Assembly (NCBI RefSeq): GCF_036669915.1
Contig: NC_089314.1
Location: 28,751,592 to 28,815,591 of the forward strand
DNA length: 64,000 nt
Source of the DNA: Pocillopora verrucosa
Lineage: Eukaryota; Cnidaria; Anthozoa; Scleractinia; Pocilloporidae
Reading direction: 5' to 3'
Shown in pieces: positions 1 to 64,000 of this stretch. Under the pieces are notes generated by a model. That model did not search any database, was not told the DNA's origin, and saw only the letters and a list, made by a program, of their open reading frames with translations. The translations under genes and the position numbers were made by a program. How positions within the stretch are numbered: position 1 is the stretch's first letter; each line of letters starts with the position of its first letter.

Positions 1-228
1 ATGTGTCATGAGAAGCAGCATTTTCTTTAGGGGCTGTAAAAAGATATCATGATTGCAAATTGGAGTAGGGTTTTTTTAGCTTGATATCTATATCATAGTG
101 TTTTTTAGATGTGTAGCAGAAAAAAACTTTATGATATGAGCCCTCTTTGCATTTGAATTTGCCCCAAAAGATGCTTGATGAAAACTTTCATCATTGGATG
201 ACTCAAGAGTAAACATGACCAATACAGC

Positions 229-840
229 TCAATGCGCATGTTTAAAAAGATACGTTTTTAAAATTCTTTTAAAACTGTTAATTGAAGAACTAGGTCTTTG
301 TCTGAGTGGGATTGAGTTCCATAGTCTTAGCGCTGCCACAGCAAACGTTTTCTCTCCGTAAGTCTTTAGTATCGCTTTCGGGGTTGCCAGAAGGTGTTGA
401 GAAGACGACCTTAGTGTCCGTTTAGAGGTGCGATAATTCAGTAAGTCATCGATGTGGCAAGGCACTGCTCTGTTGAGAGCGTTGTAGACCACTAAAAGAA
501 TTTTATTAACTATATGGTAACGGACAGGAAGCTAGTGGTGCTTTTTTAGGATAGGGGCCACACGATCAAATTTCCTTGTACGTGTAACAATTCGATCGTG
601 CTGCTTTCTTTTGAACGGATTGTAATCTTGAAAGTAGCTGCTGAGGTAGACCATATAGCATCGAGGTACAGTTATCTAATTTCGAAGTAATAAAGGCATG
701 AGCAACAATGGGAGGCCTTGCAAATTGATTTTATGTGTTCCTCAAGGTTAAAACAATCGTCAAATGACGCTAAGATTACGTGCAGAGGATGATGGTTCAA
801 CGGTCACGTTGCCGATTTGATGATTTTGCTTCAAAGTAGT
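229..840 (-). mobile_element. Decayed 3' end of a non-LTR retrotransposon reverse transcriptase (CR1/L2-like)
   Basis: Translated on the minus strand, the stretch gives the familiar C-terminal tail of LINE reverse transcriptases. From about 840 down to 229 one can read pieces such as VTVEPSSSARNL, FDDCFNLEEHIKSICKAS, SKLDNCTSMLYGLPQQLLSR, RTRKFDRVAPILKKHH, LPVRYHIVNKILLVVYNALN, and the end KTYGEKTFAVAALRLWNSIP with a short basic tail. These pieces lie in different frames, and a TAG replaces the usual Trp after KKHH. The copy therefore has at least two frameshifts and a stop and is dead. Only the last 87 residues remain as one open frame (229-492). The catalytic part is absent. Bases 1-228 probably hold its 3' tail, in which I see nothing else. 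The clade is judged from the tail only. Confidence 0.8.
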
Positions 841-1210
841 TTCAATAGACTAAATGCCCTGCAGGCAGAAATTTTCACACAATTTCCACTAAAAGGTTTT
901 GCTCCAAACTTCTTAAGAATATCAGGTGTTTGCCCAGAAATTACAAGCGATTCCAAAATTTGTATTTTTATTGGATAAATTCTCCGAGCTTGTGCATTGA
1001 ATATAAGTCGCTTGGTTGTCGCCAGTTAGGAATTCTACGCTTCTGGTCAGACGGCTGGGCACAGTCTAAAAGTTGTTGTTTATTTAATGATCTAGCACTC
1101 ACACTTTGATATATGACATTGTTTTCCAATTTTTAAAACTTAATTTTTGAAATAGTAAACTGTTCAACTTTGGCAGCCTGAGCTGGTTATTATCAGTTTT
1201 TACGGCTGAG

Positions 1211-1560
1211 TACATGTATGTGTGAATGTATGTGTATATGCATGTATGCATGTGTGTATGTATGTGTGCACGTATGTATGTATGTATGTATGTATGTATA
1301 CTGAATTGACCTCTCCACCAATGGGGCTTTTCAGGGCTAAATTAGAAACAACCACATTATAATATAAGATAAACATAGTATTTAAAAATACTAACTGACA
1401 GGAGGCAGACCAGTTGGCTACATACAAAGTGCACAACATGAGTTGAACTGTGACGCTGGGAAACCGAGAACAAATCTAGTAAGTAGCAAGGTCTGTGGAG
1501 GGCTGGAACCTGGGAACATCAGATTACAAGCCCTCACCACTCGGTCACACTGCCTCCACA
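1211..1560 (-). mobile_element. tRNA-like SINE with an ATAC microsatellite tail
   Basis: Read on the minus strand, the element opens with a box A-like stretch (TGACCGAGTGGTGAGGGC, 1530-1547) of the Leu/Ser tRNA type. A box B-like GGTTCCAGCCC follows at 1500-1510. About 200 bp of unrelated body come next, and the element ends in a run of (ATAC/ACAT)n, pure over about 1271-1299 and degenerate to 1211. Pol III promoter, non-coding body and simple-repeat tail together define a tRNA-derived SINE. The spacing between the two boxes is slightly shorter than in a real tRNA and no cloverleaf is intact, so this is not a tRNA gene. Confidence 0.6.
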
Positions 1561-1857
1561 TTTGAATCGTCCGCATGGATTGTTTTCACTAAAAAATCGC
1601 TATTTAGTTTGCGTGAGGTGGCAGACTAAAGAATGATCCCTAAAGGACGCAGGACCATTAGGCAACAACACCGGAACAGAATACCAACCTAGTAAATTTT
1701 GTTTTATGATCTACCTATTTCTGATACAAGGGATCAATTGACGAAGAATTAAATGGACGGAACAGCCACCCAGTTTTTGGGGTTATAGCTAAACTGTGTA
1801 CGGTGTAGGGTCTTTTCTGTTCAAAAGATCAGATTTCGTTCACCCATAGTTTCATTC

Positions 1858-1863
1858 TTTATT
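1858..1863 (-). terminator. Polyadenylation signal AATAAA of the phospholipase A2-like gene
   Basis: A canonical AATAAA lies on the minus strand about 80 bases beyond the stop codon at 1945. No competing signal is closer. Assignment is by position only. Confidence 0.5.
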
Positions 1864-1944
1864 TCCCACATTTTGAATGAATTTTCTTTGCTATTCTCTA
1901 TCATACATCAACACATCTGTTCTTTCTCATTCAACTGCACATTC

Positions 1945-2670
1945 TCACATATTCAGCGGCCTATTAGGATCTCCGAGATTTTTGGCGCATGCTGCCTGAC
2001 ACCAGGAAGGCGGATTTTTCTCCCAATACAGGTGACCAAAGGATCTAACAGCTGTGTAGTAAGCATCCGCACCCAGTTTCTTGCATCTTTTCTTTTTGTT
2101 CAGCAGATCCCCGAGACTGAACCGGCGTTTTCCATTTTTTTCGCACAGTGTGTACATGTCGCTTTTAAAGGCCTCATCACATTGTCTCTGATCCCATCCG
2201 TAGAGCTCTCCCTGGAAAGGTTGACCACACACATCCATTACAACAATTCAAGCCGAATTCTCGAAATTTAGCAGAACGAAGGTTAATATCAGTTGTAGTT
2301 TTATTAATAGTAAAATTCTTAGGTAATGCTCCAACATTTTAAAATGGGCAGGGGAAGACTGGGGGCAGGTACCTTCAGTTTGGGACCTTGTTTTTATGAT
2401 TCGTAATCCACAAATATCGGTTGTAATACTATAAACTGACTATATAATTGTAAAAAAGAGAGAACGTAGCGTGGCGTGAAGACTTACGCAGTAATAGCAA
2501 ACATCGTGTTTGTTGCAAGCCGGAGTGAAGGTTTTTTTGTAGGGAGCCGGTAAGCCAAGCGGGACACTGCATCCATTGGCATTGATTTTACAATCTGACG
2601 TTGAGGTCACTTCCCAACTCATCGACAACAGCAGCAACCACATGAATGTGAGAACAGACAAGTTACCCAT
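1945..2670 (-). CDS. Secreted phospholipase A2-like protein (PF09056-type, conodipine-like)
   Basis: Two exons, 2488-2670 and 1945-2211, join in phase 0 across a GT-AG intron (donor TGC|GTAAGT, acceptor TTTCCAG|GGAGAG) and encode 149 residues. Residues 1-25 are a clear signal peptide. The mature part starts with a Cys-rich segment followed by FTPACNKHDVCYYCG (48-62). This has the CxxHDxCYxCG pattern of small secreted phospholipase A2 enzymes, with His55-Asp56 as the presumed catalytic pair. The C-terminal half has YGW..QCD, C..LGADAYYTAV, FG and WC..AC, the further paired cysteines of the fungal/bacterial PLA2 fold also found in conodipine-type proteins. The likely role is Ca2+-dependent hydrolysis of glycerophospholipids outside the cell. 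Use in venom, digestion or defence cannot be told from sequence. A related disrupted copy lies about 4.4 kb away on the same strand. Confidence 0.82.
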
Positions 2671-5600
2671 GATAATCCTGTGAAGAGATGATAGACTTAT
2701 TCACATTTAAGGGCATAAGGTAATCCGGGATTCCACTGGTTTTTCCTTGATTACGTTCTGTGATTAGTTTAAAAAACTCGCGTCATCTTAACCAATTGGA
2801 TGCAGAACGCGACGTGGTCACTGGTGAATTCCGCGCTTTGGAAAGATTTGCTTGATTTGCTTTGAGTGATCATCGGTTCTTTAGTAAATTTGCTTCTGTC
2901 ATAATTGGCTGTTGCCGCTATTTTGCCTCTGGTTTTACGTCACTCATTTAAAATGCGCTCCGAGAATTCATTTCTAATTTCTTTCGATGGAAACTTTGAA
3001 AACCCACAGATGAGGATGGACATCGCGCGTAAGTTGTCGTTACACAACTCGAAATAATTCTGCTTTAACTTGAACGTATTTGTTTTTAGAAGATCATAGC
3101 CATAGTTTCAAGTTTAAGTGAAATAGTATTAGTTTGCCCTCTAAAGGGGTCTTGTTACGCAAAGTACAGAAGTATCAAAAGCAAATCGAATAAAATCGAC
3201 AAAACCTAAGAGCTCGCTGTGAAAAAAATGTAGGTTAGACGGGATGAATAGTGTGTGACAGCAAATGACCAGATAGTTTACTGTGGCGAATAAAAACTAA
3301 AATAAAGAAAGAATGACGCCAATATCCTCTCTTTTTTATAGTTTAGTTTTCATCAGATTATTTAAATGAAAATAGGGAAAATTTTCGAAGCGTGAGGATT
3401 ATATTCTCATGGCGAAAAAAAGGATAATACTAAATCGCACGAAACTTTATCTTTCTTTCTCCGAATTGTTTCTTCTTTCCTAACAAGACTAGTGCTGGAG
3501 ATACATGTGATCGGCAATTTGGACACAGAATACAAAAGATATGAAAAATGTTTGGTGGGAAAAAATTTTAAACATCGTACGTTAAGCTTAAACACAAAGA
3601 ATATTGCCCTATTTAAGAAAAAAGGTACTTGAGGATTAGCATTCATTTACCTACCAAGGTTTTTCTCCCACGTTTTCAGAATTTGTGATCCTGGTAAAGT
3701 TAAACCCCAGAGGAGTTGTAGATAAATGACGAAGAGGGTCTTTTTATTTCCTAAGTAGCCCCTTATCTTTCGCGAATGGCTAATGGATCTAAGTTTGGCG
3801 TGTGAATTTAGACGGATGTACTGTAGTACCTTAAGATTATACTGTGTTGACCTCGGCTCTTAACTTTTTTATTTGTGTAAAATGTTTTTTCAAAAGTACA
3901 AATTTCGGATGTCAATTGTCTATTAAAATCGGTTTTCACTCAAAATTGTAAAAGGTTTAATTGTTTACTTACTATTTCACTTTTGCCACCTTTTTAGACT
4001 GCGAATCCAATTTTACTGGAACGAGTTCAGTGTTATTAAAAACTGAATAAGCCATAACTCGCAATTAAACGGAAAACGTTTATTCTAGTTTTCATAGCTC
4101 GGTCATACTCGCTGAAACCACATTTCAATAGGTTATTTATCTTTCCCCACCCTCCCATCCCTTCCCAACATTATGATAACATTCTTGAAAAATCCTTCAG
4201 TCACTCCAACGAAAGATAAACTGAACAAGTGCAGAGCTTAAAACTACTGAAGGATCTTTAACTCCATTTTCTTTTAATCAACACTTTGAACCCCTATAAA
4301 ATCCAACAATAAATCATCTTGATCTGTCCTTAGCAGTTTTCTCTAACTCCCTCTACAGTTAAGACGATTAAATGTTGACCCTTCAAACGCTCTAGCCCAA
4401 AACTGATAACTATTTCGTTTGACGCACAATGCGTTTTTCTCATCATAGAAAAATCGCCTTTGATTGATCCACAGTTTTGTCCTCTAACCCCTCTACACTC
4501 AGGATCTCAACAGTAATTCTCCTTACTGTCTGTCATACAACTTTTATGATTTGGGTTTGGAGAATTTGGTATTGGATTGGCTAATGATTTCTTAATAGTC
4601 ATTTCTCTTAATAGTCATTTCTCGCTTGGTGTAGTATTGATATTGTAAGGAGAGATTCTGTCTTGGTCACTCATGGGAGTTAAAGAGTTGACCATTAAGC
4701 CTCGAAGTGTGCGATTTTTGCCAGATTCCGCTTTAATGTCGCACTTTTGTGAAAAAAAGTGATAAAGTAGCCAGTGAATTAGTATGGTACATAGGACGTT
4801 GCGTTCTATCAAGATGCAAATCCCTATTGAAAAGAAAGCTTCTAAATAAATGCTCACTTAGAACTGAGGACTGACGCATTTGTCATGAACTAATGAAAAA
4901 AAAAAGTTTTAATGTAAAAGTTGATATTCCTTAAAAAATGATGAAACGCAAATTTTAAAATTGAAACGGTGAGAATAACCAATCCCAGTAGAATTTTATG
5001 TCAAGTCTACTAAATGAATTTAAAGAAAATGTGTATATTGAGTAAATTTCATTAAATTATCGTTATCACAAACCATGGGTAATTACGAAAGAGGAAGAGC
5101 TCTCTACTGCAAACAGTGCAAGCAATGAGATATGGTAAACTATCTTTTCACTGTTTGGAAGCTTTTAAGCAGGTCACTTTTTAATAGGAAAATTAAAATG
5201 AAAAATAACACTGGAAAACTCTTTTTTTACAGAAAGACTTGATTCTAAGGCCAAACAGTGTCAAAACGAGTTGTCTGTAGGGCATCGAAGCGCGAAATCC
5301 GACATTCACGATTTTCTCTTTGATAAATGAATAACATCCTTTCATTTGGCGACCAAGCTCAAAATCTATCATCTGTCTTTGTCTCTTCCAAAAATTCCTG
5401 TTTATTAATCTGAAATTAAACACCACCTTAAAAATGTTATCAGAAATAAATGCAAAAAGTCTTTTTAACAAGTGTCTCCTTATCAGTCCGCAAACACGGA
5501 AGCCAAGCTCTTAAAAAGCTAAAACAACCTGATGCGAACAGACCCTCCAAAATCTCAACTTGTGGACGGCTATCAAAAAATGTTTACCAGTTTGCCAAAA

Positions 5601-6466
5601 AAACTTAATAACAGCGTACCATTTGCCTGGCTTTTAAACATCCTATCTCTATAAGATAATTTGATTTTTTTTATGGGCGATGTAGATGACAGAGCCTTTC
5701 CTCAATACAGTACCATAGTACTACTGTACCTTTTCGCTGTCTTGCGAGACCCTTGAGGTGTACTAAAATCTCACTTTGTAAAAAGGGAACAAAACTTTTC
5801 CCACTCAATGCGTGCGAAGCTGACAGACGGACTGAAATTCAACCTAAGTTTTACTTCTTGAAACTTTTGGAAAAGTACACAAATAGCAGATTATTTATCA
5901 AAACATGCGTCATTTCATTCTTGAGAAATTAGCTGTCACGCATAGGTAAACTAATATGTGCAATTTCGTCGTCAGGGCGGTAAGCGGTAAAAACGCCCCC
6001 GAGCTGAGTTTACTTATTCGCAGGCTTTTCTTCTTTCAGAAATAAACACCATTTGTCGCTATTTGAAAATGATTTTATATAAAAAGGCTTTTCTTTATTA
6101 ACAGGAAATTTATCGGTAAATTTGGACAATATTATAACATATTGCACGACAGTAAATCGACTAAAATGTTTTTTAACGTCAGTTTAATTTTTTAGGAATC
6201 AGAACTCGTTGCTGTTCGTTTTTAGTGAAAGACTAATATAAAACTGAGATCAATCCAAGCCAAACTGTTTTTCTTAACCTCTTGTGCTGGCTAGTGTGGC
6301 AACTAAAGTAAAAAGATTGACGAATTGACTTTTTTAGTTGGTTTTATTTTGTTGAAAACCATCCTTTCCCCCCCCCCTCTCCCCCTCAAGGAAATATAGA
6401 ACAATTGAAAGAAAGGACATGTTTGAGGTTCAAAATACAACCGAGAGAATGCACATTTTACAATTT
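2671..6466. other. Intergenic stretch between the two phospholipase-like loci
   Basis: No convincing gene. Open frames here (for example 3407-3646, 4615-4857, 5193-5471 on minus) are short, AT-rich and without recognisable domains or splice context. The only structured item is a small foldback element at 4491-4690. A TTACGTCAC bZIP-like site lies near 2935, upstream of the phospholipase gene. Confidence 0.6.
4491..4690 (-). mobile_element. MITE-like foldback element, family 2
   Basis: About 200 bp related in reverse orientation to the element at 41171-41365. Shared blocks include gtaattctccttact, gtcatacaa and attgatattgtaaggaga, and it ends in gggagttaaagag. In the better copy the ends are TTAACC..TTTAACTCCC and its inverted partner. 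There is no coding capacity. The partial decay of the ends suggests an old copy. Confidence 0.6.
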
Positions 6467-6472
6467 TTTATT
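6467..6472 (-). terminator. Polyadenylation signal AATAAA beyond the disrupted phospholipase copy
   Basis: AATAAA on the minus strand about 95 bases after the stop at 6566, the same distance as in the intact paralogue. Assignment by position only. Confidence 0.4.
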
Positions 6473-6565
6473 GCTTTCTAGAAAGTACAGTTTACTACCA
6501 TATCATGCCATTCAAGCTAGTTAGCTTTATAGCTTGAGACATAATCTTTTAACAATGTTGGCCTT

Positions 6566-7277
6566 TCAGTTGATCGCCTTATTTGGATCACTAGGACTTT
6601 GTGTACACGTATTGGTGCACCAAGCGGGGGAGAATTGTTCGTAGTGCGCATGCCCGAAGTAATGAACAGAATTGTAGCAGATTTCTGCGCCAGCCTCGTA
6701 GCGTTTCACCTTATCCGAAATGACGCTTTTAAGCCAATTCCACGCTTGTGTCAAGAACCGTTTTCTTGTTGAGGTCGTCTGGCAGAATTGGTACATATCA
6801 GTTTTGAAAGCTGTGTCGCATTGGGCAGGACTCCAGCCATACAACTGGCCCTAAGTGGGAGAGGAAAATGAAAGTAGATAAGTAGTGAGTTATCGTAATA
6901 CCATGATTTATTTTCACTCCTCACTTCAACTCAAACAGTCCTCTTTCTTTTAGGGGGAACTTTGGAGAGCTTGCATCACAGGGAAGCGGTATCAATTACC
7001 CCTATGTGCCTTATACCGTACGTATTTTGCCACATGTTATGTGATGTCAGGAAAAACTTACACAGCTGTAGCAGACATCATGTTTATTTCAAGCGGGAGT
7101 GAACATCGTTTTTTACACTAAAGGGAGGCCACAGGGAATACAGCAGCCATTGACGTGCACTGGACACGAACTTGTGACCCCATATGTTTTGCCGATGGCC
7201 ATCTGCACTGTAAAGGCCTTATAATCGTGATTTAAGTGCTTTTGAGAGGGACTGCTGAACCTATCAGCTTTTGAAAA
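6566..7277 (-). pseudogene. Phospholipase A2-like pseudogene, paralogue of the 1945-2670 gene
   Basis: The first recognisable exon (7062-7277) and the second (6566-6850) keep the splice sites and phase of the intact gene (TGT|GTAAGT and CCACTTAG|GGCCAG). The second exon is fully open and keeps YGW..QCD, the Cys pairs, FGH and WC..TC. The first exon has two in-frame stops. One is a TAA shortly after the CGLP segment. The other is a TGA exactly where the intact gene has the Cys of the CNKHD motif. The frame upstream of the Cys-rich part runs open back to an acceptor at 7278, but I see no signal peptide. The catalytic HD pair is still spelled out after the second stop. It appears to be a recently inactivated duplicate. 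A sequencing or haplotype artefact is possible but unlikely with two stops. Confidence 0.8.
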
Positions 7278-7445
7278 CTAAAAGAAAGAGTTGGAAAGGA
7301 AATTTTTGAAAATTATCTCAAAAAGATTTTCTGAGTGAAGGACCTTTTTCAGGGGTCATCTCTATCTAGCTATAATTACGCCTTTATTGGAATATCGAGT
7401 TGACTACCACTGTGTATAGGGCTGGATCAGTAAACAGTACTTCAT

Positions 7446-7592
7446 AGCCCTTTACACCCTAATATTAGTATTCATATTCTCCACACTATTCTCTTTATAT
7501 TTCCTCTGGTACTGACAAGGAGAATTTGTCCTACAATCAGGAGCTTCCTAAATTGGTGAACCTCTCCTTTATTCTCATAACCTTAAGGTGAT
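7446..7592 (-). mobile_element. Truncated family 1 foldback element (3' half)
   Basis: Reverse-orientation match to the element at 47711-47916. It starts ccctttacaccctaatatta, then has gacaaggagaatttgtc, a degenerate aatcaggagcttc and ctttattctcataacctta. It breaks off after gtgattc. The missing 5' terminus (gtcactcttaggggttaaag) reappears at about 8222-8261. Confidence 0.6.
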
Positions 7593-10159
7593 TCCTCAGA
7601 AAAAAAAATTAAACAATAATTCTACACTTTCCTTAAAAGTTTCCTACCAATGCCTGTTTCGAAAAATACAATTTAAAAAATAGGTCACCGTGTCTATTTA
7701 AGAGATAGGATGGGCCAAACTTACCTTGTTTATGCCTGTACTGGCACTAAATACGCGAGTCATTTCATCGCTTCACGGTACATTTTGCTGCAGCTGGAGG
7801 CAATGGATTTTAAAGTAACACTTGAAACAAACTCGATAGGTAGAAAGTCTCGAGCGTATGGGACAATTTGATATATGTTTTGTAGAAAAATTACGCAATC
7901 TTAAACGACATTGACTTCAAACGTACCTCGAGTAGTTGCTCTCAAGGTCATAATCTGCATGCTCGAGTAACGGGCTTTGTGCACGCTTTTAGCGATATCT
8001 TTTTTCCCTTAGACGATTCTTTATTTCAATTTCTCCAATCTAAAGGGAATAGTTTGTTCACCAAGATTATGCAATGAAAAACATAGGTCGCCGTGCTCGT
8101 TCAAGAGCTAAAGATCATCTTACTTCTTCACGTGGATTGAAAAACAATGCCGTGTTCTCAAAATGCGCGCGCGCTCATTCCCCTGATTACGTAATTTTTA
8201 TGCGCAATACATATTGCAAGGTGAAATTATAAGCCAGTCAGTCACTCTTAGGGGTTAAAGGAATAAAGAATAAAGAGTTATTCTGCTTCTTTCGTCTAGC
8301 TCTGAAAGCAGCTTTAGGATATGTGCCTTTTTTCATAAGAACATCGGCAACACAATGAATAAATTAGCCTCGAGAATGCAAACTCATTTTAGGTCATCAG
8401 GGGAAAAAATAGTGGATAAACAAACTCGTTCACTTTTCTTATGTCCAAGGGACTTTACGTTTATCGACACCGCACAAGGCTCAGTTTATGTTCTCGTACA
8501 ATGAGTTTATTGGAGATCTCAGGTACCGTTGTTCTTGCGACCAAATCAATAAACCTCATGTTCATTCCGAACAGAATTTTTTAAAAATGTACAATCCGCA
8601 CAATGTACAATTATGTAAATATGTACAGTCCGATGACGAAATAAGACCGAAGAGTTTACTTTAAGCGTAAACTCATTAAAGTAGACTTATTGTCAAGTCA
8701 AATAAACTTATGATTTCAGATGTGCTGCCTTCAAATGTGAAATTAACTGTATTATGGTCAACTGTTCCACGCTCCCCAAGTCAATGGAATTTTTTACATG
8801 GCTTGCTGTAAGAAGCACGAGTTTTAATCTACCTGATAACTTTACAATATCTGAAAGTGGCGATGATTTACTTAATAGCTGCCCATGTACGCGTGATACA
8901 TGTCAGCTGAAAGTAAGAGTTCTCTGGTGCCTGTGGGTCACGCGGAAAATTTGAATTAAAAAAAATCAACCAAAGCCTTCAAATAACTAAGACTTCGTTT
9001 CATCATTGGCGGGGAAGCAAAAATTATAATCACTGTGTAGAATTTAATTCATCACCAGTTTCCTGTACGGGAAAGAATAACCCTCAAAAATGCGCCCTAC
9101 TCCCGACGTAGGCCAACAGGTAATACAGGCCAACAAGTAATACCGTCCAACTTGTGTCGAGGAGACATGGGTTCGATTCCGTTCGAAACCCTAAACAGAA
9201 GGTCTTTGAGCAGAGTATTTTGGGAAGTGAAATAAAAACAGTACGAAGATGCAATAAACCTCATGGCGCTACGACACGAGTGGCTGTGTGCCAGAGGTCT
9301 GTAAGGAGCCACTCCGTTTGCGAGCTCGAAACAAGCGAACTTCCTTGCTTTTTGTTCAGTGCTTGCGCTAATGGTAACTTAATTGCAAGCTGTGGATAAC
9401 GCTCTAGCGATTTTTTGAGGGACAAAATTAACATACGAGTAGCTAGGGTGCTGGATTGGAGCAGATTGTGATTAGTATTTTTTTTGGTAAGGATGAAGTG
9501 TTGAAATGATAGTTATTTGATTTTAACGGATCTCAACCAAAAAATAATTATTTTTTCTGTCACCTTGCGCCTGGATAAGGGAGCAAGAAAATAATGATAA
9601 AGAACATTTATTTAGAACAGTGCGCGACTATAATGTATTAAAGAGAACAAAAACTGACTAAAGCCACAGATAACGCTGGAAAAATTGAGGCCTGACTAGA
9701 CTATTTGTACAAAGTACTCCGAAAGAGAGCTAAGAGGACTAAGTAGAGCCAGGCCTCTTGCAGAACTCTCACCAGCTCACATCAAACTTCTCACGAATGA
9801 AGAAGCGCTCGTGCCGTAGTGTTAATAATGAGGGCGTGTTAGCAGGTCACGGTAAAACCTCACCGTCTCCCTTAATTTGAATCCAGGCAGAGTCAGCCAT
9901 GTTACCCGGCCTATCATTCTATAAAGAAGAAGAAAAAGAGGTAGAAGTAAAAGAAGAAATAGTACCTTACACACCTATACCAGTTTTATACAAATGAAGT
10001 TTACCTGGAGTTCAAACTATTATTAGAAGGAAGAAAAATCGAGAAGGTTTGAAATACTAACTATCGTTGTCCATTGGTTGATAACCGCGAAATGAGAGGG
10101 GCATGGGTTCGAGACAGGCCCATTAGATATACGGGAACTTTGAAAAATTATATCTCAAA
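7593..10159. other. Intergenic stretch upstream of the dynein light intermediate chain gene
   Basis: No gene supported. A family 1 element terminus sits at 8222-8261. A box B-like GGTTCGATTCC occurs at about 9170 without a convincing box A. A palindromic GATTACGTAAT lies near 8186. The dynein gene promoter should be just before 10160, but no TATA box is seen there. Confidence 0.5.
8222..8261 (-). mobile_element. Detached 5' terminus of a family 1 foldback element
   Basis: The sequence gtcactcttaggggttaaag is the reverse of the family 1 start (CTTTAACCCCTAAGAGTGAC). The matching 3' half, in the same orientation, ends about 630 bp earlier at 7592, so the two pieces may be one element split by an insertion. 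Confidence 0.45.
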
Positions 10160-13100
10160 ATGGCGGACGTCGATGACCGAGGTTCGGCTGGCGGCGAAGA
10201 AGAAGGCAAAGATCTCTGGTATTGAAACATTAAAAACTTGTTTGTCTAGATTACGTTGGTACAGTCCATGATGGTGATGGTTGGCTGTTATTTATGTTCC
10301 TTAGGTCGTCGATTTTGAGTGACGTTTCAAGTTCAGCTAGTCGAAAATTACCCTCTAACAAGGCGATTGTGCTGTTAGGTAAGCAGTGCTTTATAGATTG
10401 TGACCTTTCACTTCTTGGTTCGTGTTTCGATTCTCTTTTTTTAAACGAGAACATTCTTTTCAGGTAACGATGGCTCGGGGAAAACGACGCTGATTTCAAA
10501 GCTTCGAGGTAAAGAAGATGAAATAAGTAAAGGTCACGGACTGGAATACACATATTTGGATGTTCATGATGAGGAGAGAGATGGTATGATCATAATTCAG
10601 TTCAGTGTGTAAATACGATGCCATTTGATTTTGGCATGTGTCTGACATTTTGTCTTTTCGTTCTCAATGTAGACAGTACAAGATTAGGGGTATGGATATT
10701 GGACGGCGATCCTCTTCACAAAGGTCTTCTGCAATTTGCCATCACACCTAAAAGTATTACTAACACTCTTATCGTTCAAGTTGTGGACATCTCTAGACCA
10801 TGGACAATTAAGGAATCTTTGCATTCGTGGACAGAAGTTCTTCGGGAACACATTCATTCACTGAAACTACCGCCTAAGGAGTTAAACGAAATGGAGGAAC
10901 GAAGTAAGTTTTCATTTTAAATAGTAGTAGTGAATATTCTTACTTCGCTTCGAGTCGATACATACGTAGTGGAGTGACTATTTTTTACTTCTGTTTGCAT
11001 AGCTGGTTAGACTCATGCATATGATAGTTTTTTTAAGTTGTCACTTCTTTTTATCGGTGTTTGTTCGTCGTGATTTAGATTTTCAACAGGACATCGTTCA
11101 AATTTTAGACGGCGATCGCTTGATCTCGATATTCACGTATTCACAGTACCCTATCATATACAGGAAGCAATATTGCTTGAAATAAGTGATTTGCAAAATC
11201 AATTTGTGTTTCTGTGAAAATAAAATAGAACTGTACAGTTCAATAATCAGGGTAAAGTTATGGCAAATTTTACGACTGACTTTAAAAAATACTAAGATAA
11301 TGTTTTCATCGAAAGGAATGTTCTTAAATTATTTACGTTTACACCGCTTATTTACTTTTTGCTGCGATGGAAAACCTAATTTGAAGCGTCTCTTGAAATA
11401 ATCTTGTTGTGATTTTCATTTCAATGCTCTAAAATGAATCGAATGGATTAACAAGGAGGGGGCGAATATCATGTTTAATTTATGAATTTTGAATTTCTGC
11501 ATAGCAGCATAAGATCACTTCAAAGTTTTCTTGACATGCAAATGTGCAAAAATTTTAGTTTACAATAAATCATTTGTTGCTATGAATGTGGCTGGGAGTG
11601 TATCTTCTTATAGTGGTATCCTGTCATTGTTAACAGACAGAAATTATCATTTTAGATAAAGGTTTTGCTATGTAAATAACATAGGATTTTTGGGGAGGAA
11701 GAGTGTTACCCTGGTAAAAGTCTTAAAGTTGAAGGTTTTCATGTGTGATCCAGTTGAGAGATAATAAGCATTAAAACTTAGAAATGAGGAATTGGAGAAT
11801 GGAACAAAATGTAGTTTTATACATAATCTTTGTAGATGCCAATTTGATACTTACCCTATAAGTCAACTTAGACTGATAATGATTTATTTACAAATCAATC
11901 TCTAACTATTTTCATAATTAAGGAATTTATTATCATTTAAAACTGCCCTTTGGCTATATTCCTGCCAGCCAAACAATTTTGAAGAATTTCCTGTTAAAAA
12001 CTATTTCAAACTTCTTGAGAGAATCAGATGTTGTTTTAAGCACTTCCAAAAATGAAATTAAAAAATCTATATGCTAATAGAGTATGCTTGTGAATTTAGC
12101 TTTTTGCTCTTTTTCTTCAAAAAGATTGCTGGCATTAGGTGTATCTCAATCATGTTGATACTAATTTTTTTATCAGTAGCAGTGATTTGAGTATTATTTT
12201 GTATTATTTTTTAATTTACCTCCAAGTACATTGCAAGGGACTAACTTGCACACTTTCATAAATTGGTATCCAGTTGTTTTGTACCCATGGTTTTTTTCGT
12301 GCCCAAATGCTGTCAGTTTGTATTCAAGTATGAGATGGTTCATACCCATATCACTGATCGGTTTATACAGTGTGTACAAGTATTTAAAAGACCAGCCTGT
12401 GCATGAGCAGATATCAATTGTTGCATATGACAAGTTAATTATTGCTTAGGGCAAGGTAAGTGTGAAATTTTTGATAGAGAAGTCTATTGTTTATACTTGT
12501 GATTTTTTTTTAACAATAAAAGCTTATGTAAGTGTGATATTTTCTTCTCCAATTGTTAACGTGGAAAACATACAGTATTAGTTTGGGCACAAAACTACCA
12601 AGCTGGGTACAAAATGACTCAACTGACTGGATGCAAAACGATCTAGCTCTGTACCAAACAACAGTGGGTATGAAATGACCAGTAACCTATAAATTACACT
12701 TGTAGTTGTGCGGCAATTTCAAGAGTATGCAGAACCAGACGAAACAACAGAGGACAGGAGAAGATCAGGAATAAAAGATGAAGACAAGGTTCTTCTTCCA
12801 CTTGATGAAAATGTACTCACAGACAATCTTGGTCTACCTATGGTAGTTGTCGTCACTAAGGTATTTATAGTACTACATTAAGGGTTGCTGTTACAAGAAC
12901 ACGGTATAAAAAGCTGTGCGGCTGTGGCTTTTAGTGAACTGTATTAATAAATACATAAACAGTAAATGTAAAATATGCTGCCATGCTAATTTTTAGGCTC
13001 TTATTGCCAAACCCTTTCACTCCTAAGATCCCATCCATTTAGTAATTCTCCATACAACTCTTTTGATATTAACATAGAGCATTTGGTTTGGTATCAAATC

Positions 13101-16100
13101 CACTAATGTTTCCCTTGTTGATAATTTTCTTGACTGATTACTGCTTAATTGTACTTTACATTTTTCTAATGGTTCTAGTTTGTTTTTTTTTTTCGTTTCA
13201 GACTGACTGCATGTCTGCACTTGAAAAGGACAGAGATTATAGAGAGGAGCATTTTGATTTTATTCAACAACACATCAGAAGGCACTGCTTGAAATGTATC
13301 CTCATCAACATTACACATTATTTATAAGTAAAATAATCACAATTTGTGTATTAGTTGTATTTGCTCTCAGATACACAGGGTTGTGCAACTCACAATAAGT
13401 ACTTCTCACTTAATGAGTTTCAGGTCTGTACTGCAATTTACAGACCCGGTTTTTTCCTCTGGGATTTATGGTCCAAGCACATGGCGTGCAAACCAGAAAT
13501 CTGGGCAGAAACTATGAGCTACATGTATGTGTGGACCAAGAAAACAAGGGCAGTTAGATATTTATTACATCTCTAGGTTCAAGCAGGGGAAGAAGATTCC
13601 AATTCAAACAAACTTTTAAATTCAGCTGGCAGTACAGTAAAATACGGCCCACTTAATTGACCAATTGTGGTGCACATGCTAGCTGAATACTCTCTAACGC
13701 AAACAAGGGGATTGAATGATCTTGAATTATTTCCCTTATTTTTTATTTTCCTTGACTGATAAAAGATGGTGCTACATTGTTTTACACCTCTGTCAAAGAA
13801 AATAAGAACTGCACACTATTACACAGATACTTAGTCCATCAAATATATGGCCTACCATTCAATAGTCCAGCTCTGGTTGTGGATAAGGATTCAGTATTTA
13901 TGTGAGTATCAAGATTGGTGTCAAGTAGTAATATCTAAACCTTATTCCATGGTTTGACCTGTACATGTATATTCTGCGCAGATGTTTTGTGAGTTGCGTT
14001 GTATTTTTCCTAGTCCTGTAGAGGTGAGAAAAACTATGAGCAATGAGAAAAATATCTGCTCAGAAGAATGGATTCAGTATTCCACTATTACAACACTTCC
14101 AGTATTGTGGCTTCTATTTTCCGTAATAATCCTGGTGGTCTTGAAGGAACATTAGGTCATTGGCATAAGGGGTGGGCAAAAGATGGAAAGAACATCAAAA
14201 AGACAGGCCCAAGAAATGAAAAAAACAATCAAACTATGGATCATTTGATGAGGCCATTTTGTTGCTCCACCTTCCATCTGTATTTTCACCTGGTCTACAG
14301 TGTAATACCATGGTGAAAGTTGCATGTTTTGATGCCTTAATATGGTAAAATGGCATAATAGTAAAATGATAAACCATGTGATGTTGCAAAAAATGTCCAT
14401 TGTCTCTCTTATTTTCATGTGAGAAAAGTTTTATTGTAGCAACCTTGTTATGAGTTGGTCACTAAATAGTGGAGCCTTGATGTTGATGGATGGTTGCTTA
14501 TTATTTTGAATGACTAATGAGGAGAATATCATTTTTTCATGGTTGCTTCTTAACAATCCAGAGGTTGAAACCATGCAGATGTTGTGTTTACTTGCACTTT
14601 GATACTCAAAATGTATTTAAGGATAGGGACACAAACGATTGCTTTGTATATATTTTTTTTTTCAAATTGAAATTGAGAACATTTTGCTCTAGAGTTGCTT
14701 CTCACTTTGCATGCAGGAGTGTAGATATAGAGTTTATTTGTTGTGTTAAAAATTGACAATTCAATGTTAAAAGATTAATAAATTAATTAATCAAAAGCTT
14801 TTGTGGGCAATGCTAGGAATGGTTCAACTGTAAAAATTAACTTCACCTACGGATATCAGAACATTTCTGTGCAAACAAGGAATGAAACTTTATCACGAAA
14901 GAGTCACTACTAATACGGTACTTATATACATGATTGTCACTAAATTACAAAGGTCACAAACATGCAAATTCTCTAATATAGTACATTTAAATTAAGTAGT
15001 GCTGTGGGCATTAGCTGGAATGCCCCAGGGGTGTGCACTTTATTTTTCGGGGATGTAAGGAGGGAAATTAAACGCACATATTTTGCAAAACAATGTTGCG
15101 TAATTGATCTTTTTTTTCAAGTGAGTCAGAAAAAATAATATTTCTTTATTTTCACAGTCCAGCAGGTTGGGACTCTGTAAAGAAGATAAACATTCTTAGT
15201 GAACACTTGAAAAATATCCAGGCTGATGATGCGTTTGATGATCATATTGTTAAACCTCAACTGAGAAAGGTACTGCTTGAAAAATGATTTACACTGTGAA
15301 GGAGAACTGTTCTTCACCGGTCTTTTCTTGTCAGTAATGTGGTGAACTTAAGATATGACCAAGAAGGTTATGAAATCGTTGGTTGACTGTAAAACTAGCT
15401 TCCAAATACGGTGTATCTTGTATTTTTCAGAAAAATTCCCCTACTTCAAAATATATAGAAACGCTGAAACAATTCTTGAATTCATTCAAATCAATTAATT
15501 AATTCCTCTCTTAAGAAAAGAGATTATTTAAGTGAATTCGGTTGAGACAGAAACTTTCGAGGCTTCTTAAATGCACTGCTATAACACTTCAATACACGAT
15601 TATTTGTAATTATCACATAGTTGGCAACACCCGTGGGCGAGATGAGGCGATTCCTGTGTTCTGATTGGCTACCGGAGCAGGTAACGGGCCCATCTTGCCC
15701 GTGTGGGATTACCGTTTTGATCCCGCGCTTGGAAAAGAATTGCTTGGAGCAGAGTTACAAATTTGTAACTTTTGAATTATTTCGGCAATAGAGTCGCAAA
15801 AAGTGACAGAAGACAATAAAAAAAAAGAAAGAAATTAAAACATAAACGTGTTTTGTAAGTTTATTGTGGTACAAAAACCGAAAAATACAAGAATTAAAAC
15901 ACAAAGTGATATGAAGGCACGGAAGTGGTTTTGCCTCTCGGAAAATGCTTTATTGACCAAAGCTTGATCGGTCAAGGTGGCCGGATTTAAGTCTCGTTTG
16001 ACCATGTACATGGCTATGAAGTTTTAATTCAAAGTGCATTTGTCTTTTGTCAGCCAATACAAGACAAAGAAGTTACTGCAGAGGATGAACAAACATTCCT

Positions 16101-17935
16101 CGCAAAACAACAGGTTGGTTTGAAGTGATTATTTTGAAGATTAAATGTTATCGTTATACTATAGGTACAGCATTCCAGAGTCCATTGTCCAACTGTGGAA
16201 TACCTACATATGCATTCAATTTTCCACCGCAGCTGGTCGTAATTTTGGATCGTAAAGGAATAAATGTGTTTCCACTTTAGATCTTCTGTAAATCCTCGCT
16301 TACTAAATTATTCCCAAATCGTTGGCTAGAGATGGCGACATTTGCGCACGCACAGTTAGTCCTTGTAATTTTCCTAAACCTTTTGTGGTTACAGAGTGAA
16401 AGAAAAGAATAATTAAAAAAAAAAAACGTAAGTTATAGTTGTGAAAGTCTAATAAATCTAAAACACACGTAAATAGACCATCGCACGTGATCACTCGTCT
16501 TTACACAGGGGAAGAGGGGATGGGAAACACACACACTGAGTGTTTTTGCCGTCAGAGGTGGCGCTTTTTCAAGGATTTAAGGCACCCAAATATCGCAGAA
16601 TTGTTAGTTTTGTGTCAACATTTTAATATTTGTTATGTGTCTCTTCTTCCCTACACAGCAATTGCTTCAAAAGATGCCTGCTACTGTGTCATCTGGCATC
16701 GCTAGACCACAACCGGTCAGTACTGTTATGTCTCTCATATATCGGATTGTGCCTCAATTGGGATAATATTACAATAACTTGAAAACTTCCTATTTCCTTT
16801 GAAAGTCCTTGATTATATTTTGGCCATACAATTTACGATTTGACGACCCGAGAGGGATTGTTTGAAGAAATCCAAGTTTGGGGATACAAACAAATCTTTT
16901 TTAAAAAAGTTAATCGCCAGGTGGGCAGAAAAGGGATTTTTCTGCAGTGGTATTCAAGGAAATCTTTGAATCTCTCTCTCTTTTTTTATTTTTTTCTCTA
17001 TTTTTAAAATTTATCCAACAACAAAGAAAACAAAACCTCGTGTAAACTGTAGAATATTGCTTCACCAACTAGATGTCTAAACCGTTAACCTACTGCTCGC
17101 GAAAACTTTGGTTCCTTTGTTTAGGACATATCTAAGCCCCGTGCTCCAGCGAGCCCTAGTGGCAGGATAACTTCAGACAGAAGGCCTTCAGGTGGAGCAA
17201 TCTCCGCTTCGCCCAGAGGAGCAAAGGTAGATTAGCCTTAAGCGTAACCACTTCGTTTTTTTTCAAAGTCCAAGTTTATAATTTGTGATTCTTAATCCTT
17301 CGCCGTAAAGAAACAGTTCATGTTGATCCCTGTAAGAAAGTCGTTGATGTAAACTTTGGCTTAAAGGCAGATTTTGAAATATAGATTGAGAGCGTAGGTT
17401 TTGTCAGATACTTTGATCCCGCAAAAAGAGAGAAAATTGCATGTTACCGAGTGTCAGACTTCGCATCGTGTTTGTAACAACAAATCAACGTAACCTAAGT
17501 TTGCTGACAACACAACTGAGAATTGCTCAAAACCTGTTACGAAGACAACTGGATGGTGACCTCGTGCTTTGTTATATTTTGATGGACCTCAGCTTCAGTC
17601 TAGTTAGGAAGCTAAAGGAAAAGAAAAGAAAAAACACCAGGCTATCATCCAGCCGTGGATGATAGGTTATCAACGTATATATACAGGTATTGAAGGCATT
17701 GTCTGTGTGGCAGGTCGAAGGTGGAAAACCAGGCGCAGGTGCGGGCACCAGTGAAGGAGTACTGGCCAATTTCTTCAACTCGTTACTCAACAAGAAGAGC
17801 GGGACTGGTGTTGCCATGGGACGAGGCGGAACAGCTGTCAGAAGTGATGCTGCTGCCGAGTTAGATCGTATGAACAGAGCCAAGAAAATGGTCTCCCCAG
17901 GAAACGCGGCTAACGACACGACAGAATCATCGTAG
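10160..17935 (+). CDS. DYNC1LI: Cytoplasmic dynein 1 light intermediate chain
   Basis: Twelve exons with GT-AG borders: 10160-10218, 10305-10378, 10464-10583, 10673-10903, 12706-12860, 13202-13295, 13766-13901, 15158-15269, 16054-16113, 16659-16715, 17125-17226, 17714-17935. They join without a frame break into 473 residues; human family members are about 490-520. The N-terminal Ras-like fold has a P-loop GNDGSGKT (45-52), then [15 protein letters not shown], a TKCD-like [14 protein letters not shown] and YTSVKENKN, all typical of dynein light intermediate chains. The C-terminal tail is Ser/Pro/Gly-rich and carries [14 protein letters not shown] (about 412-425). In this family that helix binds activating adaptors such as BICD2 and Hook proteins. 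It links the dynein heavy chain to cargo adaptors in the cytoplasm. The start is the only ATG in frame with exon 1 (MADVDDRGS). It is a housekeeping gene unrelated to the neighbours. Whether it is the LI1 or LI2 type cannot be said; invertebrates usually have one. Confidence 0.96.
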
Positions 17936-19832
17936 GTGTGGCAATTAGTTTAATAAGTTGTAGAGGATGTACAACAGACTTTTGTGACGTGCGTTCGGAT
18001 TAAGCGCTTTCATGAAATTTATTTTGTATAAAGCTAGGCTCTTATAATTTGGTGTAGGATATGATAGTTTGGAGAAAAGAAAAGTAGAAAGATGTACGTT
18101 GTATTCGACACAAAGATATGGGGAGAACTTTTAAAACACAATGGAAGCTGTGAATTGTGCCCAAAGTCCGTTTTTAAATGGTAAAAGCAGAAGTTGGAAA
18201 GTAACTGTTAAGTTACCGAGTGAAAACAGCGTTTGTTGTCAATAGAAAAGTGATGAATGGCGAATGGAAATGTAGTGCATACTGATGAAAAAAAATTATA
18301 GTTTTGTCTTGGTGTAGACTTTAGACAAATATGTTGTTGATCCTCGAAGGCGTCAGACTCATCGAGCTTGGGGTCGTTTTTGGAAGGTCAATTCCTGAAA
18401 AGTTATCGGGGTTTTAAAGGTCTCAAAATGTGGAGAACACGAAATATAAATTTTATAAGCCGATGAAAGTTTATCTAAGGCTTTTTTTCATCAGTGACAA
18501 ATTATCACCCGTAAACTCTCGTTAATTACGATTTTAGATACTTTTCCAAGATATGTGTCAACAGTAAGTGTGTACCAACAAAAAGAGTATCGATAAATTA
18601 TTTCTAATTCGGAGTACGTTCACTAGAAGGTGAGCATGTCCAGAAACGTAAATAACTGTCAGCTAAATTCGCTCAGGACCCGCTGCTAATGAATGACCTA
18701 TTATCTTGTGGATGGTTGTGGGAGATAAGAACTCTTCTCTTGCAAGTCCGTTTCACTTGTAGTTTGTTGGGTAAATTAGGATTCTGACTTCGGCATTCCC
18801 TGTTTCACGCAGCAAAAGCGGGGCGAGCGAGGAAAAAACACGAGAAGGAGGGGTGTGGGGCATAAGAGAGCGACCGAACGACTTCCCTTTAAGTATTTCT
18901 TTCGGTATGACAGATCCTGTCATACTCTCTTACTGGTAAATTTTGTCACGTAACGTCATTACATCGCCAAGTGAGTCGTTCAATTCATCCACTGAGAAGA
19001 AACGTGCCCTCCTCATGCGCGTGATCGAAATGTTTCTTTTCCCCACCCGTTTTTTTGCTTATCTCCGCTGATCAAGAACATATGACATGAACATTGTAAA
19101 TGTCAAGATCATGAGACATATTGCAGAAAAATCCTCCCAAATCTTATTGTAAATTATTCTTTAATATTTTTTATTCCGCAACAAGGAAACAAATTAGGAT
19201 GATGATTTTGGAGTAAGTCGCAAAGAACTTACCAATTGGAAATATGTCTGGCATATTTGAGGAACTTAAATTGATCGCTCTCGAACTATGACAGATAGTT
19301 TTTTGTTCGTCCATTGTTGCAGTAATTCAGAGTCTATTTTGTAACTTAATTTCCTTGTGTTTGTGGTGACAAAGCTGTTTTTTATTCAATGTTTACTTTG
19401 TTAACAAGGAAACAAATTAGTTTAATCTGTTTCTATCCTCTGAAAGCTGTCCATAACCTTTTTTCAGTAATGATAAATATTGTCTTGTTCTTGTAATTCG
19501 TTTAACACTTGAAAACTTTCGTCTTGGGGCTTATGATTTCGATTTGTGACGACCAATACCACTGGAAGAAAGCCTAGATTTTTCCAGAATTCAATTTGTG
19601 CTGCGCGATTCTCTTTGAGATATTAGAAACATCACTTTCTTCATCTGTTCTTTGATTCTTTGACATTCACGTTGACATTTGCTTTGATCTAGTTTCGTTG
19701 ATAGAATTAATGGTTAGATTAAGCAATAGCAAGTTCGTAATAGTCTGCCCTGGGCCTGAAGAGTTCTTCTGGCAAAAAATCTTGCCATGATGATTTTGTT
19801 TACTTGGTTTTACTATCCTGTTGGCGCAGCCT

Positions 19833-20033
19833 CAGTTGAGTGTCGAAGAACCAAAACCAAGGTAATTCCAGGGATCAATCAGAACAAAGGTTTACATTAT
19901 CAATTGCCAATGAGAACTCAAAGTGAAAATAACCAATCACGTGTTTCGCATATGATTGGTTAAGAGGATGGCACTAGATTTCTGGACCAATCACAAACCA
20001 AATCATACTGGATTACTTTCGACACTCAGTTGG
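19833..20033. repeat. Foldback (MITE-like) element with CAGTTGAGTGTCGAA ends
   Basis: CAGTTGAGTGTCGAA at 19833-19847 is matched, inverted and with two differences, by TTCGACACTCAGTTG at 20018-20032. The 170 bp between are non-coding and contain repeated accaatca/gattggt blocks. The layout fits a small non-autonomous DNA transposon. No target duplication was established. Confidence 0.5.
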
Positions 20034-20861
20034 CAGTAGGCCATTTAACAGTTGTATGCTTAGTTGCCAAGCCTTTGATTTGGAGTGAGGCTGAAGGTGA
20101 CTGGTTGTGATAGAGACCAATATCTAGTTAGCATGGTAACAAAGTAATTTACATTTGAAAAGCAGCAACGTTTGCATCATCACGAGGTCACTCTAAGCCT
20201 CATTTCTGTTCAAAGCTTTGGCAACCAAGCACGCCACTGTAAAATGGACTAATACTGTAATTCCCCAACGATTTGGAGACTATATTGTCTTCAATTTTGG
20301 AGGTGAGACGAAAGGTAGTCGATGGTTTTACGACTCGTCAGCCCAATTTAAATCTGTAAAATGGTATTTTCCATTCAAGATGCAATTTGATATGTAAATT
20401 TTCTAGGTATTTTTGATAGTGGTGTTGGTCGCCATACTACCTTTAGTGAAGAAATGGCAAAGAACGTAGGTTCCTAAGTTTATCCTTTAATTCAATCATT
20501 TCTTGGCTTAAATTAACTTTTGGACAACTTTCCTTGACCTTTTTTAATCCCAAAAAATGGAGCTCTTTGAAGTTGTTTTCCTGAGAACAGTTGTCATCCC
20601 AGTGGTGAATGTTAGGTAAGCTATTTATTGTGCTGTCCGTGTACAGTGTCTGTTAAATCTATCCAAAAGTAAATACCAGATATAAGCTGTAAGATTATCC
20701 ATAATAAACCTTGTTAAACGTTCTCAGGTTCTCCGCTGGTGTGATTCGTTGGCTGTAAATAGTTCCATTTCACCTTGTTATTAATCTGGTTTTGATTTCA
20801 CGACTATCGGTCGAAAAGCGCTCTTTGAACAGAATTGCTGCGACAACTTAGTTGAAATCAA

Positions 20862-20917
20862 GACGACTATCAATTTGTAGGTGTGCGCTGACGACTATCA
20901 GTTTGTAGGTGTGCACT
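20862..20917. repeat. 28-bp direct tandem duplication
   Basis: Two adjacent copies of gacgactatcaatttgtagg plus gtgtgcgct, differing at two bases. A minor local duplication. Confidence 0.7.
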
Positions 20918-22442
20918 TAGGGCCCATTTATATGGCCTCGGGTAGCCGAGACAAGTACGCCGACCAAGCTAACCTTTCACTTATTTCTTTGAAAAACTTT
21001 AACTACCGTTGACTATAAAAATGGCGAGTTCGTCTCGAGGGGGCGGAACACCTGGAAGGGTGAATTGTCTCGCCACAGCAGATAGGGTAACCCTGTCAAG
21101 TGGGACAGCTTTTTCTCCTCTAAACACTTCGCAGTTTCCTCACGCGAAAAACACATCGTAATACAGGTCCTCGTGAACTGGGTTAAGGAGGCCTCTGAGG
21201 TACGATGCCCTTCCAGTTTTGAATTTTCGAGGTGTTTGCGGTGGTTTGCCCTTGTATTGTTTGTTTTCGATGATTTTGGTTCTTAGCCGACAGGGAGGTC
21301 TTAAAACTGCCCTAAATTTACATTGAGAGAGTTGAAAAAAGTCCGTGGCTTTCATTTTCTACTGAAAAAATGTGGGAATGTTGCTACTACCTCACTACTG
21401 ATTATATGTCATGAATGGCTGAAGTAAAAAAGCTTATCAGGTCGGTGTCTTCTCGATAAAGCCCTAACGTTTTAGCGATTTGTAGTTTCGTAGTTATTTC
21501 GTCGGAGAACTTTTACTTTCGTTAAGGCATTTTCAAAACGGATTGTTTGAGGCGACCATACACTGTCCTCGTTGTCACGATTGAATAGGGAAGAAAAAGA
21601 CGCATTATTTAAGTTTACCGTGATTGTAGATTGTATCACAAACAGTTTTCCAACCGGTCTTCGTGAGCATGTCGGTACAATGGCCAGCAGTTTTATCGTC
21701 TGTCACGTGGTTTTTCACGATACTTCTGACGCGTACACAATATGAAGAAAACCTCTAATTTATTTCCATTTTGTTTAACCTTGACCATAGTTATGTTCCA
21801 AGCAAGCCCATTGCTGGAGGTCGTTCACAAATGACATACCAAAACAAATATGTTTGAATACACAAATGCGTGGCGACTTGTCAAACTGAGTCGCATGTTT
21901 AGTCCAAACTTCGTCTGGTACGTTGTTAATACTTTTTATTTTAGCTCAAACTTACCGATAACGAAACGAATGGCAAGCCTATTGTACAGGTCTCCTGCTT
22001 CTTTTAATTTAACATTCTTCCCGAAAATATTGTACAGAGTGTTCAGAAAACGAATCAACACAACTTAAGAAGGGAGGGGTGCGGCTATTCCGCGCGTCCC
22101 CACCCCTGAAACCAGTACATCTGGTTTTCCCCTCCTGAATCAAACTAATGCAGTCACCTAAATGACTTGGGTCTCAATTGGTACATTCTTTATCAAATAA
22201 AGTTAAACTTCAATATACATACATATTGACACAAAGTGCTCGGACGCCGCTCACTCATGTGGGTTTTGCTGCTGAATGCGAAAATTTGCTTAACAAGTAA
22301 GCATGCTTTTTTTTTGTTAACGAGAATGTTTTGCAAAGTGATGAACACCGAAGCTAAAGTGCCTCAGGAAAATCGAGTTGCTGTTGAAGTAACGTAGTAA
22401 CGTAGAAGTTTTAAGTTAATTTTGTTATTCTACAGTCTGTGC

Positions 22443-26012
<3,570 letters not shown>

Positions 26013-29000
26013 AACCTGGAAGTGAAATGAACAAGAGAACAAGTGATCAGTGATTCTCGAACACCCTGATTTGTTATTAATTATTACTGAGTTGTGATTC
26101 ATCTCATCGGCAAAGTATCTTGGGCGCCAAAATCTTTACCTCAAGTTTTTTAACTCAATGGGATTTAAAAACGTCTTTTTGAAACTCTCTCTTGTTTTTA
26201 GTAAAGTAAAGATTTACTGGTTGTATCACTAAAGTTGTAAATGATTGCGACTTAAACGCACAGTCGACCAAGCGTTCAGTTACTAAACTTACCGCTGTAG
26301 AACTGAAAAACTTTGGGACGAAATTTCAAGTCTAAAGGAGTATTAATATAAATAATATTGTCTAAAGTAAGTGTACATTTCCCGTCCATAGTTCGTTAAG
26401 TTGAGGAAGAAGGTAACACATCCTTGATCCTTCGATCAAGGTATGACTCGGGCAAGTAATGTCAAACGCCATCATAATAATATTTTTCTCGTTAGCTAAA
26501 TCCCCCTGTTTAAAAGAGAAAGGCAATATGAAATAGAAGGTTGATCAACTCGAACCCCAGGGAAATTAGTTCAAGCTAAGTCAACCTGCGCTGCCCACAT
26601 CCTTCTGCAAAGTCTATCGTTATAACAAAACCAAGAGTTCTCCTGCTCCGTCGATAATTTAGTCGGCGAAGATAATAAACCTCATCCAAACAGACGACTT
26701 AATTCATCCAGACTACGATTGACTCTCTTGCTCTGAAGTCCCATCTGTTTGGATGAGGTCCATTCCTCTATCGACGTCAGACTTGTTAAAAAACTGCAGC
26801 GTATCATGAACAGAAAACAAGACAAAATGTCCGCGGAGAAGAAATGGCGTTTCGTAAATAACGAAGCTGGTTTACCAGTGTTAAATCCCTGTCCCGTGTG
26901 GTTAGAGTAACACAGTGCTAACTCCTTCAGTGCTCCAGTTCAACCCCAAAAATGTTTACCAATCAGTCCAAGACTAACCTGTGACAAAGCTTTTTGTTTC
27001 CGATGGAAAAATAAGCCCTGTCAGTTGCCGTTACCGTGAGGTCTGAAAATGGCTCTGGTCTCAAATGTTTCAATACTGGCGCTCGGGGAGCTTTCGCGCA
27101 TGTGTGTTGCCGGCGTCCAACCACCTTCCCGTGCTTGACGTGGCATTACAAAGGAGGAAATTTTATTTGGCATGACGTAATGCAAGCTTAACATGCTTAT
27201 GCTTTGACGGGCCAATCAGCGCGCGCCTTGGAGCTGCCCGTGGAGTGAAACAATGGCTCAGTCATGAACCAAATCGACTCTTAGGTAATATTGATATAAT
27301 TGGATTGCTATTTAATAATAAAACAAAACCTCTACTGAACTGTCAGGTGCGAGTAACAGGAGACCAGTGATTTAGGACATGTTTTGGCGCCTGGTGACCA
27401 ATCACAGGCGAGGTTAAGTGTCAAGATTTGTAAAGAACACAAGAAGTTTTGACATCACTGCGCAGGTGGCGTGCAATCAGCAAAACTGTTTTCTCGATTT
27501 TTCAGCGATCTAATTTGGGAGGTTTGTCTGATTTTCTGCAGGAATTCTGATTGAGATGTCATATTCCTTTTAAATGACGGCTTGTCTGCGATATATTTAT
27601 TATAAGGGAGGTTGGGATGACAAAGTTAATGGCCTTTTCATCTACAAAAGCTCTCCGTTTGAAAAATGACTCATCTGTGTAGTTTGTTTTGACGGATCAA
27701 TTGCTCCACTGAAGATTCAATGGGCAAATAATAAATTGTTTTCAATTCGTCTGTCTTGCTCTCCACGCTCGATATAAAATGATGCCTTTGAACGTATGAT
27801 CGCTTAGCTAGCAAAATTCGGAAACGATTATTCACCAACCATATCTGTTTAGAAAAGAAATGATGTTCATTTTGTAGTGAATGCTTGATATTACTAATCA
27901 TTGCGTGCCACTGATAAACGACACCCTCCTACCGTAAATATATAAATGTTCCTTTATGAAACTTTCTATATAGAGTTTGTGAGGGTCTCCCCGAAGAAAG
28001 ACAACTATTCACTAGTGGTTAATTTTTTTTGTAACGTCTGGAGGTTATCATGCCGAAGAAACATTGCTGTTCGCTCAAGGGATCACTGAAGGGATTCGGT
28101 CATTTCATAATTACACATCTTCGCCCAAGGTATATAAAGCGTGCTGTGGCGTGTAGTAATACATCCTGTCTTGACCCTTTAGTGAGCCGTGTAGTTTTCG
28201 TGGTGGACTCGCGGCTGCGTATCGTAACGTGAAAGTCTGAACTCTGCAGTAATAAATAAGTTTTATTTCATTCTGTCCTTAATTGTTTAGCTTTTCATGC
28301 CAAAGAAATTTTTGCTAACTTCAACTCTCGACTAGAAATGATGATGTTCAAACATAACTTAGTTGCATTGCACATTTGTTGACAATACCCGTGGAGTTGC
28401 TAAGTGCCCTAGAAAATAAGTAAATCGTGTTGAGGTTATAATTCTAGCACCTGTTAGAAGGTCGAGTCAGTTGCTCCAGCTAGCCTGGGTCACTGTTGCA
28501 TATCCGGGTGAACTGAACCTATGAAATGTCAGTTCAGTTGAGACAGGGTGCACAATGGCTGAATATGGGCCTTCTCTTTTTAACTTAAAAAATCCAGAAA
28601 AGAAATCTACCCCTTTTTATGTAAAATATGTTTTCTTATCACCCGAATTGACTGTTCCGTCCAAAACTTCCTCAACAATATTATAACATCCTCATTATCA
28701 ACCTTTCTATCTTATCAGTACTTTTTTTTTCACCGATTGACGAATGTATGTCGCTCCACTTCTCCAAAAAACGTCTTCGAATATCTCATGTAACGTTTCT
28801 TTTTCCCCGAATACTTTGCTCTTAGTCATCTTTATAAAAATCCTTTCGAAATATTTCCTTTAACTTTTTCCTCTTGTATGATTTCAAAAGAGCTTAACAA
28901 ATTACAGCTGGTGCTGTTTAAAAGCCCTTTTGTTGCCGTGGTAATGTATATGACAAAGGAGTAGTATGCTTCAGAAATGGCGAACTTTTGAGCCACGAGA

Positions 29001-32000
29001 GACTACAAAAATGCCGAAAAAAGTTTGTTGTTTCTGGAGCATACACTCCCATGGAAACAACTGCAGCGGTCTTTGGGCGCCATCGGCTGTATGGTAAGGT
29101 TTCTTCTCTATTATACCAAACTATTTTGTAAAACCTTTTTTGGACCCTCCAATTGTTGTTAGCTTTTCTTCTGTTTCTCCTGACAGAACTATTCATTCGA
29201 CAGTTTGAAACGGATTTGACAACACCAAGATCTGCAGGAGGTACTTTCTCTATCTTGGTGAGCCGCCAGCAAACCAGTGGAGAAGCGACAATGCATTGAA
29301 GATTTAAAAAATTGATTTATTTTCAGAGCCCTTACAAATAGAGAAGTGTCGTTCGCATTCTCACTTGACTCCGATTTTATTCTCGACAACAAAATGTCCT
29401 ATGTAAAAGAAAATTTATACCTCGACTTCAAAATGACTTTTAACTCTTTCTAAAAACGATTTCCTGTTGTTTAACCACTGCAAGGGTCCTACAGAATTTG
29501 TTCCAGTCGAATTTCGTTGTAAGAGTTGAACCGAGAGCAGAAGTGGCTTCAAAGAATCGCGATTGCGGAAACCCTGTTAATCTCGTTTGCAGAACTGCAA
29601 CCAACTCTCAAAAGCACGAGACCTCTTGCTCGTTTTTTCGTGCGTTAAGTGTCAATCCTACATGTGTAGCGAATAACTTCAGCAGAAAATCTTCAGCCTT
29701 CCCTTCCCCAAGTAATGTCAACCTTATTCTTTCGTTTAAAATTCGTCACATTATTCCGATCATGTGGTTCCCTATACAGTTTGACAGAACGAGAGAATCG
29801 ATCGTCCACCTGAAACCTCGAGAAAATTTGTAAAACCCAAGCAGTTCTCTCGACAACTAATAGGAGATGTATGGACAATTTCCTTATAACTATTAAACCT
29901 GACCAGCTAAAATTTGCACAACTGAGAAAAGGCTGCTTGGAGACCCTAGGATAAACTCCTAAGACTTGGGATTAATGGAAAGCGCAAAGGAGTTCGGAAA
30001 AGAATATAAAAGACAAAGAAAGTAATACAACCTTGTATCTAAAATCATTTCCCCAACAGGAATGGATTATTTCGTCTTAGATTTGTAAGCGTTAAAGCGT
30101 TAGATTTCTGCATAGAATCATCATGTCTTCCAGCCTCACGTATACTATGACAGGCTTGTCCAGTCTTTCGACGTGTTATGATACCTATAATCAAAACTGA
30201 GACTCGTTCATCGAGAGAAATTTTTATCCTTTAAGAATTATAACCAGGATGGAGTCAAAGAATTATCTTTAAATCATTGCTATGCCTTCTTTGGCCTGTG
30301 GAATGATATTTAATACTCAGGTTTCAAAATATGAACCGGTGTCTCAGTTCTCCGTGCTTCGAGTATAACATTTTTATTAGTGGTGGTTTGTACAGAGTAC
30401 ATTCTTCATCTTAATGACTTAGTCAAATTAGCCTTCACCAATTGCAAGCTTACAATTACACGGTTTGATGGAGAGAGAGGAATTTGCACGCCCTTGTCCA
30501 ACCCTATGTTAAACTGTAAAATAAACAAGCATTCCATTATGTAAATAAGCCGCGCCCTCTCCAACTAACAGAATTCAACCAGCAACCAGCAACCAGCTGA
30601 CTCGAGATGAAATTTACTGAAGTACTTTGAGGAGCTTTTTCGCAGTTTGATCTCTGTAATTCTCCAAATATCTGGAACAATCAGCCACATTTTTGGCGTT
30701 TGGAAATGTTTTCTCTCTCTATCACTGTTTGTGACCGAAGTCTCAGAGGCGAAGTCAAGATGTGCATCAGTAGTATTGACGGATTGGAGGATTGTAATCC
30801 TGTTTCCCGGGATGACGTAGAGCAGTCTGAATTTTATCGAGGGAGTTTTCCCATTACCGCTATTCTTGTGGTCCAAAACGGTCCATTTCCTAAAAACAAA
30901 TAAATCTTCAAATTGGGTTGGGGACGACGCATGCCTTGTGTAAAAAATGAAGCAGGCTTCTCAAGCCGTGTTTCAACGGTTATATTTCCCTTTCTCGAAT
31001 CGAAAAGAACGGGAATATGAAGAGTTTCAGCAAAATAACTCCATTGTCTCCATATCTGTCTAGAGACCATAGAGCGAGACCTCTCATCCTTCGAAATTCC
31101 ATGTGATACCACGCTACGTACAAAAGACTGTCAGATTCCATTCGCACCAGAGCAGCAGCACAATTCAAGCACTCTTGATCCAACAAAAATTTCCATAGGT
31201 CTCATCTCATACAACAAAAACACGAGATCTGCACTAGCGAGTCTAAGCTTTTCGCTCAACGCATTCCATATTATATGACGTATTTTCCATCTCAAGCTGC
31301 TTTCAAAGTGGACGAATTAAAAAGACATGAAGTTGACATGAACACACACGAATCAGCCAATCGGAGTACGGAATCCTCATTTGAAAGGCAGGTTGTAGTC
31401 GAGCCGGTGGCTTATGGGTAAATCAGGACAGCCAAAGAGAGAACAATAGGTTTTACTTTGGGGCCTTGTTGTTCGCTCTCTAACTGAAGTTTAGCCCCAG
31501 TTATTACCTTTTTGTTCAGGAAAAACATTTTATCAGGGATTTATTTGTGAGTATGAGCGATCTGTGGTCGGATCAGCCGTGTTCTGTGTAAGAAGACATT
31601 GACGAGACAACATAGCTACCAGACTTGTAAGTAAGCAAAGCTTTGTGTTAATTATGTTAGTTTTCAACCAGGAAATGGAGTGGGTGATGAATGGGTGCCG
31701 GATAATGTTACTTTCAAATTTGAGCTTTAGTTAGTTAAAAAAAATCTGGATATGGTGAAAACTAAATATGGTGGTTGGTTATATTGCAGGAAGAATAATT
31801 AGAAATTTTATCAAGCCCTTGTGTTTTCACTTAAGTTAAATTAAATTCTGTTTCACACATTTTATAATATATCTGTTCTTTTCGAATTGTTCTGGGATTT
31901 CAATTTCAGATACTTTCAAAGGGTTAACATTTTGGATATTTGACGCAGCTGTTGAGCTCTCTTACACCTTTCCAAATTGGCAATTTTTGTGTTACTTGAC

Positions 32001-33953
32001 AGTTTTTCTCACTTATCCTAAGTGCTTCGCAGTTTTCCTGCTCTTGTACAAATTCAATTAGATATGTTGACCTTTCCGAGCAAGGCACCAGCTTACCACC
32101 TGCGCCATGATACGTTGAAGGAACCGGCGTCGCTATTGTCATGGTAACCGCTTTGATTTACCTTCGCAACGCGAAGTGCTTCGTACAATTGACAGCTTGA
32201 CTCTACGTCGTGGGACAGATGCTCAAACGTGTATTCATCTACAAAACCACCCTAAACAAGATTTTCTATAAAAATTAATGACTCTGTTTTTCAAGACTGC
32301 AAAGATAATGTTTGTGTTTCTGTTCGAGTAAAATGCCTCTCTCAAAGAAAATTTCCAGTTTCTCAATTTTTCCGTAAATTTTTTCTCCGGGAAGTAAAAA
32401 CATAAAGAGATATAATAAATCGCAATAATTTCTTATTGCTCCAAAAAGACCATTACGGTTCTGCCGGTTCTGAACTAGCATATGTGTTTAATTTTGCATA
32501 ATTGTTTAGCAAAATAGAGAAAAACTATGAAAATACTGGCTGCATATTTTGATGTTAGGGATTTCTTCTTCCTCCAAGCATACTTCTTCCGATTATCAAA
32601 TTGAAATCACCTAAACTGTTAATAGCTTTGTCATAAATTAGGAAAATAGCGACAAAAGCAAACTGTTTATTAGTATTGTCCTATGTTTGTAGGGTTCTAC
32701 TGCGGTTGATCAGTAATAGTGTAGTGTATTAACTTAAGCTTCCTTTAAGACATCTTAAGTAGTGAATCACCAATTTGTTTTGGTTTTTTGCACCACTGAG
32801 TTGCCCATTCTGTTCTATGATTGATAACTTTCTTTGGTATCTGCATTTATCATTAATTTTCAGCCTTGGTTAACTTATTTTAAGCGTGGGTTGCAATCGC
32901 ATGAATGAATGAGACTTCAGTTGCAGGAATTTTCTTCATCTTAGGAAAGTTTGACGTTGGCCTTAGGTCCTAAACCCGCTGTTCAGGACATTCTCGCGAG
33001 CCCGTGAGCTTGTCTCTTTGGAAAACATAGCTCATTTTAAACTGACATGGAGTCCAATGGCTTAAATCTTAATTTTTAGATGACTCCAGTGACAGCCCTT
33101 TTTTTTGTTCAAACTTTTTCACTTTCTCTAAACACAGGTGTCGGGAAACGTAGACAATCTCTTGTCGCTAATCTCCGTAAATACCACCACTTATGACAAT
33201 AACATGCTCTTAACACAATCACTGCACCGGTTTAAAATTTCATCGTATTTCCCCATAGTTCGACTCTGTTCTGGTCAACAGAGGGGTTTCTCACTTATCC
33301 TAAGTGGTATTGTATGCTCTCTTTTTAAAACATGAACAATGTAAGCGCAAGAAATCGAGAAAACAGATCGCCTTTCTTTTGCTTATTTTCCATTTACAAA
33401 TAACCTTTACATGATGACAAAAGGTGTACAAACAAAATTTGACACCTGCTCTTTTATGCAATTCACAACAAGAAAACCTGTTTTGTTGTTATCTTTTTTA
33501 AATTTGATCGCAATATTTTCATTTTTTTTATACTTCCTTTTTTTCTTTGCCTCTACACATTTTTTTTAACGCAGCCTTTCAAATCTATAGGTCATGTCTT
33601 GAAACTCATCAGTCGAATGGCGAAGTTTTTCTTTGATAGCTGAGAAGAGGGTTGATTTTTCTTAGAAATCCAAAATCCGACGCCTTTTTTTTTTTCCCAA
33701 CTTCTTGTATGGGAAGGGACTTTTGTTTGTCAAGTGATCTCTACCTATGACGCTTTGGAAACTAAAACTCCTAATTAAATTTTAGCTTGCCCCTTTTGAA
33801 CTTGCTTAACACAAGGAACGCTTAAGAGAGTTATAAATTTTACTGTAATTGATTTGGCTCTGTTTCCTGGTAAAATAAACTGTAAATTGGAGAAAGAGCT
33901 ATTCGAGTCCAAAGTCTCGCACACATTTAATTCTTAAATTTGTGTAGTATGAC
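26013..33953. other. Long stretch without a supported gene
   Basis: About 8 kb in which I recognise no gene. The upstream exon of gene A should lie here on the minus strand; a GC-richer patch at 27030-27240 with ATGACGTAAT (27172-27181) is a candidate promoter. A perfect 15-bp inverted repeat lies at 26680-26758. Open frames such as 29498-29833 (plus) and 30565-30876 (minus) have no recognisable domain, signal peptide or splice pattern. Confidence 0.5.
26680..26758. repeat. Perfect 15-bp inverted repeat (hairpin) with a 49-nt loop
   Basis: CCTCATCCAAACAGA at 26680-26694 is the exact reverse complement of TCTGTTTGGATGAGG at 26744-26758. Pairing partly continues inwards (ACTT with AAGT). Function unknown; it may be the relic of a foldback element. 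Confidence 0.6.
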
Positions 33954-34015
33954 ATGGAATGTAGGATTTTCATTCTTTTTGCACTGATTTTATTGAACTA
34001 CGCTCCACAACAAAG
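33954..34015 (+). other. Orphan signal-peptide-like exon
   Basis: ATG in a good context (gacATGG) opens a 20-codon frame, MECRIFILFALILLNYAPQQ, that reads like a signal peptide. It ends at a possible donor (CAAAG|GTAATC) in phase 2. No convincing downstream exon was found in the next 2 kb, so it may be a remnant or chance. Confidence 0.25.
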
Positions 34016-35024
34016 GTAATCATGCTTTTGGGATGTTTTGTTATTTTAACCATTTGATCTCCACCTCGAAACTGGAATCAAAATTAACCCTTACTAAGAG
34101 ATCCTGGTCATAAAAACTCATGGACCATCACAACATCGTGTCGCGCGAAGCCACGAGAAGTCAACACTATAAGTGTGAATACTGTTTATACAACAGTGTA
34201 TTATTGACTTTATTCTAACAATGAAATGGTTTGTTACGCTCCCAACACGACGCCAGCGCTACAACACTACAGTATTGTACACTCCGTCGCCTACGCTCAC
34301 CAGGAGTTCTAAGATAAAGGGAAAGGTTATAGACTCGGAGAAAACACTGTCAGTAGAATGACAATCAAACTTAATTACCTTGAAGTTATTCACTGAATTG
34401 CTGTTATGGTCGGGCAAAACTGTGAGAGTTTATAAGTGGTGTTTCTATAACATTTCTAACGTCTTTATTTGTAAATTACCGTTGTCTTCTAGAGTTACCT
34501 TGAATGAAAAACTCCTTGGGAAACAAAGATTTTTGAATATTCTTATCATTGCCTTCTTGACCTCGAAACACAGCTCGTCCAAGTGACACTTATGTGATTT
34601 CTGACACTTTTAGATTGAGTAACATTACGTCAGATTCCTTTCATTCTCCAAGACACAATATGAAAAAAGGAGAATTCTAGAAATTTTTCGGGTCTCTAAT
34701 AATTACAAATCAAATTCTCAGTGAAGCAAACAATTGCAGCATCCATGTTCCATCAAACTCGAAAACCGTGCAGACAAAATCAAGGCTTGATTTTCAAGAG
34801 AGCGTCAATGATAAACTCCAGTGTTTATTTGAGCGTGTAGTCACACACTAGCAACCTGCTCGCGCCAAAAATGACGAGCCCTGATTGGCCAGTCGGTGTT
34901 AAGGGTCAACACATTACGTCATCGCATCTTAATGTTGTGTATGAAGTGTCTCAACTCTCACGCGGGGCCGGTGATGCCACGTTGGGTGCGTTACCATATC
35001 GCCGCTAAATATCGTAGGCTCGTC

Positions 35025-35333
35025 TCAGGCGCCGCTCGACCAATCAATCAAACATCTCTTATTGTGGAGATAATTGTCGGAATCAGTAGAGCCAAAAGCG
35101 CGGACATCTTTTTCTGTTAGTGCCGTCAAGTATTTTGGGTTCAACGGGCTAACATCAGCAGGTTGGTTTGTGATAAGCGTCGTTTTCCTCAACGAATGCG
35201 AATACTTTTTTCCTGGATCAAATGGTGGTTTGATATCGGTGGGAGCTGCCTTGGCCGTTTGAACTTCTATCAGTTCAGTCATCTTTGACAGGACAAGTGT
35301 TTCACAACGGTGAGATTCACTAACCGCTGGCAT
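35025..35333 (-). CDS. Hypothetical small protein, unidentified
   Basis: An ATG at 35333 opens a 102-residue frame closed by TGA at 35025. The frame continues open a little upstream but without another ATG. The protein starts MPAVSESHR, has a central segment KPPFDPGKKYSHSLRKTTL followed by Pro/Asn/Leu-rich sequence, and ends CLIDWSSGA. There is no signal peptide, membrane segment or low-complexity bias, and codon choice looks ordinary, which is unlike the AT-rich noise frames nearby. I do not recognise a family. It could also be the last exon of a longer gene or a fossil exon. Confidence 0.4.
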   Translation of the reverse strand: MPAVSESHRCETLVLSKMTELIEVQTAKAAPTDIKPPFDPGKKYSHSLRKTTLITNQPADVSPLNPKYLTALTEKDVRAFGSTDSDNYLHNKRCLIDWSSGA

Positions 35334-36357
35334 TTTCAAAGGAGAGCTCACAATTGAAAACAACAAAGAAATTCAAGGCGTATTGATATTCCCGGTGTCA
35401 CGTATTCTAGTTTTTACGGAATTTTTCTGCAGACGTTACTGTGATATATTTCATCGTGCAAGACTTATCCCACCGATATCTACCATCTACTTCACTGAGG
35501 GGCTGTATATCATATTGATAGGTGAAGTTATTTGTTGGGGGAAAATACGGTAAGTTAGTGCACATTTAGATCTTGAAGACCTATCGCGAAAATGTATGAC
35601 ATGTTTTGTGTGTGGCTCGCGTTCGAGTAAGACTCTGTAATGAAGACAGGCGCGCGAGGTTAATTGAAACACGAGTATAATTTTGTATACTTCGAGTTTC
35701 TACTGAAAGTTACTGTTACTGAAGGTTTGCATATTTAGAACAGACAGACTCGTAAGGGTTTTTAAGAAGTGTTATGGGATGGAAAAATAATACAGTGCAG
35801 ATCTTGTTGTCCGGGATACAACAGGTAAAAGAGCAATTTTCATTTTGTAAGGGAAGAGAAGGGGTTTTCAGAAGTCTAAAATGAGATGTCATCTATAGAA
35901 GATTCCAATCATTTGTCCAGTTAAATGGTTTATTTGGTAAGTTTTTATCTGACTGGAAAGCCCGCGAAAAAATATTTTAACAGAAAATTTAACTTTTTCC
36001 TGGATGAAAGATCATCGTTAGCTAAAGATTGAAAAATTACAAACCAGAACAAGATATGTCAAAATACTAGCTTGTGATTGGTGGAGAGGTGACAGTTTCT
36101 GCACACCTGTCGAGCGAACCAGTCAGGGGAGTGTACCCTTTCCTAGATACAAAACTACGTTATCCGCAAATAGTTAAGTCATGAGAGAAAGATAATTAAC
36201 AATTCATTCACCAGTTGTCTAATATATAAACAATTTACCGGTGGGATGAAGTCACGGTAGGCAGGCTAGAAACCCAACGCCCCATCGCCCGCCTATGTTG
36301 GCCTGACAGAAAGTGCCAGACATTTGAAAATAGTGTTTTGTGTTTATTCGCCAGGTC
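35334..36357. other. Short intergenic stretch before gene B
   Basis: No gene seen. It should contain the 5' UTR and promoter of gene B; the acceptor CGCCAG|GTC stands immediately before its ATG at 36358. Confidence 0.5.
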
Positions 36358-38801
36358 ATGAGGCTCGCATCCTTGGCGGTACTAGTCGCCATAGGCCTAG
36401 TCCATTTCAAACTATCGGTGAGTACGAGTTTTAAAACGATTCATTAATTTTGGTTTACAAGGCATGTCGACTTGGTCGATCGAACCTTTGATCAATGGAA
36501 CGATTGATCGATCGGTTGGTGGTTGATCAAGGGAGCGTATCAATTTGGATGACTTCCGTCGTGCTTACACAAACTTATTAAATGCAAACGCTGAGGATTT
36601 TGGAGTCAACTTACCATTAAGTTTTCCAAACGGCTGTTATTATAGACATTAACGTCCCTGCAGAATAATATCTGCTCTTAGATGGTTATTTACGGAGTTT
36701 ATTTTTAGCTTTTAGTCAAGTGTGATTTGGATTCCTGAAGTTCTTTTAAGTTCTTAGCTCTTAAATTCAATTACTGTTCTAGAAATTTCAATGTTCAAAT
36801 CTGATATCAATAGGTTAATAGCAGAGACATTTTTAAAAAGTATATCATAGTTTTATTCGTCTGTCTTGGCACCATTTGTAATATTTTTATTCTTCCGCCA
36901 TATTTGGTTTCGTCCCACCTGCTCAGATGCCAAATATGGAAAAAGTGAAGTAAACTGTAAAAAGAGTTGCTTGTTAATTTTTTACAATTACACGTCGTTC
37001 AGATGATAATTTGTCTTTCTCTGTTTCCTGGCTAAAAATTCTAGCTAAAAAATTTTCAAAATATCGAAAAAGACCGTTGGTGGTCTTCATAAAGTTCTCA
37101 AGTTAAAAAGATAGTGCTTTTTCGTGGGAAAGAGAGATAGATAAAAGGATCAAGAAGTCGGCAGAATTAGGGGCAGCCAACCGCCTCCGAAATCTCATCT
37201 ATGATCGATGTTTGCTACTGTGGCAATTACTTTGGCGTCATTATACGTGGTCACAGACAAATCGGTAACAACTTTGTCATGAACACGAGAGTAACTGTAG
37301 TTTAGTGATTATATCAGGTTGTCTTCATGGTGGCATGTGGTATCAAAGTCGGTGGTTTTGATTACAGTTATTCATTTTTCGTCGTACCTTTAATAGCCAT
37401 GAACTTCAGATCTATGTGTCTGTAATTGTAACTTTAATTAAGAGGTGTTTGGATTAGGACTTCGATCCAACGCTAACTTAATAGTCACCAAAGCGCTTCG
37501 TAAGACCTACTAGTAACTTAAATTGCGTTGTTTAAGAATTGTGCCATTTAAATAACTTCAATGACTAATATAAAATTAATGTAAAGGAAAATTTACCCTG
37601 GTGCGATTTTAACTCTTTTTTAATGACGATATCGATGAAGGAGACGTCGTATGTGCGCCTTTCACATAAGAAAAGTTTTTCCTTCCAGCGGCCTATCTGT
37701 AAACCAATACTGCCTGAGTGTCGTTTTTAATGCCGCGTTGTATGACAATCTGAGGGTAAAAACATCTAAGCAGCCTACTTCAGTATTCTAATAAATCAAC
37801 TATCATTTCTTCTCCAGGCGTCTCTGCCCGTGTCTCCAGTCCCTCCTCTTCTTAACAAACTTCTCAAGGATCAGAATGTAACACTGGGTTTCATTCTCAA
37901 AGGATTGCAAGGTCCTCCCGGTGCGAATGGTATGGCTGGAATGTCCGGTCAGCCAGGTCAACCGGGTCCACCGGGATTCAAAGGAGATCCCGGTCCTCCT
38001 GGTTTCCCCGGTACTCCCGGTCTTCCAGGAGCCCCTGGTTTTCAGGGACCTCCAGGTATGGATGGAGCTCCTGGTTCCCCTGGTTTCCCTGGTCCTCCAG
38101 GTTTTCCCGGTGGTAGTGGAATGCCCGGTGTCCCCGGTATGCAAGGACCTCCAGGACCTCCAGGTGCCCCAGGCCCTACACCAATTAGATACGTAAGTAT
38201 ATTTATTTTGATTAGCTCCTTTCTAAAGGTTTCTTAGTATAACTGCAATTTGTCTCTGTTTGACCATAAATACGAGTAGTACGATTCAGAAAATGTATAC
38301 TATTACGACTCGTAATAGTATTTTTAAAAAAATTCATCAAGGTAATTGTTTTTTTTGTCCATTTCCTGCCCTATATTCACGTGCATCATGTATACATATT
38401 TCGGACAAGTTAAAATATGATCCTTCTTTATGAATCTTATTCAGAACGGAACAGTGAAATGTGAAGAGGACACAGCTTGGCTGCGATGTAACGAGTACAA
38501 ACACATAAGCATTATCTCCGCTTTCTGGGGAAGACGAAACTTCGGCCTGTGCACGGAACACACAGGAAACCTACAGTTTAACAAATACTGCCCGACAACG
38601 CCTCTCTTTCTGACAAAAGTTAAGGACGCCTGTGAAGGAACGACCATGTGCGAGATAAGATGCACAAAGTTCTTCTTCAACGATCAATCTTGCGCAGACG
38701 TATACAAATACTTGGAAGTCTACTACAAATGCATTGAAGTTATTAACGGTCACGAGGTTGTGAACGAAGATAACCTACTCAACGCCAATTTCTTGGGTTG
38801 A
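36358..38801 (+). CDS. Nematogalectin-type collagen-lectin B
   Basis: Exons 36358-36417 (signal peptide, 20 codons), 37818-38192 (125 codons) and 38445-38801 (118 codons plus stop) join in phase 0 to 263 residues. After [20 protein letters not shown] comes a short linker, [16 protein letters not shown], homologous to the linker of genes A and D. It leads into 31 uninterrupted Gly-X-Y triplets (49-141), rich in Pro and Phe. The lectin domain (about 146-240) has AFWGR, a KVKDACEG block and [11 protein letters not shown]. Its tail is short and acidic (EVVNEDN), unlike the basic tails of A and D. It lacks a dibasic propeptide site. AATAAA follows at 38922. The role is as for A; the different tail suggests a different partner or position in the capsule (inference). 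Confidence 0.88.
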
Positions 38802-38921
38802 ACGAACGAACGAACAAACTTTCTATAGAACGTTACTTTGCTTCGCTCTCGGCTGTATCATTTCACTTTGCTGGAAAGAGTTGTATTTGTAAAAACGGGC
38901 TTGCCTGAGGATAAAAAAACG

Positions 38922-38927
38922 AATAAA
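38922..38927 (+). terminator. Polyadenylation signal AATAAA of gene B
   Basis: Canonical hexamer 120 bases after the stop codon of gene B. Assignment by position; further AATAAA-like sites occur near 39188 and 39355. Confidence 0.45.
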
Positions 38928-38990
38928 TCGCTTCAACTAAAAAGGGCGAAGGCCTCGAATTTCTAATTCTTCGGCGAAAGAAGACGACAT

Positions 38991-39018
38991 ACATGGTTCT
39001 TGTACTTGTGAACCATGT
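38991..39018. repeat. Short perfect hairpin downstream of gene B
   Basis: ACATGGTTC (38991-38999) pairs exactly with GAACCATGT (39010-39018) across a 10-nt loop, shortly after the putative polyadenylation signal. Function unknown. Confidence 0.5.
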
Positions 39019-41170
39019 GTTATATCGATTTAAGGTAGTTTTCTTTCTGTACATGACATGATTAAATCATCTTCGTAGAATCGATCGATATTTACTCGGC
39101 TCGACTCTTTATGAAATTTGACGAATTAGTGTGACGCATTAGTGAGGTAGGGTCTCCAGTTTTTGTTGTCAACAGGTTTTTTTTGTTCTAATAAATTACC
39201 TTTTGTGCCGTAAGGGCACAGACTGACCAAGGTTTCCAGCACTGACAAACCTCCCGAATTGGCCAGACTGACCAAGAAGCAATGATCAGTAGCTGTTCAA
39301 ATCGCTTGTGTATGATATAGTGCGATTTATGATGTAATCTTCACTCTTATATGTAAATAAACTGGTAATGGAATGGTTTACAGGTGTACACACGCCTTAT
39401 GTAGTTCTAAAACAGTAACTCGATCATGATTGCTTTCATTTGGTGACTGATGGATGTCAATGAAGTTCTACTTCAGCATTATGAAGTTCAAGTTTGTCAA
39501 TAAACGACGTTTCCGTTGTCCAATGCTTTCTTATTCAAACTCCCTTGTGTTTTCCGCAGTATTGCTCCCTTATAAAATTTTTGTTCAAGAAATACAGAAC
39601 CCAAACAGATCAATAAGGTGTATCACATCTCCTATAGAAAAAAAGCTTGCAAAGCTGAACGCACACCAATAATAATAACACAATAATTAAGGGCAAAAGG
39701 TACTTTGTAAGGGTCTAAAGTATCACATCTACTCAAATTTGAGCGGAAGAAAGAGAGTCACTTGAATAGCTGTGAATTCAATTTGACACGAATCAGTTAT
39801 AGGTCTGTAGAGGTCACCCATGCACTTTTTCATATATTTTGACATGCGCGGTGAAAACTGCATCTGATAAGTAGTTAGCCTCACTAGGCATCATTCCGTG
39901 GCATTGCAGTAGGTTTAGTTACAAAAGTACATTCCAAATTAACCAATTCTGCAATCTCGTTAGTCCATTTTAAAATCTGATGCACCACTCTCTGATTGGT
40001 GACCACCCGAATGACAGATTTGCTTTGGTGATGGTCACTAAAGGTGAAATTAATTTGAAGTCTAACGACAACTTATGACTGACCTCTCTCAAATGGGTTT
40101 ACCTAGGCTGCGGTACTGAAATACATAGATAAGGTTGTTCATCTTGTGAAACCTCTGAAAATTAATTTATATTGCTTCTGCCATTGAACAGTCTTCAACT
40201 TAGACATGTGCCCCTGCCTTCCTCTTCATTTTGTCATAATCCTTGATTACGGTTAAAGAACAGATTCATCTTTGTCTATTAGCTTTGAACATCTGAGAAC
40301 GTTATTTTTCATCTCCTCGCAAACCTCACACGTGGTGTTACTGTAAGAATGGTCAAGCTGGTTTTTCTAATTCTTTGATAATTCGATGTTACCATATTTT
40401 TTTCATTCGCTACTCTAAAGAATGGGGACCAAATGCCAAAATGTCTCAACAAGTTTTGTGACCATCCGTCAACAATAAAGCGTTACCACAGAGACACCAT
40501 AGTCTTTAACATAAAACCTTAATTAGTTGTGCTAGGTGTCTCTAACCTCTGAAAAGAGTCACGCGAACCCCTTCGATAATTTCTGAATTTAAACCAGCAA
40601 TTCGTTGGAGAGATTCGCTCTAACAAATAGCTAACGCTCCAAACGTCAGCTTTATTACATCTTTACGATGTCCATTTCATTTTCCTAATTCAGTTGATAA
40701 AACCAATGATCTTGTAATAACTCCCTTCCCCCTCCCCCCCTCCCACACAGCACCCCAGTTTGTTTGGAAACGCAGCTCTTTTGTTCGGATGTTACAAAAA
40801 GTAGAACGAGGAACTGAAGTCGGGGACAGGTAGTACAGCGGTAATCCGCATAGAAATTCAAAATGGCTGATGAAAAGTCGGAAAAAGGTCTGAGCACCAG
40901 TTTTGAGCAAGTGTTCTTCGCAATTAGTTAGGAAGACAAATGAAACTTTAATTGAAGTGTTTTTAACCTTGATCTTTGAAAAAATGAGGTTTACGATTAT
41001 ATTAGTCGCAGGTGCGATGGTAATCCCCCAGGGAAACATTGAGACTCTCAGGAAAACAAAACTAACTCTTTCTCTCGGGGGCTGACATTATGTACATATT
41101 TTTTATGGATTACAATGCCCTGTACACGCAGTTTGCATTTATGACCTCACATCAACAAAGTCCACTTATG

Positions 41171-41365
41171 TTAACCTTTTAACTCCCATTAATGACCAAA
41201 ACAGAATTTCTCCTTAGAATATCAATACAATCTCAACCAGAAGAAAAATATCAATTTGGGGATAATTAGTTGATCCAATACTAAATTCTCTGAACTAACA
41301 TTGTAAGAATTGTATGGTTGACAATAAGGAGAATTATAGGTTTGATCTGGAAGATAAAGGGTTAA
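41171..41365 (+). mobile_element. MITE-like foldback element, family 2 (better copy)
   Basis: A 195-bp element starting TTAACCTTTTAACTCCC and ending GATAAAGGGTTAA, with imperfect inverted ends and no coding capacity. The interior contains agaatttctccttagaatat and ttggggataattagttgatc. It matches the reversed copy at 4491-4690. The ends resemble family 1, so both may be moved by the same transposase (inference). Confidence 0.7.
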
Positions 41366-42856
41366 CCTGAGGAATATGAGGTATTATCAAACTCTAAGAC
41401 GCAACGAAATCTCAACTTGTACCATCAAAAAACAATATCGTTGTAAAGAAATTATTATCGAGCTGGTGTGATTAATTACCTAGGTATGTGAATCGAGGTT
41501 CATACGAAATTTGGGTAAGTTTCATCCAGTGTCTTAAAAACAGCCCTCATAGATGTATATAAAAATTTACAATATGCCATGAATTATAACTTAAGAAATT
41601 CTGAGAATTTTCTTTAGGAATTTGTGTTGTCTGTGAATCGATTTCGGCACATTTACAGTTCAGGGAACGATAGCACGAGAGGAGCCTTGTCCCTTTTTTC
41701 CGACCTTTTTGTAACGAACACCGAGTTTTCGCGCGCATCCAGAGCAAAGATTCAACAAAAGATCTCCCGTAGAACTTTTGACAGTTATTGAGGACTTCCT
41801 GCTGTTCCTTAGAGGTTATCAGCCGGGCGTCAAACAAGGCCCCCTTATTATGTTAGTTTGAATATGATACCTCGAGCGAGGATAACTCAAACTGACATGT
41901 TGAGTGCTTCAGAGTCAACATGGCTCAATGGGTTTGCAAAACCGTGACGTTTGTTTACACCAAGAAAACTGCGTGGGCCACGAGGTTGTTGAAATGGTTG
42001 AGAGGTTCTGTTCATCAATGAACAAAGATCAAACACAAGATTTGTTGTTTGAAATTATACTTCCAACTTACGAATGAAGGAAGGAAATCTTGCATGAGGT
42101 GAGATGTAACACCCTTGAACAAAGGTCTAGCATATCTTAAAGCTTTCATTTACGGGTCACTTCGGTAGAAAATTGAACGATTGCCACATTCATCTGAACT
42201 GATAACTTTTGAGACGTCTGGGCGACTGTTCAGGGAGAAATTCAGTTTTGTAGTTTAAAATCAAAACACTGTCTGATTTATAGATCCGTAGATTTATAAA
42301 AACCACAAATAATGCTCATACTTCTGAGACACAAATGTGGGACGCGTATGAAAATAAAACTTTAGTTGCTTCGACAAATCAAATTTTCTCCTTCGTAGCT
42401 GGCCAAGTTACGACCTCTATTCCATGATTAAGTTTTATTTTAAATGTGGTAAGCTTCCTATTTTAGCATTTTACTTGTAATTGAAACGAAATATGGATGG
42501 TTAGAAGAGAAATTTGTGGGTCAAATCGAGATTTCTATAGGTTTCTCTCAAACATTTTTCTTTTTTTCTTTTTCTTTTCAACGTGGCGATAATTCTGAAA
42601 TGAAACTTCGTCTTTACCTAAGTCATTGTGTTGTTGTCTTACTCGGCAAGCGAAGTGCTTTTTATACATTTAATCCAGAGAGTAGAATTTTTCAGTTTTT
42701 TGAAAGCTGACGACCACTGATTGTTTGACTCAAGTAGGGTGACTGAATCACTCAAAAATCACCAGCCGTGTCGAAAAACTGGTGCCTGGCGCGCAAGTCG
42801 CTGAGCGCGTCATTGGCGGGTAAAGTGGACGAAGGCGCGTGGCGCGCTTTTGAGGC

Positions 42857-42866
42857 ATGACGTAAT
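42857..42866. promoter_or_regulatory. bZIP/CRE-like site ATGACGTAAT upstream of gene C
   Basis: ATGACGTAAT lies in a locally GC-rich patch about 2.5 kb before the gene C start codon. A possible 5' UTR exon follows and ends at the donor near 43006. The same ten bases occur at 27172 (gene A side) and, inverted, at 34913 (before gene B). Regulatory use is inference. Confidence 0.3.
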
Positions 42867-45392
42867 CAAATGACAAGTTCAGCAGCATTACCTAACAGCT
42901 TGGACTGCGACGGTGATCAAATCGGAACAGCACAACAGTGTCAATTTTATACTAGTTTTAAATTTTGCTCCCCGATTCTTTAGCCTTGGGATTCTTCAGG
43001 AAAGGTAAGAGTATTTCTAGGTTTATCGTGAAGTCGTTGAGCTGCACAATTTGCCTCTCTAGTGTTCTGAAAGAAATGAAAAACCCGGGAACTCAACCAA
43101 GCGAAGCATTAACAATTTCACCGAGAAATAGTGTCAGCCTGATCCTCATGCACTTTTTGCGATTTCTCCAGACCTAATTAACGCCGTTTTCTGGTCTATT
43201 TTGTCGTAAGTAAAATTACTTAAAGTTTTCCTTTTGTAGATTTTATCCACGAAAACATCTGTGATTACTCACGCTTGAAAATTTGTTTGATCTTCTAAGT
43301 TAACAGCGAGTTTATTCAATTGAGATAAGCCTTCGAAAGAGTTAAGACATGACTTTTTTCAAGTAAGTTGCTTTGTGAAACATAAATCAAGGTGATTCTT
43401 TAAACTTGCAAACGCATTTTCTATATTTTTACGTTATCAATAACTGTTTATTTAAATACCTGTTGCTCTGATAAATATGATTAGGCAATAAGAAACCATA
43501 TCCATGATTTTTCCTTAATATTTTGGCTAAATTAATTTTGTTTTCGTTGAACATGCTTAGAAGAACACAATCGCCACTGAATCAAAATGACAAATGTTTC
43601 GTAAACTTTGGCTTTTTCATACTCGAGAAAAACTTAGAATCTTTGACTTCAAAACGTTTCCACTGAACCGTATGGTTCGAGATCACAGCGTTAACTCGCT
43701 GATGGCCTAAATAAATAAACTGACTTACAAAATTAAACAGGAAAAAGGATCAGTAATTTTAAACTCAGGGATATCTCGGTTCATACCAGTGACTGATACG
43801 GATCGTGAGTCTGTCCTTAAAGAGAAATCGAGCTGGAAACCCAGCGAGTGAAAATTACACCATGAGAGAAAGGGCGCCACAGGGCAGAGATAGTTATCTT
43901 CATATCTTCATTGCTACCTTTAGTCCGCCATGTTTCACTTCTGTCTTCTGCGGTTTTAGTAATTTGTTGTCATTGATCTTGCAAAGTTAAGTGAATCAGT
44001 TTTTAAATCAGGGAAAAGAAAAAAATCTCAAGAAATTAAAACCCTGCGTCCTTTTCGCTTGAACGCTGATTTATATTTTGGGATTTTTTAACATCAGATC
44101 ATAGTTATTTCTTTCAAACAAATTTCGCGTTTCTTGTAGAGACGTTGATATTCATCAAAGAAGAATAGGGATCGCGATCTTAAATTTTCTCCAAGTCTGT
44201 ATATCATTCTCTGTCATTTTCATTATTCTTCGGTTACGTTTTGCCAGTCGATTTTTTGGTGGAAATATGGTTTTAAACGGTACAAATTCCTCCTTAAATT
44301 AACCTATAGGGCACGATTTAATATACTAAATCAGCTAAAACCAACCTAAGGATGTGATATTTTTTCTAGTTATATATTGTGCAATATTTGCCGGTCAATT
44401 CAGCGAAATGAGCTCAAATTTGGTCCAGTAAACAAAATCCTAAGATTGTGGTGATTACATTTGTAGATGAGATTTAAGCCATCTTGGTCTTTAGTTTTGT
44501 TTTTTGACAACATTTGACAAAATTTGGCACCTTAACCAAAACTTTGTCACCCACTCGATTCAAATACTCATACCGTATTAAGAGCGCTCTTATTTAAGAG
44601 TTAAAGTGATTTAAATTAGTGAATATTCAATTAAAATTTTGCGCTTATGGGCTTTGCGTTAAGTTTGGACTTCTTTAACGAGCGTCGTAGGATAACCGTG
44701 CACCCCAGTGGAAGAAAACGTTTTTACACCCAAACTCTTTCATCCCAAGCGTCGTTCATTTAAATTTTTGTCAACCTAAATTTTCCCTCCAAAAGCTGGC
44801 TTAAACTCTAAACGATCTGAGCATTGCAATTTGCGTTATAGTTACGAGTCAAGTTGTCTTTCAAAGAACCAATTTTAATACCGAGAATAAAGAAATATAT
44901 GGTTCCTTAATGCATGCGGTTAAATTTCATAAGTTTTCTAACTGGTGCTTCTATACTTCTGGCCAGTGGGCCTTAGGAGTAGCACATTCTGAAGTATTTT
45001 ATTAATTTCCAAATGCAAAAGAGACGTTATGTCTTCTATCATATGAAAAAGGAAAATTACATGTCACCCCATGTGGGTTATTGATGCGTAACTGAACTGT
45101 GTTGATTTGGAAAATTTAGCCTTTTCATTACTTTGTAGGAAACGAATAATGCAAAACTGTTGTTCTCAATTTCTCCATGCTATGTGGCCTGTTTGTGGAT
45201 AGGGGAACATTCTATAAAGAAAAACAGGTGTCTACAGAGATGTTAAAGAGATTCTTGGTAAAAAATAAGCAGGGCTATGATGTCAGTTGTTCCCGGGGTC
45301 GGTGTGACAGGTACCCGTTATCCAGTCAAGTTACCTAACCAAGATTTATCCACCGCGTTAACATTTTAACGACCTATATTTGATTTTAGGCT

Positions 45393-46959
45393 ATGAAGGC
45401 TGCTACAGGCCTGCTTAGGCTGGCTTTGGGCCTCGCTTTATTTCTATTAGCGGTAAGTTACTCAATTTTTCTATTACGATAACCGAAGCTAAGCTCCAAA
45501 CAATCTTTTTCGGCTGTCAATCGGTACTTTGGTCGATATCCATCGATGGCAGGTGAAACCTTGACAAGAGAATTGTTGAATTAATACAAATATGGAAGTA
45601 ATTTGAAAAAGCAATATTCTATCTCAAGAAAAATTTATGGTACAAAGACACGGATTAAGTCCATCGGATGACACTGGGTTACATAGTAAAGTATCAAACA
45701 TAGAGCTATTTATAATGCAGAATCTGATCGTAATTGAATCCAACATTTTACCTCGTACCTAGCAATGTTCTCCACTGCAACGCAAGCCACATGTTCTCAA
45801 GAAACGCGACGACATGCTGAGCTATTACTGGGACCAGAAATTGCCCTTAGGCTTCTTTGTTAATGGTCAAGGAGGTTTAATGGGACCTCCAGGGCCACCA
45901 GGACCCCCAGGGGCCCCTGGTTATATGCTTGGTGGCAGTGGAAGTGGAAGTGGTGATGCTGTTGCTCGAGGGGGAATTCCTGGACCTCCGGGGCCCCCGG
46001 GACCTCCTGGTCCACCCGGGCTTGGTGGTGCTTCTGCTGTGAGTAAACTACTTTTCATATCGCTAAATGAACTTGTTGTGTTTTCGGTAAGGATTAGATA
46101 TTGCCGTGTAAAACTATCTGTTAAGAAATCTACTTAAATTAAGGCTCTACAGGATCATTTCAAGTTTTTTTTTCTTTTCTTTTCAAATCAAACGTGAAAC
46201 ATGGCACTAGCTTTATTTGATTGATAATTGTAAGAGTTTTCCAGCCGAGTGGGACTAGTCACAAACAAAATGAACTTATGCTTTCTGCCTTCATGCTTTT
46301 TTTCCATAAAGGAAAAAATGTTTATGCTTCTTTTGAATGGAAGTAATACCTCTTGCTCTGTTGGATGTAGCTACCATCCAGGAAAAGCTGACAAATTGAG
46401 AGGAAACTTTGCCTCTTGGATTTGCGCTATATTTAACCATTCATTTTATTTGTGCTGAAAAAAAGCTAAGGCTGAGGGTTTTTCTTTAAATGGTTTCTTC
46501 GACACGATTTCTTAATTCTCATATTTCAGGGTTGTTATCTCTCTTTTGTTTGTTGCTGAAGGAAAAGTAGCTATTTTTGTCTTTCGTCTCTCTTCCCAGG
46601 GTGCTCAAGAAACCATCACCTGCGAGGGCGAGAAGGAATGGATTGAGTGTCCACAGTACAAAGTTATCAAAATCAGCTCTGCATTCTGGGGTCGAGATGA
46701 TGATGCTACATGCACCACAAACGGCGTTCAACACGGACTCAGCACCTCGGCCATGTGCCCTCAGGACGAATCCAACACTATGACCAAAGTTGAAGGACAA
46801 TGTAAAGACGAGCAAGCCTGTGAACTAGCAGCAACCTCCACCTTCTTTGACAAGACCGATTGTGGACAAGTATATAAATATCTACGTGTGAAATACGAAT
46901 GTCTGCCTAGCGAATCAAGAGTCAAAGCAGCAATTCAAAGATCAAGAATAAGCGGTTAA
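45393..46959 (+). CDS. Nematogalectin-like collagen-lectin C with interrupted collagen
   Basis: Exons 45393-45452 (signal peptide), 45763-46038 and 46600-46959 join in phase 0 to 231 residues. After the signal peptide [20 protein letters not shown] comes a propeptide-like stretch ending in LKKR (32-35), a likely dibasic cleavage site as in minicollagens. Then follows a linker [13 protein letters not shown] matching the linkers of A and B. The collagen is short: five triplets, a GGSGSGSGD insert (77-85) and six more triplets (91-108). The Ser-Gly run is a possible glycosaminoglycan attachment site, a small version of what gene D has. The lectin domain (113 onward) has AFWGR, C.DEQACEL and [11 protein letters not shown], and a short basic tail. 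The acceptor TTTTAG|GCT stands just before the ATG, as in A and B. Confidence 0.87.
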
Positions 46960-47710
46960 TTTGATTCTGCATTTGACTGACATTTACTCTATCACATGAT
47001 AGACCACTGACAAACGATTCCACCGCCTAATATGGTTGTGCTGTTCAACGGATCTGGGACTTCTACTTAGTTAACGTGCGTTTATGAGCTTGTTAATCGC
47101 TAGATCAGGAATTCAAACTTAATGAGCCTATTGGGAGTACTGAGAAAACCGTTTTTCTCAACACGATGCGCTTGACTAACTGTTAAACTATAAAGGATTG
47201 GAGAACGTTCATAGCGATAAACAACCTTACGTTAGATGGTTTAAAGCGTTTCGTTTAAAGATGGAGGAAAGATAAAATAGAGCTTCCATGCTAACATGGT
47301 GTAAATCGATCGTCCAGCAGGGAAGTATACGATATTCTATTCCGTCATATTGCACATTCTTTTTCAATAATTTCAAATGTGTATATAGTTATATTTCTAA
47401 AACTCGTTTCACTATTTCGTGAAATAGAAATCCTTGTAAAAATTACCAGCCATTCCAATAGGCCATCGTAAGCACTGTATTGTACTGACCACAAAACGCG
47501 GTGAGACGATTACATGATGTGCTGTAGAATCTGATAACATAGGTGACCATACATGTCACTAGCTCGCGACGTTGTTACGTCTTTTATGTAGCCCCCTATG
47601 AATTACAACATTAAAGCTTTATGGTCTTCTAAGATTTACCAGTGTCTCTAGATATTTATAGCTTCTCTGCTGGCCCGCTCCTATCACGTGCTCATATTGA
47701 AGGAAACAAT

Positions 47711-47916
47711 GAACCCTTTAACCCCCCAGAGTGACTGGCATTTCTCCCTATCATATCACCCCTTAATCAAACATTAAGGTCGGGAGAATAAAAGAACTGA
47801 TCACTATCTGAAGAAGCTCTTGATTGTTAGACAAATTCTCCTTGTCGGCGCCCTAGGAAATGTTTAGAGACCAGTATAGAGAATATTCACGCTGATGTTC
47901 GGGCGTAAAGGGTTAA
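47711..47916 (+). mobile_element. MITE-like foldback element, family 1 (complete single copy)
   Basis: A 206-bp element from AACCCTTTAACCCCCCAGAG to GGGCGTAAAGGGTTAA with short inverted ends. Inner landmarks are gtgactggcatttctcccta, caaacattaaggtc, gagaataaaag, aagaagctcttgattgtt and caaattctccttgtc. It shows the undivided structure from which the 82-bp array at 60881 onward was built, and also matches the broken copy at 7446-7592. Non-coding and presumably moved in trans. Confidence 0.75.
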
Positions 47917-48727
47917 CAACTGTTTACCGAAGGGGAGATGGATAATTGTTTTAGTATCCAACAAAAAAGTGAGATATTAAAGCACAGGAAGATGATTTTA
48001 ACTTGTTTATTCCGGCAACAATTACAATATTTTTCGGGTGCAAATCCCGGAGGTGAATGGAAAAGAATATACGGAGTTTTAGTAGCCAATTAGAGCGCGC
48101 CTTCGACGCTATGCTTTGTTTTAGTAGATGTTAAGTGTCCGTTAAGTATACATAGATATTGCTTAAACTTTCTATAGGCAAGCAAGTTCCCAAGCTTGAT
48201 TAAATCTTTCCAAGTTAAAGAGAAAATTTGACTCTAATCTATATCCATGGCAACTCACAACGCGCTTTTTCTACATGCACATAGAGTGCTCTTTGATCAA
48301 CGTGCAAGCTGACAATTTATTGTTTATTCTTGAAAATTAAAGTTTTATCAGCTTTAAAATCTGACCTTCATATGCGAGGTTGTTTAAGCCATTTGACGTT
48401 ACAAAACCCGCTCTTGAGAAAATTAAAAAGTGTTACTGCTCTTTTTTTTTGTTACATGCGAACTACGGAGTAACTCATGCATCTCGGAAATGCATCTTAA
48501 GCTGCGTTAAATAATGTGGGGACCTCTCTGGCATTAAGTGTGCTGTGTCAGGGTATTCGAAACGTTATATTTCTGAGTTTGTGGGGTGCATAAATCATAG
48601 GAAAGATAAAGGCAGCAATGTGGCCAATCCAATGTTAGCTATTATAAATTACCTGAGATTCTACGAGCGCCCTGATTGGCCAAACACTTATCGCTTATTG
48701 CACGGGTAAACACATAGAAAATTAAAA

Positions 48728-48933
48728 AATATTTTGTAAAAGCAATAGACCGCACTTTTTATCGGCTTACCGGCGTAATAACGCTCTTGCGATGTTGGGA
48801 GAACACTCAACAAGTTTATTAATCACTTACCTCCGGTTCTAAACTTATAAACTTTTCAAGTGTTCTCCCAACATTCCAAATGTGTAATTACACCAGTAAA
48901 CTGATATTTAGTGCGGTCTATTGCTAAAATATA
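48728..48933. mobile_element. Long-arm foldback element (AGCAATAGACCGCAC ends)
   Basis: AGCAATAGACCGCAC at 48741 is inverted as GTGCGGTCTATTGCT ending at 48925. Pairing resumes in the interior (gttgggagaacactcaacaa with aagtgttctcccaac). The arms cover most of the 200 bp, so the whole element folds into an imperfect hairpin. No coding capacity. Confidence 0.65.
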
Positions 48934-49361
48934 TCTAAGAAATCCAGACTACTTCAACGCCTTGGGCCCACACTGAAACGTCAGAGGACTCCCACCAGGA
49001 TGAATACTGAACAAAAAAGTTTAAGCTTTTTCGGTGAAAACAAGTGATTCGCTACGTTACATAATATTTAGCACCACATTGCAGAGGTAATCGAAACAAG
49101 ATTTGGCCAAATCAAATTTTTTCTGCGGTTCTTCCATCACACCATTGAATTACTGAAGAAAGTACGCGATCCCTTTATCCTGAAATATCTGCCTAGGCTG
49201 GGAAAACAAGTCTTCATTAAAAATCCATCTTCGGACGATGTAAATGAGGTGTAAATTTCGTTCTCTTCCAATTTTTAGGGGCACTGTAATTATTTACATC
49301 AACCTCCACAAGCCAACTTAAGTTGTTTGGGTCAAAGGTGATGGGAGAAAAACTTCTTAGG

Positions 49362-49796
49362 CTATTTTGCGCCCATTCCACTCATCATTCTACAGTCATA
49401 TACAACCTTCAGAAATTTCGACACGCCAGGACACAATGGTTTCTCAAAGAACGCATCGGACACAGGGAAGCCACAAGTTGGCTGCCCTTCGCAAACATGA
49501 CGCAGCTTCTTCACAGCATACAGAGGTTCCACTGGAGGACACATCTTCATTTGCTCCCTAGGCTTGTCAGGTATACAGGTTTTCAAATCGTTCCTTCCCC
49601 AGAACGCTGAGTTGATCTTTAGTCCTTCTTCCTGTCCAGCGCATGAGAGTGTCAACATGTGTCCCTCGCAACCGAGCGCCGTGGCGTTCGCCTGCCGAAC
49701 CCATTCGGTAAGATTGCTTTCAAAAGGGAAACCGAAAGCTGTAAAAAGCCAGGATAAACACCAGAATATACAACGCCATTCCCAAGGAGCCTGCAT
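49362..49796 (-). CDS. Secreted single-domain SUEL-type lectin E
   Basis: A single open exon of 144 residues on the minus strand. A hydrophobic N-terminus with CIFWCLSWLFTAFGF serves as signal peptide. A SUEL/rhamnose-galactose lectin domain follows (about 42-136) with AFWGR, VKKLRHVCEGQPTC, DAFFE and FLKVVYDC, eight domain cysteines in all. There is no collagen segment, and the signal peptide lies in the same exon as the lectin, unlike genes A to D where they are separated by introns. It may be a stripped-down member or a copy that lost introns. The lectin is the most divergent of the five. It lies between C and D on the opposite strand. Sugar specificity cannot be predicted. Confidence 0.78.
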   Translation of the reverse strand: MQAPWEWRCIFWCLSWLFTAFGFPFESNLTEWVRQANATALGCEGHMLTLSCAGQEEGLKINSAFWGRNDLKTCIPDKPREQMKMCPPVEPLYAVKKLRHVCEGQPTCGFPVSDAFFEKPLCPGVSKFLKVVYDCRMMSGMGAK

Positions 49797-52123
49797 TTCA
49801 GGAAAACAATTTTCGTACTAGATAAGACAGACAAAATGTACGTCTTTTATGTATATCCTTCTCATTTCGTGTTTCCTCAGCCGCTGGTCAACATGCTACA
49901 CACAAGTATTACAATATTAATGACTTTTTGATTCGCCAATTGGCTTTCTGATTCCAGCACCAGTTCTAGTTGTTTTCCTTCTTTTTCATCAAATCGATTA
50001 GCTCAGTGTAACTCGAACACTTTGGTTGACCTGTCCTTAGTTTTCCTATCTATTTTGAGATTGCCCATTATACCGTTTCAAAGTTATTTTGGAATTAACC
50101 TGACTACTTGAAGCTCGAGAACAGGAAGGAAGCTATTAATTCGCATCAGAAGGAGACTAATACATAAGATTAAGTTCATTAAGTTACATTCACGCATGAA
50201 AGTTGCTGCGATTTAACCACCCGAAAGTGGTTAAATTGTGGATTCTCTAGTTCTTTAAAACTGCTCTTTATTGAATTGTTTTGTATGGTATCAGCAGCCC
50301 CTGAAGTACCGCCCTCCCTTGCCGCCCGTTTGTAAATTCGAGAAAATTATTGAAGTACCGTTGCCACTAAATTTTTTTTTGCTAAAGCTGTTATATTTCA
50401 CATCATTAATAACTTAATGTTCTCTCGGCTGCATCTGTTCCTATTTGATTGACGTGCAAAAATATTTTATAAACTGAAAAGCAGAGTTAAATGCCATGTA
50501 TCATTGGAAACAGATTGTGACTTTTGGTAACTGATCTCCACTTTAATGTAATTTTATCTTAAGACGTTGAGAAAACAAAGAGCACTGGTTCCTTTCCTCC
50601 TCAGTAGATCAGACACCAAGTGACAGAGTGACATGTGCTTCAAAACTAACTGATGACCTGATCGAAAACAAAGCAGGTGTTTCCAGTATTCACCCGAAAA
50701 TAGAGATAAGCGATCAATTTTAGGATAATTATCGGGGATAAAAGGCTAGAATATTTTTTTGTGTTGAAAGAGATTTTTTCTCGTAAAACGTTCGCTTCTT
50801 GATGCTCGAGAAACAGGTTTAGTCTCATGCGAAAAGGTGAAGCTAGCGCATGCGTTGTTAACAGATTACATACCTAGGAGATGACTTAATTACGTAACCT
50901 GAAGGATGACTTTATGAAAACAGTATTTGCATGCACGGCCGGCTAGTCATAATTTTGTAAAATTGAAAATTTCTCCTCGTCCGAGGGTAACTTTGGATTT
51001 TTAAAAAATTATTTTGTTATATCACGCTTTCCGTTGTTTGTGTTTCGAAGAAGCTAACTTTGAAATATTTTTTTGTGCGTTTTCGCTTGTAGTTTACTGC
51101 TAATTTGTCAGCTGGATCACCAGAGCAGCCTACCTGTAATCTTATTTAACAAGGTAAGTGAAAAACTACGTTTCGTTTCTTGTTATTAATGTTCTACTTT
51201 AGCGTGCGGTTCACCTACGACGATTTTTGCTATCAAAACTCGGCAACGCTTAACTTAGGTTCAGTAAAAGAGTCCAACTGGCGGCTTAAATTCAACGTGA
51301 GGTAATTGTTTGTGTTACCAAATGGTTCATTTCGTTTAATGTTAGAGACTCAAATAGCATCAGGAACGGAATGACCTCTCCAATTCTCCAATTAATCATA
51401 ATTTACTGATTTTTTTAGACTGTTTGTCAGGGAGATATTGTCCCTTACGCTGAGTCATACTGGTAAATTTTGATAACACTTTGATTAATTTTGGGTTCTG
51501 CAAGAACGTTTTATACTGATATGAAAAAATTCGATATTGGACAATGTAAGTTATATGATATTTGCTGTTATCACTGATCTGTTTTTTCCTCTGTACTTAC
51601 TGCAGTTCGCCAACAAAGCTGGAAAAAGCTGTGCATTAAAAAAACGGCAGAGGGTGCCGGAGATCCCTTTTCCAAACATTGAACAGGTAGGGCACGAAAA
51701 TTGTCTCGCGGAGATGTGCAAAAATTTGGTTCTTTGATTCTTAGACTAGGCGCACGGATAAATGTGAAGATTTATTCGAAATATTTTGCACGAGCATGGT
51801 TTTATGAAAGCGTAGAAATATTTTTCACGAGAAGCCGATGAGATCAAGGTAGTTAAATCTCTCAAGTGTCAGTCCACGACCGCCGTAGAGGGAATCATCA
51901 TTGCCAAGCTCAATGATTCTGATCATTATAGTCGAAAAAAGACAAGTGTCCAACGATATTTAAACTACCGTGACATTTACTGGTCAATTCTGGATGGTTA
52001 AGAGGGGCTTGCTTGAGACCACAAATTAATTAATAGATTCATAAAATTAGCTCATTCACTTCTTTTTAACATAATTAATCATTTTGTGAACATGGCAATA
52101 TTTCTTCTCTATCAAGGTAAAAT
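49797..52123. other. Stretch upstream of gene D with orphan exon-like segments
   Basis: No complete gene. Two exon-like segments with good splice borders in phase 0 lie at 51112-51153 and 51606-51686 (listed separately). ATTACGTAAC, a bZIP-like palindrome, occurs near 50890. Confidence 0.45.
51606..51686 (+). other. Possible alternative 5' exon of gene D with a dibasic site
   Basis: 81 bases between a good acceptor (TACTGCAG) and donor (CAG|GTAGGG), open in phase 0, encode FANKAGKSCALKKRQRVPEI and seven more residues. SCALKKR resembles the propeptide end of gene C (PHVLKKR). A further phase-0 segment at 51112-51153 (CTGGAT..AACAAG|GTAAGT) could precede it. Either could splice straight to the gene D exon at 52746. 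The ATG exon at 52124 has an in-frame TAA just before it and so must be a first coding exon, not an internal one. No signal-peptide exon was found upstream. Confidence 0.35.
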
Positions 52124-55100
52124 ATGACGCTGCTCAGAGCGACTTTAACGACCATTTTAGTCATAACTCTCACTGAGTGTACTAAGGTAAGTCAGTGCAA
52201 TGCATCATACGCATCTATTATGAAAGTTTGTTTCATGCATTTCCTGATACTTTCTTTTATTTCTAAAATCTTTCTTCCGATTGTAACTAAGCGCACTTTG
52301 CGTAACGAATGTAATACTGGATCATTGTCAGACGACGAACTTAGTTTTTGTTCTTTACATAGTTACTCGTGCAAGTTTTCATGGTTTATTGAACCTCTAG
52401 AAAGTTATCAGATATTTGGGTAACCTGTATGCATTATTTCCTTCAGTAACGCTAAATTTATGCGAGAGTCTACCTGTACCGACGGAGATCCTTCCCACAA
52501 GTTGTGAACTGCATTAGCAAAATGGTTCTAAAGTGGTGTCTTGTAAATATTTCCAATTTGGTAGATGAATCATCGTTATGTAATGACTGGCGGACACTGG
52601 TTCCTATTATGACCGAACTTATTCTCAACGCTATCTCAGAAATAAAACAGACAGTTCGTTTGAGCAGTGTGAATTCATAAGTACATTTAAGACTTTGAGC
52701 TTCTGATTTGTTGTTTGAAGAGTTTTATTTCATCCTTTTTATCAGCTTAGTGATGTTCCTGACAATGTACAGCTTCAAAAGGATTCAGATATCAACCTGA
52801 TGGAGGTTTTAGAGAGCCTTGCACCAGTTCCTAGCGAGGAGGTAGTAGCTATCAGACCCAAAGGAGAGGGAATAGAGAGATTTAGGCGAAGAGTGGAGCC
52901 TGCCAGCGGAATCTCATCGCTTTCAGAGCTTCCAGATCTCCCAGCACCCCAAGAAAATAATTCCATCTTCAGTCATCGATCATTTTCTGACAGCGGAGCT
53001 ACTCCTTCTTCTGGAGAAGGCGAGTGGGACAGCGGACACGCTGCGTCATCAAAAACAAAGAAAAGCGAAATAGCCGGAGAGGATGCTTCTGGTTCTGGAG
53101 AGGGGTCTGGGATATTACAGCACGAGCCTACTGAACAAGAAAAACCAGTTGTGGTGACACCAGCTACACTCACGTCGGACGACGAAGGTAGCTCGGTGGC
53201 TCCATCTAGTTTGGCTGGCGCTGCAACAGCACAGCCCCCTCCGGTCGCCACATCACACAATGGCGAGAATAAGCCTTCCAACGCCGTTGCTGGTGCCGTA
53301 TCCTTTAATGCAGTAGAGCCTGAAGAAACTGGATCAGCTCAGCTGCGGTCAGTCTCGAACATGAGTGCTCTAACCCAAACCAAAACTATAATCAAAGAGT
53401 CGCCTGCTGCTCAACTTCCTAAAGAGGAAGTTCAGCAAACGGCTACCACTAACAAAGATGCACCTGAATCCAGCGGAGTGGAAGAAGCAGCTCATTTTGT
53501 TTCATCTGCCGTTACCAAACAGGCTCATACAGCATCTGGATCAGGGGAGTCAAGTGGAAGTGGGTTAAGTGCTGATGAGCTTGCTTTCATTGCTGGTCTT
53601 AAGAAAGCAAAGGGGCAACAGAGTACTCCGCTTCAGACACCACAGAGAGCTAAGCTACCAGGTAGTGTGGGAAGCGATGAAGATGACGATGACAATGATA
53701 ATGTCGATGAGAGTGGAGATGCAAGTGCAGAGCAATCAGATTCAAGTGCTAGCGGAGCACAGGAAGATGAAACGACATCTTCTCAATCTGATGAGGATCA
53801 AAACGAAGAAGCTCAACAGAGATCAAAAACGAGCCAAAGACTCGGAGAGAACGCCTCAGAAGATGACGATGACGATGACGTCTCAGCCGATGGTTCTGGA
53901 TCAGCCTCTGGCGACGATGAAGATTATGACGATGAAGACGACTCTGGGGAGTCAAGTGCTGACAAATCAGAGAGAAGAGATACCATTGTTGATGTTGCTA
54001 GTGGATCTGGAGTTGATTTTCTTTCAGGAGTGGGTGACTCTGATAGCGAAGATGATTCTTCAGAGAGCTCCGGAGAAGATGACGAGCCTGAAGATGACTT
54101 GCCAGGCAGTATAGGTGAAGTGAACGACATTTCAAAATTAGAGCAGAAGCCTGTCCAGGCCGAGACTGCGCCTGGGTTTGCATTTGCGTCTGCATCAGGT
54201 GTGCCTCCCGGTAGTCACGAGCTTGCCCCCGCCTCTGGCTCCGGTTTACCCGATGTACGTCAACAGTCTGTCAAAAAGCCTATGTTAGACCAAACATCAC
54301 CTAAGGCTTCTATTCCATCATCAGGATCAGGGGAAGAAGAGCTACCAGGAAGTGTTGGTGGTATTTCTGACATTGGTCAAGTTGAATCAGCAACACATAC
54401 AGAAACAAACTCTGCTGCCTCAGGCTCAGGTGACTTTAAGACAACATCTCAATATAAACAAGACGAATCACTTCTGCAACAAGTTTTGCAAAGCGAATCT
54501 TCAGGTTCTGGTGAGTCAGAAAAGCAAGATGAGAGTCTTCCAGGAAGTGTGGGTGGACAAATTAACTTGGAAGAAACAATAAGTGCTTCGGGATCTAAAG
54601 CCGAACCTCTCGCAATCGTCAGTCCTGACTTTGGAACAGGTTCAGGCGAAAGTCCAAAGCTTCGCTCTTGGGAATCTGTTGTCTCCCTTCCCCAAGAGTC
54701 TCTCAATTCTGGATCAGGAAGCGATGAGAAGTTTAGTGGCTCTGGAATTGCCGACAACCTGGAATCTTTGGCGTCATCTTCAGAGGACGAGACTCTTCCA
54801 GGAAGTGTTGGAGCTGTCGGTCCCAATCTTATGACTATGGCATCTCCAGAAAATAAGCCGGGTTCTGGGATGGCAGACCAGTCTGGTTCTGGATCTGGAG
54901 TTGGAGGATCAGGGTTGCAAGAGGAAGTTAACTTGATGAGGGCATTTAAGTTTGGCGATAGTTCTGGATCAGGACTGGAGCAATTGGATAACAACGAGAC
55001 CCACGTTGAGAATGAGATAGATTCAGTCAACATAACTAAACCATTACCGGCTTTCGGAGATGGAAGTAACGTAACGCAGTCGGAAAATTCGACTATCATT

Positions 55101-58100
55101 GCACAGACTAAGGAAAACAGCGCCGTGAAGAATAATGAAAGCAGTGGAGAATTTGGACTTTTACAATCCCTTCAACCCTTTGGGGGATCTGGAACTGCAG
55201 AAGAGCCATTACCGGGTGGATTTGGCAATGGTGACAGTACTGACATTCAGTCTCTGGCTGGTTCTGGAGGAGAAGATGCTTCTGGCATTACCTTAAGCTC
55301 CGGCTCCTTTGGCTCCTTTATGGATGAAGGCATCTCTGGATCAGGATCAGGAGTAGCAAACTCGGACGTGATATCCGAATTATCAGGAGGTAGTAGTAGT
55401 GGAAGTGGTAAATTTTCGTCTGACTCAGAGGAGTTGCAATCCCTTTCGAAAAAAGATTATGCTCCTACAGCCTCAGCCTTAGCATCGGCATCTGCTAGTG
55501 CTACGCAAGACAGTGGATCAAGCTCTGGCTCAGGCAACTCTCCGTTACCAATCGCCAAGCACAACTACTCACCAACGATAAAGAGAGTTGGGACAGGTAT
55601 CTCGTTCACCCCTATGGCCGCATCGGCGTCAGGCTCTTCTTCATCTGGCCAATCAGATTCTAGCGCAAGCGCACTTCCGGGTAGCGTTGGTGTCGAGGAG
55701 TCCTTTTCCTCTTCTGGATCTGCAGTCTTTGATACCTCCGGGTCAGGATTTATCCCGATCGGTGACATTCCTCAAGAAGATCTGCTAAACACCGAGGTTG
55801 AGACATCTGCTTCCGGTTCTGATGAAATCAACGTCGTTGAGTCCGGTGCAGGCGAAGGGTCTGGTGCGCACTCAAATAAGGATGAAGAGGTGGAAGAAAC
55901 AGCCTTACGCTCGCACACTGATAACCTGAAACCCATATCTTTCAACCTAGACTCAGCTGGACTTCAAGCGGATGTTCAAGCAGCTCTAGGCAAGACGCCT
56001 ATTAATTTAGGTGTCGGATCAGGCAGTACATATGGCTTAGGTTCTGGTGGAGGGATCGATTACGGATCCACCTCAGACTTCTTATCAGGCTCAGGTGGCA
56101 GCGGTACGTTAGAGCTAACCCCAGCAACCACTCCATCAGATGCGATTGTAAACCTGTTTGGTAATACGTTTGGCTCTGCTGGGAAAGAAAACTCAAGGAG
56201 TTCTAATAATAGTGTGGCTTCGAGTGACGAAGGATCATCATTTAAACATCAAAAGCAAGGAAAGAACAGGCATCAAATACCTGTAAGTGGAAATGATGAG
56301 ACTGCCTTCTCCGACGATGAAGAACAGGTTAGATTTTGTTTCAGTAGAGATATATCATACTAATCCAGTTCGATGCCTGTAGTATATTCTGATGGGGCGC
56401 GTTAATGATAAGCGTAGTCACTGAGATGTTTCTCATTCAAATAAATATCACTCCATCTAGAGGGATATATTATCCAACTTAAAGTCCGAAAGGTGTACAT
56501 GTACGTAAACCAATATGCAGCTACTTTCTCTTAGAAACCCACAAAATGATAGCATGGTTGCTGTCATGGTGGTATGACGTAAAGCTCTTGGAGTAGTTTT
56601 GAGTACATTTCGCAACAGTGAACCGTCGAAGTTTGGCTTTGGAATAACACCTGTAATTTGACCTTGGTTTATAGTGCTTTTATTCCTCAAAGTTCAGTGA
56701 AGTCAAGATTCATTCACTTAATTTAAAATTTCAGCTTGCCGAATGCTCACTATTTTAGAGCCAACGGCTCCAACTTTATTCCGCTTTGATTTAAGTTCAC
56801 ATTCAAGGATTGGTTAAGCTCTTTATCAACCAATGCAACGAGTGCTTGTTCGATTGCGTTGTTTGCTCTCTGTCTCATCAATTTTTGCTCAAGTCCTCGA
56901 AAACATTTAGCTATTTCAGAAAAGCAGATATAAGGAGATACTTAACTAAGTTTGCCTCTATTTTTTTTCAGGTGGAATTTGATCTTCCCAAGCCTGGAGA
57001 CACAATTGACCAACAACTTCTGGACCGATTTATGATCAGTCAAATCTTAGAGCAAAATCTCACATTGTTTTACGGAGGCCTTTCTGGTCGCCCTGGCAAA
57101 CAAGGTCCTGTTGGCCCCCCTGGAGCAACCGGAATGAGGGGTATGACTGGAACTATGGGCCCACCAGGTCCAATTGGTGACGTAGGATCCCCTGGTGCTG
57201 ATGGTGAGTCCGGTCCGATAGGTCCTCCGGGACTCCCTGGGATGCCTGGCTTCAAGGGAGAGAAAGGACCACCAGGTCTAATGGGATTAGCTGGGGAGCC
57301 AGGTGCACCTGGAATTCCGGGACCTTTAGGAAACGTTGGCCCTGCTGGTCCAGAAGCTGTAATGCCGGTAAATAATCGATCTGAGCTTATCTCACAATCC
57401 TTAGAGAGTAATTTACTAGCTTTGAAACATCAAAAAAACACTAAGTAGGAACAACCATTGATAAAAATGGAAATTTGTAGGCTTTGACCCGTCAGAGCCC
57501 CTAACATAAAGGTTCTAAGGCAGAAAATTCTAAAATCATTACACCCCCACTTGCTCAATGCTGATTGAGACAAGTGCCAGAACATAATTTAAAAAATCCT
57601 ACAATTTTTTAGAACTATTAAACCATTTCCTTTTCCCCATACCCGTGCGTTTAAGATATTTTACTCTTACGAGAAACGGCTCAGCTATTTGTCATTGCTA
57701 AGAACAGTTTAACGGGTAAACTGTTTTTCTGTTTGTTTTTTAATACACGAAACTGGCGTAGGCGGCATCATGAATAAAAACGTCAGACCTCTCGGTTTCT
57801 ACTAATTATATAACACTCTAAAGAACACAAACTCATACATCCATGCCCAATTTTAAATTATTTTATCTTATGATTGAATTCGAAACAATAAAACACTAAT
57901 CTTGTTTTTCTTTCATAAAAGTTGTGCGGACGTTTAAGCCCTCACCTTTACAAAACATCCATTGAAAGAAAAGTTCTTAGCTTCAGATGTTATCGTTATC
58001 GTATCATACACGTACGTCGTTTATGTTTACGTCATTTTCTTTATGCGTTCTCAGAACTGTTCTTACATTTGCGAGGGAGAGAAGACTTGGCTTCAGTGTA

Positions 58101-58510
58101 AGCAGTATGAGACCATCAAAATAAACCGTGCGTTCTGGGGACGAGAAGAAAACGAGTTCTGTCCTAAAGCCCCAGTTGGTCTTGTCACAGACAAGATTTG
58201 CGAGACAGATGCAGATAACACATTTAAGAAAGTCGAGAGCCAGTGTAGGAACAATCAAGCGTGTGAGATTGTAGCTTCAAACACGTTCTTCGATGATCCA
58301 ACGTGTAAGAATACGTTCAAATATTTAAAGCTCTGTTACGAGTGTATTCCGGATGAGGTACACACCACAGATGTGTTGCTTGACTTGGGAAAAAGACGAA
58401 AGAGAGGAACTCGTCTGGAGGACGTTCTAAGAAAGCGGAGAGAAAAGTCTGAAAGGGAGAAACTGTTAAAAGACCTTTGGAAGCATCCATATCATGCCAG
58501 AGTCGTGTGA
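52124..58510 (+). CDS. Proteoglycan-like nematogalectin D (Ser-Gly/acidic region + collagen + SUEL lectin)
   Basis: Exons 52124-52186 (signal peptide [21 protein letters not shown]), 52746-56327 (1194 codons), 56972-57367 (132 codons) and 58055-58510 (151 codons plus stop), all in phase 0, give 1498 residues. Residues 22-1215 are low-complexity, rich in Ser, Gly, Asp and Glu, with about twenty SGSG runs in acidic settings ([18 protein letters not shown]), the pattern of chondroitin/heparan attachment sites. Seven LPGS[VI]G-type motifs are spaced through it. The collagen linker [16 protein letters not shown] leads into 31 Gly-X-Y triplets (1251-1343). The lectin (about 1348-1444) has AFWGR and [14 protein letters not shown] and a strongly basic, probably helical tail ([17 protein letters not shown]). 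Lectin, linker and triplet number tie it to gene A. It is probably a secreted capsule or matrix proteoglycan; glycosylation is inferred. Confidence 0.85.
52746..56327 (+). repeat. Single 3.6-kb exon coding the Ser-Gly/Asp-Glu repeat region of gene D
   Basis: One uninterrupted exon, acceptor ATCAG|CTTAGT and donor GAACAG|GTTAGA. The frame is 1194 codons without a stop, while other frames also stay partly open because of codon bias (TCT GGA, AGT GGA, GAA GAT). LPGS-type motifs lie near 53652, 54093, 54338, 54534, 54792, 55207 (variant LPGGFG) and 55672. Poly-Asp/Glu blocks are concentrated at 53670-54110. The unit is irregular, so it is a motif-rich region and not a strict tandem array. Confidence 0.85.
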
Positions 58511-60880
58511 TTGGCTTTCTTCCAATCTGTGCATGTATATCTAGATCTTAGGTATTTTGTAAATAGCTTATTGTCGTCTTTCTTCGAAAGATAAGGTGAA
58601 AGTGGGCCACTGAGATAAAGGGGCTGGCTGAACCGAGCCTCCTCTGGAATACTGTTATGGATCTGTTAATTTTGGGGACTCGTTTAAAACAAGAAGATGA
58701 TTAATCATTCATATGGTCTTAAAAAATCATCCGTGATAAGACCTCGAATCAGTATGAATCTCTTCAAAGAAATTAGCTGAATTTTGCTTGTGTACAACAT
58801 AATCAAGTTTTATGTAGGCAAGAATAGTGACGAAGAGTTGAAAAACTACGTGAGTTGGTCAATATGGCGACTTTAGAATAATACTTATGCTCTTGAGTTG
58901 CAAAAAAGACGACGTTTCTGTGCAAGAAAAGAGAGAGGTTTGTATTTCGGATTCCTTTGGCGCTCTTTGAACCCAATCAATAGTTTCTTTTTCAGGAAAG
59001 AGCTGACTAGATATATTTTCATGCCTGCGTACAGTTGTAACATCAAATGCCTCGAGTTCTGATTAAAAAAATTTCTTTGGCAGGAAATAAATGCAACATC
59101 TCGCTGGAAAAGCAATAAAAGATTAGGCTTGAATGATAATGAGTCTCGAAACCTTTCGATCCAATCAAAAGTTATTCACTGTACATGTGTTTACACCGTT
59201 TTCCTCTATAGGAAAATACACGAAATGAATTCTGTCTGTAAAATAGGTTTGATTATTTTATATTGAACATAAAGCTAAAGATTGTATAATAATGAAGATA
59301 TGGCACCCTTTCGGTAATCGTGAAACAGGAGTTATGCCCACAGCTGATGAATTTTACCCAAAGTCACACTGACTGATATGTTAAATCAAATATATCTCGT
59401 CGTTTCATTAGAGGGGAATTCTACACCAATAGGGAGTTTCTGAGATATTTCCTTGAATAAAATGTTTTCAAGAAAGAATACTTGGTGTGAAATGTCTTTT
59501 TGGAGTTATCCTTTTTGCTAGTGAGCCCCACTGAAACTGGGGATCTAACACTAACCACATCGATGCATTGCAATGCAATGCAATGCAATGCAAAGCAACC
59601 AGACTCGTTCCAGCGGTTTGAGTGAAATGACTGTTAACTGTTTGCCAGGTCACCGCTGACAGTCTCTAACTGTTTGCCAAGTCACTAAACGCGTTGGAGA
59701 ACCGTGAGATAGCTTGAATATTGGTCAACAAAAGAGATAAAACCAAGTGGGTTAATTAAACCGATTCTTACGGTTCGTGAGCGCGTGGTTCATTAAGAAA
59801 AAAAAATAGAAACCTAACATCACTCAATGGAACCAATAATTCAGAAAGTATGAATGCTACAATTCTTTCTCGTTGACATAAAAGAGGAGAGGAAAGCGTA
59901 ATGGCCTAAAATAGAAAAAAAGAATCGCAAGGGGCCTAAAAGTTGGTGTTTTATTAAAACTAAGGAGTCGATTTCCATGTAAATAAGCAACAATCTGTGT
60001 CACGTTATGACAAGATATTTTCTTGTTATTGGTAACTGGTTAATCTCAAAGCTTCTTTGGATCGCCGCGGGTTTGTATCCATGGCGCCTTTCCATACAAG
60101 CGACTAAAACTTACACAAATTGTCACAGCCTATATGTAGCTATCTTGCTCATTATGTTCCAAGCTGAGACTAACTGAAAACTCTTAAATACTACACACAT
60201 GCCTCTTGGATAATGGAGTTCAGTGAAGGCTTGTATTCTTGACTTAACGAAACATTTTGTTTGCGCGATCAAAAATCTATTTTTATACCATTGAACTAAG
60301 TTACAAAAAACTTCTGGAAATATTCATGAATGAAATCATCAGTTCAGTACTCTTGATAAGTTCAGTCTCTGAACAGATAAACTAATTTCATTCTTATACT
60401 TTTTTGTTTTCTTTCCGTAAGAAATATGTTCAACTCCGGAAGGGTTGATTACCATGAGCGTTTCCTTCAGTGAAAACCGTTTTGGTACCCTCCTAGATAC
60501 TCCTAACCACTAATTTTTTTTTTAAACAATTAGCTTGCGGTGGTATTTCATGCAAAATCAATTTTTACCAAGTCTATGAAAAGTCAGCCCTACTGCACGT
60601 TGTGATGATTTGCATTCTGTGCACTTTTGTACAAAAAAGCGTTGCTCACAAAGGATAAAGGTCCCTTTGAAAAGTTCACCTTGCAATGAATTTCGCTGAA
60701 GGTGGTGCGATTCGATCTTGCATGACTGCGAATTTGTTGAACAAAGCTAGAATTGTATTTTTTGCGTTTTTGCGTTCTCCATCTCTAGTAAAAAGCTATT
60801 TCACACGTTTAAACAGTTTTAGACTTTATCTCAAAACTGTTCTTATAAACAGCACGAAATATGGAAGCCCTTCTACAAAG
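58511..60880. other. 3' flank of gene D
   Basis: No gene seen. AATAAA hexamers near 59114 and 59456 are candidate polyadenylation sites of gene D. A short CAATG pentanucleotide repeat lies at 59562-59592. Open frames here are short and unrecognisable. Confidence 0.55.
59562..59592. repeat. CAATG pentanucleotide microsatellite
   Basis: gcattgcaatgcaatgcaat and continuation: about five tandem copies of tgcaa/caatg, nearly perfect. Confidence 0.8.
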
Positions 60881-63800
60881 TTAACCCTTTAAACCCTAAG
60901 AGCGACTAGTATCAAATTTCTCCCTACAGTACCACCCCTAAATCACATGTTAAGGTTATGAGAATAAAAGAGTGACCCCAAGAGTGACTAGTATCAAATT
61001 TCTCCCTACAGTACCACCGCTGAATCACATGTTAAGGTTATGAGAATAAAAGAATGACCCCAAGAGTGACTAGTATCAAATTTCTCCCTACAGTACCACC
61101 CCTAAGTCACATGTTAAGGTTATGAGAATAAAAGAGTGACCCCAAGAGTGACTAGTATCAAATTTCTCCCTACAGTACCACCCCTGAATCACATGTTAAG
61201 GTTATGAGAATAAAAGAGTGACCCCAAGAGTGACTAGTATCAAATTTCTCCCTACAGTACCACCCCTGAATCACATGTTAAGGTTATGAGAATAAAAGAG
61301 TGACCCCAAGAGTGACTAGTATCAAATTTCTCCCAACAGTACCACCCCTGAATCACATGTTAAGGTTATGAGAAAAAAAGGGTGACCCCAAGAGTGACTA
61401 GTATCAAATTTCTCCCTACAGTACCACCCCTGAATCACATGTTAAGGTTATGAGAATAAAAGAGTGACCCCAAGAGTGACTAGTATCAAATTTCTCCCTA
61501 CAGTACCACCCCTGAATCACATGTTAAGGTTATGAGAATAAAAGAGTGACCCCAAGAGTGACTAGTATCAAATTTCTCCTTACAGTACCACCCTTGAATC
61601 ACATGTTAAGGTTATGAGAATAAAAGGGTGACCCCAAAAGTGACTAGTATCAAATTTCTCCCTACAGTACCACCCCTGAATCACATGTTAAGGTTATGAG
61701 AATAAAAGAGTGACCCCAAGAGTGACTAGTATCAAATTTCTCCCTACAGTACCACCCCTGAATCACATGTTAAGGTTATGAGAATAAAAGAGTGACCCCA
61801 AGAGTGACTAGTATCAAATTTCTCCCTACAGTACCACCCCTGAATCACATGTTAAGGTTATGAGAATAAAAGAGTGACCCCAAGAGTGACTAGTATCAAA
61901 TTTCTCCCAACAGTACCACCCCTGAATCACATGTTAAGGTTATGAGAATAAAAGAGTGACCCCAAGAGTGACTAGTATCAAATTTCTCCCTACAGTACCA
62001 CCCCTGAATCACACGTTAAGGTTATGAGAATAAAAGAGTGACCCCAAGAGTGACTAGTATCAAATTTCTCCCAACAGTACCACCCCTAAGTCACATGTTA
62101 AGGTTATGAGAATAAAAGAGTGACCCCAAGAGTGACTAGTATCAAATTTCTCCCTACAGTACCACCCCTGAATCACATGTTAAGGTTATAAGAATAAAAG
62201 AATGACCCCAAGAGTGACTAGTATCAGATTTCTCCCAACAGTACCACCCCTGAATCACATGTTAAGGTTATAAGAATAAAAGAATGACCCCAAGAGTGAC
62301 TAGTATCAAATTTCTCCCCACAGTACCACCCCTAAATCACATGTTAAGGTTATGAGAATAAAAGAGTGACCCCAAGAGTGACTAGTATCAAATTTCTCCC
62401 TACAGTACCACCCCTGAATCACATGTTAAGGTTATGAGAATAAAAGAGTGACCCCAAGAGTGACTAGTATCAAATTTCTCCCAACAGTACCACCCCTGAA
62501 TCACGTGTTAAGGTTATGAGAATAAAAGAGTGACCCCAAGAGTGACTTGTATCAAATTTCTCCCAACAGTACCACCCCTAAGTCACATGTTAAGGTTATG
62601 AGAATAAAAGAGTGACCCCAAGAGTGACTAGTATCAAATTTCTCCCTACAGTACCACCCCTGAATCACATGTTAAGGTTATAAGAATAAAAGAATGACCC
62701 CAAGAGTGACTAGTATCAGATTTCTCCCAACAGTACCACCCCTGAATCACATGTTAAGGTTATAAGAATAAAAGAATGACCCCAAGAGTGACTAGTATCA
62801 AATTTCTCCCTACAGTACCACCCCTAAATCACATGTTAAGGTTATGAGAATAAAAGAGTGACCCCAAGAGTGACTAGTATCAAATTTCTCCCTACAGTAC
62901 CACCCCTGAATCACATGTTAAGGTTATGAGAATAAAAGAGTGACCCCAAGAGTGACTAGTATCAAATTTCTCCCTACAGTACCACCCCTGAATCACATGT
63001 TAAGGTTATGAGAATAAAAGAGTGACCCCAAGAGTGACTAGTATCAAATTTCTCCCTACAGTACCACCCCTGAATCACATGTTAAGGTTATGAGAATAAA
63101 AGAGTGACCCCAAGAGTGACTAGTATCAAATTTCTCCCTACAGTACCACCCCTGAATCACATGTTAAGGTTATGAGAATAAAAAAGTGACCCCAAGAGTG
63201 ACTTGTATCAAATTTCTCCCTACAGTACCACCCCTAAATCACATGTTAAGGTTATGAGAATAAAAGAGTGACCCCAAGAGTGACTAGTATCAAATTTCTC
63301 CCTACAGTACCACCCCTGAATCACATGTTAAGGTTATGAGAATAAAAGAGTGACCCCAAGAGTGACTAGTATCAAATTTCTCCCTACAGTACCACCCCTG
63401 AATCACACGTTAAGGTTATGAGAATAAAAGAGTGACCCCAAGAGTGACTAGTATCAAATTTCTCCCTACAGTACCACCCCTGAATCACATGTTAAGGTTA
63501 TGAGAATAAAAGAGTGACCCCAAGAGTGACTTGTATCACATTTCTCCCTACAGTACCACCCCTGAATCACATGTTAAGGTTATGAGAATAAAAGAGTGAC
63601 CCCAAGAGTGACTAGTATCAAATTTCTCCCTACAGTACCACCCCTGAATCACATGTTAAGGTTATGAGAATAAAAGAGTGACCCCAAGAGTGACTAGTAT
63701 CAAATTTCTCCCTACAGTACCACCCCTGAATCACATGTTAAGGTTATGAGAATAAAAGAGTGACCCCAAGAGTGACTTGTATCAAATTTCTCCCTACAGT

Positions 63801-64000
63801 ACCACCCCTGAATCACATGTTAAGGTTATGAGAATAAAAGAGTGACCCCAAGAGTGACTAGTATCGAATTTCTCCCTACAGTACCACCTCTGAATCACAC
63901 GTTATGGTCATGAGAATAGAGGAAACGATCACTAAAGAAAGAAGGTTAAGATTGGTAAACAAATTCTCCTCGTCAGCACCTAGGAAACGTATAGAGAGCA
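60881..64000 (+). repeat. 82-bp satellite array expanded inside a family 1 foldback element
   Basis: The element begins TTAACCCTTTAAACCCTAAG at 60881. The first unit starts agtg/agcgactagtatcaaatt at 60901, and units repeat at exactly 82-bp spacing: the same point falls at 60983, 62131 (15 units) and 63853 (36 units), so no indel has accumulated. Units contain ctccctacagtaccacccct, gaatcacatgttaaggttat and gagaataaaagagtgacccc and differ by a few substitutions (ccctacag/cccaacag, cctgaatc/cctaaatc/cctaagtc, ttatgag/ttataag). After the 36 full units the sequence leaves the repeat and continues as the normal element body (aacgatcac, caaattctcctcgtcagcac, ctaggaaacgtatagagagc). It is cut by the window end before the 3' terminus. 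Confidence 0.95.

Follow-up and report, generated by a model that had tools for sequence, protein, structure and literature searches.

Does one gene in a coral nematogalectin cluster encode a chain that carries chondroitin itself and also contains a collagen triple helix and a lectin? The gene in question, gene D, lies in a window of 64,000 nucleotides of Pocillopora verrucosa contig NC_089314.1. Nematogalectin is described in the available passages of PMC9205923 as a scaffold that connects minicollagens with glycans, chiefly non-sulfated chondroitin. The same passages already ascribe the minicollagen-chondroitin link to ordinary nematogalectin, and the initial annotation of this DNA proposed a covalent version of it. 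Our best explanation, to which we assign a probability of roughly 45%, is that the product of gene D is a single secreted member of the nematogalectin family (most likely nematogalectin-C) whose Ser-Gly serines would bear chondroitin and which would build a trimeric, cross-linked matrix.

We found that gene D has four exons that join into one spliced frame of 1,498 amino acids with its sole stop at the end (end coordinate 58510, stop codon counted in). The order is signal peptide, acidic Ser-Gly region of 1,194 residues, Gly-X-Y segment, SUEL lectin, and basic tail (Table 1). The junctions read 52186/GTAAGT and TATCAG/52746, 56327/GTTAGA and TTTCAG/56972, and 57367/GTAAAT and CTCAG/58055. All introns are GT-AG and phase 0, and each coding exon has a length divisible by 3. 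The splice letters and the continuous frame thus bear out the exons, junctions, and phase that had been claimed.

Table 1. Coordinates of gene D, its parts, and related genes, as positions in the window
Feature	Position	Strand	Remark
Gene D exon 1, predicted signal peptide	52124..52186	+	21 codons; phase-0 donor GTAAGT
Gene D exon 2, Ser-Gly/Asp-Glu rich	52746..56327	+	1,194 codons
Start of exon 2, putative propeptide	52746..52892	+	49 codons, without SG, ending in RFRRR
AATAAA in gene D intron 2	56440..56445	+	element favoring an early transcript end
Gene D exon 3	56972..57367	+	132 codons
Exon 3, conserved segment ahead of triple helix	56972..57076	+	homologous to gene A
Exon 3, Gly-X-Y	57077..57355	+	31 uninterrupted triplets
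Gene D intron before lectin exon	57368..58054		
Gene D exon 4, SUEL lectin and C-terminal tail	58055..58510	+	151 codons plus stop
SUEL_Lectin PF02140	58091..58345	+	Pfam
Basic C-terminal tail, GKRRKRG	58385..58507	+	net charge +8 over residues 1451 to 1498
Sibling gene A	22443..26012	-	exons 26012-25944, 23485-23072, 22841-22443
Sibling gene B	36358..38801	+	exons 36358-36417, 37818-38192, 38445-38801
Sibling gene C	45393..46959	+	exons 45393-45452, 45763-46038, 46600-46959
SUEL-only open frame	49365..49817	-	between gene C and gene D
Sibling L019	about 1.5 Mb from the window, same contig		signal / Gly-X-Y / SUEL plan

The protein features follow the same pattern. Exon 1 is predicted to encode a signal peptide, closed by the first intron as in four sibling genes. 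Its hydrophobic core reaches a Kyte-Doolittle 9-mer maximum of 2.5 (2.7 to 3.1 in the siblings), which agrees with the signal peptide proposed earlier. Pfam scored 69.3 bits for SUEL PF02140 (cutoff, 31.4) and 56.8 bits for Collagen PF01391 (cutoff, 27.2), and these scores, with the triplet count, confirm the collagen segment and the lectin. Cysteines are confined to the signal exon (one) and the lectin exon (ten), with none in exon 2 or exon 3, and the last 48 residues (1451 to 1498) carry a net charge of +8. RFRRR in exon 2 is a candidate furin-type site, and the 49 codons upstream of it are a possible propeptide, the processing of which we infer. An AlphaFold model of the SUEL exon from a three-row alignment was poor (mean pLDDT, 42.2) and was not relied on.

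Judging from frames and splice sites, exons 1 to 4 very probably belong to one transcript. The first Met in the exon 2 frame comes no earlier than residue 40, and the exon 3 frame has no upstream Met; thus, both require an upstream exon. We scored splice sites with vertebrate-type matrices. On this scale, acceptor 56972 reached 8.8; the 2.9 of donor 56327 is moderate, and the donors of genes A to C range from 2.1 to 6.3. Within exon 2, 6 of the 177 GT sites score at least as high as donor 56327, and one of the better ones, at 56282, is in phase 0.

The intron after exon 2 bears on a different arrangement, in which exons 1 and 2 code for an acidic secreted protein of their own, with its end at 56363, and a different first exon serves the collagen-lectin part. 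A stop lies 11 codons beyond donor 56327, and the AATAAA in the same intron would fit an early transcript end. However, the 11 in-frame residues beyond the donor are unlike exon 2, with a log10 likelihood ratio of -4.4, which is below that of every 11-residue window within exon 2. About 0.9 polyadenylation hexamers are expected by chance in this intron, where we found one, and at least one occurs in 61% of shuffles. We also scanned 52746 to 56960 for alternative first exons (ATG, 14 to 40 codons, donor score above 2, hydrophobic core above 1.8) and found no signal-peptide-like phase-0 first exon for the collagen-lectin part. Together with the Met-less open frame of exon 3, these observations make a division into two genes very improbable.

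We then compared gene D with its siblings. Genes A, B, and C and L019 each have a signal exon, an exon with the conserved segment and the Gly-X-Y repeats, and a SUEL exon, all in phase 0. Gene D has this plan with the long exon inserted between the first two exons. The 3.6-kb exon was found only in gene D among at least five genes that combine collagen and SUEL in the nematogalectin plan, a lower bound drawn from the window and 37 fetched loci (the genome has 73 SUEL places, and the upstream DNA of part of them was read). Gene D is closest to gene A: 71 of 112 residues of the SUEL segment (63%) and 23 of 39 residues of the conserved N-terminal segment are identical. Genes A, B, and D share the count of 31 triplets, and the lectin exon holds ten cysteines in gene D and eight in gene A; the additional ones of gene D might form another disulfide. 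The letter of gene C reflects the order in the window, not nematogalectin type C. Its collagen exon contains an SGSGSGD insert, a small hint that SG sites may recur within the cluster.

The plan that gene D shares with its siblings also allows exon 2 to be an optional cassette, with exon 1 spliced to exon 3 to give a standard nematogalectin of 304 amino acids and the long form made in only some cnidocyte types. Every gene D junction is in phase 0, the short form matches the sibling plan, and the available text of PMC6134521 and PMC4619090 describes alternative splicing of Hydra nematogalectins in which the signal peptide is conserved. We consider optional use of exon 2 a tenable but less likely reading. 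It is compatible with the explanation that gene D encodes a single nematogalectin-C protein.

Several further sequences were considered. L009 was not counted as a gene of the nematogalectin plan; it has another layout, with short collagen stretches several kilobases from SUEL frames. The SUEL-only frame between genes C and D resembles NSP3 in domain content. NSP3 has a gal-lectin close to those of anthozoan nematogalectin A and has no collagen, as the consulted part of PMC6134521 reports; it bears on this neighbor and not on gene D. A neighboring GT31 galactosyltransferase (L030, L031) matched B3GALT5 and B3GNT2 better (117.3 and 102.3 bits) than B3GALT6 (64.5 bits), and we do not claim it as the linkage enzyme beta3GalT6. 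Searches with the SUEL exon or a three-sequence SUEL alignment yielded no relatives: in viral contigs, one search had no pattern match and another matched 33 stretches, of which none was confirmed, and in bacterial and archaeal genome contigs none of 61 matched stretches was confirmed.

The architecture and the close paralogy to gene A uphold the assignment of gene D to the nematogalectin family. As listed in the accessible text of PMC4195985, nematogalectins have a signal peptide, a conserved region, collagen, a gal-lectin, and often a basic tail; introns follow the signal peptide and precede the lectin. Gene D has a predicted signal peptide, the conserved pre-collagen region (by comparison with gene A), Gly-X-Y repeats, a SUEL domain after an intron, and a basic tail. 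The same source (Shpirer et al. 2014) describes nematogalectin-C, with a signal peptide, a long N-terminal region, collagen, and a gal-lectin, and reports it from anthozoans, including Acropora digitifera. Gene D likewise has a long N-terminal end, of 1,194 residues, after its signal peptide, followed by collagen and gal-lectin; in both, one intron follows the signal peptide and another separates collagen from lectin. On the most economical reading, gene D is probably the nematogalectin-C of this anthozoan. Since gene D is so close to gene A, it is also possible that it is a lineage-specific duplicate of gene A that gained exon 2.

This placement changes what is new about the gene. The initial annotation stated that no described nematogalectin has such a domain; this goes too far as put, since a long N terminus is already known in nematogalectin-C from the portion of PMC4195985 seen. 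The main-text sections consulted do not state the residue composition of the long region. No statement of a Ser-Gly, proteoglycan-like nematogalectin N terminus appeared among the matches listed in our search, which covered parts of main texts. We concluded that the long N terminus is known and that its Ser-Gly, proteoglycan-like composition is new relative to the literature searched.

We next considered the long exon itself. Its 1,194 codons lie within a stop-free frame of 1,214 codons, and G+C at codon positions 1, 2, and 3 is 0.575, 0.514, and 0.359, compared with a flatter 0.29 to 0.42 in the three introns. Ser makes up 18.8% of residues, Gly 12.1%, Glu 9.1%, and Asp 7.5%; Cys is absent, and the net charge is -134. 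Frame and composition thus match the Ser-Gly/Asp-Glu-rich exon described before. No Pfam family matched exon 2 at an E value of 1 or less. A search of the 353-Mb genome, in which six candidates were scored, found no second copy; the sole match was exon 2 itself.

Ser-Gly is strongly overrepresented in this exon. We counted 71 SG dipeptides, 2.6 times the mean of 27 in 2,000 composition shuffles (maximum, 43). SGSG occurs 19 times with overlaps (expected, 0.6; maximum in 2,000 shuffles, 5) and 17 times without them, so the earlier estimate of about twenty runs was right. GS is enriched as well, at 55 versus 27 expected, but stays below SG. LPG occurs 7 times versus 0.4 expected from shuffles, and the motif LPGS[VI]G is present in six copies. 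The serine codons of the SG pairs are mixed (TCT, 27; TCA, 21; TCC, 6; TCG, 1; AGT, 10; AGC, 6; that is, 55 TCN and 16 AGY), there are 19 different SG codon pairs, and tandem-repeat analysis of exon 2 found short arrays only. We therefore rejected the idea that the SG runs stem from a recent expansion of a DNA repeat; the mixed codons and short arrays suggest that the pattern is old or maintained at the protein level.

The residues around these sites give a more divided picture. Two or more acidic neighbors flank 26 of the 30 SG clusters. A C. elegans chondroitin motif, [ED][GA]SG, as given in the accessible part of PMC8418075, occurs 5 times versus 0.94 expected, a count reached by 7 of 2,000 shuffles. 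The looser patterns [ED].SG (16 versus 4.5) and [ED].{1,2}SG.G (12 versus 1.1) exceed all 2,000 shuffles, much of the excess arising because SG itself is enriched. When serines in SG were compared with other serines, acids were more frequent at +4 (0.35 versus 0.18), -2 (0.23 versus 0.13), and +9 (0.27 versus 0.17), less frequent at -1 (0.08 versus 0.18) and -8 (0.11 versus 0.18), and about equal at most other offsets, so that overall they are scarcely denser near SG. The acidic context claimed for the SGSG runs therefore stands for the region as a whole but is hardly specific to SG.

Thus, the Ser-Gly region is a plausible candidate for a chondroitin-bearing core as far as its residues indicate: gene D combines Ser-Gly sites and nearby acids in a predicted secreted chain, a trait of chondroitin proteoglycans. 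With GS enriched as well and acids scarcely denser at SG, a plain Gly-Ser-rich acidic linker could also account for the region. In the same single protein, the region would then be a spacer with no sugars or with O-glycans but no glycosaminoglycan chains; as a disordered polyanion, it would serve charge, swelling, or calcium binding. The relevant passage of PMC8418075 adds that motifs alone are ambiguous and insufficient to identify proteoglycans. On the other hand, SG exceeds GS (71 versus 55), and the two acid-SG patterns lie above every shuffle, in part through the enrichment of SG. We regard the spacer as a serious alternative, though one less probable than a region that bears chondroitin. 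A phosphoprotein of the Fam20C type is not favored; S-x-E occurs at the chance level (22 versus 20.6 expected).

If gene D encodes the chondroitin-bearing nematogalectin that we prefer, the following course can be proposed. The chain, with a Ser-Gly region predicted to be disordered, would enter the secretory pathway of the stinging cell, and its N-terminal piece would be cleaved at RFRRR. Serines of the SG clusters would be xylosylated and then extended with chondroitin; if these clusters are indeed chondroitin sites, the protein would carry the glycan itself. Three chains would join through Gly-X-Y, perhaps with products of gene A or B, whose helices are of equal length. From one side of such a trimer, up to three very long polyanionic arms would project, and the opposite side would display three lectins, each with its basic tail. 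These lectins and tails may bind glycans, including chondroitin, of adjacent molecules (the basic tails of both D and A could hold chondroitin chains), and the collagen segment would dock in the capsule or tubule wall. The outcome would be a cross-linked matrix of high charge and strong hydration.

The site of this matrix could be another one. An acidic secreted protein rich in Ser, Asp, and Glu suits a calcifying matrix, as is generally known, and the source is a coral, so the protein might belong to the skeletal organic matrix or to mucus and not to the nematocyst. In contrast, nematogalectins are cnidocyte specific in Nematostella according to the section of PMC12549020 seen, and gene D sits in a nematogalectin cluster. 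A site outside the nematocyst is therefore improbable.

For the chondroitin-bearing nematogalectin placed in the nematocyst, we can also formulate the widest version. Gene D would be the missing core protein of coral nematocyst chondroitin, with a GAG carrier, triple helix, and lectin in one molecule, so that the sugar matrix is held covalently in the collagen wall and cross-links itself through lectin-glycan contacts; the long exon would be a cassette included in certain types of cnidocyte, and nematogalectin-C would serve the same purpose throughout the cnidarians. This whole is speculative, and we think it unlikely that all of its parts hold. Gene D itself is a real observation and, by its predicted protein, a candidate core protein of nematocyst chondroitin that can be tested.

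Its interest lies in this candidacy. A nematogalectin chain with dozens of Ser-Gly sites is a direct candidate for the core, and our search, for which sources were available in part and which lay mostly outside the subscription literature, found no named nematocyst chondroitin core protein. A covalent glycan-collagen link in one chain would be new relative to the literature searched. If the reading is true, it assigns a function to the long N terminus of nematogalectin-C, which was noted in 2014 and is little studied; the name nematogalectin-C occurs in two papers of the literature searched. Even an unglycosylated Ser-Gly region would leave gene D with an unusual polyanion joined to a capsule protein. 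We rate the interest as moderate now and as sharply higher if a chondroitin chain is demonstrated.

Comparison with known systems shows where gene D agrees with them and where it departs. Canonical nematogalectins A and B and nematogalectin-related proteins, represented here by genes A, B, and C and L019, have the same phase-0 plan without the 3.6-kb exon. Relative to these siblings, gene D has one extra intron and its 3.6-kb exon is uninterrupted. In a passage on myxozoans, the available text of PMC4195985 gives the long region of nematogalectin-C at least five additional introns. The Cys-rich domains that flank collagen in minicollagens are absent, exons 2 and 3 being free of Cys. Hydra cuticle chondroitin seemingly occurs without large core proteins, as the consulted passages of PMC3531485 indicate; this speaks against a large chondroitin core in gene D, although it concerns the cuticle and not the nematocyst. 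In C. elegans, CPG-11 (a collagen) and CPG-12 (a C-type lectin protein) each bear chondroitin separately (PMC8418075, in the part seen). The C. elegans chondroitin proteoglycans and gene D share Ser-Gly sites with acidic neighbors; attachment is shown in C. elegans and predicted in gene D, and we claim no kinship between them. Lecticans such as aggrecan have a long Ser-Gly domain, a C-terminal C-type lectin, and Link modules and have no triple helix. In gene D, the Pfam search detected Collagen and SUEL, both in exons 3 and 4, but neither Link modules nor a C-type lectin. By this comparison, gene D would work as lecticans do, with a long Ser-Gly domain and a C-terminal lectin in one chain.

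We found that the lectin exon of gene D, the nematogalectin-family gene with the Ser-Gly exon, encodes ten Cys (window 58055-58507), versus eight in that of gene A, a sibling collagen-SUEL gene. The extra Cys are located in the motifs NCSY and LKLCYEC and could form an additional disulfide. The Ser-Gly exon of gene D also contains an antisense open frame of 240 codons, which is probably a by-product of biased composition.

We also observed that the 3' part of gene D exon 4, together with the DNA downstream of it, is tandemly duplicated beyond the window. Identity is 87-93% in the pieces nearest the gene and 97.6% in the L030 piece. In the duplicated DNA, the second lectin end is a decayed fragment, and we looked for a Ser-Gly exon accompanying it and found none. 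Some 2.4 kb beyond the 3' end of gene D, an 82-bp tandem repeat begins.

In gene C, another sibling, we found that the Gly-X-Y sequence of the collagen exon (window 45763-46038) is broken by a Ser-Gly run (15 residues), with a short Gly-X-Y stretch of 7 triplets on either side. We take this compact run to be serglycin-like. A fifth collagen-SUEL gene has 26 triplets, only six Cys in total, and a long C-terminal extension rich in Ser, Lys, and Arg.

Features in and near the window. L-prefixed coordinates are local to each locus.
Feature	Position	Strand	Evidence or remark
Fifth collagen-SUEL gene	L019:436-1152	-	same contig as window
GT31 galactosyltransferase genes, two copies	L030:1811-2827 and L031:6262-7278	-	PF01762, 145 bits (L030 copy)
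Tandem duplication, gene D 3' end and downstream	window 58312-62442 and L031:747-5574		DNA identity
82-bp tandem repeat	window 60893-63918		36.9 copies, 97% matches
SUEL-only open frame	window 49365-49817	-	SUEL match, 55.5 bits
Antisense open frame, gene D Ser-Gly exon	window 54449-55171	-	240 codons

Just outside the window, beside gene D, lie two near-identical, single-frame GT31 genes. They resemble B3GALT5/B3GNT2 more closely than B3GALT6, the linkage enzyme. In the interval separating gene C from gene D, a SUEL-only frame with a hydrophobic stretch at its N-terminal end lies on the strand opposite to both genes. In domain content, this frame resembles the collagen-less cnidarian NSP3 type (PMC6134521).
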